A stretch of 57,121 nucleotides of DNA, taken from the NCBI RefSeq assembly GCF_000337215.1, contig NZ_AOHZ01000107.1, positions 1 to 57,121 of the forward strand, given 5' to 3'. Both the position numbers and the translations under genes were made by a program. This document shows positions 1 to 57,121 of the stretch, in pieces. This stretch comes from Natronolimnohabitans innermongolicus JCM 12255 (lineage in GTDB: Archaea > Halobacteriota > Halobacteria > Halobacteriales > Natrialbaceae). The notes under the pieces are model-generated. The model searched no databases, was not told the origin of the DNA, and worked only from the letters and a program-made list of their open reading frames with translations. Each line of letters begins with the position of its first letter. Within the stretch, counting starts at the first letter, position 1.

Positions 1-99
1 CTAACGGACACCGCTGACGCGGTGTCCTTGCTCTCTTCGATTTCACAGCGACAGCTGACCAGTATCAACAATCTCCTACAGAAGAGCGTCCTCCTTTAG
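1..99 (+). CDS. 3' end of an unidentified gene (partial, cut by window edge)
   Basis: The first 99 bases read as an open frame ending in TAG and give a C-terminus that includes SLLSSISQRQLTSINNLLQK. A near-identical C-terminus occurs in inverted orientation at 56974-57120. Over the first 86 bases the two copies differ at three positions, then they diverge just before their stops. Two copies of one coding 3' end suggest a repeated gene such as a transposase or another mobile-element gene, but the family cannot be named from this fragment. The last bases overlap the stop end of the minus-strand gene at 76-606. Confidence 0.55.
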   Translation, partial: LTDTADAVSLLSSISQRQLTSINNLLQKSVLL

Positions 100-606
100 G
101 GTTACAGTGAGATACTGAACGTGATTCACTTCCTTATCACTATGGCCAATCTGTTCCAAGAGTTCCGCCTCATGACCACCAACAACATCTACAACTTTAT
201 TGATCCTTGTAGGCCAGAGATCGCTATTTTCACCACTTGGTTCACATACTACGAAGCAAAGATTTGCTTCTCTCCGATTAGTCTCGGCGAGTAGTATGTC
301 TGCAGGGTTTTGAGAAACTTCACACAATGGATCAGTAAACCGGACTTCATACTCAGTCCGATAGCCATCCTCATTATCAGGATGAAACGCATCCTTCACT
401 GCTTTGAAAACTTTGAATGCAGGTTTTATCTCGTTCGTGAACTCTGACCTAACGAGTTCTAATGCTGAGTCATGACTGATGTCATTATATTCTTCTTCGT
501 ATTGGTCTCGAAACCGCTCCTTGTCATCTTCTAAAAGATCAGCGAACGAATTAGAAGAATCAACGGTTTCGGGACCCTTCATCATTAAACCTCCATGGGT
601 TCGCAA
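76..606 (-). CDS. Hypothetical protein, third gene of an AT-rich unit
   Basis: A 176-residue acidic protein with no membrane segment that I do not recognise. The middle has a hydrophobic strand followed by a conserved-looking stretch (ADILLAETNRR, then LCFVVCEPSGEN), which suggests a compact alpha/beta domain. No catalytic motif can be assigned with confidence. It overlaps the 3' end of the upstream gene (585-1670) by 22 bases, so the two are probably translated from one message. An alternative start is Met8 or Met9. Base composition is clearly lower in GC than the chromosomal genes further right, which suggests recent acquisition. Confidence 0.7.
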   Translation of the reverse strand: MRTHGGLMMKGPETVDSSNSFADLLEDDKERFRDQYEEEYNDISHDSALELVRSEFTNEIKPAFKVFKAVKDAFHPDNEDGYRTEYEVRFTDPLCEVSQNPADILLAETNRREANLCFVVCEPSGENSDLWPTRINKVVDVVGGHEAELLEQIGHSDKEVNHVQYLTVTLKEDALL

Positions 607-1670
607 TCAGAGTCGAAGTGGTCTTGAACGAAATTGAATACCCGGAATTGGGGATCAATATCGTTTCCGTCTATCGGATATACTCGGATACTCTCCCAAT
701 TGCCTTCGATCTCAGTTCTTCCAAACTTATCTTCATCGATCACTTCTGCACTAAATCTAGTATCTGTTGGGCTTGAAAACTCAGATAGTCCAAATTTCCA
801 TCGGTCTTCAGAAAGTCGGGATTCAAATCCTTCCAGTGGAGCTTTTGAGATCGGACTATTCAGGTCAATCTCCCACGGTTTCGATGACGAGATCTTCTGA
901 TCTGGATTAACTCCACTTTCAACAGAATGCGCACCACCGGAATTTATTGCGCGCTTCAGAATAAGCTGACGCTCCTTTTGCGATTGGAATAGATCCCAAG
1001 CCCTTGTTATAGAGCCTTTCTGATGTGTGATTATTCCCTCCTGTTTCAGACCAAATTTGTACTGATCGGGCCTTTCAAACCGTATGTTTGTAGGGAGGAT
1101 ACCATACTTCTTCCTCATCTCCTTGTATGTTTTCCTTCCATCAACAGCCCAATAGGTCATCGTTCGAGTAACATCTTCTCTCTTCTCCGCAGGGACGTCA
1201 GAATACTTAGATCGATGTCCCGTAAAGAACGGTATAATCACATCTGGATCGTCTCGAACAATACGAGCTCTCATGGAATCCATTTCTTGCATTGATATCC
1301 AGAAACGACCGATATTTGCCTGAGAAACTATGAATCTCTCAATCGTATCGGGCATTTCTTCGGATATGTTGGCAGTGGTGATGAATATAGGAAAATCATC
1401 ATCATAGTAAACATAATAAGGGATAGCTCTACCATTGCTATTAGCTGAAAGTAACTCCAGATTCTCCTCATTTTCTTCCCAAATCCGCTCAAAGTTTGAT
1501 TCGATCTCCGAGAAGAACTCTCTTCTTGTATTGAAATTATTAACAGATCCAATTATGTTGACATTCCTTCCAACATCATCAAGGACATCATTCCGATCAA
1601 TATATTCGAATAAATTCCGCTCATTGGAGAAAGTTTGCCCGCTAGCATCTAGGAAATCAAATTCGGGCAT
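585..1670 (-). CDS. Hypothetical protein, second gene of an AT-rich unit
   Basis: A 361-residue soluble protein with normal acidic haloarchaeal composition but low-GC codon use (many AT-ending codons). The N-terminal third has regular hydrophobic strands. The middle (about 150-230) is richer in basic and aromatic residues, for example YWAVDGRKTYKEMRKKYG, which could contact nucleic acid, but this is speculative. No signal peptide, Walker motif or zinc site is visible. It lies 46 bases after 1717-2346 and overlaps 76-606. The three-gene arrangement with a membrane-anchored first gene resembles small cargo or defence operons. Function unknown. Confidence 0.7.
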   Translation of the reverse strand: MPEFDFLDASGQTFSNERNLFEYIDRNDVLDDVGRNVNIIGSVNNFNTRREFFSEIESNFERIWEENEENLELLSANSNGRAIPYYVYYDDDFPIFITTANISEEMPDTIERFIVSQANIGRFWISMQEMDSMRARIVRDDPDVIIPFFTGHRSKYSDVPAEKREDVTRTMTYWAVDGRKTYKEMRKKYGILPTNIRFERPDQYKFGLKQEGIITHQKGSITRAWDLFQSQKERQLILKRAINSGGAHSVESGVNPDQKISSSKPWEIDLNSPISKAPLEGFESRLSEDRWKFGLSEFSSPTDTRFSAEVIDEDKFGRTEIEGNWESIRVYPIDGNDIDPQFRVFNFVQDHFDSDCEPMEV

Positions 1671-1716
1671 AGATCGTGAAGTCCGGTTTCTGTATATGTA
1701 ATATCACCAGAGGAAC

Positions 1717-2346
1717 TTAGTCTCTACTATCCTCGAGTGGATCGGCCTCAGTTGGATCGTCGTTGACTGAATCTCCATCGGTCGCATCATCGTCAACTGA
1801 ATAATCGTTGACCGAATCGTCTTCTAACCAATCTTTGCCAAAGAGTGACTTCCGTTCATTAGCTAAATCCTCTATCTCGTCCCATAGCTCATTTTGATCA
1901 ACTTCTGGGATATCATCATCTGCTCTCACTGAAGAAATTATACCTTTATAATTCAGAGCTTTTGTATAGAATTGAACTACCTTTTGTATATCATCCGATT
2001 TGAGTAGCCCGATATTATTGACATTCGATTCGAATACTAGTGTTGGAATTGATTCTGTAGGGGGCATTTCTTTTGGCTTTAGATAGTCTTCTGTTGAGGC
2101 TGAAGGTTTACCTCGAGAGTTCATCGTGTCCTTGCAGGTCTCGATTCCATTCATTCCCCTAATTTCCGACTTCAAGGCCCGCTTTAGCTTGATTCGCTCA
2201 ACTCGTTGTTTAACAATATATGTGGCAAGTCCACCTGTTAAAATCGTAGCTGCAATTCTAAGCCAGTCTGGAACCCATGAGAACCAACCTAATATCGATC
2301 CACCATTCTGGGTCGTTTCATTTGCTGCCTGAATTAGGAAATCCAT
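1717..2346 (-). CDS. Membrane-anchored hypothetical protein, first gene of an AT-rich unit
   Basis: Reading from the ATG at 2346 gives 209 residues. A longer form from 2385 adds 13 residues. The 2346 start is preferred because an AT-rich TATA-like element (ttattattcaa) lies about 30 bases upstream, as expected for a leaderless haloarchaeal message. One membrane helix (about residues 18-45, with WLRIAATILTGGLATYIV) is followed by a basic stop-transfer stretch, then a cytoplasmic helical domain with the pattern VFESNVNNIGLLKSDDIQKV. The tail is an acidic Asp/Ser/Asn repeat. The membrane anchor plus a small helical domain recalls accessory proteins of mobile islands. No named family. Confidence 0.65.
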   Translation of the reverse strand: MDFLIQAANETTQNGGSILGWFSWVPDWLRIAATILTGGLATYIVKQRVERIKLKRALKSEIRGMNGIETCKDTMNSRGKPSASTEDYLKPKEMPPTESIPTLVFESNVNNIGLLKSDDIQKVVQFYTKALNYKGIISSVRADDDIPEVDQNELWDEIEDLANERKSLFGKDWLEDDSVNDYSVDDDATDGDSVNDDPTEADPLEDSRD

Positions 2347-2385
2347 CTTATGGAAACCTTGAGTCGTGCTTGAATAATAAGACAT

Positions 2386-2584
2386 GAGATAGACGATGGA
2401 GGTGAGTGAAAGACCCCCGTTTCATGTGCTTCAACTGGAACTCATGTACGGAGACAGGGGGAGGGCTGTAATTTTTTTGTGCTGTCCCCTTGGGGACAGT
2501 GCGGAGGCGGGACGGTTGATTTGTGACCTCGGCCGTAGCCACACCGAATAGTCACGCCGCCAATCTGTCTCACCCTCGAGCGGG
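2386..2584. other. Non-coding stretch with a perfect hairpin
   Basis: No convincing gene. At 2482-2499 the sequence CTGTCCCCTTGGGGACAG forms an 8-bp perfect stem with a two-base loop. A T-run (2472-2478) lies immediately to its left. Read on the minus strand, the hairpin would be followed by an A-run, not a T-run, so it is not a standard terminator for either neighbour. It may be an operator or a relic of a mobile end. Confidence 0.4.
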
Positions 2585-2788
2585 GTGACTCACGGTCGGC
2601 CGAAGCGGTCGCACCACAACTCAGCCGATAGAGCGAGGACATCGAACCTCGAGATCGCCCGCGAACACGGAAATCTCACTCCTGCGGCAGTCGAGGAATT
2701 CGGTGGTCCCTCGAGCAGCCACGCCAGCCGCAGGTGCAAACAGGTAGCTCGGGACGGCCTTCTCGAGCAGATCGTGACCGGTCTCTAA
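2585..2788 (+). pseudogene. Decayed winged-helix (PhiH1 repressor-like) regulator
   Basis: From about 2640 to the stop at 2788 the frame reads LEIAREHGNLTPAAVEEFGG, then SHASRRCKQVARDGLLEQIV. This is the helix-turn-helix and recognition helix typical of haloarchaeal PhiH1-repressor-type winged-helix proteins. The residues before it look like random translation. The protein stops right after VTGL, where family members continue with the wing (usually Tyr plus a beta hairpin and an acidic tail). It therefore lacks both a proper N-terminus and the C-terminal half. This is a remnant in a region full of regulator debris. Confidence 0.5.
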
Positions 2789-2969
2789 TACCTGACGGCC
2801 TCTCACTAAGTTAGTTGTTCCTCTAGAAGTATGATTACGAGTTCCCTGTGGGGAGCCCATCAGAAGTCGTCTTCTGTGGAAGATATTTCTTCATTATCAG
2901 GACTGCAGTAAATACCCTACGTATTCTATCGATTTTGATAGTCCATTCACCGGGAGACCGTCTAGAACG

Positions 2970-3158
2970 GTGGAGCTGCTCTTAGAGAACGTGGGTATTC
3001 CGACAGCTACGATCGCTTTTGAAACTCGAGAGAGTACTGCAGTGCCCGGATTACAGGTCAGCGACCTCGCAGCAGACGCCTGGGTTCGAAACGGGCGGAA
3101 ATCAGACTGTGGGCTGACTGTAAAGCAGAGTCCGCAACTGCAGTTCACAACGGAGTAG
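2970..3158 (+). pseudogene. C-terminal gene fragment, possibly DUF3800-like
   Basis: The 62-residue frame contains LQVSDLAADAWVRNGRK, which resembles the C-terminal LQ-x-AD motif of DUF3800 (RNase H-fold) proteins linked to mobile elements. It is far too short to be intact, and nothing upstream in frame extends it. The assignment rests on one short motif, so it is tentative. It could also be a chance open frame. Confidence 0.22.
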
Positions 3159-3348
3159 CGCTGTTACTCGTGTTGCGTCGCCGGAACTTACCAGCCGCAT
3201 GGAACTCAGTACCCTCAAAGAGGAATCGCCGCTCCCTGGGACACCCATCAACCTAAATATATATCCACAGGGCCGATAAAACTACAGCTATATCTCCCCT
3301 GTGGAAAAGTTACGCCAGCGATCCAATGGCGACCGAGAGAGCACACCG

Positions 3349-3735
3349 ATGTCCGAATTCGAAACCAACAACACGTCGATCCCCGATCCGAACGATTTCG
3401 ACCTCGAGGAGGCCGACGTACCGTCACGCCTCGAGTACCGAACTGCATTCGAAGAGGCGCTGACACAGCACGGCTTCCCGGATACGCTCGTCCTGTCCCG
3501 CGAGCGGGCGGAAGACGTCTTCCACGACCGACGCCTCGAGATCCTCGACTACCTGACGGACCACGACCCGCACTCGGTTCGCGCGCTCGCCGACGAACTG
3601 GGGTACGACAAAGGTGCCGTGAGCCGCGACCTCCAGACGCTCGCCGGTCTCGACGTCGTCGAGTACGTCGAACGCGGCCGTGCGAAAGCGCCGCGACTCA
3701 AACACGAACACGTCGTTATCGAACCGGTCGTCTGA
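3349..3735 (+). CDS. HVO_A0114-like winged-helix DNA-binding protein
   Basis: A 128-residue protein from ATG 3349. A GTG at 3301 would add 16 residues with poor composition. The acidic N-terminus leads into a LSRERAEDVFHDRRLEILDY segment and a winged helix (ALADELGYDKGAVSRDLQTL), ending in a wing with the basic tail GRAKAPRLKHEHVVIEPVV. This is the pattern of the haloarchaeal HVO_A0114 family of putative DNA-binding proteins, often found beside toxin-like genes. No partner toxin is recognisable next to it. Fragments of relatives lie at 4674-4789, 7548-7590 and 7742-7800. Confidence 0.82.
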   Translation: MSEFETNNTSIPDPNDFDLEEADVPSRLEYRTAFEEALTQHGFPDTLVLSRERAEDVFHDRRLEILDYLTDHDPHSVRALADELGYDKGAVSRDLQTLAGLDVVEYVERGRAKAPRLKHEHVVIEPVV

Positions 3736-3987
3736 CTCGATTCGAGAGTTCATCGTTCTCGTCGCTGCGTTGCATAGTCGGTGGACGTTGCCGATCGGAC
3801 CATCAGCACACTGAGGAAACGTGACACCCTCCGCGAAATGGTTCTGCCCGGTGGCGCCGTGAGTGAGCCGAACGCCGTCAGGGAGCACGTCACGCGGCCG
3901 TCGACGCCTTCAGCGAGGAGGGCCACGGCGTTCCGACGCGAGAACCGGAGATCGACTACTGACTGACGCCAGCGACCGAGAACTGAG
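3736..3987 (+). other. Gene debris between regulator and VapBC
   Basis: No intact gene. A broken frame ends in HAAVDAFSEEGHGVPTREPE just before 3965 and appears to be joined by a frameshift to an upstream piece containing EPNAVREH. It looks like the 3' end of a decayed small gene, perhaps an antitoxin, but the family is not certain. Confidence 0.25.
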
Positions 3988-4383
3988 TCAGTAGTCCGTC
4001 ACGTCGACGACCGCCGTCGTTTCCGGGTGGGTGAGATCGCTATCGCTCGAGACGACCGTTGCATCGCGGGTTCGACCGAGCGCTGCGACGAGCGCGTCGA
4101 CGCCGTCGAGAAACGGACCCTGTGGGCCGATTTCGTCCGCAATTCGCGCGGCCTCGATCGAGAGCTCTCGATCGACTTCGTAGACGTCGATCCAGGCGAG
4201 GGCGTCGATCGCCCGATCGACATCACCCGCTGGGAGGTTGCCGATCCCGACGATCGTCTCGGCGTAGGCCGGTGCGGGAGTGCTCCATCGTTCGTCGTCC
4301 CCACCGTTTGCCTCGTAAAACTCCTTCGTGGCGGGCTCACCGTTGAGATAGTCGATAAGGAAATTCGCGTCGAGAACCTTCAT
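3988..4383 (-). CDS. vapC: VapC-type PIN-domain ribonuclease toxin
   Basis: A 131-residue PIN-domain protein. The acidic metal-binding set is visible: Asp5 in VLDANFLIDYL, Glu42 in PAYAETIVG, Asp93/Asp96 in FLDGVDALVA, and Asp114/Asp116 in VVSSDSDL. VapC toxins cleave RNA (often tRNA or rRNA) when not held by their antitoxin. The start overlaps the stop of the upstream antitoxin gene by four bases (4380-4383), the usual translationally coupled arrangement. The gene looks intact. Target RNA cannot be inferred. Confidence 0.9.
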   Translation of the reverse strand: MKVLDANFLIDYLNGEPATKEFYEANGGDDERWSTPAPAYAETIVGIGNLPAGDVDRAIDALAWIDVYEVDRELSIEAARIADEIGPQGPFLDGVDALVAALGRTRDATVVSSDSDLTHPETTAVVDVTDY

Positions 4384-4619
4384 GGATCGCCGAGCCGTCG
4401 CATCCGTTCGCGTCGTTTTTCAGTCGCGTTCTCGCGGCCCTCACGAAGGCGATCAGCCTGCTCGTCCGAGAGGATACCGAACCCGTCGTCGAAACCGGCC
4501 TCGGAATCTTCCAAGACCCGCTCGAGGACGTCGTTGTAACTCTCGTTCTCTCGCTTTCGCCGCTCGAGTTCGCGTTTCACACGGTCACTGATCCGGATCT
4601 GCTCGTTTGCCGCACCCAT
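4380..4619 (-). CDS. vapB: VapB-like antitoxin
   Basis: A 79-residue, highly charged protein. The N-terminus (EQIRISDRVKRELERRKREN) fits a short DNA-binding antitoxin domain, and the C-terminus is an acidic then basic helix (DEQADRLREGRENATEKRRE) that would wrap the PIN toxin. It is directly upstream of vapC with a 4-base overlap. Such antitoxins neutralise the toxin and repress their own promoter, which should lie just right of 4619. Confidence 0.82.
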   Translation of the reverse strand: MGAANEQIRISDRVKRELERRKRENESYNDVLERVLEDSEAGFDDGFGILSDEQADRLREGRENATEKRRERMRRLGDP

Positions 4620-4673
4620 GTGTTGACATCAGTGTCGACGCTACTTCGGCTTTTGGTTACCGCCAGCGGTATC

Positions 4674-4789
4674 GTGAGCCGCGATTGCCGGACGCTCGCC
4701 AGTCTCGATCGTCGAGTCCGTCGAAGAAAACCGTGCGAAAGCGCCGCGATTCAAACACGAACACGTCGGTATCGAACCGGTCGTCTGGC
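4674..4789 (+). pseudogene. 3' fragment of an HVO_A0114-like regulator
   Basis: This stretch aligns base by base with 3619-3735, the recognition helix through the stop of the intact regulator. Both share a long block encoding RAKAPR and the segment through to ATCGAACCGGTCGTCTG. Indels break the frame and the N-terminal half is missing, so it is a dead copy. Confidence 0.7.
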
Positions 4790-4826
4790 GCAGTTCGAGA
4801 CCGTCCGCTCGTTCTCAACGTCATGC

Positions 4827-5006
4827 GACAGACCTCCCAGAGAGCAGTCGCGAACTCGCCCGCCTCGTCGATCGGCACCCGCCGAAGGTGTCCCAGAACG
4901 TCGCCGAACTCGCCGACTACGGACTGCAATCCATCGAGCACGGCCAGTACTCAGGGGGAAAATGCGCAGCTACTGTAACGATTCCCGGAAACTGTGTCAC
5001 TACATG
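4827..5006 (+). pseudogene. Fragment of a second winged-helix gene
   Basis: The frame reads SSRELARLVDRHPPKVSQNV, then AELADYGLQSIEHGQYSGG, and stops at about 5006. The first part is a clear helix-turn-helix of the same general class as the neighbouring regulators. No start or N-terminus is present. Part of its 3' portion (cgagcacggccagtac and the gtaacgattccc segment) recurs in altered form at 7868-7970. That points to a shared, scrambled origin for the two debris fields. Confidence 0.5.
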
Positions 5007-5246
5007 ACCGGAGAGAGACGCCACTGAAAGCTCGTAGACGAGCCCACCCCCTGAAACTGCTCGCCCGCCGATAGCGCGGTCAAGCTTCCGGCGGCCCAGT
5101 TCTCTCTCCTGACGATCTCCCACCGGAACGCGACCGCTCTGGAGACGCGTGCTTCGAGCACCCCGAAATGCACTCAACCGATCCAGACAGAGGGGTGTGC
5201 GAACTGGGCAGGAAAACCTATTGTGATACATATATAACACTAGAAC
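5007..5246. other. Intergenic region, no gene seen
   Basis: No supported coding sequence. Towards the right end an AT-rich element (acatatataaca, about 5229-5240) precedes the small membrane-protein gene. It is closer to that ATG than a standard leaderless promoter would be. Confidence 0.4.
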
Positions 5247-5468
5247 ATGGATACAGATAACCTGAACTCGGGAACGGTACCCGATTTTTCTTTTCGTATC
5301 CTCGCACTTTGCATAGTCTTCCTCGTAGCCTCGAGAGTTGCTATGGGGTGGGTATACGAGTTTATTTCTAACGGAAACTGGTTGGCTGGTATCTCGGGTG
5401 GTATACTCGCGAGTCTTCTCGCCTATTGGCTCTACACGATCGCCGTCGACTCTCCGAGTGAGGAATAA
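5247..5468 (+). CDS. Small two-helix membrane protein
   Basis: A 73-residue protein with two hydrophobic segments (about 15-37, FRILALCIVFLVASRVAMG, and 46-66, LAGISGGILASLLAYWLYTI) joined by a short loop, ending in an acidic tail. Codon use is AT-richer than the chromosome on the right. No family recognised. It stands alone, convergent with the Bat-like regulator at 5517-6182, and is probably part of the acquired region. Confidence 0.55.
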   Translation: MDTDNLNSGTVPDFSFRILALCIVFLVASRVAMGWVYEFISNGNWLAGISGGILASLLAYWLYTIAVDSPSEE

Positions 5469-5516
5469 CACTCCTCCCTACTGGGATGTGAGTTACCGGC
5501 ACCGAATAGCCGGTGA

Positions 5517-6182
5517 TCAATCTGGCTGTTCACTGTCATCCATCAGGGACGAAACGATGAGCCGTTTCGTCCCGCGCCGGAGGAGACCACTGGCTGCGGG
5601 TTCGGAGATATCCAGCGTAGCGGCGACCTCGCTGAGCGTTGCGTTCCGTGGGTCGTCGAAATACCCTGTCTCGAGTGCGACGAGGAGTGCCTCTCGTTGG
5701 CTCTCGGTCAACCCCGCGTCCGTATCCCCTAAACTAGCGTAGTCGTTTACGCGCAGTAACTCGATAGCGATGTCGTTCTGTTCTGCATAGTCCCATACCG
5801 GGGCCAGATTCGTCCGGTCGGGCATCCATACCGTTAGAATCCAACCGGTTCCGTCGTTCTCCATGTCGAGTATGACGCCGTTCGCGGCCGAAATAATCGG
5901 TGAGACGATCTTCGCTTCGTCCGTATACTCGAAGCGATAGATCGCCTTCTCGTCTCTGGTTTCGATAACGCGTTCGAACTCGCCGATGGTGTGATCGTTC
6001 CGCAATCCGTCTTCGAACTGGGTGAAATCGGGAGACTGAACGCGGTAGAAGAATTTTCCCGATGTCGGGTCAGTTCCCGCCTCTAACACCGACTCGACGT
6101 TCGAACTCCGGTCGTGAGCGACTGTCTTTGTGAGCACGATATCAGGGTGCTCGACTCGGACGACGGCCGTAATATCGGTCAC
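5517..6182 (-). CDS. Bat-type HTH-10 transcriptional regulator
   Basis: A 221-residue protein using GTG as start. Residues 1-150 form the N-terminal sensor-like region seen in short bacterio-opsin-activator-type regulators. Residues about 157-212 are the HTH-10 domain (LTESQREALLVALETGYFDD, then LSEVAATLDISEPAASGLLR). Proteins of this type are haloarchaeal transcription factors without a phosphorylation site. The gene is divergent from the EamA unit at 6412-6983, and the 230 bases between them hold both promoters, so local control is plausible. Confidence 0.85.
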   Translation of the reverse strand: MTDITAVVRVEHPDIVLTKTVAHDRSSNVESVLEAGTDPTSGKFFYRVQSPDFTQFEDGLRNDHTIGEFERVIETRDEKAIYRFEYTDEAKIVSPIISAANGVILDMENDGTGWILTVWMPDRTNLAPVWDYAEQNDIAIELLRVNDYASLGDTDAGLTESQREALLVALETGYFDDPRNATLSEVAATLDISEPAASGLLRRGTKRLIVSSLMDDSEQPD

Positions 6183-6411
6183 TGTTTTATCGAGTAGGCA
6201 CCGTATGAGTATGTATATCTAGTGATGCCCGCAGCAGCATCACTCTCACTCCTGAAATAATCATCCGCTTTGCTTGCCCTCGTCGCCCTCACTGCATCCA
6301 CCGAGCGACCTGCAAAAGCGATCGGAATCCACGAAATCTTCGAGACCCGGTATAAATGGATTATTCGATTAAGAGGGAGACCAATGCGGACACGGTCGGT
6401 ATACGATATGT

Positions 6412-6558
6412 ATGGCACAGAGACACCGTGTCGATGACCGGGACAGCGACACTGAGGCAACGTTCTCCCTCCTCGCCGAAGTCACCCCACCGTTCGAGAC
6501 CAGTCGCTTCGAGCGTCTCTGGGCGTCGCTGTGCAACCAGTACGGTGACTCTCGATAA
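6412..6558 (+). CDS. Small ORF coupled to the EamA gene
   Basis: A 48-residue hydrophilic frame (starting MAQRHRVDDRDSDTEA and ending ERLWASLCNQYGDSR). Its TAA overlaps the ATG of the permease gene by one base (TAATG at 6556-6560). A TATA-like gtataaatgg lies at about 6350-6359. The tight stop-start junction and the upstream promoter suggest it is translated and couples expression of the permease. No family is recognised, and it could instead be a decayed leader of a longer gene. Confidence 0.4.
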   Translation: MAQRHRVDDRDSDTEATFSLLAEVTPPFETSRFERLWASLCNQYGDSR

Positions 6559-6983
6559 TGGGGGTCCCCGAGATAGATTCGGCCGTGTTCTTCGGTTCGA
6601 TTACGATGGTAACCTGGGGACTGTGGGTAGTCCTGGGCAACGCTGCGTCGGAGTCGATCGATCCGAGGACGGCCGCCGCGATCTCCTACCTCGTCGCGGG
6701 ACCCCTTGCGCTCGGATACATCCTCGTTTCGGACGCCTCGCTTGCCGTTACTGCAAGAGGAGGGCTGCTCGCCGGCGTGGCCGGATTGTTCACCGGAATC
6801 GGTCTGATTTCGATGTACATCGGCTTCTCCGGAGGGTCAACGACCGTCGTGTCTACTCTCGGGGCGATGTACTTCGTCGTCGCGGCGCTCATCGGTATGG
6901 TCATCCTCGGAGACGAGGTTACGATAACGAGATTTGCCGGGATAGTGTTCGCAATTATCGGGGTCATCCTGGTTTCCCAGTGA
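6558..6983 (+). CDS. Single-EamA-domain DMT-family membrane protein
   Basis: A 141-residue protein with about five hydrophobic helices ending in the EamA signature region (ALIGMVILGDEVTITRFAGI, then IIGVILVSQ). Full-length drug/metabolite transporters have ten helices in two EamA repeats. This protein is one repeat, so it would have to work as a dimer, as small DMT transporters do. Substrate cannot be predicted. It is coupled to the 48-residue frame upstream. Confidence 0.82.
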   Translation: MGVPEIDSAVFFGSITMVTWGLWVVLGNAASESIDPRTAAAISYLVAGPLALGYILVSDASLAVTARGGLLAGVAGLFTGIGLISMYIGFSGGSTTVVSTLGAMYFVVAALIGMVILGDEVTITRFAGIVFAIIGVILVSQ

Positions 6984-6990
6984 CATCCTT

Positions 6991-7008
6991 CGCGCCCTGA
7001 AGGGCGCG
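6991..7008. terminator. GC-rich hairpin after the EamA gene
   Basis: CGCGCCCTGAAGGGCGCG is an 8-bp perfect stem with a two-base loop, starting 8 bases after the EamA stop. It could end that transcript, although no T-run follows. Similar hairpins followed by GGGATT occur near ends of IS200/IS605-type elements in haloarchaea, so it may be a relic of one. That second reading is from memory and uncertain. Confidence 0.35.
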
Positions 7009-7066
7009 GGATTACCCCCGCGAGTGAGTAAAGAGGGTGCCGAGACTCCGATCGTTCGGTTCGACT

Positions 7067-7156
7067 CTAGAGCAAACCAAGTCCCAGCAGCGCCGAAACG
7101 ACGCTGCCAACGATGCCAAGCACTGCGAGAATCGTTCCCTTTTGCTTTCTGCTCAT
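7067..7156 (-). CDS. Very small single-helix membrane protein
   Basis: The 29-residue frame is a basic start (MSRKQKGT) followed by one hydrophobic helix (ILAVLGIVGSVVSALLGLGL). Small membrane peptides of this shape are common in haloarchaea. It lies downstream of, and on the same strand as, the broken membrane gene at 7315-7489. No function can be given. Longer in-frame starts up to 7258 add residues of poor composition. Confidence 0.4.
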   Translation of the reverse strand: MSRKQKGTILAVLGIVGSVVSALLGLGLL

Positions 7157-7314
7157 GGTTTGAGTACGCAATTCAGGTGCAAAGAACTTCGGACGCGTTC
7201 TGTGGGCGAGGGGTGTCAACCGATAATCACGGAGCGTACTCGGAGTGCGAACAATCACACGTGCCGTGAGTCCCGTAGCGAACGGGAAGGACAGGTGATC
7301 GATTACCCGTTGCG

Positions 7315-7489
7315 CTACGCAGTCTGTCTGTAGCCATCAACGAACATCAGTACGACAAAGACTGCGATCGCGATGAACAGCATTAGCCCCCCCGCCGTAG
7401 TCAGCCCCGAAGACACGCCAGGCGATAACAGCTGTAAGCGCCGAAATCAGGCACATCACAAAGAGACGCTTGTCGGAGGGAGTGGCCAT
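7315..7489 (-). pseudogene. Two-helix membrane protein broken at a G7 run
   Basis: From ATG 7489 the frame encodes a first membrane helix (LFVMCLISALTAVIAWRVFG) and then enters a run of seven Gs (C7 on the plus strand, 7387-7393). Removing one base there restores a frame with a second helix (LMLFIAIAVFVVLMFVDGY) and a stop at 7315. As written, the product loses the second helix. This could be a true frameshift, length variation of the run, or a sequencing error in the homopolymer. Confidence 0.5.
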
Positions 7490-7547
7490 ACATGACAGTA
7501 GTTTCCAACCGAACAGATACGTTCTAGAATTAACCGCGTTCATCGAA

Positions 7548-7977
7548 AACGGCCGTGCGAAAGCGCCGCGACTCGAGGACAAACGCGCCGACGACGGACT
7601 CGTCGAACCCGAAGACTGCAGCCGGTGATCCTGATACTGTCGGACAACAGTCAGTGCGCAGTCGGGCGTGAATTTGCGGTCGGCTCCGACGGCGACGACC
7701 GCAGTAGCGCGGCCGATCGGCAACGAGTGTTGTCCGGCAGTATGAACGACACGTCGATCCCCAGCCGAGCGATTTCGACCTCGAGGACATCGGCGTGGAT
7801 CTGCCGTCAACGGCTGATAGATTACTCTTCCAGACGTAGTGCGCCGAGTAAATATGCGGGACCAACGAGCACGGCCGGTACGCGGTACTTGCATCGACTC
7901 GCTCAGTTACGCACTCGAGTACAGCCGCTATTCACAGGGCGGATGTACGGTCTACCGTAACGATTCCCCCAGAAACG
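7548..7977 (+). pseudogene. Scrambled remains of HVO_A0114-like regulator genes
   Basis: Bases 7548-7590 match the 3' part of the intact gene at 3349-3735 (ggccgtgcgaaagcgccgcg). Bases 7742-7800 match its 5' part (acacgtcgatcccc, then gatttcgacctcgagga). The 3' piece lies before the 5' piece, so the copy is rearranged as well as truncated. Bases 7868-7970 resemble the 3' debris at 4935-4990. No frame across this 430-base stretch is intact. Confidence 0.55.
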
Positions 7978-8760
7978 TCAGGCGCGTGACTCGCCGCCCT
8001 CGTCCTCGAGTCCACCGCCATCAACGTCGGTTCCGAAGCCGAGATCGATCTCGCCGCCGACGGGCGCTTCGAGCACCACCGTTTCGCCGGCGGTCATCGA
8101 GTCTCCCTTCCCCACGGTAACGTCCTCGAGGTCGATTTCCGGTGGAAACAGGAGGTCGACCCGGCTGCCGAAGGCGATGTGACCCAGTCGGTCGCCGCGC
8201 TCGAGGGCGTCCCCGGGTTCGACGTACGGGTGGATCCGCCGCGCGAACGCGCCGGCGATCAGCGTCACCTCGAGGTCGTCGTCGGGTTCGTCGGGCCTCG
8301 AGTGGGAGCGCTCGTTGCTATCTGTGTCGCTCGAGTCCACCTCGCCCTCTCCTTCGGATTCGCCGTCGGGAAGGTTCGACGACTCGGTCGTACACCGGAC
8401 GTGGACCCGCTCGTTTCGATCCGACTCCTTCGAGAACGCGGGTCGGTTAGCCCCCGAGACGTGCTCGACGTCGATCACGGACGCCTCGACGGGCGCGCGG
8501 ACGACGTGGACGTGCCAGACGTTCATGAAGACGCCCAGTCGGACGCGGTCGCCCTCCTCGCGGAGGACGGAGACGTTGCCGTCGGCCGGCGAGACCACGC
8601 CGGTCGGCGGCGGCGTGCGGTCGGGATCGCGGAAGAAGGCGAGCGTCCCCGCACCGAGCGCGACGGCGATGAGGCTTATCGTGGCGCTGAACAGCAACGC
8701 AAACGGCGCGGCGATCAGCGGCGGGATGGCGTACTTCCAGGCCCCCGGCGCGAAGTTCAT
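7978..8760 (-). CDS. asd: Archaetidylserine decarboxylase-like (Psd family) enzyme
   Basis: A 260-residue protein with two N-terminal membrane helices (about 10-43), the early Psd-family motif VVSPADGNV (55-63), the WHVHVVRAP segment (82-90), and the processing motif FGS (197-199). Self-cleavage at Gly198-Ser199 would generate the pyruvoyl cofactor. In archaea the family makes archaetidylethanolamine from archaetidylserine, and in Haloferax it is needed for archaeosortase-dependent protein maturation. Unusually, about 40 acidic and Ser-rich residues (124-162) are inserted between the core motifs. A PGF-CTERM substrate-type protein lies 6 kb away (15062). Confidence 0.85.
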   Translation of the reverse strand: MNFAPGAWKYAIPPLIAAPFALLFSATISLIAVALGAGTLAFFRDPDRTPPPTGVVSPADGNVSVLREEGDRVRLGVFMNVWHVHVVRAPVEASVIDVEHVSGANRPAFSKESDRNERVHVRCTTESSNLPDGESEGEGEVDSSDTDSNERSHSRPDEPDDDLEVTLIAGAFARRIHPYVEPGDALERGDRLGHIAFGSRVDLLFPPEIDLEDVTVGKGDSMTAGETVVLEAPVGGEIDLGFGTDVDGGGLEDEGGESRA

Positions 8761-8819
8761 GTCTCAGTCCACGGCGTCGTCTCGTATGGCCGTTACGATG
8801 GGTGACCCGGAGATCGAAG

Positions 8820-10958
8820 CTACCGCCCCGTGCGCGCTCGCGGAAGGGTCATGTAGAACGTCGAGCCCTCCTCGGGTTCGGACTCGACCCAGATCTCGCC
8901 GTCGTGGCGCTCGACGATGCGCCGGCACAGCGCCAGCCCGATGCCCGTCCCGTCGTACTCGTCGCGGGCGTGGAGCCGCTGGAACACCCGGAAGATGCGG
9001 TCGGCCTCCTCCGGCTCGATACCGATCCCCTCGTCGCGAACCGAGAGCTTCCACCGCAGTCCCTGCCGCTCGGCGTCGACGTGGATCCGCGGGGGCTCGT
9101 CGCCCGAGTACTCGATCGCGTTCGACAGCAGGTTCTGGAACAGTTGGCGAAGCTGTCGCGGATCGCCGCGAACCGTCGGCAACTCGGCCGTCATGATCTC
9201 GGCGTCGGCCCCCTCGATCATCACCTGCAGATCCGTGAGCACGTCCTCGAAGACCGCCTCGAGGTCGACGGGCTCGAACGGTTCGCCCTGGGTCTCGACG
9301 CGGGAGTACTCGAGCAAGCCGTCGATCATATCACGCATTCGATTGGCGCCGTCGACGGCATAGGTGATGAACTCCTCGGCGTCGTCGTCTAAGTCGTCGG
9401 CGTAGCGACTCTCGAGCAAGCAGAGATACGACGAGACCATCCGCAGCGGTTCCTGGAGATCGTGACTCGCCGCGTAGGCGAACTGCTCGAGACGCTGGTT
9501 CGAGGATTCGAGTTCCTCGACGGTCTCGCCGAGGCGGCGCTCGTACTGCTTTCGTTCGATCGCGGTCGCGATGACCGTCGCGACGCTCTCGAGGAAGTCG
9601 ACGTCGTGGTCGCTGAACTCTCGAGCGTCGCCGTCGTAAACCGTGAGGGCGCCCCACGGATCGTCGAGCGGACCGATCGTGACGCCGGCCCCGCTGTGAA
9701 CGCCGTGGTCGGACAGCGTTTGGCCGTCGGCGGGCGGGAACCGCGAATCGCGCTCGACGTCCTCGACGACGACCGGATCGTCGGTGGCGAGGGTCGCGCC
9801 GGTCAGCGAGTGGGGGTCCTCATCGGTCGGGCGCTTCGTCTCGAACGCGCGGAGGGGGTCGTCACAGCCGACGGCGGACCGGATTCGGAACGCGTCGTCG
9901 ATTGGGGATTCAGGCCCCGCTTCCGGTTCCCGTCTCGAATCCGGCCCCGGAATCGGACCCAGCTCCGGTCCTGAAGACTGGACGTTTTCGGCGACGAGAC
10001 AGCACTCGACCTCGAGGGCCGCGGTGATCAGATCGGTCGCCGTCTCGAACAGATCGTCGGAGTCGGGGTTTTCCAGCGCGTAACGACCGAGATAGGCGAC
10101 CGACTCGAGCTGGGATACCCTCGCGGTGAGCGACTGTTCGACCTCCTTTCGCGGCGTGATATCGCGAAAGAGGCCGACGAAGTACCGGTCGTCGTCGTAG
10201 TGAAAGTCGTTGAGCGAGACGCCGAGCGGGACCTCGTGACCGTCTTTGTGTTTTCCGGGGAGTTCGACGTAGGTCCAGTCGATACTTCGGTTTCCGGTCT
10301 CGAGATACTGCTGGATCGCGTCGAGGTGAGTCTGACGGAGCCGCGGCGGGATGATGTTGAGTTTGCTCGAGCCGACCAGTTCCGACGGCGCGTAGCCCAG
10401 GATCCGTTCGATTGCGGGGTTTGCATACTGGATGTCGCTGTTCGAATCGAGGACGATGATGCCGTCCGGCAGCGCGTCGGCCAGCGCCTGAAACGTCTGG
10501 CCGTACGTGAGACTGGAGGCTTCGGCGGTTGCCGGCGCACTCGGCTGTCGATCGACGAGGCCGACGATCCGTGGCGCTTCCTCCGCTTGCGCTTGCGCAT
10601 CCGCGTCCCCCGTCGCGATCGTCTCGAGGTGGACGTCGACGGAGAGGACCGTCTCTGCTCGCGTTCGCAACGAGAGCGACGTCGAAACGGGCGTCGTCTC
10701 CGCGTCGGCGACGAGATCGGTAATCGACGGCGCGTCGGTCTCGAGCAACGTCGCAATATCGCGTTCGACCAGTTCGGCGCGACTGTATCCGGTCAGCGCG
10801 GTGAACGCGTCGTTGACGGCGTCGATGGTCCCGTCGGCCCGGACGCGAAAACCGGCGATGTCGGCCGCTGTAAGGAGTGAGTCCACTCCGAAACCGATCG
10901 GATCGTCTCGGCGGTCTGAGTTGCCAGCGGACGGCGCCGACGACGGACCGGAATCCAT
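8820..10958 (-). CDS. PAS-PAS-GAF sensor histidine kinase
   Basis: A 712-residue soluble kinase. Domains in order: PAS (about 30-120), a second PAS (about 165-285, with YANPAIERILGYAPSELVG), GAF (about 290-460), a HisKA domain with the phosphoacceptor His499 in YAASHDLQEP, and a HATPase domain with the N-box (QNLLSNAIEYS), G1 (DEGIGI) and G2 (GTGIGLAL). No transmembrane helix or attached receiver is present and no response regulator lies nearby. It is probably an orphan cytoplasmic sensor of redox, light or small molecules. Ligand unknown. Confidence 0.93.
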   Translation of the reverse strand: MDSGPSSAPSAGNSDRRDDPIGFGVDSLLTAADIAGFRVRADGTIDAVNDAFTALTGYSRAELVERDIATLLETDAPSITDLVADAETTPVSTSLSLRTRAETVLSVDVHLETIATGDADAQAQAEEAPRIVGLVDRQPSAPATAEASSLTYGQTFQALADALPDGIIVLDSNSDIQYANPAIERILGYAPSELVGSSKLNIIPPRLRQTHLDAIQQYLETGNRSIDWTYVELPGKHKDGHEVPLGVSLNDFHYDDDRYFVGLFRDITPRKEVEQSLTARVSQLESVAYLGRYALENPDSDDLFETATDLITAALEVECCLVAENVQSSGPELGPIPGPDSRREPEAGPESPIDDAFRIRSAVGCDDPLRAFETKRPTDEDPHSLTGATLATDDPVVVEDVERDSRFPPADGQTLSDHGVHSGAGVTIGPLDDPWGALTVYDGDAREFSDHDVDFLESVATVIATAIERKQYERRLGETVEELESSNQRLEQFAYAASHDLQEPLRMVSSYLCLLESRYADDLDDDAEEFITYAVDGANRMRDMIDGLLEYSRVETQGEPFEPVDLEAVFEDVLTDLQVMIEGADAEIMTAELPTVRGDPRQLRQLFQNLLSNAIEYSGDEPPRIHVDAERQGLRWKLSVRDEGIGIEPEEADRIFRVFQRLHARDEYDGTGIGLALCRRIVERHDGEIWVESEPEEGSTFYMTLPRARTGR

Positions 10959-11073
10959 TGGCAGGGATTGACGAGTCGCGGTAATAAGCGCTGGGTTTGA
11001 ACCGCTATACGACGGTTCTACTCGAGTTCCAAATGCGGGCGCGAGTCCACGAGTTCGAGAACCGGCGCTCGAC

Positions 11074-13938
11074 TCAGTCCCAGAACGACTGCGTGCGGGC
11101 GTATTCGCGTTCTTTCGAGAGAATGTCCCGGTAGAACTCGGCTTCGTCCTCCCGGAGCCGGTTGATGATCTGGGCGGCGTTGTGCGGGCCGACGCCGCGG
11201 GCGGCCATCGCGATCACGGCCTGCTTGCCGTGGCTCTGGACAAGGCTTGCACTGCGGTAGGCGCGTTCGGTCATCGTCTCTTGTTCCTCGTCTTTCTCCG
11301 ACGCCCGAACCGCATCCACTACCTCGTCGGCCCACGGATTCAGCGCCGCGATCCGGGTCGAACCGCAGTTGCCACACTCCGGTTGCTCCGAGACTCGTCG
11401 CACCTTCGTCTTCGATTTCCACTCCTTGCAGTGGGTACACAGCAGGATGATCCGGTCGTTCTGGATGCGCTCGCGGACGGTGTTGATAACGCTCGCGTCG
11501 GCGTTCTCCGGCGCGAGCAGTTCCTTCCCCCCGGACGAACGTCCGCCCTGTCCCACCGGCGTCCGGCCCCGATGGGTCACCAGTTCGATCTCGCCGGACT
11601 GGATTCCCTCGAGGACGGCGCTCGCCCGCTCGACATCCAGATCCTCGTGGAACACCTCGCGGATCGACTCCTGGTACATCGGCGTGTCCTCGAGCGCCGC
11701 GAGCAGTCGCTCGTTCGAGAGCCGACCCGACCCGTTGCCCTGCCAGCGCTTGAGCGCGCCGAACTTCGCCGAGACCTGCGCCAGTCGGAACGCGAGCGCG
11801 TCGGAGTTCTTCAGCCCGAGTTCGACGATCGTCTCGACGTGGTCGGGATCCGTCCCCTCGAGGATCCCCAGTACGTCGCTGGTCGCGACCGAACTCGGTA
11901 CCTCGAGTTCGATCCGGTAGGGGTCGGTCTCGAGGCCGACCGACGACCCCGACTGCTGTCCGAGAAGCGACGAGAGCACGCGTCCGAGCGTCTCGTTTGC
12001 CGTGTGGCCAAAGGGCGCGTTCAGAACAACCGTCCGTCCCCGGCGCTCGAGGACGAGCCGGTCGGCCGTCGGCATCGGCGCCTCGGCCTCGACCTGGCGC
12101 TCGAGTTGCTCGCAGGCCTCGGTGAGCGTGCGTTCGTCGCCGGGGTATCGATGGGTCAACTCCCGACCCACTGCGGCCGCGTCGGCTCCCGCCGACAGCT
12201 GCGGCTCCGCGACAGCCCTGATCTCGCCGACCTCGCCCGCCACGGCCGCGGGGACGGGAATTTCCTGACCGATCCACGACGGCACCTCGCCCGCGGGGTC
12301 CTCGATCGGACTCACCTTGACCCGTCCCTCCTCGTCGTCGATTTCGGCGATGCGCCACATCTCGCCGCGCTGGATGAAGACCTCGCCGGGCTGGGCGAAG
12401 TTGACGACGAACCGCTCGTCAAGCGTGCCGATCTGGCCCCCCGAGGCGATGTCGTGGACCTCGTAGGTCTCCTCGTCGGGGATCATCGAGAGATTGGAAT
12501 AGACGTACTGCCAGGTTCCCCCGGTCGTCTCGAGTCGATCCTCGCCCTCGTCGAACCAGACGATTCGGTTGCGGTGCAGTTCCGAGACGACCTCGCGGAC
12601 CGTCTCCTCGGGAACGTCGCGGAAGGGGTACGCGCGCGTAACGGTATTGTACGCATCGCGGAGGTGCGTATCCCCGCGGCTCTGAACGATCCCCGGGAGC
12701 TGATTCGCCACGACGTCGAGGCTGCCCTCGTGGATCGCGGCGGGTTCGACCTCCCCGTCGCGGGCGCGTCGCGCGATCGACAGCGCCTCGAAGGTGTCGT
12801 CGGGACGCGTCGTAACGATCGTCCCGCGCGAGACCTCGTCTTGCCGGTGTCCCGCCCGGCCGATTCGCTGGAGCAGCCGGGTAACTTGCCGCGGGCTCTT
12901 GTACTGGATCACGTGATCGACCCGCCCCACGTCGATCCCGAGCTCCATCGAGGACGTACAGAGCAGGCCGTCCAGCTCCCCCGACTTGAACCGATCCTCG
13001 ACCTCGATTCGGGCTTCCTTCGAGAGCGAGCCGTGGTGGACGCCGATCGGAAGCTCGAGTTCGGTAAAGCGCGATCCCAGCGCCTCCGCGGTCTGGCGCG
13101 TGTTGACGAAGATCAACGTCGACTCGTTCTCGGCGACGAGATTCCGGATCAGCCGGACGTGACTGGCGGTGTCGGCTTCGGTCATCAGTTCGCCGGCGAG
13201 TCGCTTGTCTTCCGCGGTGATCTCCGGCCGGGTAACGGTCACGTCGACGTTGCTGCCGACGTCGATCTCCCGAATTTCGCAGGGCCGGCCGCCGGTGAGA
13301 AACTGGCCGACCTCGGTCGGGTCGCCGACCGTCGCCGAGAGCCCGATCCGCTGGAACCCGCCGGCGAGGTCCCGAAGTCGCTCGAGGCCGATCGCCAGCT
13401 GTGCGCCCCGTTTCGAGGCCGCGAGCTCGTGAACCTCGTCGATCACGACGTGAGAGAGGTCGGCCAGGGCCTCCCGCAGGCGCTCGCCGGTGAGCATCGC
13501 CTGAACCGTCTCCGGCGTCGTCACCAGCACGTCCGGCGGATTTTCGGCCTGTTTCCCCCGCTGATACTGGGTCGTATCGCCGTGGCGAACGTCGACATCG
13601 AGGCCCAGATAGTCGCCCCACCACTCGAGGCGTTCGCGCATGTCTCGGTTGAGCGCCCGCAGGGGCGTGATGTAGAGCGCGCCGAACCCCTCGGGCGGAC
13701 CGCCGTCGGCGTTTTCGTCGTCCACGTCGTCGGCGAGGAGGTGATCGAAGACGGGCAACATGGCCGTCTCGGTCTTTCCGCTGCCAGTGGGCGCGATCAC
13801 GAGCGTGTGCTCGCCGGCCGACAGCGGCGGAATCGCCAGCTGCTGTGGTGCCGTCGGCGTCGCGAAACCGCGTTCGGACAGCGCGTCGCGAACCGTCGGT
13901 CCGAGGTGCGTAAACGCCGCGAGATCCCCCTCACTCAT
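11074..13938 (-). CDS. lhr: Lhr-type superfamily 2 ATP-dependent helicase
   Basis: A 954-residue helicase. Walker A is APTGSGKTE (49-57), motif II is DEVH (167-170), followed by SATVGD, and motif VI is QRIGRAGHR. A winged-helix and beta-rich Lhr-specific region follows. Near the C-terminus (834-858) two CxxC pairs (CTHC and CGNC) form a probable zinc site. Lhr helicases act on DNA/RNA forks in repair and possibly RNA metabolism. The gene is complete and monocistronic in appearance. It lies about 115 bases upstream of the kinase gene on the same strand. Confidence 0.93.
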   Translation of the reverse strand: MSEGDLAAFTHLGPTVRDALSERGFATPTAPQQLAIPPLSAGEHTLVIAPTGSGKTETAMLPVFDHLLADDVDDENADGGPPEGFGALYITPLRALNRDMRERLEWWGDYLGLDVDVRHGDTTQYQRGKQAENPPDVLVTTPETVQAMLTGERLREALADLSHVVIDEVHELAASKRGAQLAIGLERLRDLAGGFQRIGLSATVGDPTEVGQFLTGGRPCEIREIDVGSNVDVTVTRPEITAEDKRLAGELMTEADTASHVRLIRNLVAENESTLIFVNTRQTAEALGSRFTELELPIGVHHGSLSKEARIEVEDRFKSGELDGLLCTSSMELGIDVGRVDHVIQYKSPRQVTRLLQRIGRAGHRQDEVSRGTIVTTRPDDTFEALSIARRARDGEVEPAAIHEGSLDVVANQLPGIVQSRGDTHLRDAYNTVTRAYPFRDVPEETVREVVSELHRNRIVWFDEGEDRLETTGGTWQYVYSNLSMIPDEETYEVHDIASGGQIGTLDERFVVNFAQPGEVFIQRGEMWRIAEIDDEEGRVKVSPIEDPAGEVPSWIGQEIPVPAAVAGEVGEIRAVAEPQLSAGADAAAVGRELTHRYPGDERTLTEACEQLERQVEAEAPMPTADRLVLERRGRTVVLNAPFGHTANETLGRVLSSLLGQQSGSSVGLETDPYRIELEVPSSVATSDVLGILEGTDPDHVETIVELGLKNSDALAFRLAQVSAKFGALKRWQGNGSGRLSNERLLAALEDTPMYQESIREVFHEDLDVERASAVLEGIQSGEIELVTHRGRTPVGQGGRSSGGKELLAPENADASVINTVRERIQNDRIILLCTHCKEWKSKTKVRRVSEQPECGNCGSTRIAALNPWADEVVDAVRASEKDEEQETMTERAYRSASLVQSHGKQAVIAMAARGVGPHNAAQIINRLREDEAEFYRDILSKEREYARTQSFWD

Positions 13939-14121
13939 CGCTCCCGCCTAGGGACGAGGGCCGGATAAGCACCACGCTCGCGGCGGTCGCTTCGGTCGGC
14001 TCGCGGCGGTCAGTTCAGTCGGCCCCACGGCGGTCGCTCCGGTCGCGCTCACACCGCTCACACCGGTCGCACCGCTCTCGAGCAGGGACGCCTGCACTCG
14101 AGTGCCCCGCATTCGAGGCGG

Positions 14122-14820
14122 CTACGGTTCGTCGTCGCCCGGTTCGTCGTCGGGTTTGCCAGGTTCGTCGTCCGCAGTTTCGTCGGCGTCAGCGTCCTCG
14201 GCGTCGGCCTCGTCCCCCGCAGCGTCAGCCTCACCAGCCTCGGTGTCAGTCTCGTCCGCGTCAGCCGCCGTCGTCTCGAGGTCGTCCTCGCCGACCGCCT
14301 CCTCGACGTCCTCGTCGACGGCCATCTCGCCCGGTTCCGCCGGCCTGTCCTGGATCTCCTCGCTCGAGCCGGAGACGACCCGCGTCTCCCCTGGGTCGTC
14401 GGCGAGGTCTGCGTTCGCCTCCGCGTCGTCGATCGGATCGTCTGCGTCGGCGTCGGACACGTCGCTCGAGTCGGCGTCGACGTCCGAACTCGACTCGCTC
14501 GCGGCGTCGGGCGAATCCGGCTCGCCGATCGGAATTCGTCGCGCCTCGGTGGGAACGGCACCCGCGGCCCGCTCGCGAATCGGTTCGGGAACGGCCGCCG
14601 CGGTCCGCGTTCGAGCCGTCTCGAGCGGGTCGTCGGCGTCGGTCGATTCGAGGTATTTCGTGACGAGGTGGGCAACGGCGGCGGTGCCGAGCGCGACGAG
14701 GAGCAACGCGCCGACGATCGATGCGTCCGAGGGTGCATCGCTCCCGTTGCGTCCGCTCCCGTGTTCCGAGTCGTCGACTGCCGATTCGGACCGGGGGTCG
14801 AGAACCGAGCGAATGGACAT
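14122..14820 (-). CDS. Single-pass membrane protein with long acidic tail
   Basis: Reading from ATG 14820 (start MSIRSVLDPRSE) gives 232 residues. One membrane helix (about 36-54, IVGALLLVALGTAAVAHLV) is followed by about 170 residues dominated by Asp, Glu, Ala and Ser, with Asp-Ala-Asp repeats. No folded domain is visible beyond the membrane segment. Frames extending to 14901 add an unlikely N-terminus. Acidic disordered tails of this type are common on haloarchaeal surface or envelope proteins. Function unknown. Confidence 0.7.
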   Translation of the reverse strand: MSIRSVLDPRSESAVDDSEHGSGRNGSDAPSDASIVGALLLVALGTAAVAHLVTKYLESTDADDPLETARTRTAAAVPEPIRERAAGAVPTEARRIPIGEPDSPDAASESSSDVDADSSDVSDADADDPIDDAEANADLADDPGETRVVSGSSEEIQDRPAEPGEMAVDEDVEEAVGEDDLETTAADADETDTEAGEADAAGDEADAEDADADETADDEPGKPDDEPGDDEP

Positions 14821-15061
14821 ACTGCGTGCTAGCTGTAGTCGCTGCAAGTCGGTTCGGGATGCCAGCGCAAGCACGCACGACCGCGAGCGAAACCGTTGCA
14901 ATACGCTACCTGGAACTGGTAATCATTCGTTACTGTACGGTATGGGGTTCATAGATAATATCGTGAATGTCCTTCGCCGCAAATATGGCGAGTCCACAAC
15001 GGCGGACTGACAGACGACACGGAGAACCGACTGCGACCGACCCGTCGGAGGCTAGGTAACC

Positions 15062-16003
15062 ATGGTTCGGTCACGAGCGACCCTCGTCGCCGGGCTGATC
15101 GGCCTCTGTCTCGTCGGCGTCGTCGGCCTCGGTATCATCGGCAGCGCCGGCGCTGACACCGGTGGCGACGCGAGCGTCAGCGAGGAGGCCTACGTCGAAC
15201 CCGCTCCGGAACAGGGTGAGCTCTACTACGAGGCGAGCGATCCCGACGGCAACTGGGTGAGCTACATCAACCCGCGCGACGAGTACCGCTACCCGGACCT
15301 CGGTGACGCCTCGGGCAAGCTCTGCGTCACGTTGCTCAACGAGGCCGGCGACCCGATCGTCGGCGAGACGGTTCCGGACACGACCGTCACGGTCCCGACG
15401 GGCGAGGAACTCGAGTGGCACTCGAGCGCTGATCCGATGACGGTCGAATACCCAGTGACCGAAAACTACGACCGGCCGCTCGACGCCGACCAGTTCGGTA
15501 CCACCGACGACCTGCCACAGGGCGACGGCTACATGGATTCCCACTGCATCGAGATGCACAACCAGCCAGAGGATGCCACCATCGAGTACGGCGAGGCGCA
15601 GATCGACGGCGAGCACGCCGACGACATCGAGGTCGTCGGCTACATCCAGCAGGCCCACGACTCCTGGGACTCCGACGTCGATCCGATCGAAGACGCCGAG
15701 TCCTACGAGGAGGCCGGTGGCGGCTGGACGTTCCAGCCAGAACACTCCCACGGACAGGCCGTCATCGTCCTGCAACTCGACCGCGACGGCTACGACGGCG
15801 GCGTCGACGACCCTGAAAACGGCTCGAGCGACGACGGCGAGACCGCGAGCAACGAGACCGACAGCGCCGAGCCCGAAATCGAGAGCGAATCCGGCGAGAG
15901 CGACGATGACGACGGAGACGACGAGATGCCCGGCTTCGGCGTCGCCGCAGCCCTCGCCGCGCTGACGGCAGCCGTCCTCGTCGCCCGACGCCGGTCGGGC
16001 TAG
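15062..16003 (+). CDS. Secreted PGF-CTERM surface protein
   Basis: A 313-residue exported protein: signal peptide (1-31, LVAGLIGLCLVGVVGLGIIG), extracellular domain with two cysteines (in GKLCVTLL and DSHCIEMHN) likely to form a disulphide, a Thr/Ser/Glu-rich linker (about 245-290), and a C-terminal MPGFGVAAALAALTAAVLVA plus RRR tail. That tail is a PGF-CTERM signal. In haloarchaea archaeosortase ArtA removes it and the protein is lipid-anchored to the cell surface. The folded domain is not a family I can name. Confidence 0.88.
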   Translation: MVRSRATLVAGLIGLCLVGVVGLGIIGSAGADTGGDASVSEEAYVEPAPEQGELYYEASDPDGNWVSYINPRDEYRYPDLGDASGKLCVTLLNEAGDPIVGETVPDTTVTVPTGEELEWHSSADPMTVEYPVTENYDRPLDADQFGTTDDLPQGDGYMDSHCIEMHNQPEDATIEYGEAQIDGEHADDIEVVGYIQQAHDSWDSDVDPIEDAESYEEAGGGWTFQPEHSHGQAVIVLQLDRDGYDGGVDDPENGSSDDGETASNETDSAEPEIESESGESDDDDGDDEMPGFGVAAALAALTAAVLVARRRSG

Positions 16004-16100
16004 ACAACGGATCACTCGAAGAATCGAGTCGGCCCGACCGCTGCGACCGTGATTCCGAAACCAGTTCGATTTTTACCGCGTCCCTGAGAGCGTCGAAACG

Positions 16101-16349
16101 ATGACGACCGCAAACGAGCGCGACGGCGACAGCGAAACCGACGACGGGCCGCGCGTTCCGATCGTCTGCCCGGACTGCGAGACGACCTCCCGCGTCCCCC
16201 TCGAGTCGGTCGCCGAGACACTCGAACGACACAACGAGGTCCGTCACGACGGTGACGACGTCGCATCGGTCGATCCGGATATCGTCGATCGGATCGCCGA
16301 TCTCGCCGCAGACGATCTCGGATTTCTCGAGGACGACGTCATCGAGTGA
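16101..16349 (+). CDS. Small acidic protein with one CxxC motif
   Basis: An 82-residue protein with VPIVCPDCETTSRVPLESV near residues 19-37 and a His-containing helix after it. One CxxC plus nearby His could bind zinc. The C-terminal half is an acidic helix (IADLAADDLGFLEDDVIE). It looks like one of the many small haloarchaeal zinc-finger proteins that are probably regulatory. Its stop is 6 bases from the stop of the convergent gene at 16355. Confidence 0.7.
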   Translation: MTTANERDGDSETDDGPRVPIVCPDCETTSRVPLESVAETLERHNEVRHDGDDVASVDPDIVDRIADLAADDLGFLEDDVIE

Positions 16350-16354
16350 CCGAC

Positions 16355-16528
16355 TCAGTCGCGTGTTCCGCCGAAGGAAACGTAATCGCGGAGTCGCTCG
16401 AGAATCGAGCCTGCGGACGCGCCGTCCTCCCGGTCCCGATCCCGAACGGAACGCTGGTCGCGTTTCGTCACGGTGTCGCCTTCGTCTCCCGAATCACCGA
16501 GGCGGACGTCGGGGCGTTTCGAATCCAT
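16355..16528 (-). CDS. Small highly charged hypothetical protein
   Basis: A 57-residue frame from ATG 16528, rich in Arg, Asp and Ser with a C-terminal hydrophobic-basic helix (SILERLRDYVSF). It is on the same strand as the ccdA-like gene and lies downstream of it. Composition fits a small haloarchaeal protein better than a random shadow, but no family is recognised. Confidence 0.4.
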   Translation of the reverse strand: MDSKRPDVRLGDSGDEGDTVTKRDQRSVRDRDREDGASAGSILERLRDYVSFGGTRD

Positions 16529-16680
16529 GAGCGATGGTGGGGCAGCAAGGGAAACGAACGGACGCCTTGCGAATGAAACCTGCCGGTGGACGAAACTCGG
16601 GTGACGGGGCAAACGGCCAACGAACAACAGACAGCGAACAACGGGCAACGAGCAACGAGCAACGAACGAGCGACCGCAGC

Positions 16681-17349
16681 TCAGAAGACCTCGAGGACGA
16701 CGATCGCGAGATACAGCTGACCGATCCCGGCGAGGATCATGACCGCGCCGGCGAGACGTTTGAGGGTCTCGCTGTGTGCGGCCAGTCGGCCGGCGCCCGC
16801 AACCAGTCCCATTCCCGTCGCGATGGTCAGCGAAACCATCAGGACGACGACGCTCCCGGCGTACGTGCCGAGAACGAGCGCCGCCGAACCGGGCGAGAGC
16901 GAGAGCGCCTGCGCGACGACGGCGACGAACAGCGGCGCGACGCAGCCCGCCGCCGCCAGCGCGTAGCCGGCGCCGAAGATCCCAAACCCGAGGACGCTCG
17001 AGCGCCGCTTCGGGAGCGCGATCGACAGCGACGGCGCGCGGTCGAAGACGACTAACAGTCCGAAGATAACCAGAATCGCACCGACGAGCGGCTCGAACAG
17101 GACGATATTCGACAGCGTCGAGTGGCCGATCCAGTAGGCGGCGACGAACAGCACGCCGAACGTAACGAGGACGCCGGCACCGGCGATGAGTCCACGACTC
17201 AGCGCGCCCGAAAGCGACGGCTCCGATCCCTCGGTCTGGCTCACGTAGAAGCCGACGTATCCCGGCAACAGCGGATACGCACACGGCGAGAAGAACGTCG
17301 CGATGCCGGCTGTCAGTGCAAACGCCAACGGGAGCGATCCATCGAACAT
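16681..17349 (-). CDS. ccdA: CcdA/DsbD-type thiol-redox membrane protein
   Basis: A 222-residue protein with six hydrophobic helices. The two redox cysteines of the family are present: Cys23 in FFSPCAYPLLPGY and Cys136 in AAAGCVAPLF. CcdA proteins pass reducing equivalents from cytoplasmic thioredoxin to proteins outside the membrane, used in cytochrome c maturation and copper-centre assembly. It follows, on the same strand, a TlpA-like thioredoxin (17535-18113) and a Sco-like protein (18116-18949), the likely extracellular acceptors. Confidence 0.9.
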   Translation of the reverse strand: MFDGSLPLAFALTAGIATFFSPCAYPLLPGYVGFYVSQTEGSEPSLSGALSRGLIAGAGVLVTFGVLFVAAYWIGHSTLSNIVLFEPLVGAILVIFGLLVVFDRAPSLSIALPKRRSSVLGFGIFGAGYALAAAGCVAPLFVAVVAQALSLSPGSAALVLGTYAGSVVVLMVSLTIATGMGLVAGAGRLAAHSETLKRLAGAVMILAGIGQLYLAIVVLEVF

Positions 17350-17534
17350 ACTCAGTTCATCTCGTCGGTATCTCGCGTTCGTTCGCTCGGTCCCCGCACG
17401 TTCTCGTCCGTGCGCTAGACTGGCTCGTATTCAACAGCGATTCCATCCCATCATACGCTCTCGATTGCATCCGTTTACACACCTCCATCCTCGACTTCCC
17501 TCGCGTCTGCGCTCCGCGTTCCGCTCTCCGGGCC

Positions 17535-18113
17535 TCACTCGCTTCCGTCATCGGCCTCGAGTGCAGTTTCGATTCCCTCGACCAGTTCGTCGGCGGTTTT
17601 GACCCCCGAATCAGCCCACTGGACGGTGCCCGAGGCGTCCATCGCAACCGCCGTCGGAAACGAACCCTCGAGGTAGCGAGCCGTGATTTCGGCGGTCGGA
17701 TCGTGGCCCACCAACCAGTCGCCGTCGTGTTCGGCCCACCACCCGGCGAGTTCGTCCTCGGAGATCGCGCCGTTTTCGCCGACCGATTCGTTCGTGATCG
17801 AGCAAAACACCACTTCATCGCCGATCCGCTCGTTCGCTTCGGCGAGTCCCGGCATCTGATCGACACACGGGGGACACCACGTCCCGAACAGGTCGATGAA
17901 CGTCGCCTGATCCGGATCGGGAATCGTGATCGTCCCGGCCTCGCTCCCGGGCGCGTCGATCGTTTCGATCTCGAGTGGTTCTCGCTGCGAGTCGTCGTCG
18001 CTGTCGTCCCCGAGAAGCGACTCCATCGAGGGAACGCCGTAGACCGCGGCCGCACCACCGCCGACGACGACGCCCGCACTCGCGATCCCGGCGAGGGCCT
18101 CTCGTCGGCGCAT
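17535..18113 (-). CDS. TlpA/ResA-like extracytoplasmic thioredoxin
   Basis: A 192-residue protein. The N-terminus MRRREALAGIASAGVVVGGG looks like a Tat-type signal or signal anchor. The thioredoxin fold carries the active site WCPPC (Cys80, Cys83) and the cis-proline region GSFPTAVAMD. Such proteins reduce apocytochrome c or copper-site cysteines on the outer face and are recharged by CcdA. It starts two bases after the stop of the Sco-like gene, so the two are almost certainly co-transcribed. Confidence 0.88.
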   Translation of the reverse strand: MRRREALAGIASAGVVVGGGAAAVYGVPSMESLLGDDSDDDSQREPLEIETIDAPGSEAGTITIPDPDQATFIDLFGTWCPPCVDQMPGLAEANERIGDEVVFCSITNESVGENGAISEDELAGWWAEHDGDWLVGHDPTAEITARYLEGSFPTAVAMDASGTVQWADSGVKTADELVEGIETALEADDGSE

Positions 18114-18115
18114 CG

Positions 18116-18949
18116 TTACTCGACCCCGACGACCGCTCGAACGTCCTCGAGGAGTTGGTCGCGATCGACCGCCTGCTCAGACTGGACGGCCCGCGGATAC
18201 GCGCGCTCGACGATGCCATCCTCGTTGACGAGCGTGATGACGTTGTAGTGTGCGAACGTGTACTCTCCGTGGTCGTGGTCGTCGTGGTCGTCGTGGTCGT
18301 CGTGACCGTCACCGTCGTGACCGTCGCTTTCGTTGTGAGAGCCGTCGTCGTGGCCGTTGCCGCCATGGCTAGCATCGTCGTCGTCCACACCGAGGTCAGA
18401 TTCGTACTCTTCGAGTTCGTCCATGTCTTCGGCGCGATCGAGCGGCATGTTGAACGTCTCAGTCATCAGCGACTCCGCCGTCTCGTACTCCTCCGGTCGG
18501 AGGAAGTGCCAGTTATCCGCCTCGTAGTCGATCTCTCGAGCTTCGGCGTACTCGCTGAGCGTGTCGGCCGTGTCCCGCTCGGGGTCGAACGTAAATGCGA
18601 GCAACGAGATATCGTCTTCGTACCCCTTCTCAATGGCGTCTTCCTGGGCCCACCGGAGCCGGAGAAGCAAAGCCGGACAGGCGCCGTCCGGGCACGTCGT
18701 GAAGAAGTACGTCATCAAAAACGGCCGTTCGCCGACAAGATCGTCACTCGAGACGGTCGTGTCGGCGATCGGGTCCGGCACTGAAAATGACGGAAACTCC
18801 TCGCCGTGCATGTGGAAGCTCAATTGGGTCGGGTGATCGGGCTCCGAAAGGATAGTGTCGCTGTCGTCGCCGGACAGCGTATCGAGACAGCCGGCAACAC
18901 CGGCGAGACCAGCGACACCGAGCGACTGGAGGTACCTCCGACGTTCCAT
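18116..18949 (-). CDS. Sco1/SenC-like lipoprotein with His/Asp-rich loop
   Basis: A 277-residue protein from ATG 18949. The signal has arginines (MERRRYL) and a lipobox ending at Cys21 (GVAGC), so it is probably a Tat-exported lipoprotein. The Sco fold is seen in FDPERDTADT and the distal His in FAHYNVITLVNEDG. The metal-binding motif is CPDGAC (Cys86, Cys91), one residue longer than the usual CxxxC. Residues about 195-228 are a repeated His-Asp-Asp tract encoded by near-perfect 9-base repeats. Sco proteins deliver copper to oxidase CuA centres, and the His tract may bind extra metal. Confidence 0.86.
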   Translation of the reverse strand: MERRRYLQSLGVAGLAGVAGCLDTLSGDDSDTILSEPDHPTQLSFHMHGEEFPSFSVPDPIADTTVSSDDLVGERPFLMTYFFTTCPDGACPALLLRLRWAQEDAIEKGYEDDISLLAFTFDPERDTADTLSEYAEAREIDYEADNWHFLRPEEYETAESLMTETFNMPLDRAEDMDELEEYESDLGVDDDDASHGGNGHDDGSHNESDGHDGDGHDDHDDHDDHDHGEYTFAHYNVITLVNEDGIVERAYPRAVQSEQAVDRDQLLEDVRAVVGVE

Positions 18950-19359
18950 ACTCGACGTGTGGGAGTGTACGATCAAATGTCCGTTGGTACACCAGCCGAA
19001 TCTGGGACGGCCGAGAGTCGACCGATCGGTTCGTCGCGATCCGAAATCGAAATCAGTACTGCTCTCGGCCTCGGTCTCGACCGTAGACTCGAGTTAGCAC
19101 GGACGGTGAGAGAAAGACGACATTGAAACGCGACGGACGCCGACGGGTCGAACGAACACACCGTCTTTCCGGTGAACGAAGGGGAAATCGGGGACAACGG
19201 GTCGGTGAGACCGGATCACCGCCACTGGGTTTCGCGTCGAATGACTATCGCAAATTTAAGATAAACTAGAACCTACCTCAGCGAAACGGAAAACGCGAGG
19301 TGACGAATCGACCGTACGACTGGTATAACTAACCCGAATTCGATACTACCGTGGTAATT

Positions 19360-19536
19360 ATGTCCCAATCAAAACGATCGACGGTGCGGATCGACTGCCC
19401 GGAGTGTGGCTCGAAAGTCGGCACCGCCGTCCCGCCGGGACCGGGAATTCACGACGAACGCTCCCCCAACCGACTCCGCGGAACGGAAACGTCCTGCCAC
19501 AACTGCGGTCACGAACTCGAGTTCTACTACTACTGA
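19360..19536 (+). CDS. Small zinc-ribbon protein
   Basis: A 58-residue protein from ATG 19360 (a GTG at 19351 is an alternative). Two CxxC pairs, CPECGS (near residue 13) and CHNCGH (near 47), should bind one zinc. It ends in LEFYYY. An AT-rich promoter-like stretch (aaatttaagataaac) lies about 100 bases upstream. It sits at the left edge of the origin between ORB copies at 19157 and 19681. Role unknown; perhaps nucleic-acid binding. Confidence 0.7.
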   Translation: MSQSKRSTVRIDCPECGSKVGTAVPPGPGIHDERSPNRLRGTETSCHNCGHELEFYYY

Positions 19537-19680
19537 TTCGTACGGGTACTGCGAGCCCGTACGGTAGTGCGTGTTGCGAGGGGTCGGTGCGGTTTGTACC
19601 GACTGTCGCTGTCTCGTCCGCTGCGACGCAGTAGCACGACTACCGCTCACGAATGGCGTGGTCGTTCGGGCCGATCGTCC

Positions 19681-20443
19681 ACACACCGAGTTTCCGGTGT
19701 ACGCTGGGACACACTACGTTTCCGGTGTATTTGCTGCGGTCCCGGTGTGTTGGGTTCGACGACGAAACTCGCTACGAAAGCGCGTATCGGGGCGAAAAGC
19801 CGTAATCGGAGCCACCCTCGATGACCGAGAGGCGCTGCGTAGTCAGCCCACATCACGAACGCGAGAACCTCGCGAACGGTAACTCGCACACACCGTGTTT
19901 CCGGTGAACGAAATCACTGATCCACTGGGAGATTCTCTCACCGTCGCTCAGGCACTGGAATACCACCTCGTCGGTAAGAGAGACGAAACCAGTAGCCAAC
20001 AGACGAGAAGCCAACGGACGAGAACGCTTCGAACAGGGTGAGGACGACCGGCGGACTGACACACCACGTTTCCGGTGAACTGGGCAATAGGGACGGGACG
20101 TCTCATGTTGTTGTTTCTGACCGGTAGCTATTCGAACTAAAGAGAGAATGTGCAGGCTGAGACTGTGAACTGAAACGAACGAGGTCTAAACGAGAGACAG
20201 CGACAGCAAGCGCTACCGACCGACGGACGAAAATCGTACGCTGACCGAAGCGGACCGAAGACTGGAGAACGACCAGAGCGCGCGCACACCACGTTTCCGG
20301 TGAAACGGTGAGAACGCACCGCGGGTATCAGGCGGTCCGGGGTGTCGCTGGAATCAAGTGGTCCGGGGTGTCGCTGGTACCAAGCAATTCGGGAGGTCCA
20401 GGGACAAATGAGGAGCGCGCGCACACCACGTTTCCGGTGAAAT
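19681..20443 (+). repeat. Left ORB cluster (forward orientation)
   Basis: ORB-like copies with the core CACC-(4 bases)-TTTCCGGTG occur at 19681-19702, 19710-19730, 19888-19910, 20059-20080, 20285-20305 and 20422-20443. One more distant copy is at 19157-19178. The last three carry the fullest form, ACACCACGTTTCCGGTGAA. All point the same way, opposite to most of the right cluster. Confidence 0.85.
20321..20385 (+). repeat. 26-bp tandem repeat inside the origin
   Basis: Two consecutive 26-base units starting at 20334 and 20360 (each beginning GGTCCGGGGTGTCGCTGG), preceded by a degenerate partial unit. It lies between the last two ORBs of the left cluster. No function is known; it could be a spacer or a binding site for another origin protein. 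Confidence 0.6.
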
Positions 20444-20480
20444 GGGGTGAAGAGGGGTGGGGTGGGGTGGAACGGGTAAG
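20444..20480 (+). repeat. G-string element next to an ORB
   Basis: Directly after the ORB at 20422-20443 comes a run of GGGGTG units (aagaggggtggggtggggtgg). G-rich strings adjoining ORBs are a described feature of haloarchaeal oriC1-type origins. A matching C-rich stretch (ccccctcccccc) precedes the inverted ORB at 21222. Confidence 0.6.
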
Positions 20481-20719
20481 GTGAGAGAACTGGGAGAAAA
20501 GTCGGATGTAGCAAGTGGGGATAGAGTTGTGAAAGTAAGGGGGTGAGTACGTGAGGACGGCGGTAGGAAATGCGAGGCAAAACGGAGAAAGCGCACGGGA
20601 AAGACGGAAACCGGTAAGTTAGCAGTTTCTCGAACAGCAGTAGCAGTCTTCGAGCAATAGTTTCTCGAGCCGAACAGTAGTTTCTCGAGCGGTAGAATCT
20701 ACACTCGATACCAAGTCTC

Positions 20720-20800
20720 TATCCACCGCGTTTTGCTTATCCCATCTCTTCCACCGCTATTCGTTAACTATAAATCACTATGGGAGAAAAAGTCCATTGG
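20720..20800. other. Candidate DNA unwinding element
   Basis: This segment, with ttcgttaactataaatcact at its centre, is the AT-richest part of the spacer between the left and right ORB clusters. Immediately left of it (20620-20700) are repeated tttctcgag-containing units. Its position between opposed ORBs is what is expected of the duplex unwinding element. Confidence 0.55.
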
Positions 20801-20843
20801 GTGCTCTCCTAGAATTGGCAGTCGACGTGAGTCGACCGCTGCA

Positions 20844-21385
20844 ATTTCACCGGAAACGAGTCTCTCCTCCCCCACCCGTATCGCGTTCACACCCGTCTCT
20901 CGCTACGCCTCTCGTTGCTCGAGCCCTCCTCGAACGTCTCGTGACTCGCTCTGTCGCTCTTTTCTCGTCGCTCCTGATTCTCCGGTCCGGTGTTTCGAAG
21001 CGTTGTTGACCGATCCACGACCTGGTGGTCGGTCGACGACTCGAGTCGGTTTCGCTATCGAAGACGTTCTCCGTTCCGTGACTGAAAACCCATTGAACGC
21101 ACTGTAGACGGTCTGAAACCATCAAATGCTCTTGTTCCGTCCTCGTTCGGACTACCCCCACACCACGTTTCCGATGAATCACAACCCCCGTTTCATCTGG
21201 AACCCCCTCCCCCCATTTTCCCGTTTCACCGGAAACGTGGTGTGTGTGTGTTCCGATTTCGTCCAACCTATCTACAAAATTACATACGTCCTCGAGAACG
21301 CCGCTATACCAGTTATTCGCCCCGCTTAGCGGTTCACCCCGTCCGAGTCCAAACAGTAAAGACGTTTCACCGGAAACGTGGTGTC
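20844..21385 (-). repeat. Right ORB cluster (mostly inverted orientation)
   Basis: Inverted ORB-like copies lie at 20844-20863, 21222-21245 and 21362-21385. One copy in forward orientation with a base change lies at 21158-21180, and a degenerate form at 21187-21205. The copy at 21362-21385 ends 7 bases before the orc1 ATG at 21393, so Orc1 binding there should also affect its own transcription. Confidence 0.85.
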
Positions 21386-21392
21386 ACTACTC

Positions 21393-22598
21393 ATGTCGAG
21401 TTCCGGCGACGATCTGTTTACGCGCGACGACCCGATCTTCGAGAACAAGGAGTTACTCGAGATCAATCATCTCCCCGAGGAGGGACGCATCGTCGGTCGG
21501 GACGACGAAATCGCGGACCTCGCGAACGCGGTCAACCCGGCGATCTTCGGGCAGAGTCCGAGCAATCTCCTCATTTACGGGAAGACTGGCACCGGGAAGT
21601 CGCTCTGTGCGAAACACATCTCCGAGCGACTGGTCCGCGTCGCAAAAGAGGAGGGCGTCACGGCGGAGTTCGCCTACGTCGACTGCGCCCAGGATAGCAC
21701 GGAGACACAGGCAGTCCAGACGATCGCCCACTCGCTAAACGATTCCGACCGGACGGACATCAAAATCCCGGACAAGGGGCTCAGCACGTCGACGTACTAC
21801 AAGCGCCTCTGGACGGTGCTCGATTCGCAGTACGAGGTCGTCCTCATCATCTTAGACGAGGTCGACAAGCTCGACGACGACGACATTCTTATGCAACTTT
21901 CGCGCGCGGGCGAGGCCGGCAAACTCGAGTCGTGCAAGATCGGCGTCATCGGCATCAGTAACAAGATCAAGTACAAGGATCGGATGGACGAACGGGTCAA
22001 GTCGAGTCTCTGCGAGCGGGAGTTCGTCTTTCCGCCGTACGACGCCAACCAGCTTCGGGACATCATGCAGGCCCGGAGCGACGCGTTCAAAGACGGCGTC
22101 CTCCAGCCGTCGGTTATTCCGCGGGCGGCCGCCCTCGCGGCCCGCGAACACGGGGACGCGCGCAAGGCGATCGACATTCTCCGCTACGCAGGCGAGATCG
22201 CACAGTCAAACGGCAGCGAGCGGGTTCAGGAGGAGTACGTGGTCCAGGCCCGCGAGCGGGCCGAAACCGACCGGTTTCGGGAACTCATCCGCGGCTCCAC
22301 GCCGCACTCGAGGTACGTTCTCCAGGCCCTCGCAGTGCTCGCGCTCAACACGCCCGACGAGGACGGCTTTCGAACGACCCGGATTTTCGACGTCTACGAG
22401 GAGATCTGTCGGCAGGAGGGTTCGGATACCCTCTCCTTACGCCGCGTCCGAGACCTCCTGAAAGAACACGCCTTCCTCGATATCATCGAACAGTCCCGCC
22501 AGAGCGGCGGGAGCGCCGAGGGGAGCTACACCGAACACCAACTGCTCGAGGATCCCGACGTCGTCCGGAAGGTGCTCGTCGAGACGGACGAACCGTAG
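21393..22598 (+). CDS. orc1: Origin recognition protein Orc1/Cdc6
   Basis: A 401-residue AAA+ initiator from ATG 21393 (an upstream in-frame GTG at 21378 lies inside the ORB). Walker A is YGKTGTGKS (62-70) and Walker B is LIILDEVDKL with Asp155-Glu156. Sensor 1 is in IGISNKI, followed by the arginine-containing sensor 2 region (HGDARKAIDILRYAGE) and the C-terminal winged helix that reads ORBs (about 310-395). It binds the adjacent ORB repeats and loads the MCM helicase. Its promoter region overlaps an ORB, consistent with autoregulation. Confidence 0.96.
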   Translation: MSSSGDDLFTRDDPIFENKELLEINHLPEEGRIVGRDDEIADLANAVNPAIFGQSPSNLLIYGKTGTGKSLCAKHISERLVRVAKEEGVTAEFAYVDCAQDSTETQAVQTIAHSLNDSDRTDIKIPDKGLSTSTYYKRLWTVLDSQYEVVLIILDEVDKLDDDDILMQLSRAGEAGKLESCKIGVIGISNKIKYKDRMDERVKSSLCEREFVFPPYDANQLRDIMQARSDAFKDGVLQPSVIPRAAALAAREHGDARKAIDILRYAGEIAQSNGSERVQEEYVVQARERAETDRFRELIRGSTPHSRYVLQALAVLALNTPDEDGFRTTRIFDVYEEICRQEGSDTLSLRRVRDLLKEHAFLDIIEQSRQSGGSAEGSYTEHQLLEDPDVVRKVLVETDEP

Positions 22599-22707
22599 TT
22601 TCTGTCGCTCGCTTGGGCGTCGTTTCCCTCGCTCACTTCGGTTCTCGGCAGCAGCGCATCCGTCACCCCCTCCGCTCTCGCCGCCAGTGCTCTCGTCCGC
22701 AACTCCC

Positions 22708-22781
22708 CTTTCACCGGAAACCCGGTGTCCGATCCCGGTTCTGATTCCGCTTTTCGCCGAATTCACTGGAAACCCGGTGTC
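22708..22781 (-). repeat. Two ORB-like repeats downstream of orc1
   Basis: Two more inverted ORB-type copies follow the orc1 gene: TTTCACCGGAAACCCGGTGT at 22709-22728 and TTCACTGGAAACCCGGTGT at 22762-22780. Both have the variant CCC in place of GTG or GAG after GGAAA. They lie between the convergent 3' ends of orc1 and the M24 peptidase gene. They could add initiator binding capacity or mark the right limit of the origin. Confidence 0.7.
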
Positions 22782-22802
22782 TTCCGGTCGCGCCTCGAGC
22801 GA

Positions 22803-24059
22803 TCACGTCGGCCGATACCGGTCGCCCGTCTCCCAGCCGCGCGGCGAGTCGTTCAACCGCTCGGCGCCGTCGTCGGTGACGACGACCAGATCTTCGATGC
22901 GGACGCCGAACTCGTCCTCGAGGTAGATGCCCGGCTCGGTCGAAAACACCATCCCGGGCTCGAGTTCGCGCTCGTTGTCGGCAACGATGTACGGCGGTTC
23001 GTGGACCTCGAGGCCGACGCCGTGGCCGGTTCGGTGGGTGAACGCGTCGCCGTAGCCGGCGTCTTCGATCACGGATCGGGCGGCGCGATCGATCGAACCG
23101 GCCGTCGCGCCGGGTTCGACGGCCTCAACGGCGGCCTGCTGGGCGTCGCGGACGATCTCGTGAACCTCGGTGTACGTCGCCGACGGTTCGCCGACGACTA
23201 TCGTTCGGGTCTGATCGCCGGGATAGCGGGCGGTGCCGTCCTCGAGGTCGGCGTCGACGAACGCGCCGAAGTCGAGGACGATCGGATCGCCCGACTCGAT
23301 TTCGCGGTCGCCGCTGTGATGGTGGGGTCGCGCACCGTTCGGACCCGACGCGACGATCGTCTCGAACGCCGGTTCCACGCCGCCTTCCGCGGCGAGCAGC
23401 CGCTCGATTTCGGCCACCAGTTCCGACTCGGTCGTCCCGACGAGTTCCGTTCCCCGGGAGCGGATCTCGAGCGAGACGCGGTCGGCGATCGATCCGGCCC
23501 GGCGTAGCGCCTCGAGTTCGACCGGGTCTTTCTGCAATCGAAGCTCCTCCAGCACGCCGCTTGCGAGGCCGAACGTCGCGTCGGGGGCGCAGGCGCGAAG
23601 GTCCTGGCTGAAGGTTGCCCACATGCGGTCGTCGACGAGGATCGTCGGTCCGCTGCGCTCGTCCACGGCGTCTGGATCTGCGGCGTCAGGATCCGCAGCT
23701 GCTGGACCTGCGGCGTCGGCGTCCGTGGCTTCTCGAGCGTCCTCGACGTCTGACAGCAGCGTTTCGACGACCGCGTCGACGAGTTCGACCGGATCGTCCT
23801 CGTCGTCCCACAACTGCACCTCGAGTGCGGGATCGTCGATCGGTAACGCGGCGAGCTGGCGGTCGTACATCGTCGGCGCGACCAGCACCGGATCGCCGGT
23901 CTGGGCCACGAACAACAGCAGGTGGCGTTCGGAGGGTGACTCCGCGAACCCGGTGAGGTACGTGAGGTTCGGACTCGGAAAGCAGACGAGAAGCGACGCG
24001 CCGACGCGCTCGAGGTGGTTCCGACACGCCTCGAGGCGGCGTTCGAAGACTGATGACAT
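22803..24059 (-). CDS. M24-family Xaa-Pro dipeptidase/aminopeptidase
   Basis: A 418-residue protein from ATG 24059 (upstream in-frame starts add an unlikely N-terminus). It has an N-terminal creatinase-like domain followed by the pita-bread catalytic domain. Likely metal ligands are Asp in VLDFGAFVDADL, Asp in YPGDQTRT, His in HRTGHGVGLEVHEPP, Glu in FSTEPGIYL and Glu in GVRIEDLVV. It removes residues before proline during peptide turnover in the cytoplasm. A low-complexity Ala/Asp/Pro insertion (about residues 106-135) lies in the N-terminal domain. Convergent with orc1. Confidence 0.92.
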   Translation of the reverse strand: MSSVFERRLEACRNHLERVGASLLVCFPSPNLTYLTGFAESPSERHLLLFVAQTGDPVLVAPTMYDRQLAALPIDDPALEVQLWDDEDDPVELVDAVVETLLSDVEDAREATDADAAGPAAADPDAADPDAVDERSGPTILVDDRMWATFSQDLRACAPDATFGLASGVLEELRLQKDPVELEALRRAGSIADRVSLEIRSRGTELVGTTESELVAEIERLLAAEGGVEPAFETIVASGPNGARPHHHSGDREIESGDPIVLDFGAFVDADLEDGTARYPGDQTRTIVVGEPSATYTEVHEIVRDAQQAAVEAVEPGATAGSIDRAARSVIEDAGYGDAFTHRTGHGVGLEVHEPPYIVADNERELEPGMVFSTEPGIYLEDEFGVRIEDLVVVTDDGAERLNDSPRGWETGDRYRPT

Positions 24060-24262
24060 CGTGATCGTGAGCGTGGTTCGAGGGTGGACGAAAAGAAGGT
24101 TCGTCTGCTCGGCTCTCGACACGACTGCTTGGCCAAGCGAGCCGTCCGGCGATGCGTTCGCTTCTATTCGACTGACTGTCTCGTTGATTCGACTGCTATG
24201 GGTGAGCTATTAGGGTCCATGCGGATGCAGGCCGCGAAGCAACTAGCGGCGAAGCTGTTCAA

Positions 24263-26428
24263 TTGCAGCGAATGCGATTCACTGACGAGCAGTTGTCGTC
24301 GACGCATCCGAGCAATCGCCAGTTACGGACCGACGGATACGGCCGCGGGACGACCGCCGAATCGTCCGACGGATCGCCGTGTCCGGGATCGCTGATCGTC
24401 GTTTCGAACCGGCAGCCGTACCGCCACGAGTACGACGACGAGGCTGCGGCCGACGCCGACGACGCCGAGGCACGAACCGACGGTGTAAGCGAGTCCGAGT
24501 CGACGGACGACTCGTCGGCCGGCTCGGACGCCGACTCGAGCGATGGCGGTGCGGAAGACAGCGACGGCCGAACCGACGACGGCCGTGCCATTACAGTTGA
24601 CGAGCCGACCGGCGGACTGACGGCCGGTCTCGATCCCATCGTCCAGGAGTCCGACGGAACCTGGATCGCCTGGGGCGACGGCGAGGCGGACTTCGCGGTC
24701 ACCGACGACCGAAATCGGGTCGCCGTGCCGCCGGGGGAGGACGCCTACACGCTGCGGCGGATCGACCTCTCGGAAGAGGCGGTCGAATCCTACTACTACG
24801 GTTTCAGCAACCGTGTCCTCTGGCCGCTCTGTCACGGCTTTACCGACCTCGTCGAGAACCGCTCGAACGATTTCGAGTGGTATCGAACGGTCAACGAGCG
24901 CTTCGCCGACGCGGTCGCGGAGAACGCGACGGCCGACTCGACGGTCTGGCTGCAAGACTACCACTTCGCGCTCGCGCCGCGGATGATCCGCGACTCGGTC
25001 CCGCAGTCGACGACCGTCGCGCAGTTTTGGCACATCCCGTGGCCGACGCCGGGGACCTTCCAGCACTGTCCCGCCGGCCGCGCACTCCTCGAGGGGCTGC
25101 TCGGCAACGATCTGCTCGGCTTCCACGTCGACCGGTACGTCGACCGGTTTCTCGACTGCGTCCGGCAGTATCTGCCGGCCGCGCAGGTCGACCGAGAGCG
25201 ACGGACCGTCACGTACGAGGGGACCACGACGCGCATCGTCGCGACGCCGATGGGCGTCAACGCCGGTACCTACGACGAGGACGCCCGCGATCGGTCGTCG
25301 GCGGACGTTTCGTCGCTGTTCGACCGCTACGAGATCGACCCCGAGAACGTCATCGGACTCGGCGTCGATCGCCTCGACTACTCGAAGGGGATCCCCGAGC
25401 GGCTGGCGGCGGTCGAGCGGTTCCTCGAGTGCAACCCCGACTGGCACGGCGAGTTCACCTTCATCCAGTCGGCGACGCCCTCTCGGACGGAGATCGAGAC
25501 CTACCAGCGCCACGGCGACCTCGTTCGAAGCGAAGTCGAGCGGATAAACAGTCGCTTCGGGACCGACGACTGGCAGCCAATCGTCTACACCGAGGACTAC
25601 CTCTCCAACGCGACGCTGTGTGGACTCTACCGGCGCGCGGACGTGATGGTCGTCAGTCCGCTGGTCGACGGGATGAACCTGGTCGCCCAGGAGTACGTCG
25701 CCGCGAGCGTCGACGGCGACGGCTCCCTCCTGTTGAGCGAGGGGACCGGCGCCCACGAGACGCTCGGATCGCACGCGCTCACGATCGACCCGATCGATAC
25801 CGACGACTTCGCCGCCCAGCTCGAGGCGGCGGTCTCGATGCCCGCCCACGAGCGCCAGTCGCGGATGAACACGCTCCGGAATCGCGTCTTCGACCGCGAC
25901 CTCGAGTGGTGGATGAAGACCCAGTTCGACTGGATTCGACGCGTTCACACCGACGGTCGCCGAGGCGGCTCCGACGGTCCCGTCGACCGAGAGACCGCGA
26001 CCAGCCGCCGCCGGCAACCGCGCTCGAAGCCGGTACGCGGTCGCAGGCAGACGGTCGCTCGCGGTTCGGACCGGCGTACCGACCCCGGCCGCCGGCTCCG
26101 CTCGACCGATGGCGCTGCTGACGACACTGGCGCTCGCCCCAGGTCGCGAGCGCACCCACGACCACAGTCGAGGTCGAGACTGGATTCGGCCGCTGGATCG
26201 GCGCCGAACTCGAGGCCACGCTCGCACTCGAATGTACGGCCCGGCGGCACCGAACCGAACTCGCGGACCGATAGCTCGGATATGCACTCGCGGGCCGACA
26301 GTTCAGATACGAACGTGCGGGCCAACGGCTCGAGAACGAACTCGAGTACTGACGCTGACTCGGACCCGAATTCGAATTCGGACTCGGATTCGGATCGCGA
26401 TTCGACCGAACGAACGTCGACCGTATAA
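24263..26428 (+). CDS. otsA: Alpha,alpha-trehalose-phosphate synthase (GT20)
   Basis: A 721-residue enzyme making trehalose 6-phosphate from a nucleotide-glucose and glucose 6-phosphate. Family motifs: VVSNRQPY (46-53), GGLTAGLD (117-124), WHIPWPTPGTF, GVDRLDYSKGIPERL and SPLVDGMNLVAQEY. Two additions are unusual. A ~60-residue Asp/Ser-rich insertion (about 56-112) splits the N-terminal glycine-rich region. A ~150-residue Arg/Ser then Ser/Asp-rich tail follows the catalytic domain. The stop is one base before the otsB start, so the two genes form an operon. Trehalose serves as osmolyte or stress protectant. Confidence 0.93.
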   Translation: MQRMRFTDEQLSSTHPSNRQLRTDGYGRGTTAESSDGSPCPGSLIVVSNRQPYRHEYDDEAAADADDAEARTDGVSESESTDDSSAGSDADSSDGGAEDSDGRTDDGRAITVDEPTGGLTAGLDPIVQESDGTWIAWGDGEADFAVTDDRNRVAVPPGEDAYTLRRIDLSEEAVESYYYGFSNRVLWPLCHGFTDLVENRSNDFEWYRTVNERFADAVAENATADSTVWLQDYHFALAPRMIRDSVPQSTTVAQFWHIPWPTPGTFQHCPAGRALLEGLLGNDLLGFHVDRYVDRFLDCVRQYLPAAQVDRERRTVTYEGTTTRIVATPMGVNAGTYDEDARDRSSADVSSLFDRYEIDPENVIGLGVDRLDYSKGIPERLAAVERFLECNPDWHGEFTFIQSATPSRTEIETYQRHGDLVRSEVERINSRFGTDDWQPIVYTEDYLSNATLCGLYRRADVMVVSPLVDGMNLVAQEYVAASVDGDGSLLLSEGTGAHETLGSHALTIDPIDTDDFAAQLEAAVSMPAHERQSRMNTLRNRVFDRDLEWWMKTQFDWIRRVHTDGRRGGSDGPVDRETATSRRRQPRSKPVRGRRQTVARGSDRRTDPGRRLRSTDGAADDTGARPRSRAHPRPQSRSRLDSAAGSAPNSRPRSHSNVRPGGTEPNSRTDSSDMHSRADSSDTNVRANGSRTNSSTDADSDPNSNSDSDSDRDSTERTSTV

Positions 26429-26429
26429 T

Positions 26430-27251
26430 ATGTCGGTGGCAGACGCACGCGAGACGCCGGCGCCGCTGTCCGACGTTCGGCCGCGGCTCCGGTCACGTCT
26501 GACCGGGGCGTCCCGGTTGGTGTGCTGTCTCGACTTCGACGGGACGCTCGCACCGATCGTCGACGACCCCGAGGCGGCGACCGCGACGGCGGCGAACGAG
26601 GCCGCGGTTGCGACGCTTTCGGCCGAGCCGTCGGTCACGACGGCCGTCGTCAGCGGCCGTGCGCTGGCGGACGTCCGCGAGCGAATCGACGGTCCGAGTA
26701 CGTACGCCGGCAACCACGGCCTCGAACTCGAGCGCGAGGACTCGGTCGCCGTCCACCCGGTCGCGAGCAAACGCGCCGCGCGCATCGAGGCGGTCTGTAC
26801 GACCCTCGAGGACCGACTCGCGGACGTACCGAACGTTCGCATAGAGAACAAGCGACTGACCGGAACGGTTCACTTCAGATCCGTGCCGGAGGACGTCCGA
26901 CCCGAAGCCAGACGGCGGACGCGAGAGACCGTCGAACGGCTCGGCGGCGACGCGCTCGAGGTTTCGAGCGGCAAGCGGATCCTCGAGATCGAGCCGTCGA
27001 TTCCGTGGGGCAAGGGAAACGCGGTCGCGCTGATCGCGGCGGATGCGCCCGACGACGCGGTTCCGATCTACGTCGGCGACGACGTGACCGACGAATCGGC
27101 GTTCGAGACCGTCGAACCGGAGGGAATCGGCGTTCGCGTCGGCGGCGACGAGCCGTCCGCCGCCTCCGCTCGCCTCGAGTCACCCGACGCGGTCGCGACG
27201 TTCCTGGAGTGGCTCGGCTCGACCGGCGTCGAGTTGCTCGACTCGGAGTAA
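26430..27251 (+). CDS. otsB: Trehalose-6-phosphate phosphatase
   Basis: A 273-residue HAD-superfamily phosphatase. The nucleophile motif is CLDFDGTLAP (Asp35, Asp37), motif II is VVSGRALADV, and the later acidic motif is YVGDDVTDESAF. It releases trehalose from trehalose 6-phosphate, the second step after OtsA. The start ATG at 26430 lies one base after the otsA stop, and only this start gives a normal N-terminus. Longer in-frame extensions run inside the otsA tail and are not credible. Confidence 0.94.
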   Translation: MSVADARETPAPLSDVRPRLRSRLTGASRLVCCLDFDGTLAPIVDDPEAATATAANEAAVATLSAEPSVTTAVVSGRALADVRERIDGPSTYAGNHGLELEREDSVAVHPVASKRAARIEAVCTTLEDRLADVPNVRIENKRLTGTVHFRSVPEDVRPEARRRTRETVERLGGDALEVSSGKRILEIEPSIPWGKGNAVALIAADAPDDAVPIYVGDDVTDESAFETVEPEGIGVRVGGDEPSAASARLESPDAVATFLEWLGSTGVELLDSE

Positions 27252-27508
27252 GCAACCGCTATCGGGACGTGTCGGCTTACGTCTCGTTTCGGCTCGCGTT
27301 CACCTCACTTCTGTGCCAATTCACCATCCACAAGCCGACCCGTTCTCCGGCGGCCGTACCGTCACGCTACGCCGGGAGGCGCTCTCTTCGCGTATCGATT
27401 TCCTGACTCATTCTGTTTTCGCAGTCACTCTCTTCTCATAACACAATTCTAAAAGCAGAAACTATTAGTTACCACTGGAAATGTAGTACCGTGTGAGAGT
27501 GAACGTTA

Positions 27509-27859
27509 GTGAAGCTACGCCAACCCACTGATTTCCTGATCCTGGAGGCGCTCGAGGAGGAGGGCCGAAACGTCGCAACGAACCTCGCCGAACACACCGG
27601 CAAGAGCCGGAAAAACATCAATACTCGGCTTCCGGTACTCGAAGATTACGGGCTCGTCCACAAGATCGGTCCGGCAGAGCGCTCCGGGCTGTACGAAATT
27701 TCGTCGCTCGGACGGGCGGCGCTGGTCTACCGCGATCAGTACGACGAGGTCGACGACTTCGAAGCGCTCATCGAGGGGCCGAGTGCGGAGGTCGGCGGCT
27801 CCGGTGAGTCCAAGACGGGCGTCGTTCCCGGTGAAACTGAACGCGACGACGACGGCTGA
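27509..27859 (+). CDS. Winged-helix regulator, PhiH1 repressor-like
   Basis: A 116-residue protein with a GTG start. The winged helix covers residues about 8-75 (FLILEALEEEGRNVATNLAE, then KSRKNINTRLPVLEDYGLVH and a wing with GLYEISSLGRAAL). This matches the PhiH1-repressor-type regulators of haloarchaea and their viruses. The C-terminus is an acidic Ser/Gly linker. The gene stands alone about 260 bases after otsB. The upstream AT-rich stretch (aattctaaaagcagaaactattagtta) probably holds its promoter. Target unknown. Confidence 0.82.
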   Translation: MKLRQPTDFLILEALEEEGRNVATNLAEHTGKSRKNINTRLPVLEDYGLVHKIGPAERSGLYEISSLGRAALVYRDQYDEVDDFEALIEGPSAEVGGSGESKTGVVPGETERDDDG

Positions 27860-27931
27860 GGGCTCCAGTAGTCAGTGAAACGATTCACCACTGATCGTAC
27901 CGCTGTCGTGCGATCAGGTGTGAAGTGACGT

Positions 27932-28705
27932 TCACTGACGACTGTAGAGCAAGCCTCCGTTGTACTCGGCGAGTTCCCGACGCGCGCAGGTCGAGAACTC
28001 GAAGCTGAGTTTCCGCGCGTGGTCTCCCGGGTCCGGATAGCTCGCTCCACAGTGGGAGTGGTCCCCGTCGTAGTTGCTGCTCCAGGCGTAGCTGCTGAGC
28101 ATCGGCGTCGCGACGATCGCGTCGCCGTCGCGAAACGAAACGCCGTGTTCGTGCTGGAGGCCGAGCGCGTGACCGATCTCGTGAATGAGTATCTGCATCG
28201 TCCGGATGCGTCGGTCGTTCGGCACGACTCGCCGGTCGGTGTCCACTTCCGAGAGGTCGTACAGTTCGTCGACCGACTCGAGTTCGGCGATGTAGCGAGC
28301 GCCCCCGACCGACGCGACGTGTGGCAGCCCGTAGCCGGTCGGCGCTTCCCGCATCTGCCCGTCGGTCACCAGCAGGTTGACGTCGCTGACGGGGTCGATA
28401 TCGCGCCGCCCGACCGCGCCGGCCGCGAGCGCCACGGGCCACTCCCCGCTGCTGGTCACGCGGGCGCCGTCCTCGGTCGACGTCGACACCGGCTCGCCGA
28501 AGGAGAGCTCGAGCGACCAGAACTCGAAGTCGAGAAACCGCTCGAGATACTCTCGGATACGGTCGGCAACGCCGTCGTACTGCGCGGCGCCCTCGGAGAG
28601 CCAGACGCGAACCTCGACCGTGTCGACGGGCTCTCGAGTCGCATACGCGAGCGTCCCGACGGAGGCGAGCGAGCCGAGCGAGCCGAGGAAGACGCGCCGA
28701 TTCAC
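27932..28705 (-). CDS. Tat-exported metzincin-like metalloprotease
   Basis: A 257-residue protein. The N-terminus MNRRVFLGSLGSLASVGTLA is a Tat-type signal. The extended zinc motif HEIGHALGLQHEHG (His175, Glu176, His179, His185) is the HExxHxxGxxH signature of metzincins such as matrixins. A downstream Met (about 196, in ATPMLSSYAW) is in a position suited to the Met-turn. It should cleave proteins or peptides outside the cell. No pro-domain or partner gene is visible. Transcribed convergently with the regulator at 27509. Confidence 0.85.
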   Translation of the reverse strand: MNRRVFLGSLGSLASVGTLAYATREPVDTVEVRVWLSEGAAQYDGVADRIREYLERFLDFEFWSLELSFGEPVSTSTEDGARVTSSGEWPVALAAGAVGRRDIDPVSDVNLLVTDGQMREAPTGYGLPHVASVGGARYIAELESVDELYDLSEVDTDRRVVPNDRRIRTMQILIHEIGHALGLQHEHGVSFRDGDAIVATPMLSSYAWSSNYDGDHSHCGASYPDPGDHARKLSFEFSTCARRELAEYNGGLLYSRQ

Positions 28706-28860
28706 ACCGACTACTCTCGCCCTTCCCTCCCAGTTTGTATCGGTTTACATATTCGTCATTTATGGTTGTTCGCGAGCCGATGACACTCTGAAAGCGGATT
28801 CACTCAGGTGGGACAGAACGCAGCGGCTCGAAGCGTTCGGAGCGGGCTCGTTCGGCTCGC

Positions 28861-29160
28861 TCAGCCGCGTCTCGCCGGCCCTGCGGCCGCCGGGGTCGAG
28901 CGTCCCGGAATCGGCCGTCGCGTATCGACGACGCGGGCGCCTCGGCCGTCGACGCGGAGCTCCGCCCAGGATGGGAGGTCGTCGGTCGGGGCCAACAACA
29001 GGAGTCCGTCGTCGGCGGTTTCGACCAGTTGTCGATCGGGATTTCGCTGTCGGAGACAGGCCGTCCACTCTCCGCTTCGGAGTCGCTGTACGCGCTGGTG
29101 GTCGGTGTAGTAGCGCCCGTTCGATCCCTCGTAGAGAGACTCGACTCTCGCCGCGCCCAT
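28861..29160 (-). CDS. Small hypothetical protein
   Basis: A 99-residue frame from ATG 29160 with a plausible folded stretch (SLYEGSNGRYYTDHQRVQRL, then DDGLLLLAPTDDLPSWAELR), followed by a Pro/Ala/Arg tail. Longer in-frame starts up to 29403 add residues of poor composition. It lies between the protease and the Bat-type regulator, both also on the minus strand. No family recognised, so the call depends on composition alone. Confidence 0.4.
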   Translation of the reverse strand: MGAARVESLYEGSNGRYYTDHQRVQRLRSGEWTACLRQRNPDRQLVETADDGLLLLAPTDDLPSWAELRVDGRGARVVDTRRPIPGRSTPAAAGPARRG

Positions 29161-29457
29161 CACGTCTTCGCGCCCTCCGCTGGCCGACCGCTCTCGATCG
29201 GTCGATTCCCCGGCCCGTGTTCCCAGCCGCAGCGCCACTTCACTGTCGCGGTTCGAGCGTCGGATTCGATGTGATTCGACGCATACTCCGAGGTCCCCCC
29301 GCTGCGACGGCGGATGGCGGTCGACCGTCGCCGACTCGTCGTGCACATTTCGTCCGAACGAGCGCGCGTCTCCCGCTTCGACGCTCGGGTTCACATGCCG
29401 CACCTTTAAGATCTCGTGACTGTCCCGTCCGGAGGCCGTTCGGTACCGCAGCCCGCC

Positions 29458-31521
29458 TCAGTCGCCATCGGCACCGCCGCCCCCGACGTCGAAGAACTCG
29501 TTGAGGACGGCTTTCAATCCCTTTCGGAGGTGCTGGTGCATCGTCGGCGCCGAGACGCCCATCGCCTCGGCGATCTCCTCGCCAGTGCTCTCCCTGGGCC
29601 AGTCGAAAAAGCCGCTGTAGTAGGCGAGTCGCAACGTCGTGAGTTGGCGATCGGTCAGCTGATCGAGGATGCGATTGCGCCGTTCGACTGCGGTGCGGAC
29701 CGGGTGATCGACTTCGCGGCGAGCGACGAGTTCCGTGTTCTCGTAGATCACCGTGAGCGCTTCGGCGATCTCGCGGACGTTCGCATCCTGTGAGACCTCG
29801 ATCAGGCAGGTGCCGACGCCGTCCTCGACCGTTACGTCTCGGATCGTCGCGCCGTGGTTCGCGAGCGTTCGAACGCCCGATTCCGCGAGTCGTATCTCGA
29901 TCGTACAGCTATCTCCGCCGCCGTGGATGAGTCGACACTCCTCGATCGACGAATGCTCGCCCGCCGCCGACAGGACGGTCTCGCTATCGATGCCGGTGAC
30001 GGTCACGTACTGGACGGTCCGACCGCTCGTCGTCGTTCCGGCCCACTCGAGCGAGATCGTACAGTCGTACGATTCGGAGAGATCGAACGAGAACGTGTCG
30101 CCGCCGTCGATCCGGAACTCGAGTTCGACGACGGTGTCCGCAAACAGCAGCTGTCGGCTCTTGACGGCCATGATCGTAAACCCGATCGTCTCTCCGAGGA
30201 GGCTGAACCCCGCGCGCTCGCTCTCGCTAAACGCGTCTTCGCGACCCGCGAGAACCGTCAGCACGCCGTAGATCGAGTCGCTGTGGCTGATCGGGACGGC
30301 GATCGCGGAGCCGACGTCGTCCGCTCGTGCGGCCGCCCGAACCGGTTCTGAGAACGACTCGTTCGTCGGAATCGACCGGACGGTCTGTACCTCACCCGTC
30401 TCGATGGCCCGCTGTACCAGTCGCTCGTGGGTCGTCTCGTCGTCGGTCGCAGCCTCGAGGTATCGCTGTGCGTCGCCGGCACCGGTTCGATACGAGACGG
30501 TCCCTTCGCCGGTCCGCTCGACGATCCAAGCGCCACAGTACAGTTCGGAATCGACGAGTTGGTCACAGACCTCGTGTTCGATGGTATCCCGCGAGGGTGC
30601 CTCGACCAGCGTTTCGATCACCTGTCCGACGGCCGTGTTGATCTGATTGAGCGTCTCGAGTTGGTCCTGTCTGGTGCGCAGTTTCCGTTCCCGTCGGACC
30701 CGTTCGGTGATGTCCCGGGCGAGCCAGACGACGGCCCGCTGTCCATCGATTCGCTCGTCGAGCGGGACGACCCGAGCCTCGTACCGTCGTCGTCCCTCCG
30801 TCGTCAGCGCCTCGTACTCGACCGACTGGACGTCCTCCGTTTGTAGTGTTCGGTCGATACAGGCCTGTAGCGTCGCGGCGACGTCGTCGGGAAAGACGTC
30901 GGCGAGCTGTTGGCCCGTCATCTCAGACGCCGTCGTCTCGTACCGGGCGGCGGCGTCGGGACGAAGCTTCGCCTCGAGATAGGTCCCGTCGGCGCCGATG
31001 ACGAACCCCTCGTCGGGAAGTTCGCTCGCGAGGACGCGGTGATAGTCGCCGGTCGTCCCCGACGGTGACGCCAGCCGCCTTCCGTCGCCGCTTCGAGAGG
31101 ACTCGAGCACCTCGATGAGGGCGTCGAGTCGCTCCGTCGCGGGCACCGATGGGATGTACTCGGTTGCGCCGCTGCGAAACGCCGTCGCCGCGAGCGTTTC
31201 GCTGCCGGCGCCGGCTGGCGGGGCGACGACGATCGGACGCGTCGGGTCGATCGCGTGCAGCCGATCGAGAACCGACCGCAGTCGGTCCGGCGACTCGAGT
31301 TCGACGACGGCGACGGGCGGCGAGTCAGCGCGGCCGGTGCGCTCGTCGCCGTCCGCGCCGCCGTTGTTGTCGTCGCGAACGTCGCCGCTATCCGCTCCAA
31401 CGGATTCTGGAGACACCGTCACCACCTCGAACCCTGTCTCTTCGCGAAGGTGTCTCTGCAACCGACTCGAGTGAGTCGTCGTAACCAGAACGAGCGTCTC
31501 GGGACGGTGCTGGAGGGACAT
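29458..31521 (-). CDS. Large Bat-type sensor/regulator (PAS-GAF-Bat-HTH)
   Basis: A 687-residue protein. Order: a degenerate receiver-like domain (about 1-145, with RPIVVAPPAGAGSETLAATA), PAS (about 165-285), GAF (about 300-450), the bacterioopsin-activator domain (about 465-620) and the C-terminal HTH-10 domain (LTDRQLTTLRLAYYSGFFDW, then MGVSAPTMHQHLRKGLKAVL). Such proteins combine sensing and DNA binding in one chain and lack a kinase. The first domain lacks an obvious phosphoacceptor context. Upstream lies a pair of TACACGGTGTA palindromes (31695-31723) that may control it. Confidence 0.9.
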   Translation of the reverse strand: MSLQHRPETLVLVTTTHSSRLQRHLREETGFEVVTVSPESVGADSGDVRDDNNGGADGDERTGRADSPPVAVVELESPDRLRSVLDRLHAIDPTRPIVVAPPAGAGSETLAATAFRSGATEYIPSVPATERLDALIEVLESSRSGDGRRLASPSGTTGDYHRVLASELPDEGFVIGADGTYLEAKLRPDAAARYETTASEMTGQQLADVFPDDVAATLQACIDRTLQTEDVQSVEYEALTTEGRRRYEARVVPLDERIDGQRAVVWLARDITERVRRERKLRTRQDQLETLNQINTAVGQVIETLVEAPSRDTIEHEVCDQLVDSELYCGAWIVERTGEGTVSYRTGAGDAQRYLEAATDDETTHERLVQRAIETGEVQTVRSIPTNESFSEPVRAAARADDVGSAIAVPISHSDSIYGVLTVLAGREDAFSESERAGFSLLGETIGFTIMAVKSRQLLFADTVVELEFRIDGGDTFSFDLSESYDCTISLEWAGTTTSGRTVQYVTVTGIDSETVLSAAGEHSSIEECRLIHGGGDSCTIEIRLAESGVRTLANHGATIRDVTVEDGVGTCLIEVSQDANVREIAEALTVIYENTELVARREVDHPVRTAVERRNRILDQLTDRQLTTLRLAYYSGFFDWPRESTGEEIAEAMGVSAPTMHQHLRKGLKAVLNEFFDVGGGGADGD

Positions 31522-31824
31522 GCGAAGGCGAGGACACGCCGATCGTCAGTGTTGAACGCGTCTCTTTGTGTCATGATCGTATTAGAATAAAAGCGTACTG
31601 GTAGATTTCCCGCGGCCGGATGACGATTGGCGCCGGAATATCCCTCGTGCGTTACTGTTCCCGAGGAATGGTTTCTCGCACAGTGTAGAATGTGTACACG
31701 GTGTAAAGCGTTTACACGGTGTAGAACGTGTGTCCGGTCTCAACGGTCAAGGTAAGCGACGCCACCGAAAAGGACTGCGAATCACGCGGCCGCTCCGGCA
31801 CGGTTGGCCGCGGTGGTTTCTGTC
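31522..31824. other. Intergenic region with paired palindromes
   Basis: About 300 bases without a gene, upstream of the Bat-type regulator and after the MTH865-like gene. Apart from the palindrome pair at 31695-31723, it holds AT-rich sequence (gtattagaataaaagcg, about 31579-31595) at promoter distance from the 31521 start. Confidence 0.5.
31695..31723. promoter_or_regulatory. Tandem TACACGGTGTA operator-like palindromes
   Basis: The perfect palindrome TACACGGTGTA (odd centre) occurs at 31695-31705 and again at 31713-31723, with centres 18 bases apart. A half-site (cagtgtag) precedes them at 31681. Two identical inverted repeats at near two-turn spacing are typical of dimeric regulator binding. 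The site is about 170 bases upstream of the Bat-type gene. The bound protein is unknown. Confidence 0.5.
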
Positions 31825-32076
31825 TTACAGTTCGCCCTGGTCTTTGAGGTCCTCGATGACGTCGTCGACGAACGACTCTGGATCGTCGTACGGGAAGTCG
31901 CCACCGGAGGTCTTGGTGTTCAGTTCCATCGCGGTCATCGAGAAGTCGCCGGACTCGAACTTCGTTCCCGGGCCGTTCGGCAGGGCCGGAACGAGGTCCA
32001 TCGGGTTCGAGATGGGGTAGTCTGCGCCTTCGAACGCGTCGATCATCTGCTCTCGGATTTCGTCTTCGTCTGCCAT
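31825..32076 (-). CDS. MTH865-family small protein
   Basis: An 83-residue protein from ATG 32076 (start MADEDEIREQMIDAFEGADY). It keeps the family layout: an N-terminal helix, the NPMDLVPALPNGPGTKF segment, then a C-terminal acidic helix (SFVDDVIEDLKDQGEL). MTH865-type proteins are small archaeal proteins of unknown function with an EF-hand-like fold. An AT-rich stretch (aataataaatttg) lies just upstream and probably carries the promoter. Confidence 0.85.
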   Translation of the reverse strand: MADEDEIREQMIDAFEGADYPISNPMDLVPALPNGPGTKFESGDFSMTAMELNTKTSGGDFPYDDPESFVDDVIEDLKDQGEL

Positions 32077-32366
32077 TGCACCTCTCACTTACAGCCGATA
32101 AATAATAAATTTGCAGGTAGTTGCTACGCCGCGGGGGAGACGGTACCCGTTCGATTCTGCGCCGTCGATACCGCCTACTCTCCCGTGGGTGATAATAGTT
32201 CGCACAGTCTGCGCGCGCCAGGTCTATCCTGAGAACCAGCCAGCAGAGATCGAACCCGAGCGATGACATCCGTATCCGGTCTCCCTCACACCCGCTCCTG
32301 TCCGTCATTGCTGACGTAACCCACGACGGACCGAGGCTGTGCTGGAGCTGGGTACGGCGGACCGTC

Positions 32367-33239
32367 TCAAAGTCGACGCATGAATTCCGGCAGAATGCCG
32401 CGCTCGCTCGAGTCGGCCGCGGCGGCCGGGTCGGCGGCCGCTCGGTCGACGTCGTCGGTCGAGTTTGGCTGGCCAGCCGACCTCTGCGTCTCGGCGGTTC
32501 GCTGCTGGCCGGACGCCGATCGGGTTGTCGCGTCGGTTCTGTTGGAGCGGGCGGCCGCCGCTCCCGCTGCTCGGTCGCTCCCCGTTGTGCTGCTGTCGTC
32601 GGGGGCTGATCCGTCAGTCGCGGAGCCGCCGTCCGCCGCAGCGTTGGTTCCCGCATCGGCCGCCGGGGCTCCACTGGCGGGTCCGCCGGCCGCACCGCCC
32701 GCGATCGCGTCGCCGAGTTCTTCCTCGAGCTCGAGTACCGCGTCGAACTCTTCTTGCGTTCGCGGCCCGAAGTAGAACGGCTGTTCGGGGCGGAGATACT
32801 CGCGGAACTGGTAGTTGGCGACCGCCGCGCCGGCGAGTGCGGGCACGACGAACGGTTCGACGCCGAAGACGGTCGGTCCGGCGGTCAACACGACGAGCAA
32901 GACCGACAGCGGCGAGTAGACGTAGTACGCGAGCAGTCGAAACCAGCCGCCGACGTAGCCGTCGATGACGTAGGCGTAGAGACCGTAGGCGCCGACTACC
33001 AGCCCGAAATCGGCGTACAGCGAGACCAAGACGCCGGCGCTGCCGGCGATCAAGATGTAGATGTGCGTCGCGATGGCGCCCATCAGAACTGTGGTGCGAT
33101 TGACGTACGTTTCGTCGAGTGCCATCCCGACGACGAGCACCGCTAGCTGGAGCAGCGGCACTGCGATCCACCAGGGGAGGGAACTGACGAGGAATCCGAG
33201 GGACACGTCGATCACACCTACTCGTCTGGGGGAATCCAC
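32367..33239 (-). CDS. Multi-helix membrane protein with disordered C-terminus
   Basis: A 290-residue protein with five or six hydrophobic segments in the first 155 residues (for example WWIAVPLLQLAVLVVGMAL and LSVLLVVLTAGPTVFGV). A YQFREYLRPEQPFYFGPRTQ segment follows, then about 90 residues of Ala/Gly/Ser/Asp-rich low complexity ending in GILPEFMRRL. The conserved-looking end after a disordered linker suggests a docking motif. No transporter or enzyme family is recognised. Divergent from the RHH gene at 33372. Confidence 0.72.
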   Translation of the reverse strand: MDSPRRVGVIDVSLGFLVSSLPWWIAVPLLQLAVLVVGMALDETYVNRTTVLMGAIATHIYILIAGSAGVLVSLYADFGLVVGAYGLYAYVIDGYVGGWFRLLAYYVYSPLSVLLVVLTAGPTVFGVEPFVVPALAGAAVANYQFREYLRPEQPFYFGPRTQEEFDAVLELEEELGDAIAGGAAGGPASGAPAADAGTNAAADGGSATDGSAPDDSSTTGSDRAAGAAAARSNRTDATTRSASGQQRTAETQRSAGQPNSTDDVDRAAADPAAAADSSERGILPEFMRRL

Positions 33240-33371
33240 CCCACTCGCTTTAACGTTCGTTTCGTTTCGAGACTCGATACGAACACCGAGTGGACGCCAC
33301 CCTCACACTCGCATAGATAATCTAACAAGTCTTCGAAACAATAATGAGGGCGGAGCGAAGACCCTAGCAGT

Positions 33372-33761
33372 ATGGCGAAAGATACCGTCAGGTACCCGGA
33401 CGAGGTCGTCGAGGCGATCGACGAACTGGTCGACGACGGTATGTTCGAGAGCAAATCCGAATTCTACCGCTTTTCTGCCGAGTACGTCCTCACGCTCGTC
33501 AACAACAATCACGACGTGAAGACGTTCAACTTCGACGAGATCAAATCCGAACTCGACATCAGCCAGGCCGACCACGCGAAGGCGCTGGGTGCTGACGGTG
33601 GTACCTTCTTCCTCGACGCCGTGATCACGGTCCGAAAACACGGCCTCCGCGGCGACTACGAGGCCGCCGAACGGTTCATCGACACCCATTACGAGTCGAC
33701 CGACCAGGAGTGTATCATCCTCGAGGAACTGCTCGGAACGTATCGTGGCGGGTCGGCGTAG
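33372..33761 (+). CDS. Ribbon-helix-helix regulator (CdrL-like)
   Basis: A 129-residue protein. The first 45 residues (DTVRYPDEVVEAIDELVDDG, then FESKSEFYRFSAEYVLTLV) form a ribbon-helix-helix DNA-binding domain. The rest contains a helical domain (ISQADHAKALGADGGTFFLD, then VRKHGLRGDYEAAERFIDTH) that probably mediates oligomerisation. Proteins of this layout occur in haloarchaea beside or related to the cell-division regulators CdrS/CdrL, but assignment to that role is inference. Its promoter lies in the 130-base divergent gap with the membrane-protein gene. Confidence 0.82.
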   Translation: MAKDTVRYPDEVVEAIDELVDDGMFESKSEFYRFSAEYVLTLVNNNHDVKTFNFDEIKSELDISQADHAKALGADGGTFFLDAVITVRKHGLRGDYEAAERFIDTHYESTDQECIILEELLGTYRGGSA

Positions 33762-33782
33762 CCGTCCGTCCCGAAACGCGTC

Positions 33783-35420
33783 TCACTCGAGGGTCGCAAA
33801 CGGCTCGCCGAGCGCCTCGAGGTCGACGTGGTCACGGACCAGCGCCGCGGCGCGGTCGTACGGCGTCGCGTCCGTCGCCGCGTCGGCGTCCCCCTGACGG
33901 TCTCGACCGATTACACCGCCCCAATCGACGCCCGCCTCGCGCGCGACGCACTCGAGAAACGCCGTTCGTACCGACTCGTTGTCGAACAGGCCGTGGAGGT
34001 AGGTTCCAAGTACGTTCTCCGTCGCCGCACTCGAGTCGCCGAGCGGTCGCGTTACGCTTGCGTCCTCGAGCGTCCGCGTTCGGCCGGCGTGGATCTCGTA
34101 GCCCGAGGCCGTCCCCTCGGCGCCGGCGAGCAGCGGCGTCGCCGAGCCGTCGACCGGGACGGTCGTCTGCTCGAGGCGCTTTGTACCCTCGAAGCGCGTC
34201 TCGACTGGCAACAGCCCGAGTCCCTCGACGACGTCGTCTTCGCTCGTTCCCTCGAGCGAGGCGTTGGTGAGCCGCTCGCCCAGCAACTGGTAGCCGCCGC
34301 AGACGCCGACGATCGGTCCCTCGAAGTTGGCGAGCGCGTCGGCGTAGCCGGCATCGCGGACCGCCAGCAGGTCGTCGACCGTGTTTTTCGTTCCCGGCAG
34401 GACGACTGCGTCGGGGGCGACCGACTCGAGGGCGTCACTCGCCGTCTGCACCGCTCGATCGCCCTCTTCTCGACCGTCCTCGACGGGAAGGAACTCGACC
34501 GAGACACCCGGCTCGGCCGCGAGCGCCTCGAGGTCGGTCGCGTTCGAGATCCGCGGGAGCCGGGGGACGGCGATCGTCAGCCGTCGATCGGCTGGAACGC
34601 CGTCCTCGGCGCCCAGCACGCCCCGCTCTCCCGTCCCGGGCAGTCCGACGCTGTCCTCCTCGGGGAGGCCGGGATCGTCGTAGGGGAGCACCCCCAGGAT
34701 GGGGACGCCCGTCCTCGCTTCGATCTCCTCGATGCCGGGCTCGAGCAGGCTCGGATCGCCGCGGAACTTGGTGATGACCGCGCCGACGACGCGCTCGCGC
34801 AGCGTCTCGGGCAGGAGTTCGATCGTCCCGTAGAGGCTGGCGAAGGCGCCGCCGCGTTCGATGTCGACGAGCAACAGGATGTCGGCGTCGGCGAACGCCG
34901 CCGTCTCGACGTTCGCCAGATCCCGATCGTGGAGGTTGATCTCGCCGATGCTGCCGGCGCCCTCGGCGACGATCACGTCGTGGTCGGCCGCGAGCCGCCG
35001 GTAGGAGTCCTCGGCCGCGGCGCGAGCCCGGTCCCAGTGGCGCTCGTAGTACTCGCCGGCGGGGACGTGCTCGCGAGCCGCGCCCTGGACGACGAGCTGG
35101 CTCTCGCCGTCGCCGCGGGGCTTGAGCAACACCGGGTTGCAGTCCGTCGTCGGCGTGATTCGGGCCGCTCGAGCCTGAACGAACTGCGAGACGCCGATCT
35201 CGCCCCACTGATCGTCGGCATCGCCGGCGTCGCCGTTTTTGTGTTCGTCCCCCCCTCCGGAGTCTGCCCGCACGACCACGCGAGCGTTGTTACTCATGTT
35301 CTGTCCCTTGTACGGGGCGACCGAGACCCCACTGTCGGCGAGCAGTCGGCAGAGACCGGCGGCTACCGTCGACTTACCGACGTGGCTCGCGGTCCCAGCG
35401 ACGAGCAGCGTTTGTACCAT
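33783..35420 (-). CDS. cobQ: Adenosylcobyric acid synthase (glutamine-hydrolysing)
   Basis: A 545-residue protein. The N-terminal ATP-binding domain starts with [20 protein letters not shown] (P-loop-like, 5-24) and [13 protein letters not shown]. The C-terminal class I glutamine amidotransferase domain has the nucleophile in [11 protein letters not shown] and the later His in YLHGLFDNE. It amidates four carboxylates of adenosylcobyrinic acid in cobalamin synthesis. A short acidic insertion (about 50-70) follows the Asn-rich motif. No other cobalamin gene is adjacent. Confidence 0.94.
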
Positions 35421-35584
35421 CCGCGTGCGGGATGCTCACGCGGCTCCGGTATCGTCCTATCGATTCTGCACCGTGACGGGGGATGTGGCTCGACACGAAC
35501 TCGAGTGAGTTCCCCGAGCCGACCACACGCTGCTGTCGAACCCGGCTCGAGCGGACTCGAAACGGCCGTTCGACCGTCAGAAGG

Positions 35585-35821
35585 TTACTCGTCGTCGTCT
35601 TCGTCGTCTTCGTCGTCGTCCCCGTAGGGTTCTGGCGGCTGGCCGTCCTCGAAGGCCAGTTTCTCGCCCTCGTGGGGCTCGATGTGGCTCAGGATCTCGT
35701 GGGGGACGTAGCCGATGTTGTACCCCTCCTCGTTGTGGAGGACGATGCCGTGTTCGTACTCCCGGAAATCGAAGCAGTTGATCTCCTCGTAGGCGTTGCC
35801 CGGTTTGTAGACGACCTTCAT
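35585..35821 (-). CDS. Small acidic hypothetical protein
   Basis: A 78-residue protein from ATG 35821 (start MKVVYKPGNAYEEINCFDFR). A compact beta-rich segment (YEHGIVLHNEEGYNIGYVPH) is followed by an acidic Asp/Glu tail encoded by repeated tcgtcgtc triplets. It sits 80 bases downstream of the Cdc48 gene on the same strand and may share its message. No named family. Confidence 0.7.
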   Translation of the reverse strand: MKVVYKPGNAYEEINCFDFREYEHGIVLHNEEGYNIGYVPHEILSHIEPHEGEKLAFEDGQPPEPYGDDDEDDEDDDE

Positions 35822-35901
35822 AGCCGACCGATCAACGGGTCGGAGGGTCTGAGTGTGCCTTGCGAGTGAAAGTCGCTTTCGGCGCGGCGTCCGCCGCCGG
35901 A

Positions 35902-38118
35902 TCACTGCGTCGGCTCCCCGTTCGCCCGCGCCGCCTCGAGGTGTCGACGTTCGATCACCACTTCGTCGGCCTTCTCGTTCGCTTCGTCGGGCTCGTATCG
36001 ATCGGCGACCTCCCGAATCGCCTTCATCGAGGCCGTCCTGACGAGCGCCTCGAGGTCGGCTCCCGTGTACCCCTCGAGGTCGTCGGCCAGCTCCGCGATA
36101 TCGACCTCCTCAGAGAGCGGCTTCCCGCGGGTGTGGACCTCGAGGATCTTCTCGCGGGCCTCCCGGTCGGGTTCGCCGACGAGGACGTGCGTGTCGAGAC
36201 GGCCCGGTCGGAGCAGGGCGGGATCGATCTGGTCTTTGCGGTTGGTCGCGGCGAGGACGACCAGGTTGGGGTTCTCGCGCATCCCGTCGAGTTCGGTCAG
36301 CAACTGCGAGACGACGCGTTCGGTGACCTCGTGGCCGTCGCCGCGGGCGGCCGTGATCGCGTCGATCTCGTCGAAGAAGACGATCGACGGCGCGGCCTGG
36401 CGGGCGCGTTCGAACACCTCGCGGATCGCCTTCTCGCTCTCGCCGACGTAGCGGTCGACGATCTCGGGGCCGTCGACGCGGACGAAGTTGACGTCGGTCT
36501 CGCCTGCGAGCGCGCGTGCGAGAAGCGTTTTCCCGGTTCCCGGCGGCCCGTACAGCAGAACGCCCGAAGGGGGCTCGGTGTTGGTTTCCTCGAACAGTCG
36601 ATCGTAGGTCAGCGGCCACTCGACCGATTCCCGGAGGACCTGTTTCGCGTCCTCGAGGCCGCCGACGTTCGAGAAGTCGGTGCTCGGCGACTCGGCGACG
36701 TACTCGCGCATCGCCGACGGCTCGACGGCGGCCAGCGCCTCGTCGAAGTGATGCTTTTCGACCGTCGGCTCCTGGTTCCACTCCGCGCGGTCGTCCGCGT
36801 CGGTCGGCCGGTCGCGGATCGCGGCCATCGCGGCCTCGCTGACGACCGAATCGAGGTCGGCGCCGACGAAGCCGTGAGTTCGCCGGGCGATCGTCTCGGC
36901 GCTGACGTCGTCGGCCAGCGGCGTGCCGCGGGTGTGGACCTCGAGGATCTCCTTTCGGCCCTCCGCGTCGGGGACGCCGATCTGGATCTCGCGGTCGAAG
37001 CGGCCGCCGCGGCGCAACGCGGGATCGATCGTATCGACGCGGTTCGTCGCGCCGATGACGATCACTTCGCCGCGGGCGTCGAGGCCGTCCATCAGGGTCA
37101 GCAACTGGCCGACGATCCGGTTTTCGGCGTCGCCGTCGTCGTCGCGCTGGCCCGCGATGGAGTCGATCTCGTCGAAGAAGATGATCGTCGGCGCGTTCGC
37201 CTCGGCCGTCTCGAACACCTCGCGAAGCCGCTCTTCGGACTCGCCTTTGTACTTCGACATGATCTCCGGGCCGGAGATCGTCTCGAAGTTGGCGTCGACC
37301 TCGTTGGCGACCGCGCGAGCGATCAGCGTCTTCCCGGTTCCCGGCGGCCCGTACAGCAGGACTCCGGCCGGCGGGTCGATCCCGAGGCGCTGGAACAGTT
37401 CCGGCTCCGACAGCGGCAGTTCGATCATCTCGCGGACGAGCTCGAGTTCCTCGTCCAGACCGCCGATGTCCTCGTAGGTAACCCCGGAGGCAGGCTCCGG
37501 ATCGGCACTCTGGCTCGGCTCCGTGGTCGTGTCGTTGCTCGAGCGCTGAGCGTTCGAGCGCTCGTCGCTCGCTCCGCCAGAACCGCTGCGTGCGGTCTCG
37601 AGTTCGCCGCCGGTGACTCGAACTGTGGTCGTGCTCGTGATGCGGACGTCGCCGGCGGGGTCGGTGTCGGTGACCTTGAACGGCTCCTGGCCGAGTCCCT
37701 CGATCCGGATCTGCTCGCCGGCCCGAACCGGCCGGTTCCGGAGCGTCTTGGCGGCCTCGCGCTCGGCGGTGCTCCGATCCGTTCCGGCGGCCGACGGCGG
37801 CGCGGACAGCGTGACGCGGTCGGCCTCGGCGATGGTCGACGTGTCCTTCGTTCGGACGGTGACCGTGTCGCCGACGTGAGCGCCCGCGTTCGCGCGCGTA
37901 TCGCCGTCGATCTGCACGGCGTTTTCCGGCACCGACGGATCCGCGGGCCACATCTTCGCGACCGTTCGCCGCTCGCCCTCGATGACGACGGTGTCGCCGC
38001 TCAACACGCCGAGCTGTCGGCGCGCGAGCTCCGGTATCCGCGCGACCCCGCGTCCAGCGTCCCGCTTTTCGGCGGCCCGAACCGTCAGCGAGACGCCGTT
38101 CGAGTCCGATTCGCTCAT
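35902..38118 (-). CDS. Cdc48/VAT-type AAA+ unfoldase
   Basis: A 738-residue two-ring ATPase. The N-terminal double-psi barrel and swivel domain (1-175, KMWPADPSVPENAVQIDG) precede a Ser/Asp linker (about 175-212). D1 has Walker A GPPGTGKT (257-264) and Walker B DEID (316-319). D2 has GPPGTGKT (524-531) and DEID, each with second-region arginines. Archaeal VAT unfolds tagged proteins and feeds the proteasome or works in quality control. It starts about 95 bases from the stop of the HTH regulator on its right. Confidence 0.95.
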   Translation of the reverse strand: MSESDSNGVSLTVRAAEKRDAGRGVARIPELARRQLGVLSGDTVVIEGERRTVAKMWPADPSVPENAVQIDGDTRANAGAHVGDTVTVRTKDTSTIAEADRVTLSAPPSAAGTDRSTAEREAAKTLRNRPVRAGEQIRIEGLGQEPFKVTDTDPAGDVRITSTTTVRVTGGELETARSGSGGASDERSNAQRSSNDTTTEPSQSADPEPASGVTYEDIGGLDEELELVREMIELPLSEPELFQRLGIDPPAGVLLYGPPGTGKTLIARAVANEVDANFETISGPEIMSKYKGESEERLREVFETAEANAPTIIFFDEIDSIAGQRDDDGDAENRIVGQLLTLMDGLDARGEVIVIGATNRVDTIDPALRRGGRFDREIQIGVPDAEGRKEILEVHTRGTPLADDVSAETIARRTHGFVGADLDSVVSEAAMAAIRDRPTDADDRAEWNQEPTVEKHHFDEALAAVEPSAMREYVAESPSTDFSNVGGLEDAKQVLRESVEWPLTYDRLFEETNTEPPSGVLLYGPPGTGKTLLARALAGETDVNFVRVDGPEIVDRYVGESEKAIREVFERARQAAPSIVFFDEIDAITAARGDGHEVTERVVSQLLTELDGMRENPNLVVLAATNRKDQIDPALLRPGRLDTHVLVGEPDREAREKILEVHTRGKPLSEEVDIAELADDLEGYTGADLEALVRTASMKAIREVADRYEPDEANEKADEVVIERRHLEAARANGEPTQ

Positions 38119-38211
38119 GGGATTCCTTTCGGCCGCGGTACCTTGAGAATTGTCCTCGACGCGACCGTTTGCGCCCGTTCGAAGTTGTCCGCCGACGAGG
38201 ACCTCCTCTCG

Positions 38212-38847
38212 TTACAGCGCGTTCCCGAGCAGCCGATCGATCCCTCGACGGAGTCGCTCGGAGGTCGACGGTCCCGAGATGCCGAGTCGCCGTCCCACCT
38301 CGTCGGTCGACGCTTCCCGCGGAACCGCGAAGTACCCCATCTCGCGGGCGACCGATAGCGCCTTGTACTGCTCGCGGGTGAGCCCGAACGGCGGATCGTC
38401 GGCCGACGACTCCCGGGTGAGTCGCTCGAGGTGGAAGTTCGCACCGCGGTCCGCACAGAACTCGCGATACTCCGCGAGCGCCTCGCGGTCGGGAAACCGG
38501 GCGCGACCCCACCAGCCGTCGACGGTGACGATTCCGCCGAGCGGCGTCGTTCCGAGTTCGACGAACTTCCGGTAGATCGGCACCGGCGGATCCCGCAGTT
38601 CGATCCGATACAGCGAGCCCCCGTCCGTCTCGTCGAGCGTCGTCGCGCCGGCGACCGTCCCGTCGGCCGCCAGCGCGTCCCGAAACTCGCCGTCCGCGCC
38701 GTCGACGACGCGACAGAGCACGACCGGCCGATCGGGATCGATCACGAGAATCCGCTCGATATAGACCGTAACCTCCGGAACGGCCGAAACGGCGTCCGTC
38801 AGCGGCAACTCGAGCGACGTCACTCTGTACTCCGCGATGAGCCCCAT
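38212..38847 (-). CDS. Bat-type HTH-10 regulator
   Basis: A 211-residue protein. Residues 1-150 form the small-molecule-sensor-like N-terminal region of short Bat-type regulators (EYRVTSLELPLTDAVSAVPE at the start). Residues about 155-208 form the HTH-10 domain (LTREQYKALSVAREMGYFAV, then VGRRLGISGPSTSERLRRGI). No kinase or receiver. It is divergent from the R2-like gene at 38928, with about 80 bases between start codons that include a TATA-like tactgtagtagataca. Confidence 0.87.
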   Translation of the reverse strand: MGLIAEYRVTSLELPLTDAVSAVPEVTVYIERILVIDPDRPVVLCRVVDGADGEFRDALAADGTVAGATTLDETDGGSLYRIELRDPPVPIYRKFVELGTTPLGGIVTVDGWWGRARFPDREALAEYREFCADRGANFHLERLTRESSADDPPFGLTREQYKALSVAREMGYFAVPREASTDEVGRRLGISGPSTSERLRRGIDRLLGNAL

Positions 38848-38927
38848 GTGCCCGTCGTTCGTCGGGGAAACTTAAACACCCTACTGTAGTAGATACAAAT
38901 TCATCGGAAATCCGGCGCTACCTACGA

Positions 38928-39836
38928 GTGTCAATGGCAACCGAGAGCGACCCCGCGATGCAACTGGACACGTCGATCCGGTCACACAACTACTACCGAA
39001 ACGCCGTCAAAAAACACTGGGACCCCCACGAAATCGACCTCGAGGCCGACCGCGAGGGGATCGCGGAGCTGCCGGAGCCGGCCTTCGAGGCGCTCAAAGA
39101 ATCCCTCGCGCTGTTCGGCGCCGGCGAGGAGTCGGTGACCGAGGACCTCGCGCCGCTTGCGGTCGTCCTCGAGGATATCGACGACCAGATGTTCCTCACG
39201 ACGCAGCTCTACGAGGAGTCCAAACACACGGACTTCTTCGACCGCTACTGGCGCGAGGTCGTCCACGCGGAGGAGGAACGTCGCGGACAGGCGCTCTCGT
39301 CGCCGACCGACGACCGCTGGTTCAACGACGCCTACGACGAACTCTTCGAGCGCAACGAGCGAGCGATGGCCCGCTTGCTCGAGGCGGATACGCCGGAGAA
39401 CCGCGCGAAGGCCCACTGTCACTACCACCTGACGATCGAGGGAATCCTGGCCCAGACGGGTTACTACGGACTCACGCTCGCCTACGGCGAGAACGAGCCC
39501 GAACTGCCCGACCTGCCGGGACTCGTCGAGGGGCTGAAACTCGTCCGCAGCGACGAGGGTCGCCACGTCGGCTTCGGCATGGCGAAGCTCAAGTCGCTCG
39601 TGAGCGACGGCGACGTCGAGCCCGACCTGCTCCGCGAGACGGTCGGCGAACTCGTCCCGCTGGTCCAGGACAGTCTGGTCAGCGACGACGGCGCGACGTC
39701 CGACTCGGGGCCCGGCCCCAGCCCGTCGCAGCTGTCGGAGTACGCCTACACCAAACACGAACAGCGGATGCAACAGATCACCTCGGCGAGCGAGAATATT
39801 CCGGACGTCGAGGAGCTGACCGAACTCGAGGCCTGA
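38928..39836 (+). CDS. R2-like di-metal ferritin-superfamily protein
   Basis: A 302-residue protein related to the ribonucleotide reductase small subunit; Met3 (38934) is an alternative start. The carboxylate-bridged metal site is visible as Glu97-x-x-His100 in YEESKH, a Glu in LTIEGILAQTGYYG and the second ExxH in SDEGRHVGFG. No large-subunit gene is next to it, and the layout fits R2-like ligand-binding oxidases, which use Mn/Fe, at least as well as a true reductase subunit. The substrate is unknown. Control by the divergent Bat-type gene is plausible. Confidence 0.82.
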   Translation: MSMATESDPAMQLDTSIRSHNYYRNAVKKHWDPHEIDLEADREGIAELPEPAFEALKESLALFGAGEESVTEDLAPLAVVLEDIDDQMFLTTQLYEESKHTDFFDRYWREVVHAEEERRGQALSSPTDDRWFNDAYDELFERNERAMARLLEADTPENRAKAHCHYHLTIEGILAQTGYYGLTLAYGENEPELPDLPGLVEGLKLVRSDEGRHVGFGMAKLKSLVSDGDVEPDLLRETVGELVPLVQDSLVSDDGATSDSGPGPSPSQLSEYAYTKHEQRMQQITSASENIPDVEELTELEA

Positions 39837-40205
39837 TACGGATTGCTGTCCCGATGTCCCGGCGCAACCGCCGCCCGTGTCGCGGGTGCGCCGGAACTGA
39901 CGTACAGTAAACCGTATGAACCCGGATCACTCCGACGAGATAGCCGTTCAGTCGGGTTCTCGGGCGTCCGAATTCGCCTGATCGCCGACGTCGACACCGA
40001 CGGAGTCGGGGTATCGAGCGGAAACCACACTTCACGTCACGCATTCCTCCGACGACCGAGCCGACAGCGGTGACTCCGTCCGCTCCGGCCCCTCTCCGGC
40101 GTGTCGCGTCGGTCCGATCTCACCTCACACTCGAGCGCGCCGCGACGGCCGCTCGCGGCCGCTGCCGGAGAAACGCATTTCGGCGTTCGAATCGTACGCG
40201 TTCCC
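39837..40205. other. Intergenic region, no gene seen
   Basis: About 370 bases between the R2-like gene and the small zinc protein. No frame has convincing composition. A GC-rich inverted segment (cgccgcccgtgtcgcgggtgcgccgg, given here only as its position 39869-39894) lies soon after the R2-like stop and may help end that transcript. Confidence 0.4.
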
Positions 40206-40340
40206 ATGGTAGTCCAGACCGAACGGGACGATTCCACGTGGTGGGAGTGTGAGGATTGTGGGCTGCTGTTCGACGAGAAAACGGACGCGTCAGACCACGA
40301 GACCCACTGCGACGGCAGCGAGCCGTCGTACATTCAGTGA
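40206..40340 (+). CDS. Small zinc-finger protein (DUF7128-like)
   Basis: A 44-residue protein from ATG 40206 (start MVVQTERDDSTWWECEDCGL). The Cys-x2-Cys pair (CEDC) and the later His and Cys in SDHETHCDGSE form one zinc-finger-like site. It matches the small haloarchaeal family annotated DUF7128. Longer in-frame starts to 40101 add unlikely residues. Convergent with the next gene. Confidence 0.75.
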   Translation: MVVQTERDDSTWWECEDCGLLFDEKTDASDHETHCDGSEPSYIQ

Positions 40341-40361
40341 GTGCGTCGGCGCCCGTCGCCC

Positions 40362-40607
40362 TCACTCGAGTCGGTCGCGGTGCTCGGCGGCGAGTTCGCC
40401 GGCCTGCTCGAGCGTGTGGACGTCGGTCCAGCGGACGCGGGCGGCGTCCTCGTAGGCCAGAGCGGTTTTGAGTTCGTCGCGCAGGACGCCGTGACCGACG
40501 GCCTGGACGACTCCCGACTCGTCGCCGAGTTCGTAGACGCCGGGTCGATCGGGCGCGCTCGAGACGGCATTCCGGTCGAGGTCGCGCCAGGGTTTTTGTA
40601 GCGGCAT
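40362..40607 (-). CDS. Small GIY-YIG-like haloarchaeal protein
   Basis: An 81-residue protein with PDRPGVYELGDESGVVQAVG near residues 19-38, which resembles the first strands of a GIY-YIG domain (Gly-Val-Tyr then a Val-x-x-Val-Gly strand). The usual catalytic Arg and Glu cannot be placed with certainty, so nuclease activity is doubtful. The stop of the gene at 40610 is two bases upstream of its start, so it is probably the second gene of an operon with 40610-41170. Confidence 0.65.
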   Translation of the reverse strand: MPLQKPWRDLDRNAVSSAPDRPGVYELGDESGVVQAVGHGVLRDELKTALAYEDAARVRWTDVHTLEQAGELAAEHRDRLE

Positions 40608-40609
40608 CG

Positions 40610-41170
40610 TTACTCCCGCTCGGGTCGGTTGTTGTCGTCCGCGTCGTCGCTTTCGGTGTTCTCCTCGTCGTTCTCGGGCCCTTCGGCTCGCTTCCCGTCG
40701 TTCGAGTCGGCGTCGAACTCGCTCGAATCGCCGCGGGTCGCGTCGACGTCGTCGACAAGTTCGTAGGCGTGTTCGCTCATCTCGTCCTCGGCGAAGACGA
40801 ACACGCGGCCGTCGACGACCGAGAGGTCGGCCTCGACGCGGATCGAGTACGCTTCCGTCGACACCGACACGCCGGGAAACAGCGTCTCTTCGTCGTCGCC
40901 CTCGAGCATGACGCGGCCGACGCCGGTCGACTCGAGGATGTCGTCGTGGGTGTTGCGGTCGTTGATGTAGGTCATGACGCCCTCGACGCCGTCGGGATCG
41001 GTGACGAGAACGTGCACTTCCTTTCCCGGCGGCGTCGTGATCGCCCCCTCGACGGGTTTCGGCGGGCCGTGGTAGAAGACGTCCCGTCCGTCCAGGTACT
41101 CGACGACGACGCCGCCCTCGACGAAGTCGACGCCGATCGTGCTGGGTGCGACGTTATTGCGCGCGCTCAT
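40610..41170 (-). CDS. Haloarchaeal conserved protein (DUF5796-like)
   Basis: A 186-residue protein from ATG 41170 (start MSARNNVAPSTIGVDFVEGG). A beta-rich domain (VVVEYLDGRDVFYHGPPKPV, then GVEGVMTYINDRNTHDDILE and VGRVMLEGDDEETLFPG) precedes an acidic disordered tail (about 130-186). This layout fits the haloarchaeal family annotated DUF5796, of unknown function. It is divergent from the shikimate kinase gene and probably co-transcribed with 40362-40607. Confidence 0.75.
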   Translation of the reverse strand: MSARNNVAPSTIGVDFVEGGVVVEYLDGRDVFYHGPPKPVEGAITTPPGKEVHVLVTDPDGVEGVMTYINDRNTHDDILESTGVGRVMLEGDDEETLFPGVSVSTEAYSIRVEADLSVVDGRVFVFAEDEMSEHAYELVDDVDATRGDSSEFDADSNDGKRAEGPENDEENTESDDADDNNRPERE

Positions 41171-41340
41171 TGACGTTCGATTCGCCGGGACCGCGGAAAA
41201 GCGGTGCGTTCTCCCGCCTTCGATTTCGTCTCTCGCTCGGCGAACCGGCGCGGAGACCGCGCCGATCGCTCGAGTCACCGTCGTGAACGGAATCCGGAGA
41301 GACCGTCAGCCGTAAATACGCGGTCTGAGAGAGTGTGACT

Positions 41341-42219
41341 ATGGACGGCCGTGCCGTTGCCCCAGCAGCCGGGACGATCCTCACCGCCTTCGCCACCGGA
41401 ACCGGTTCGGCGTTCGCGGTCGACCTCGAGACGACAGCGACGGTCGAACTTACCAGCGACGGCGAGTTCGTCGGCGAGATCGACGACCGCCCCGAGGAGG
41501 ACACCAGCCTCATCGAGCGCTGCGCCGAGTTGACCGTCGACCGATACGCCGACCAGGCGGGACTGAACGCCGACGACGTCGGCGCTCGAGTGCTGACCGA
41601 AAGCGAGATTCCGATGGCGGCCGGGCTGACGAGTTCGAGCGCCGCGGCAAACGCGACGGTGCTCGCGACGCTCGACGCCCTCGAGATCGTCGACTCCGTC
41701 GACCGGATCGACGCCTGCCGACTCGGCGTCACGGCCGCACGCGACGTCGGCGTCACCACGACCGGCGCGTTCGACGACGCCAGCGCGAGCATGCTCGGCG
41801 GCGTGACGATCACCGACAACGACACCGACACGCTCCTCCAGCGCGAGGAAGTCGACTGGCACGTGCTGGTCTACACGCCCCCGGAGCGAGCCTACAGCGG
41901 CGAGACCGATATGGACGCCTGTCGCCGGATCGCCCCGATGGCGGAGCTGGTCGAAGAACTCGCTCTCGACAGTCGCTACGGCGAGGCGATGACCGTCAAC
42001 GGCTTCGCCTACTGCGGCGCGCTCGAGTTCTCGACGGCCCCGATGCTCGAGGCCATGCCGGACGTCACCGGCGTGACGCTCTCCGGCTCCGGCCCGAGCT
42101 ACGTCGCCGTCGGCGAACGGGCGACGCTCGAGGACGTCCGGGAGCGCTGGGACGACCGCGAGGGGACGACGCGGCTGCTCGAGACGCGAACGGACGGAAC
42201 ACAGACACGATCGACATGA
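41341..42219 (+). CDS. aroK: Archaeal GHMP-type shikimate kinase
   Basis: A 292-residue kinase from ATG 41341. The GHMP ATP-binding motif IPMAAGLTSSSAAANA (90-105) and the C-terminal VTLSGSGPSYVAVGE (GHMP motif 3) are both present. Archaea use this family instead of the bacterial P-loop AroK to phosphorylate shikimate. It overlaps the chorismate mutase start by four bases (ATGA, 42216-42219), so two steps of aromatic amino-acid synthesis are coupled in one operon. Confidence 0.94.
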   Translation: MDGRAVAPAAGTILTAFATGTGSAFAVDLETTATVELTSDGEFVGEIDDRPEEDTSLIERCAELTVDRYADQAGLNADDVGARVLTESEIPMAAGLTSSSAAANATVLATLDALEIVDSVDRIDACRLGVTAARDVGVTTTGAFDDASASMLGGVTITDNDTDTLLQREEVDWHVLVYTPPERAYSGETDMDACRRIAPMAELVEELALDSRYGEAMTVNGFAYCGALEFSTAPMLEAMPDVTGVTLSGSGPSYVAVGERATLEDVRERWDDREGTTRLLETRTDGTQTRST

Positions 42220-42542
42220 CTCGACAATCCGAGACGGCCACGGACGGAGGCACCGACGAACGAACGCCCGACGAGATGAGCCTCGACGAACTTCGCGAGG
42301 AGATTCAGACGATCGACCGCGAAATCGTCGAACTGATCGCTCAGCGAACCTACGTCGCCGACACGATCGCACAGGTCAAAGCCGAGCAGGATCTGCCGAC
42401 GACCGACGAAAAACAGGAACAGCAGGTGATGGATCGGGCCGGCGAGAACGCCGAACAGTTCGACGTCGACGCCAATCTCGTGAAGGCGATTTTCCGATTA
42501 CTCATCGAGTTGAACAAGGTCGAACAGCGGGATAGTAGATAG
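42216..42542 (+). CDS. aroQ: Chorismate mutase (AroQ type)
   Basis: A 108-residue all-helical enzyme. The first helix has MSLDELREEIQTIDREIVEL, and the catalytic arginine and lysine pattern continues in IAQRTYVADTIAQVK. It converts chorismate to prephenate for Phe/Tyr synthesis. The 3' end encodes LIELNKVEQRDSR and a TAG stop. Degenerate copies of this exact terminus recur at 43548, 44360 and 45131, between toxin-antitoxin modules. Confidence 0.94.
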   Translation: MTRQSETATDGGTDERTPDEMSLDELREEIQTIDREIVELIAQRTYVADTIAQVKAEQDLPTTDEKQEQQVMDRAGENAEQFDVDANLVKAIFRLLIELNKVEQRDSR

Positions 42543-42873
42543 CACTAAGCGGATTCCTGAGCACGTGTGAAGGCTCGATTGGCAAGTAGACTCTCTGGTT
42601 GCTGTTCATTGTTCGTGACGACGATTTAAGTACGGACACTACACGTTCGAATGGAACGGTTCGAGCATCCGCGAGCGAAGCGAGCGGTTCTCCGACAGCG
42701 AGGCCGAAGGACGAGCCATCGGCCTTTTTCGTCGAAGTTTTTGCGCCCAGCGAGGGACGCTCCGCGTCCCTCGGGCCGTGTGAGCGGACTCCGTCCGCGA
42801 ACAGAGAGCGATTCGCCTGCGGCGAACCCAAGGTGGAAAAAGTTCGTTCCCTATACTGATCGCAGCGCACACG
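42543..42873. other. Non-coding stretch with three triloop hairpins
   Basis: No credible gene between aroQ and mazF. Three perfect stems with three-base loops follow one another: GAGGGACGC/GCGTCCCTC at 42752-42772 (loop TCC), GCGGAC/GTCCGC at 42784-42798 (loop TCC) and TTCGCC/GGCGAA at 42812-42826 (loop TGC). T-runs (ctttttc and gtttttg) precede them. The block resembles repetitive non-coding sequence dispersed in haloarchaeal genomes and could be a structured RNA or a decayed mobile sequence. Confidence 0.45.
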
Positions 42874-43227
42874 TCAGTCTAGTCCGAGGCTCAGTTTCAA
42901 CGCTTCGTCCACCGCCTCTATCGTCTCTGCATCGAGGCTTCCAAGCACTGAGTGAATCCGTTTTTCGATGGAGACGACACGAATCTGGTCGAGACGGACC
43001 GAGGAATCTTTCTCGAACGGCGAGTCCGCTGCCTCAACGGGAACCTCGAACGGATAGCCTCGATACGTTCCCGTCGCAGGTGCAACGATTGTCGTACTGG
43101 CATTTTTGTTCCCAACGTCATTCTGGACGACTACCGCAGGACGAGTCTTTTTTATCTCGTGCCCTTCCGCAGGATCGAGCCGAACGATAACGATGTCACC
43201 GCGACGAACGTCTGTATCCTCGCTCAT
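42874..43227 (-). CDS. mazF: MazF/PemK-type endoribonuclease toxin
   Basis: A 117-residue protein with the MazF fold: RRGDIVIVRLDPAEGHEIKK (8-27), TRPAVVVQNDVGN, STTIVAPAT, SVRLDQIRVVSI and a C-terminal helix. MazF toxins cut single-stranded RNA at short motifs. The start overlaps the antitoxin stop by four bases (43224-43227). The gene appears intact. It is the first module of the TA stack next to aroQ and, like the next two, runs against aroQ. Confidence 0.93.
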   Translation of the reverse strand: MSEDTDVRRGDIVIVRLDPAEGHEIKKTRPAVVVQNDVGNKNASTTIVAPATGTYRGYPFEVPVEAADSPFEKDSSVRLDQIRVVSIEKRIHSVLGSLDAETIEAVDEALKLSLGLD

Positions 43228-43463
43228 TTATCCAGTCCGCCCCACGCCTCGTCCGATGCGTCGTCCCACTCGGCCGCAAGTTTTTCCGCGCTCGCAGAAG
43301 CCTCGCGGTACGCAGCAGCAAGTTCGCCCTCGTTTGGGTGGTCAGATTCTACTTCGACGACAGCGACGGTTACTCGCTTGTTCGCGTACTCTGTTCCCAG
43401 ATAGATTCGACCTCGGTCGTCAGTCTCGTTGGTCTGGAGGTCTCGCGCATCTACTTTTGTCAT
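43224..43463 (-). CDS. MazF-associated antitoxin (haloarchaeal type)
   Basis: A 79-residue protein: a beta-rich N-terminal DNA-binding part (DDRGRIYLGTEYANKRVTVA) and a C-terminal helix rich in Ala/Glu (AAAYREASASAEKLAAEWDD) that should bind MazF. It overlaps mazF by four bases. A second copy of its first 63 codons, together with its promoter region (43464-43535), occurs at 45606-45866 without a toxin. Confidence 0.85.
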   Translation of the reverse strand: MTKVDARDLQTNETDDRGRIYLGTEYANKRVTVAVVEVESDHPNEGELAAAYREASASAEKLAAEWDDASDEAWGGLDK

Positions 43464-43547
43464 GTTCCCAACTAGGTTCTACTACTGAATAAGATTTGCC
43501 CACTATTACCCACCGCGATATTTTCGATGGATCATACCATGGATTTC

Positions 43548-43586
43548 ATCTACCTGAACAAAGTAGAGCAGCGTGAAAATAGGTAG
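43548..43586 (+). repeat. aroQ 3'-end remnant, copy 2
   Basis: The 39 bases encode IYLNKVEQRENR and a TAG stop, matching the aroQ terminus IELNKVEQRDSR plus TAG. By my alignment 29 of 39 bases agree and most differences are at third codon positions, so this is a diverged aroQ end and not a chance match. It abuts the vapC stop codon at 43587 with no gap. Confidence 0.75.
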
Positions 43587-43979
43587 TCAGTAAGACCGTA
43601 CTTCGAGGCTGTCGATACGCCCAAAGTGCTTGGTGTTTCTAGTGATAACCGGTTCGTCGTTGAGCAGCGCAGTCGCGGCGATGATACAGTCTTCTCGCTC
43701 GATCCGTTCACCGTCGTTGATCAGCCCACCGGAGAGTTTTCCGGCTTTTCGCATCACGGTGTGGTCGGCGCTCACGACGTGTTTCGTTTCCAGTATCTCG
43801 AGGATTCGGTCTCGCTTCGTATCCGGCGTCTGAGACCGAGAAACGCCCTCGTAGAGTTCCAAGACCGTCACGGAGGACACTTTCTGTGGTCGTGCTTCCT
43901 TTTCAATGATATCGAGAAATTGTTTCGCGTCTTCATCGCCTCGAAGTAAATCGATAATGAACGACGAGTCCTGAATCAT
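43587..43979 (-). CDS. vapC: VapC-type PIN-domain toxin
   Basis: A 130-residue PIN protein. Acidic site residues: Asp3 in MIQDSSFIIDLL, Glu42-region in VTVLELYEGVSR, and Asp97 in REDCIIAATALL; the later position is in ITRNTKHFGRI. It should be an RNase of the VapC class. The start overlaps the antitoxin stop by four bases (43976-43979). The stop directly touches the aroQ remnant at 43548-43586. Confidence 0.9.
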   Translation of the reverse strand: MIQDSSFIIDLLRGDEDAKQFLDIIEKEARPQKVSSVTVLELYEGVSRSQTPDTKRDRILEILETKHVVSADHTVMRKAGKLSGGLINDGERIEREDCIIAATALLNDEPVITRNTKHFGRIDSLEVRSY

Positions 43980-44236
43980 TCCGACATCTCGTCGTCTATG
44001 GCTTCGTCTAACTCCGCTGTGAGGCGGTCACTCCGGTCTCTGGACTTCGTTCGACCGTCATCGATAGCGGCCTCGAGGTCTGCCGCCTCGTCCTCGGAGA
44101 GAATTCCTGTAACCTCGTTCCACGACCGTTCTCCAGCAAGGCGCTTGACGGTTTCACTGAAGCTTTCCCCCTCTTTCTTTCGGGCTTTCAGCCGCTCGTA
44201 GGCTTCCTCGTCGAGTGAAATCGTTTTCGTCGCCAT
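43976..44236 (-). CDS. vapB: VapB antitoxin (UPF0330-like)
   Basis: An 86-residue protein from ATG 44236. The start TKTISLDEEAYERLKARKKE and SFSETVKRL follow the archaeal VapB family pattern (ribbon-helix-helix-like N-terminus). A toxin-binding acidic/basic tail follows (ILSEDEAADLEAAIDDGRTK). It is coupled to vapC by a 4-base overlap. A promoter-like AT-rich stretch lies upstream at 44240-44300. Confidence 0.87.
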   Translation of the reverse strand: MATKTISLDEEAYERLKARKKEGESFSETVKRLAGERSWNEVTGILSEDEAADLEAAIDDGRTKSRDRSDRLTAELDEAIDDEMSE

Positions 44237-44359
44237 CGTAGTACACAGTACTACATGCACGCTTAAAAATACTGGTGCAAAGCCCATTCCGGATTGGCTC
44301 GGTGCAACGTAGCGAAAAACCGCCAAAATACACGAAATAGTGTAACGTGAGCTAGAGAC

Positions 44360-44391
44360 CTAACGAAGTAGAGATGCGTGAGAACCGGTAG
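44360..44391 (+). repeat. aroQ 3'-end remnant, copy 3
   Basis: The frame reads NEVEMRENR then TAG, against NKVEQRENR then TAG in copy 2 and NKVEQRDSR then TAG in aroQ. It has the same strand and the same stop. It ends 18 bases before the ancestral stop of the second PIN toxin (44410). Confidence 0.65.
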
Positions 44392-44426
44392 CACGAGATA
44401 GAGATATTGTCATTCATCAGCCGGTT

Positions 44427-44792
44427 CTAGCGGCACTCGTTCACCTTGATGTCTTTGTAATCTTTCTCCGATGAGAGTACGTTCAGCGTCCGTGTTTCTG
44501 CAGTCGCGGCGTGGAACGCATCGAACGCTGTCATTCCCTCGTCGTAGTAGTTGACAGCCTTCAGAACGATTTGTCGTTCTTCCTCGTCCCGGACAGGGAC
44601 GAGTTCGAGCAGATTTGCCACGAGTGGGACGTACTCGAACTCGTACCGTTCTCGGGCGAGAAGGAGTTCGAGATAGGAGAAGGCCGACGTTTCTACGTCG
44701 TACTCGTCGAGTGCTTCTTCTGCTGATTGCTGCAACCAGTCTGAGTCTTTGGCGAGCGCGAGTAAAAAGTCGGTTTCGACGTAGACCGTCAT
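44427..44792 (-). CDS. PIN-domain toxin with frameshifted C-terminus
   Basis: A 121-residue PIN protein (MTVYVETDFLLALAKDSDWL at the start, FSYLELLLARERY, DEGMTAFDAFHAAT, NVLSSEKDYKDI). The last residues read KVNECR and stop. Shifting the frame by one base near 44446 gives GERVPLEPADE with a stop at 44410, which looks like the proper family C-terminus. The frame is therefore broken only at the very end. The toxin may still fold, but the tail is altered. It is coupled by a 4-base overlap to the AbrB-like antitoxin. Confidence 0.8.
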   Translation of the reverse strand: MTVYVETDFLLALAKDSDWLQQSAEEALDEYDVETSAFSYLELLLARERYEFEYVPLVANLLELVPVRDEEERQIVLKAVNYYDEGMTAFDAFHAATAETRTLNVLSSEKDYKDIKVNECR

Positions 44793-45034
44793 CTATCGTC
44801 CCCGTTCTCGCGGGCCTCAGCTTTCGCTTCTGCTTCGATGTCCGCGCGAATATCGTCGACGGATGCGTCACGTAACTCGCCTGCCGCTTCGCGGACTGCA
44901 GCGAGCGGGTCGTCTGCAACCGGAACGAGTTCAATTCTGTCCTCGTACGTGACGATGTGGTACTTCTCCCCGTATTTTTCTCGTACGTCTTTGGGGATGT
45001 ACAACCTCCCCTGCCCGTCCGTTTCTGCTGACAT
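44789..45034 (-). CDS. AbrB/SpoVT-type antitoxin
   Basis: An 81-residue protein from ATG 45034. The N-terminal swapped-hairpin DNA-binding domain has TDGQGRLYIPKDVREKYG and YEDRIELVPV. The C-terminal acidic helix (REAAGELRDASVDDIRADIE) should mask the PIN toxin. It overlaps the toxin gene by four bases. The spacer at 45035-45130 contains its promoter. Confidence 0.87.
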   Translation of the reverse strand: MSAETDGQGRLYIPKDVREKYGEKYHIVTYEDRIELVPVADDPLAAVREAAGELRDASVDDIRADIEAEAKAEARENGDDR

Positions 45035-45130
45035 AGATATGATTATAGTGCCATAGACGAAGAATCTTACCACCAGTAGGGAATCGATGGTACAGCCGTT
45101 AGAGTTTCATCTGTTCGCACATTGGATATT

Positions 45131-45168
45131 GTCTATCTGAACAAATTGAGCAGCGCGAGAATCGCTAA
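45131..45168 (+). repeat. aroQ 3'-end remnant, copy 4
   Basis: The sequence ctgaacaaa is followed, after loss of one base in the next codon, by gagcagcgcgagaatcgctaa. It reads LNK then EQRENR and a stop, the same terminus as copies 1 to 3. Same strand as aroQ. The stop is TAA instead of TAG. Confidence 0.65.
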
Positions 45169-45258
45169 TTTTACCTATTTACTACTGTTTCTCCTCGCCA
45201 ATAGCGTCTGCGTTCGGACGCCGAAACGCCTACAGTAACACGCAGGTAGTACAAACGT

Positions 45259-45541
45259 ATGTCCGAAGCGGGCACAGACAACGGCGATGACGAAATCGTC
45301 ACGGTAAACTTCAAAGTCACACGGTCGTTTCTCGACGAAATCGAAGACACGTGGCGGACGAGAATTTAACGGCCGTAGCGAATTCATCCGGTATACCTTA
45401 CGCGATGCCGTTGAACACCCCACGTTCGACCGTGATGAGCTCGTTGCACTCCTCGAAGCCGAAGAGGACGTCCGCGAACAACGAACGATGAGTGCCGAAG
45501 AGGCACGCGAACGTTTCGGTACCGACGACTCGAATGAGTGA
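45259..45541 (+). pseudogene. Frameshifted RHH antitoxin gene
   Basis: From ATG 45259 the protein starts MSEAGTDNGDDEIVTVNFKV and TRSFLDEIEDTW. It then hits a stop unless the frame shifts near 45350-45368. After the shift it continues FNGRSEFIRYTLRDAVEHPT, then EDVREQRTMSAEEARERFGT, to TGA at 45541. Together these form a typical haloarchaeal ribbon-helix-helix antitoxin of about 92 residues. Its stop overlaps the ATG of a toxin remnant (45534). Unlike the other modules it runs on the plus strand. Confidence 0.7.
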
Positions 45542-45606
45542 GGACGGCTGGACGTCGGAACTCGCATCGAACGTACGGGACGACCTTGATGCGCTCAACT
45601 CGACTG
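45534..45606 (+). pseudogene. Truncated RelE-like toxin gene
   Basis: ATG at 45534 overlaps the RHH antitoxin stop and opens MSEDGWTSELASNVRDDLDA, the usual start of a RelE/ParE-type toxin in haloarchaea. After about 24 codons the sequence switches to the inverted copy of the MazF-associated antitoxin, so the toxin is cut at that junction (45600-45606). Confidence 0.6.
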
Positions 45607-45794
45607 AGCAGCTCCTCCGTGCTCTCAGAACCCTCGCGGTACGCGGCAGCCAGTTCGTCCTCGTCGGGATGACCAGATTCCACTTCGACGACAGCGACGG
45701 TTACGCGCTTGTTCGCGTATTCTGTCCCGAGATAGATTCGGCCTCGGTCGTCGGTCTCGTTGGTCTGGAGGTCTCGCGCATCCACTTTCGTCAT
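45606..45794 (-). pseudogene. Truncated copy of the MazF-associated antitoxin
   Basis: The first 63 codons match 43224-43463 closely (identical through VAVVEVES, then a few changes). The homology ends inside the toxin-binding helix and the frame then runs into the truncated RelE-like gene. The promoter-side sequence is also duplicated (45795-45866 against 43464-43535). No toxin accompanies it, so at most it could make a DNA-binding or partly active antitoxin piece. Confidence 0.75.
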
Positions 45795-46050
45795 GTTCTC
45801 AACTAGAGCCTACTGCTGGATGAAATCGCCCACTATTACCCACTGCGACGTTTTCGATGAAGCGTACGTGTCCGACGCGTCCGTCGACTCCAATCATCAA
45901 CTAACAAACCACATTCGGTGTTCGTTCGACAAATTTCGAACACCGAAATCCATGACTGCACTGTCGTCTTGCGATCGCACGTATTCGCTTCGCTGAGAAT
46001 CATCGATCCGTGAAAAATGATTGATGTGTCGCCTCGAGAATACGGAACGT

Positions 46051-46815
46051 ATGGTCGACGGTGACTCGAGCGACTCGAGCGCGATACGGCGATCGAACGG
46101 CGGTGAGAACGGACGGGAAGAGCGTGATCCGGCACAACGTGTCGAATCGGCGGCGGAGTCGACGGCGATCGAGTTCCTCGATTGCGCGCGGGTGCGTGTC
46201 ACCGGCGAGTGGGCGGACGTTGTCCTGGGCGCGACGTTCGAAGCCGAAGACGGGGAAACGGGGACCGTCGTCGATTCGGTCGGCGCGGTCGAGGGCGAGC
46301 GAACGATCGATGCCGCCGCGGCGTTTGACCTCCCGTCCGACGGGACCGTCCTCGAGTCGGTCGAACTGTTCGAAACCGGGCCGGGGATGCCCGGGTTGGG
46401 CGCCGAGCACGTCGAGAATCCGTCGCTGGAGGCGTGTCACGCGGAGCAATTCGGCGACGAAACGGACGCCACCGAGGGCGTCGAGTTTCTGGACTGCGAG
46501 ACGGTTCGAGTGACGCGTCCGGCGGGCGACGCGATGCTTTCGGTACTCTGGTGGGACGAAAACGGCTGGGTCGGAACGATCACCGAACCCGTCGGTAGCG
46601 TCGCGGACGATCGGACGATTTCGGCGACCGAGGCGTTCGGCGAGTTCGCACACGGCCCGATCGTAACCGGCGTCGAACTGTTCGAGGGCGATACGCCGCT
46701 CATGCCGGGCGGCGGCGACGTGTTCGTCTCGAACCCGGAGACGGACGACTGCCTCGAGTCGGTTCGCGAGGCCGCCGCCGAACCGGACGAACTCGAGTCG
46801 GTCGACCTCGATTGA
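46051..46815 (+). CDS. Protein with two tandem copies of an EFLDC-type domain
   Basis: A 254-residue acidic protein from ATG 46051 (46021 is a weaker start). Residues 40-129 and 144-234 are two copies of one domain. Each opens with EFLDC, followed by a VRV strand, GTVV/GTIT, VG-x-V then RTI, VELFE, and closes with a Cys after an NP motif. No signal peptide or membrane helix is visible. The paired cysteines in each repeat might form a disulphide or metal site. Function unknown. Confidence 0.75.
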   Translation: MVDGDSSDSSAIRRSNGGENGREERDPAQRVESAAESTAIEFLDCARVRVTGEWADVVLGATFEAEDGETGTVVDSVGAVEGERTIDAAAAFDLPSDGTVLESVELFETGPGMPGLGAEHVENPSLEACHAEQFGDETDATEGVEFLDCETVRVTRPAGDAMLSVLWWDENGWVGTITEPVGSVADDRTISATEAFGEFAHGPIVTGVELFEGDTPLMPGGGDVFVSNPETDDCLESVREAAAEPDELESVDLD

Positions 46816-46917
46816 GCTTCGGTCTCGGCTGATCGACACGGTCTTGAATCGATCGGGACGGACCGACTCACTACTGAACCAACCGCGAGAAGACTGCCGT
46901 TACGTTTCGGACGCTAC

Positions 46918-48381
46918 TTACGCCTCTTTCGACGCCACGGTCTCCTGCCGACGCTCGAGCGTGATCGAGTCGGACTCGAGGACGGCCTCCGTTCGTTCGT
47001 AGCTGGGCGCTTGCTCGAGCGTCTCGTAGTTGTTGTAGCGGGTCGACGTGTAGGCGTCGTACGCGTCGGATTCGAAGGACTCTCGCAAGTCGAGACAGTG
47101 GTCGCGAATCGTTCGCTCGGGCTCGAATCCGAGTTCCGTCTCGATCTTGTCGAACTCGACGCGATAGCTTCGCTCGTCGGTCTGGTCGTCGTGGTACTCG
47201 ATCGTCGCCTCGGGATAGCAGTCGGCGACGACGGTCGCGAGTTCGTCGATTCGGTAGTTCTGTTCGTTCGAGCCGACGTTGAAGACGGTATCGCCGACGT
47301 CTTGGATCGGCGCGGTGAGACAGTCGACGTACGCGCGGGCGGCGTCGGCGACGTGGACGTTCGGTCGGTACTGGTCGCCGCCGAATACGGGAATGACGCC
47401 TTCGGTGTAGGCTTTCGCCGGGAGGATGTTTCCGACGAGATCGAACCGCATGCGCGGCGACTCGCCGTAGATCGTCGCCATTCGCAGGATCGTCGGCGAG
47501 AACTGCTCGTCGGCGAGGTCGTGAAGGACGCGTTCGGACTGGATCTTCAGCCGCGCGTACAGCGAGACGGGGTTCAGTTCGGCGTCTTCGTCGAGGCGCC
47601 GGTCGTCGTCCGGAGAGCGCCCGTAGACGCTACACGTCGAGGCGAAGACGAATCGATTGATGCCGTGGTACTTGCACAGCGACGCCAGCAGCTGGGTCGA
47701 GTGGAGGTTGTACTCGAGGGTCTTCTCCGGATCGAGTTCGGAGGCGGGATCGCCGACGATGCCGCCGAGATGGACGACGGCGTCGACGCCGGCGATCGCA
47801 TCGAGGACCGTACTGACCGAGCGCGCGTCGCCGCGGTGCAGCGAAAACCGGTCGGTTTCGGTCAGATCGGAAACACCGGCGGCACCGTAGAAGAGCGGAT
47901 CGAGAACGCGAACGCCGAACCCCGCGTCCAGCAGCTGTCGACAGAGGACCGAGCCCAGATAGCCCGCGCCGCCGACGACGAGTACGGTTTCGTCGCTCGC
48001 CGACCTCTCGACGGTGCTCGCCGTGGTGTTGGTCAGGTCGACGGTCGTGACGTCGGTAACCGTTCCGTCCTCGTCGAGGACGGGTGCGACAACCGTCTCG
48101 GAGTCGCCGTCCTCGTCCTCGAGGACGGTCGCTGCACCGTCGACGGTGCGAATCGAGCCGCTCGCGTCGACGACGACTGGGTCCTCTTCGATGACGGCCG
48201 AGAGCGGGGTCTCGGGCGTATCACCGTCGAACAACGTCTCTTTCAGTCGTCTGCTCGTTGCGATTCCAACGAGCTGGTCTTCGTCGTCGACGACAACGAT
48301 TCCTCGGGAGTCAGCGCGGTCGATTCGAGCGATTGCGTTCCGAATCGAAAGTCCCGCATCGGCTGTAACTGGCCATCTCAT
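46918..48381 (-). CDS. CBS-domain/NAD-dependent sugar epimerase fusion
   Basis: A 487-residue protein. Residues 1-115 are a CBS-pair-like regulatory module (GIVVVDDEDQLVGIATSRRL, then VVDASGSIRTVDG). Residues 132-440 form an extended SDR epimerase/dehydratase: GGAGYLG at 137-143 (NAD site), Ser248/Thr249 and the catalytic Tyr275-x3-Lys279 pair in LYARLKIQ. SDR enzymes of this type interconvert nucleotide sugars. The CBS part suggests control by an adenine nucleotide. It lies in a region of glycan genes (two DegT aminotransferases, deacetylase, WbqC). Confidence 0.88.
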   Translation of the reverse strand: MRWPVTADAGLSIRNAIARIDRADSRGIVVVDDEDQLVGIATSRRLKETLFDGDTPETPLSAVIEEDPVVVDASGSIRTVDGAATVLEDEDGDSETVVAPVLDEDGTVTDVTTVDLTNTTASTVERSASDETVLVVGGAGYLGSVLCRQLLDAGFGVRVLDPLFYGAAGVSDLTETDRFSLHRGDARSVSTVLDAIAGVDAVVHLGGIVGDPASELDPEKTLEYNLHSTQLLASLCKYHGINRFVFASTCSVYGRSPDDDRRLDEDAELNPVSLYARLKIQSERVLHDLADEQFSPTILRMATIYGESPRMRFDLVGNILPAKAYTEGVIPVFGGDQYRPNVHVADAARAYVDCLTAPIQDVGDTVFNVGSNEQNYRIDELATVVADCYPEATIEYHDDQTDERSYRVEFDKIETELGFEPERTIRDHCLDLRESFESDAYDAYTSTRYNNYETLEQAPSYERTEAVLESDSITLERRQETVASKEA

Positions 48382-48584
48382 AGATAACGTAACCCCAACT
48401 GCCGCACGTTGCTGGTTCTCGGTCCGTACCGGTGCGGCCTATTCACCTAGTCAGGACGGTTTCCCTTTGTTATGGATCGCTTGGGGAGACAGTCAGAACG
48501 TGCTTGATTCCTCAGTGTAGAAATATCCACCACGCTCAATTGTTACTACTCCAACAATCCCATCACGAAGGGACGGTCCTCTCA

Positions 48585-49724
48585 CTATCGTCCACGCTCG
48601 AGTCCGGCGCCGACGGCCGTGACGATCCGATCGATCTCGTCTCCTCGGAGATCCGGATGAATCGGAAGCGAGAGCACTCGACCGGCGATCTCTTCGGTTA
48701 CGGGGACCGTTCCGGGCTCGTAGTCGTACGCGTCGCGGTAGCTTTCGGTCAGGTGAACGCCCGGCTCCCAGTAGACCTTCGATGCGATCTCGCGGTCCGC
48801 TAGGGTCTCGATAACGGCGTCTCGATCGATATCTTCCCCCAGGGTAACCGTGTACAGCTGGTAGACGTGTCGGCCGCGGCCGGCGGCCGTGTGCGGTTCG
48901 ACGCCGTCGAACCCGGCGAGTCCGTCGGACAGTTGCGACGCGACGCGGCGTCGGTTCGCGATGTGGTCTTCGACTTTCTCGAGTTGCGCACAGCCGATGC
49001 TCGCGATCAGGTCCGGCATGCGGACGTTGGTCCCGACGTCGACGTACTCGCCGCTGCCGCTCGAACTGAAGTACTCGTCGGAGGCGCGGCCGTGCGACCG
49101 GAACTGCTCGAGTCGGCGCGCGAGGTCGTCGTCGTCGGTGACGACGGCGCCGCCCTCGCCGGTCGGAAGGACCTTGTTCTGACAGAAGCTGAGCGCCGCC
49201 GAATCGCCGATCGTACCGAGCGTTCGCCCCTCGTAGTCGGCCCCGAACGCTTCGGCGGCGTCTTCGATCAGCGGGACGTCCGCCTCGGCGGCGATTTCGG
49301 CGAGCGGGCCGATATCACAGGCCGCGCCGTAGGGGTGGATCGGGAGGATCGCCGCCGTGTCGTCGGTGACCTTCGTCGCAACGTCGTCCGGATCGAGGCC
49401 GTACGTCTCGCGTTCGATATCCGCGAAGACTGGATCGGCGCCGACGAGTCGAACGGCGTTGGCTGTCGCGATGAACGTAAACGCGGGGACGATCACTTCG
49501 TCGCCCTCGTCGATACCGTGGGCCGTCAACGCGGCGACTAAGGCCGTCGTTCCCGAGTTGACCGTCACGGCGTGGTCGACGCCGAGATACGACTCGAGTC
49601 CGCGCTCGAACTCGTCGATGTACGGCCCGTTCGCCCAGTACGACCCTCTGGTGATCGAATCGACGGCGTTCGCCACGTCGTTCTCGTCCCACGGTATTTC
49701 GAACAACGGGATCTCGTTACTCAT
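48585..49724 (-). CDS. DegT/DnrJ-family PLP aminotransferase
   Basis: A 379-residue protein from ATG 49724 (start MSNEIPLFEIPWDENDVANA). Family motifs: VNSGTTALVAAL (55-66), IVPAFTFIATANA, the acidic pair in LIEDAAEAFGA (152-162) and the PLP lysine Lys184 in CQNKVLPTGEGG. It should aminate a keto sugar nucleotide for surface glycans. It sits upstream of the CBS-SDR gene on the same strand with a 200-base gap, so the two may act in succession. Confidence 0.91.
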   Translation of the reverse strand: MSNEIPLFEIPWDENDVANAVDSITRGSYWANGPYIDEFERGLESYLGVDHAVTVNSGTTALVAALTAHGIDEGDEVIVPAFTFIATANAVRLVGADPVFADIERETYGLDPDDVATKVTDDTAAILPIHPYGAACDIGPLAEIAAEADVPLIEDAAEAFGADYEGRTLGTIGDSAALSFCQNKVLPTGEGGAVVTDDDDLARRLEQFRSHGRASDEYFSSSGSGEYVDVGTNVRMPDLIASIGCAQLEKVEDHIANRRRVASQLSDGLAGFDGVEPHTAAGRGRHVYQLYTVTLGEDIDRDAVIETLADREIASKVYWEPGVHLTESYRDAYDYEPGTVPVTEEIAGRVLSLPIHPDLRGDEIDRIVTAVGAGLERGR

Positions 49725-49916
49725 CGAAGGTCGGTTCTCGAGACACGCGATTAAGTAGCCGTTCGTTACTCTCCGGAATGCCGTACTTTCCGTAACTACA
49801 ATCGGTTTCAACTCGGATCGATCTGGGTCCAGACCGTGCTGCTGTGCTCGCCGATGACCACCCGTCAGCACGGCTCGTTTTCGTGACCGTTCCCGTCGTC
49901 CCGTCGGCCACCACAG

Positions 49917-50336
49917 CTACAGTTTCGGTGCAGGAACGACGACGACCGGCACCGGTGTGTCCGCGGCCAGCGCTCGAGCGGTCGAGCCCAGCTGAGATTC
50001 CGTGGTGTCGTCCGAGTCGGCCGAAACGGACGGGTCGCCGTCTTGAGGCGTTACCAGGAGTTCGTCGGCGCCGACCGCAGTCGCCACGTCGCGGAGGACG
50101 TCGGCCGGCTCGGCGTCGGTTTCCCGAAGCTCCGTCTCGACCCGTCCGACCGCGGCCAGCCTGACCGGCGCGACGTTGAGCGCCTCCTGTGCGTCCCGTC
50201 GTTCGGGTCCCGCCGCATCGGTCGCCGACACGACGGCGACGACCGTAACGGTATCGTCGGCTGTCGCCCGCTCGTCGAGGTAGTCACAGATCGCTGCCGT
50301 CGTATGGACGGAGGTCGCGCCGGCGAGGTAGTGCAT
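49917..50336 (-). CDS. Universal stress protein (UspA) family protein
   Basis: A 139-residue protein with an alpha/beta UspA-like layout: DTVTVVAVVSATDA early, DVLRDVATAVGADELLVTPQ in the middle and GSTARALAADTPVPVVVVPA at the end. The last segment corresponds to the usual nucleotide-binding G-x9-G(S/T) region in reduced form, so ATP binding is uncertain. It lies between the two DegT aminotransferase genes, on their strand. Confidence 0.8.
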   Translation of the reverse strand: MHYLAGATSVHTTAAICDYLDERATADDTVTVVAVVSATDAAGPERRDAQEALNVAPVRLAAVGRVETELRETDAEPADVLRDVATAVGADELLVTPQDGDPSVSADSDDTTESQLGSTARALAADTPVPVVVVPAPKL

Positions 50337-50499
50337 ATCGACTATCCGGCGCGACGTCTCAAAGAAACTGCGAAACGGCCGACGCTTCGAATGGGTGCGC
50401 AGGGCTCGCTGACGGTGCTCCGTCGAAAGCTCGACCGAGAACGAGGGCGTCGGTATTCGACCGATCCGCGAAATTAGGACGAAAGCCGCTCGAGACGAG

Positions 50500-51657
50500 T
50501 CACCGATTCGCGGTCGCCGTTTCCATCTCTCGTATCGCTGCGTCTACTCGTTCGCCGATGTATTTCGCGTCTTCGACCGAGAGATCCCTGTGGATCGGCA
50601 GACAGATGTGGCGGCCCATCGCCGACTCCGCGTTCGGCGCGACGCCGTCGGTGTCGTACCGATCGGTGACGAACGGCTGGCGATGTAACGGCGGGTCGTA
50701 CGCCCAGTCGATCGGTATTCCGTCCTCGCGGAGGCGATCCCGGATCCGAGGCCGGTTCCGTCCGTTCTCGAGTGCGAGGGGATACCGCCAGTAACTCGAT
50801 CGAACGTTCGCCGGAGGCGACACGGGGCGGACGCGTTCCCGGTCGGCGAGGTCGGAGAGGACGTCGTCGTACACGTCGGCGAGATCGTTGCGGTGAGCGA
50901 CGAATTCGTCGACGTGGGGTAGCTGGCTCCGACCGAGCACGGCCGCCATTTCGGACAGCCTGTAGTTGCTGCCGACGAATTCGAAGCGCGAATCGTCCGT
51001 CGCCGGATCGAGACCGCGGTTTCGGATCGCCGCCGCTTCCCTGGCGAACTCCCGGTCGTCGGTCAGGATCATCCCGCCTTCGCCGGCCGTCATCACTTTC
51101 GTCGCGTAGAACGAGAAACACGCCACGTGACCGATGCTCCCGGCGGGTTTCCCGTCGATCCTGGCGCCGTGTGCGTGCGAGCAGTCCTCGATCAGGACGG
51201 CGTCGTGCTCCTCGCAGAGGTCCCGCAGTTCCGCCGTTCGGTTACAGACGTTGCCGGCGAAGTGGACGACGACGACGGCGGCGGTGTCGTCGCTGATCCG
51301 CTCTCGGACCGACTCGACCGAGACGTTGTGGTCGTGGGGTTCGATGTCCGCAAACCGGAGTTCGCCGCCGGTCGACAGCACCGACGTCGCGTTCGCGGCG
51401 AACGTCTGAACCGGGACGATTACGTCCTCGCCGCGAACGTCGAGCGTCCGGAAGACCGTCTCGAGCGCCGACGTACACGAGTTCGTCACGATACCGTGCT
51501 CGCGACCGACGTACGCGGCGAACTCGCGCTCGAAGGCGTCACAGTGGTCGCCCATCGTCAGATTCGTCTCGCCGTCGAGCATTCGCTCGATCTCCGTCAG
51601 CACCCACGCCTTTTCGGGGAACGCGCCGCCCGTCGCGATGTCGTACGCTTCCGTCAT
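50500..51657 (-). CDS. DegT/DnrJ-family PLP aminotransferase
   Basis: A 385-residue protein. TNSCTSALETVFRTL (58-72), VPVQTFAANATSV, LIEDCSHAHGA (155-165) and the PLP lysine Lys187 in FYATKVMTAGEGG place it in the same family as 48585-49724, but it is a separate subgroup by sequence. Its start overlaps the deacetylase stop by four bases (51654-51657), making it the third gene of a WbqC / deacetylase / aminotransferase operon. Substrate unknown, probably a nucleotide keto sugar. Confidence 0.91.
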   Translation of the reverse strand: MTEAYDIATGGAFPEKAWVLTEIERMLDGETNLTMGDHCDAFEREFAAYVGREHGIVTNSCTSALETVFRTLDVRGEDVIVPVQTFAANATSVLSTGGELRFADIEPHDHNVSVESVRERISDDTAAVVVVHFAGNVCNRTAELRDLCEEHDAVLIEDCSHAHGARIDGKPAGSIGHVACFSFYATKVMTAGEGGMILTDDREFAREAAAIRNRGLDPATDDSRFEFVGSNYRLSEMAAVLGRSQLPHVDEFVAHRNDLADVYDDVLSDLADRERVRPVSPPANVRSSYWRYPLALENGRNRPRIRDRLREDGIPIDWAYDPPLHRQPFVTDRYDTDGVAPNAESAMGRHICLPIHRDLSVEDAKYIGERVDAAIREMETATANR

Positions 51658-52526
51658 GGTCGCTCACTCGTAGGTATTCGTCGGCGTTCTGGCTCACCAG
51701 CGGTTCTCGAAGCGCGGATCGAATCGGCGTCCCAGTCTCTCGCCGACGCCCTCACGTACGGTTCGGCTTTCGGATAGATCGTGACCAGTTCGTCGATCAT
51801 TTCGTCGGTGAGTCGGTCGTACTCGGAGACGCGTTCGACGTATCGGACGATCGGTGGTTCGTGACTCAGCCCCCACCAGATCGGATGTGTTAGCACCTGT
51901 ACGGTGGACGGATCGGTGAGCCCGTCGATCGATCCGATCGGCGGTCCCTCTCGCCATCGACCGCCGGAATCGGAGATGTACGTCGACATCAGCTCGCGAC
52001 CGTAGGCGTTTACGAGCCCCGCGATCGACGACGGTCCCTCGAGCACTCGATCCGTCGGCAGGTGAAACGATACCGACGCTATCGGACCGATACCGAGCGA
52101 TTCGAGCCGCCGGCGTGCCCGGCGAATTCGCATCCGCTGGCGCTCGAGGTCCACGTCATCGCTCCCGTCTTCGCTCTCTCCGTACTCGTGAGCGTAGTGC
52201 AGGCCGATCTCGTGTCCCATCGCTTCGATCGTCCGCAACGCCTCCGCGTTCGCTTCGACGTCGTACAGCGGCGAATCCGGAATCACCATGTACGTCGACC
52301 GAACGCCGAGTTCGCGTTCGAACCGGGCCAGTTCGACCGCACGGTCGAGACAGACGTCGACGTCGTGGCGGAGCAACGCCAGGGGTTGCGTCCGACTTGC
52401 CGTACGGAACGCCGACAGCGGCCGCACGTCGAATCGGGCCTCGAGCGTCTCGATGAGGGTTCGGTAGTACTCGTAACTAAAATCGCCGGACCAGCCTCCG
52501 AGGGCCGGTTCTTCGACGGTCGTCAT
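51654..52526 (-). CDS. Polysaccharide deacetylase-like protein
   Basis: A 290-residue protein from ATG 52526 (start MTTVEEPALGGWSGDFSYEY). The NodB-type metal motif is seen as LLRHDVDVCLDRA (51-63), and the following HEIGLHYAHE (105-114) supplies the His pair. It may remove an acetyl or related group from a glycan. It is tightly coupled on both sides (4-base overlaps with the WbqC gene upstream and the DegT gene downstream), so all three probably work on the same glycan. Confidence 0.85.
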   Translation of the reverse strand: MTTVEEPALGGWSGDFSYEYYRTLIETLEARFDVRPLSAFRTASRTQPLALLRHDVDVCLDRAVELARFERELGVRSTYMVIPDSPLYDVEANAEALRTIEAMGHEIGLHYAHEYGESEDGSDDVDLERQRMRIRRARRRLESLGIGPIASVSFHLPTDRVLEGPSSIAGLVNAYGRELMSTYISDSGGRWREGPPIGSIDGLTDPSTVQVLTHPIWWGLSHEPPIVRYVERVSEYDRLTDEMIDELVTIYPKAEPYVRASARDWDADSIRASRTAGEPERRRIPTSERP

Positions 52527-53311
52527 CGGCTCGCACCCCTTCGAAGTAACTCGACGGTCCCGTCCGCACCGACGTTGAACAGGGCGTCGACGATCGACAG
52601 ATCGCGGACGAACTCGTCGAAACACTGCTCGTATCGTGGTGTGGTGTACGACTGGTACTCGAGGGCGACCTCAGCCGCCTCGAACGTCGACGGCGTCAGG
52701 TACGACCGTGCGCCCGCGCCGGAGAGATACCGGTCTGCACCGAGTTCGGTGCAGATGTCGACCACACGATCGGTTTTCGTGCTTTCGATACCCATCTCCG
52801 AGGAGCGGACGAACGTACACTCGAGTTCGAGCCGAGCGGCGAGTTCACAGATCAAGTGGATGTTCAACTCGGCGATCGAGTGCCACTGTTCGTCGTAGGT
52901 CCGTTCGAACAACTCCTCGAAGGCGTCGTGATACGGGGCGTTCGCGTAGTTGTACGTGAGATTCTTCAGATGGTTCTTCCGCCAACGTTGGTCGGTCGCA
53001 ATTTGGACGTCCCGAATCTCGTCGCTCGAACCGCTGACCGGAACGGTGAGCCACGTCCAGCCGTCCGGGGTCTTTATTCGGTTACGGTTCGTGAAGGAAT
53101 TCGCCGAGTACTCGACGTCGTCGAGGAACACGAAGACGTCGCTTCGGAGAATCTTCTCGAAGTATCCGAGCCAGGGAAGGTAGTTCGGTTGATGAACTGC
53201 GACGACGAACTCGTCTTCGTCGTCGGACGTCGTCTCGATGGCCGTCGGATCGACCGTCTCCGAGTTGACCCCACGATCCCGAGTCATCCCTTCTTCCACC
53301 AGTTCTGTCAT
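52523..53311 (-). CDS. WbqC-family glycan biosynthesis protein
   Basis: A 262-residue protein. After an acidic N-terminal extension (about 1-33) the family opening VAVHQPNYLPWLGYFEKILR is unmistakable, followed by DVFVFLDDVEYSANSF and NRNRIKTPDGWTWLTVP. The later YLSGAGARSYL segment is also typical. WbqC-like proteins are found in O-antigen and other sugar clusters and are thought to modify sugars, but the reaction is unsettled. First gene of the overlapping three-gene operon; its promoter lies right of 53311. Confidence 0.92.
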   Translation of the reverse strand: MTELVEEGMTRDRGVNSETVDPTAIETTSDDEDEFVVAVHQPNYLPWLGYFEKILRSDVFVFLDDVEYSANSFTNRNRIKTPDGWTWLTVPVSGSSDEIRDVQIATDQRWRKNHLKNLTYNYANAPYHDAFEELFERTYDEQWHSIAELNIHLICELAARLELECTFVRSSEMGIESTKTDRVVDICTELGADRYLSGAGARSYLTPSTFEAAEVALEYQSYTTPRYEQCFDEFVRDLSIVDALFNVGADGTVELLRRGASR

Positions 53312-53728
53312 GATCCAGACTGATGGTCGTGTTAGTATACTATTGTTATTGTATCCCTGAACTCTATCTGCTCGTTATATTTCCACCTGAACGAGGGAGT
53401 CACAATATGTCGGTGTACTGAACGCGGGTGCGTGGACGAGACGACTCCGGCGTCGCGTGAGGATTTTCCGACCCAGAAAACGCACTCGTGACACTATTAG
53501 GAGCGGGTCGAATGGTGAATCTGGGGAGGATAGCTGCATTCCACACGGGCGCGGGCTCGAACGCGATCACGTATCGCCTTCGGTCCCAGCGCCCGTCCGC
53601 TCCGACAGCGGCTGGCGCCTACAGCTGGTTCGTCGGACCCTCCCGCGCGACGTCCCCGCGACACTTCGGCTCCGACGGTCGCTTCACTCGGTTTCGATCG
53701 TTTCTTCGCGTCGAGTCGTCACACTCGT
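53312..53728. other. Intergenic region, mostly without genes
   Basis: About 417 bases. The left part (53320-53380) is AT-rich with tagtatactattgttattgt and should carry the promoter of the WbqC operon. The rest has no frame of credible composition. Confidence 0.5.
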
Positions 53729-54040
53729 CTAGTGTTTCCCGTACAGCGAGTACGTAATCGCGACCAGTCCGAGCAGCCGACTGACGTTCTCGAGGAAGAC
53801 TATGACGACCTGCTCGGCGCTGAACAGCGTCGTGACGACGACGTTGATCAGGAACGGACACAGCGTGAGCAACAATAGACCGATGGCGAGATAGAGCATC
53901 GACGGAACGTCGTTACGACGGTAGCCGCGGTAGGCCTGGTACGCGATGAGCGTCCCGATCAGCGCGACCAGAAAGAGGCTCGCCACCGTCAATAGTTCGA
54001 ACAGGGGCGCCTCGTCGAGGCGAACGACGTCCTGGCTCAT
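53729..54040 (-). CDS. Small three-helix membrane protein (DUF7521-like)
   Basis: A 103-residue protein from ATG 54040 with three hydrophobic helices (about 10-34, 45-67 and 80-100; the first is FELLTVASLFLVALIGTLIA). It overlaps the stop of the winged-helix gene by an ATGA. Small membrane proteins of this shape next to ArsR-like regulators are common in haloarchaea and are annotated DUF7521. The pair may form a membrane-linked regulatory switch. Confidence 0.82.
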   Translation of the reverse strand: MSQDVVRLDEAPLFELLTVASLFLVALIGTLIAYQAYRGYRRNDVPSMLYLAIGLLLLTLCPFLINVVVTTLFSAEQVVIVFLENVSRLLGLVAITYSLYGKH

Positions 54041-54384
54041 CGCATCCCCTCCCACAGACGGGTGAACTTGTCGGCGACGTCTTCTTCTCGGTACGTAAGC
54101 TCGAGTTCGAACGATCCCTCGTCGAGCGAGAGCTCGAGACGGTCGAGGTTCGCGCTGTAGACGCTGTAGTGGTTGCCGTCGGGGGCGAGTTCAGTCTCTT
54201 CGGTGACGAGTCGACACGCCTCGAGGCGGTCGAGTCGGCGATAGATCGTCGGCAGGGACGCATCACAACGGTCGCTCAGGGTACTAGCAGACATGGGTTC
54301 GACGCTCGTATGGGTGAGGATCTCGCGTGCGTACTCGTCGTCGAGTACGGCAAGCACCGTCGGGAGGTCGGTTTCCTCACTCAC
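54037..54384 (-). CDS. ArsR-like winged-helix regulator
   Basis: A 115-residue protein. The winged helix spans about 5-75 (VLAVLDDEYAREILTHTSVE, then STLSDRCDASLPTIYRRLDR and a wing containing DGNHYSVYS). It has no metal-binding cysteine pair of classical ArsR type. The ATGA overlap with the membrane-protein gene shows the two are translated together. Upstream, the stretch near 54390-54410 (ttcccgtattagtatg) can serve as promoter. Confidence 0.87.
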   Translation of the reverse strand: MSEETDLPTVLAVLDDEYAREILTHTSVEPMSASTLSDRCDASLPTIYRRLDRLEACRLVTEETELAPDGNHYSVYSANLDRLELSLDEGSFELELTYREEDVADKFTRLWEGMR

Positions 54385-54550
54385 TGCTACCTGTTGGTTC
54401 CCGTATTAGTATGAAAAGGGACCCGATTTTTCTGACCCAGAAACTGCTCTTCGCCCCGATCACGAGACGGACGTCGACCGAAAACCGATCGCTCGACGAT
54501 CCCCACCCCCGTCGCCTCAAAATGATGTAGCGCTATACGATTCATCCGTC

Positions 54551-55282
54551 TCACTCCTCGAGCCAGTGAAACAGTCGCTCGAGCAACCGCGCTTCCGCCG
54601 ACGCCGAGAACAGGTGCCCCTCGCCCGCAAACGCCTCGAGCAGCACGTCGGTCTCGAGCGCCGACGCAGCCTCGAGGCTGTCCGCAATCGGGACCGAGTC
54701 GTCGTCGCGCCCGTGGAAAATCGCGACGGGGACCGACAGGGAGGCGGCGACGTCGGCGAATGGATACGCGTCGAACGCCTCGAAGAATCGCTCGTCGATG
54801 CACACGCCGGTGTCGAACACCAACTCGCCCGTTTCGGCGACGACTGATCGGTACTCGTCGAACGTCCGGTTGTACGTGACGGGTGCTCGAGTCGCGACCG
54901 CTTCGACTCGCGACTCGTCGACGGCGGCGTGGAAGGCGACCTTTCCGCCGAAACTCGAGCCGAAGAGGACGAGAGCTGGGGGATCGAAGTACTCGATAAC
55001 GGCTCGCAGATCCGCGAGTTTGTCACCGATCGTCTGGTCGACGAACTGACCGTCGGACTCGCCACAGCCACGGAAATCGAACCGGACGGCGTCGTACCCC
55101 TCCCGGACGGCCCGTTGACAGCGGTGCTCGTAGCTGCCGGTTTTGTCGCTCAGGAAGCCGTGACAGAAGACGATCCAGCCGCGGCCGTCGCCGTCGGAAC
55201 CGTCGTCGTCAGCCGCCGCGTGGTGAACGGCTGCGACGGACTCGCCGTCGGCGACCGAAATCCGATGGCTCGTTTCGCTCAT
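54551..55282 (-). CDS. Alpha/beta hydrolase (serine esterase-like)
   Basis: A 243-residue hydrolase. The oxyanion region FCHGFLSDKTGSYEHR, the nucleophile elbow GSSFGGK (Ser110), an acid in HGRDDDSVP and the catalytic His in AGEGHLF make a full triad in order. Members of this family are carboxylesterases or acylpeptide-type hydrolases. The N-terminal acidic stretch (22-34) is a haloadaptive insertion. Likely monocistronic. Confidence 0.92.
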   Translation of the reverse strand: MSETSHRISVADGESVAAVHHAAADDDGSDGDGRGWIVFCHGFLSDKTGSYEHRCQRAVREGYDAVRFDFRGCGESDGQFVDQTIGDKLADLRAVIEYFDPPALVLFGSSFGGKVAFHAAVDESRVEAVATRAPVTYNRTFDEYRSVVAETGELVFDTGVCIDERFFEAFDAYPFADVAASLSVPVAIFHGRDDDSVPIADSLEAASALETDVLLEAFAGEGHLFSASAEARLLERLFHWLEE

Positions 55283-55410
55283 GGCCGGACCGACGGCGCT
55301 CGAGTCCGTAGGCGTTGCTATCTTCCGACCCGCGCGACCGCTCGACTCGGTGTCGCGGAATCGCCGTTGATGGCACAGCGTTTACGCTCGCTCGCCCCGA
55401 GTCGTGGCAT

Positions 55411-55575
55411 ATGAGCCGCACGACTTACCGGTGTACCTGCGGCGCTCGCCTCGAGTTCAAGCAGGATCTGGAGAAGGAGTTCGGAACGACGACGCCAAAC
55501 TGGAAGTGTTCCGACTGCGGCACGCCGGTGCCGAGTCAGACCGCCGAGAAGATCAGCCACCAGGATCCGTCCTGA
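55411..55575 (+). CDS. Small zinc-ribbon protein
   Basis: A 54-residue protein from ATG 55411. Two cysteine pairs, CTCG (near 8) and CSDCGTPV (near 33), should bind one zinc. The linking segment is ARLEFKQDLEKEFGTTTPNW. Similar small zinc ribbons in haloarchaea are of unknown function, possibly nucleic-acid or protein binding. Divergent from the hydrolase gene. Confidence 0.75.
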   Translation: MSRTTYRCTCGARLEFKQDLEKEFGTTTPNWKCSDCGTPVPSQTAEKISHQDPS

Positions 55576-55652
55576 CGGCCGACGCGGCCACCGGTACGGC
55601 ATTGCAAGCACGACGGATATGTCTCGATATCGAGTAGCGACCGGACACAACG

Positions 55653-55976
55653 ATGGACTGTTCTCGCAGACGGACGCTCGAGCTGTCGGGTCTCGGTGCG
55701 GTCGGATCGCTGGCGCTGCTCGCCGGCTGTGCCGACGAGGGTCCCGGCGAAGACGACGATGCCGAGGACGAGGAAGACGGGGCGGCAGACGACGGCGACG
55801 ACCAGGCCGACCATCCAGACGAAGTCGGCGACGAGGGCGACGCCGGCGCCGACGACGAGGCGGAGCCGACCGGCACCGGACCCGACGCGGACGAGGCCGA
55901 GGAAACCGACGACGAGGATGATGACGACGAGGACGATGTCGACGACGGCGGCGACGCGGACGCCGACGACGTCTGA
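55653..55976 (+). CDS. Tat-type lipoprotein, highly acidic
   Basis: A 107-residue protein. The N-terminus MDCSRRRTLELSGLGAVGSL has a twin-arginine-like motif, and the lipobox LLAGC places the lipidated cysteine near residue 26. The remaining 80 residues are nearly all Asp, Glu, Ala and Gly with no folded domain. It should sit on the outer face as an acidic tether. Function unknown. Confidence 0.7.
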   Translation: MDCSRRRTLELSGLGAVGSLALLAGCADEGPGEDDDAEDEEDGAADDGDDQADHPDEVGDEGDAGADDEAEPTGTGPDADEAEETDDEDDDDEDDVDDGGDADADDV

Positions 55977-56011
55977 GTCGCCGGCTCACGCCTCGAGTGC
56001 GGTCCTCGCGC

Positions 56012-56320
56012 TCAGTCTGGTTCTGCGATTCCCTCGAGTTCGAGCCGTCGATTTCGCGCGTAACGCCACTGCGCGTAGACGTAGTACAGCAGCGAGAGCG
56101 CGGCCAGCGCACCGAACGCGAGCGTCGTCACGACCAGCGCGATCAGCGGATCGGTCACGGCCTCGAGGGGCTGCTGGGTGAACTGGGCGGCCGCCGCCTG
56201 GTGATTTCCGGAGGGACCGATGACAAATGCGTAGCCGGCGAGCGCCAGCGCGCTGGCGACCCCGAGCGCGACTGAGACGGCCGAGACGAGCCAGCCGCGC
56301 CTAACGGTTGGGTCGGTCAT
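56012..56320 (-). CDS. Two-helix membrane protein
   Basis: A 102-residue protein with two hydrophobic helices (about 9-34, LVSAVSVALGVASALALAGY, and 59-82, IALVVTTLAFGALAALSLLY). They are separated by a loop with GPSGNHQAAAAQF, and a basic end (WRYARNRRLELEG) follows. It is convergent with the lipoprotein gene. No family recognised. Confidence 0.72.
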   Translation of the reverse strand: MTDPTVRRGWLVSAVSVALGVASALALAGYAFVIGPSGNHQAAAAQFTQQPLEAVTDPLIALVVTTLAFGALAALSLLYYVYAQWRYARNRRLELEGIAEPD

Positions 56321-56763
56321 CGGTGGTTCGTGGCGCTCGAGGCGACGTGCGTCCAGCGCTGACGCCGACGGTCGGCAGACGTTCGAACTGTGGGTGTGTG
56401 CGTACGTAACTCGGATCTGCTCGAGGTCGTTGCTGTCGTCACGAGAGACGTTCGACGAATGCGAGTCAGGGCACTTAGCGCTGGACCTGAATCTGATCGT
56501 CGGTTAACCATCGGTGACGCAGAAGGCGAGGAATGGTTCGCTCGACGATGGTTCGTATCCGTCTGTTCAAATCGGTGCTGCTCGCGTCGGTGGCGAGGAG
56601 TGCTGCATACTGATTCCAACCGGGAAAATCTCTTTCACGAGGCTATAGTGGCCACTGAACGTCACTGCACGCCAAATTACAGATGGCGTCGCGATCGATG
56701 TATAGCTCATTTCAGGGGCGACTATCGGCGAAGTCAGTACTGATATTCGCTTGAAAGAACAGG
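56321..56763. other. Intergenic region, no gene seen
   Basis: About 440 bases of mixed composition between the membrane-protein gene and the inverted-repeat element. No frame has convincing composition or a recognised motif. The GC content falls towards the right. Confidence 0.4.
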
Positions 56764-56959
56764 GGGGAGGGGTGCGTCCGACAAGACGGTGAATGGGGTG
56801 AAAACCTCCTCAGCGAACAGTTAGGTATAGAAACATTTTAGTATCTTACTATCCAACCAAAACTGTACTAGAAACAAGAATTATATAACGACCAGATTAC
56901 AATTTGGGAGTCGTTCTATGGGCCTGTAAAAATGACTTTGTCGGACGCACCCCCCTCCC
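56764..56959. mobile_element. MITE-like element with terminal inverted repeats
   Basis: The left end (gggaggggtgcgtccgacaa, 56764-56783) and the right end (ttgtcggacgcacccccctccc, 56938-56959) are inverted copies, differing by a two-base change in the G-run length. The 154 bases between are AT-rich and non-coding. Size, end structure and lack of a gene fit a miniature inverted-repeat element mobilised in trans by a related transposase. No clear target-site duplication is visible, so the exact boundaries are uncertain. Confidence 0.55.
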
Positions 56960-56973
56960 GGGGAACTAGCTAG

Positions 56974-57121
56974 CTAATTTGAAGGATCGCTCTTCTGTAG
57001 GAGATTGTTGATACTGCTCAGCTGTCGCTGTTGAATCGAAGAGAGCAAGGACACCGCGTCAGCGGTGTCCGTTAGGCATGATTCCGCTAGATGTGTTTGG
57101 ATCGGAATCGGTCGCAGCGGA
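56974..57121 (-). CDS. 3' end of an unidentified gene (partial, cut by window edge)
   Basis: The last 49 codons of an open frame end in TAG at 56974. The product includes PIQTHLAESC, then SLLSSIQQRQLSSINNLLQK. It is the inverted partner of 1-99: 86 shared bases with three differences, then divergent last codons. A compact palindrome (GGACACCGC, then GCGGTGTCC) lies inside the shared part. The protein family is not recognised. The gene continues beyond the window. Confidence 0.55.
   Translation of the reverse strand, partial: PLRPIPIQTHLAESCLTDTADAVSLLSSIQQRQLSSINNLLQKSDPSN

Follow-up and report, generated by a model that had tools for sequence, protein, structure and literature searches.

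The protein encoded at positions 46918–48381 (−) of a 57,121-nucleotide stretch of Natronolimnohabitans innermongolicus JCM 12255 DNA (contig NZ_AOHZ01000107.1, hereafter the window) is a fusion of a CBS-derived domain with an extended short-chain dehydrogenase/reductase (SDR); the ligand-site motif of its CBS region has been lost, the two halves of that region differ in selection, and its relatives with an intact CBS pair lie among nonulosonic acid genes. The reaction, ligand, feedback and loss of gating that we infer from these observations make up the following explanation, which is held at roughly even confidence: the SDR and a DegT-family enzyme would form an amino-sugar module, and the attached CBS pair would be of a nonulosonic acid type, serving as a feedback sensor in the intact relatives and decaying, with the enzyme left ungated, in the window's clade.

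The open reading frame spans exactly 46918–48381 (−), begins with ATG and encodes 487 amino acids; the contig is part of a 4.59-Mb genome that is 99.78% complete. The extended SDR core (residues 130–440; 47062–47994, −), supported by Pfam, profile and fold matches, is well predicted, with pLDDT blocks mostly of 80–98, and shows the three characters of an extended SDR: the Epimerase profile PF01370 (141.9 bits, residues 133–370; cut-off 20.9), GxxGxxG and YxxxK. The NAD-binding GGAGYLG (residues 137–143; 47953–47973, −) is invariant in nine aligned rows at all positions except 142, and the Ser/Thr catalytic segment STCSVYG (residues 248–254; 47620–47640, −) and the catalytic pair Y275xxxK279 (47545–47559, −) are invariant throughout nine aligned rows. 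The catalytic segment is without the Asp-Glu that marks 4,6-dehydratases. The protein scores 119.8 bits against the GalE equivalog TIGR01179 (cut-off 262.3) and 66.6 bits against the LegB 4,6-dehydratase model TIGR04180 (cut-off 475), to which four intact members score 76–98 bits. The nearest SDR is Cj1427 (6vo6, 6vo8), at 198 bits by profile and with a fold TM-score to the target of 0.89–0.94, followed by UDP-GlcNAc and UDP-glucose 4-epimerases. A CBS-type module is thus joined directly to a sugar-nucleotide SDR with Tyr and Lys in place, as an earlier sequence-only reading had proposed; its term "epimerase" does not name the nearest match, which is a C4-dehydrogenase, although 4-epimerases come close behind.

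The DegT/DnrJ/EryC1/StrS aminotransferase gene directly upstream of the SDR (48585–49724, −), whose longer frame 48585–49871 matches PF01041 at 385.5 bits, is a conserved partner, which agrees with the mention of nearby DegT enzymes in that reading: in 21 of 25 loci, two of which are repeat records of a plasmid or contig already counted, the SDR gene has a DegT gene immediately upstream on the same strand. The exceptions are G398, where it is further off, G056, where the SDR is truncated and DegT is missing, and two CBS-less loci, where it lies downstream. The nearest PDB structure to the partner is perosamine synthetase, a C4 aminotransferase. DegT enzymes release α-ketoglutarate from glutamate, so the SDR–DegT pair could be redox-neutral; to judge from sequence relationships, the two enzymes probably form a two-step amino-sugar module. 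Cj1427 itself is described as an NAD-dependent enzyme that oxidises C4 of GDP-heptose in an assay supplied with α-ketoglutarate (PMC10680097).

Several further genes surround the module. A UspA-like gene (49917–50336, −) scores 21.9 bits against a 24-bit cut-off, and its relatives are found near the DegT–SDR pair in 15 of 25 loci. Between this gene and small regulator genes, a block at 50500–53311 (−) encodes a second DegT enzyme, a DUF2334-like protein (below cut-off) and a WbqC protein; among the 25 loci compared, supplemented by WbqC and DUF2334 queries, the block occurs in the window alone. Adjoining the module (43587–45034, −) are a PIN-domain gene and further small genes that group with PIN genes and antitoxin genes of the VapB/AbrB type from other loci; H. 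alkaliphila has similar pairs on that side. In G056, where the locus is otherwise conserved, the SDR gene (L074:9972–10697, −) is a decayed copy, cut short at its N-terminal side.

In the window protein, the CBS family PF00571 is matched at 22.7 bits over residues 4–49, below the 24-bit gathering cut-off and as a single stretch, so that a second CBS is not reported by Pfam; the same family is matched by all six intact relatives with E values up to 0.001 (31.4 bits for the first member). A profile built from the CBS pairs of these six relatives matched the window N-terminus at 56.6 bits (best domain 56.3, residues 8–122), whereas none of 1,040 letter shuffles of the 26 clade N-termini scored above 16.5; a chance match is thereby rejected. 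The clade N-termini score 20.1–79.9 bits per sequence, several of them matching in the first module alone, and profile–profile comparison (hhalign) of the intact and degenerate CBS groups gave a probability of 99.4. The N-terminus was poorly modelled (mean pLDDT 48.8 when modelled alone, with just two sequences covering the region), and a Foldseek search with this model returned a best E value of 0.019, with none of 247 matches below 0.001; the best Z recorded for the fold was 5.1. The best 50 of the 247 are CBS-bearing as far as can be judged from titles and general background, several titles giving no domain name, and AcuB with AMP, ADP, ATP or Ap4A heads these weak matches; with such E values from such a model, the structure agrees with a CBS fold and gives no proof of it. 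The N-terminus (residues ~8–122) is derived from a CBS pair in which CBS1 (residues 4–65; 48187–48372, −) is recognisable and CBS2 (residues 66–122; 48016–48186, −) is a degraded remnant. The expectation that the first 115 residues are of CBS type was therefore confirmed by profile, and the "CBS pair" stands for its first half.

The CBS1 ligand site typically carries S/T-x-x-D. The sequence TDGDIR is present in all six aligned intact relatives, and in G746 and G771, which were added later, yet the CBS regions of the six are just 30–41% identical to the first aligned row. At the TDGD position, the window protein has T42-S43-R44-R45 (48247–48258, −), in which Arg replaces the motif Asp; its CBS2 still shows TTVD. 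The Asp is absent from all 26 window-clade members read (24 Arg, 2 Gln). The locus L019 (G026) does not enter the counts for motif, selection and N-terminal profile but is included in the tree, NeuB and CTP_transf_3 counts; its CBS region (contig C54) contains an odd stretch with X that resembles an adapter or assembly artefact. The truncated G056 gene (L035/L074) was excluded from all six of these counts, and a second partial copy in G073 lies outside them.

Pooled over nine close pairs, dN/dS was 0.40 for CBS1 (CI 0.27–0.57), indicating purifying selection, and near-neutral at 0.69 for CBS2 with the linker (residues 66–128; CI 0.51–0.93), compared with 0.12 for the SDR (0.10–0.14) and 0.25 for the C-terminal tail (0.18–0.36), single-pair values being widely spread; the corresponding numbers of gap codons were 0, 37, 1 and 3. 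In the intact pair G242/G245, the CBS-region values were 0.31 and 0.41 against 0.14 for the SDR; raised CBS dN/dS is therefore not peculiar to the degenerate clade, and the loss of the motif and the CBS2 indels are the clearer signs of decay. The near-fixed Arg is compatible with a changed role as well as with decay, and CBS1 may have been re-purposed in the window's clade, the Arg serving a new ligand (such as polyphosphate or an acidic sugar nucleotide) or a protein contact. The prevalence of this Arg, the upper bound of 0.57 on CBS1 dN/dS with no gap codon in nine pairs, and the conserved start of the clade proteins (M and W in all 26, R in 24 of them) speak for such a role, but CBS2, which forms the other half of the sites of a CBS pair, is drifting, with parts of it missing from several members, and re-purposing is considered rather unlikely.

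The survey of CBS–SDR architectures that had been suggested along with the first reading was performed on genomes, plasmids and viral contigs. Among 125 genomes of the family, 27 carry the window-type fusion (the window's counted), G015 has a more distant SDR, and the SDR of G056 is truncated. A query with nothing but the CBS part of G015 matched 16 of 391 class genomes, five of them from two other families. The full-length alignment matched 34 of 392 order genomes at E ≤ 1e-100, with 26 CBS-SDRs, which added G746 and G771, and eight CBS-less SDRs. It matched 35 of 392 phylum genomes at E ≤ 1e-60, and all of these matches except the window's own start at profile position 120 or beyond, with no other CBS-bearing match, in a search that a highly divergent CBS would escape and with the longer frames G171 (820 aa) and G139 (415 aa) outside the reading. 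Among the 40 records listed of 97 plasmid records matched by an intact member, the bacterial ones begin at residue 97 or later. For viral contigs (62 loci), no match begins before residue 100; 25 stretches of the 62 were checked, stops occur in L140 and L147, and 19 of the remaining 23 were used, L142, L162, L166 and L200 being left out. One viral-contig SDR (L139:2830–3804, +) is 46% identical to the SDR part of the window protein, and the upstream stretch of its own frame is without CBS. A scan of genome contigs gave one relative, L037. The fusion thus appears to be limited to Halobacteriales among the genomes searched, forming one clade, and no paper on this architecture was found in the open-access literature searched.

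In the SDR tree, the 35 CBS-SDR rows group together (100/99) with 14 CBS-less relatives outside, some of these on long branches, and the 27 degenerate rows form one clade (100/100) nested among the intact rows; the simplest history would be that CBS was acquired once and the motif lost once. The degenerate clade comprises 27 genomes of Natrialbaceae. A close copy is present in six plasmid records, one of 891 kb and five of 162–212 kb, the latter including Haloterrigena turkmenica pHTUR04 and a Natronorubrum daqingense plasmid. The contig bearing the gene measures 150–250 kb in 13 of the 27 genomes and exceeds 2 Mb in nine, so the gene is by no means always plasmid-borne. The window contig is presumably a plasmid, given the backbone genes it shares; those common to the named plasmids lie at 35902–39836 and encode a CDC48-like AAA ATPase, a BAT/HTH_10 regulator and a ribonucleotide-reductase-like small chain.

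All eight intact genomes contain NeuB, 0.2–17.2 kb from the CBS-SDR, and a CMP-sugar synthetase (CTP_transf_3, >70 bits), 0.03–8.5 kb away. By comparison, NeuB occurs in one of 27 degenerate genomes, in one of six haloarchaeal genomes whose orthologue is CBS-less, and in 50 of the 293 genomes of the order, two of these 50 matches being weak or partial. CTP_transf_3 above 70 bits is likewise found in 1/27 degenerate and 1/6 CBS-less genomes, with weaker matches of at most 31.6 bits in several other genomes, some of them above the family cut-off in degenerate genomes. Neither NeuB nor CTP_transf_3 gave a match in the window's genome. One draft genome, G091 (7% contamination), combines a degenerate CBS with NeuB and a strong CMP-sugar-synthetase match, on another contig. 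Since the degenerate rows form one clade, the link between motif loss and absence of NeuB amounts to one correlated change, not many, and its strength is exaggerated by the p value of a Fisher test. Pooled around the intact members are NeuB, CTP_transf_3, GlmS, a nucleotidyltransferase with hexapeptides, a NeuC-type epimerase, a formyltransferase, a methyltransferase and oxidoreductases, no single locus having the full set. This pooled set is that expected for legionaminic-type nonulosonic acids (cf. PMC6137143, PMC4481668). Queried with Azospirillum LegB, the window's genome and the eight intact ones gave SDRs of 28–39% identity and no clear LegB.

The relationships of the CBS pair itself point to the same class of pathway. 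When the CBS region of G242 was compared with 72,556 plasmid records (E ≤ 1e-3), four matches were obtained, all of them CBS-nucleotidyltransferases in legionaminic-type clusters. In two of the clusters, the annotation names LegB, LegC, NeuC, NeuB and a cytidylyltransferase; a third has the same genes under looser names, its cytidylyltransferase identified by tblastn; and the fourth, from Ensifer, is unannotated there, its genes being identified by tblastn alone. In the reverse direction, with the CBS half of the nucleotidyltransferase as query, the top-scoring CBS in all eight intact genomes was that of the CBS-SDR (28.6–64.4 bits). These eight genomes show no CBS-nucleotidyltransferase fusion, the catalytic half matching frames from residue 125 on (from 89 in one frame of G255), which suggests that the sensor has shifted to a different pathway enzyme. 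By profile, the solved CBS pairs nearest the intact members are those of the arabinose-5-phosphate isomerases 3k2v, 3fna and 4o9k. Arabinose-5-phosphate isomerase is an enzyme of the route to CMP-Kdo, a CMP-ulosonate, and 4o9k is a complex, with a ligand that we take to be CMP-Kdo. The proximity of intact CBS-SDRs to NeuB and CMP-sugar synthetase, together with the nearness of their CBS to the legionaminic CBS-nucleotidyltransferases, suggests feedback by a CMP-nonulosonate end product rather than energy sensing in the intact relatives.

Energy sensing had been the regulatory proposal of the sequence-only reading, in which the CBS pair binds AMP, ADP or ATP and couples sugar synthesis to the energy state. 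Many CBS pairs do bind adenylates, and adenylate-bound AcuB heads the weak fold matches, but in the window protein the motif Asp has become Arg and CBS2 is nearly unconstrained, and in the intact members the gene context and the nearest CBS relatives favour a CMP-ulosonate; the occurrence of one CBS type on two unrelated catalytic domains also argues for a pathway metabolite over energy charge. Adenine-nucleotide gating is accordingly judged improbable, while regulation of a glycan step remains plausible for the intact relatives. It is a little harder still to credit that the domain serves only assembly or solubility in every member, its nonulosonic link reflecting hitch-hiking with pathway genes: the single fusion clade means that context and domain were inherited together, but TDGDIR is kept in six of six intact relatives despite their low CBS-region identity, and bacterial clusters of this kind carry the same CBS type on another enzyme. 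That the N-terminus is untranslated, with the true start internal and just before the SDR, is scarcely credible: in its favour, few parts of the protein are less conserved and chance extension of open frames is frequent in GC-rich haloarchaeal DNA, but ATG followed by RW or KW stands at the same place without internal stops in 26 of 26 members (starts being picked by that pattern), and CBS1 is under purifying selection.

The reading preferred here, a nonulosonic-type sensor that has decayed in the window's clade, would operate as follows. The window SDR would oxidise a sugar nucleotide, probably at C4 as in Cj1427, as the first step, and the adjoining DegT enzyme would aminate the resulting keto sugar. 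In the intact relatives, the most likely role of the CBS pair is to throttle the SDR by binding the CMP-activated end product. In the window's clade, the SDR–DegT module would have left the nonulosonic acid pathway, its copies now residing on plasmids or chromosomes; the motif Asp would then have been lost and the CBS pair begun to decay, CBS1 being kept as a structural part while CBS2 drifts. With the Asp lost and CBS2 drifting, the window enzyme is probably no longer gated.

Among known systems, Cj1427 is without CBS, is 26–27% identical to the window SDR and differs in its catalytic segment. The legionaminic acid pathway of Halorubrum sp. PV6 (LegB/LegC) is a haloarchaeal cluster with SDR, DegT, NeuB, NeuA and a possible formyltransferase, like the intact loci; its LegB, unlike the CBS-SDR, is a predicted 4,6-dehydratase, and the main text makes no mention of CBS domains (PMC6137143). 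The window's genome differs from that pathway in being without a NeuB or CTP_transf_3 match. The arabinose-5-phosphate isomerase KdsD/KpsF has, among solved structures, the CBS pair nearest that of the intact members, but carries it on a SIS domain, not an SDR; two CBS domains are described for KdsD (PMC10448790). Another counterpart is the CBS-nucleotidyltransferase of legionaminic acid clusters, which has the same N-terminal CBS type (the intact profile scores the four plasmid examples at 68–74 bits, best domain) on an NTP_transferase catalytic half, the corresponding half of the CBS-SDR being an SDR. These plasmid proteins are presumably PtmE. In the relevant passages of two sources, PtmE is listed in legionaminic-type clusters without mention of CBS (PMC7371886, PMC4481668). 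Tentatively, and with somewhat less than even confidence, the pair may be regarded as a movable cassette sensing CMP-nonulosonates, carried by the nucleotidyltransferase in bacterial legionaminic clusters and re-attached to the SDR in haloarchaea for feedback at a different early step; it would have lost its ligand site and be decaying where the SDR–DegT pair left the pathway, leaving a naturally "disconnected" enzyme. The presence of one sensor type on two unrelated catalytic domains of such clusters allows the role of the CBS pair of the legionaminic enzyme to be tested, with the window's clade as a natural loss-of-site control for the idea of a pathway sensor.
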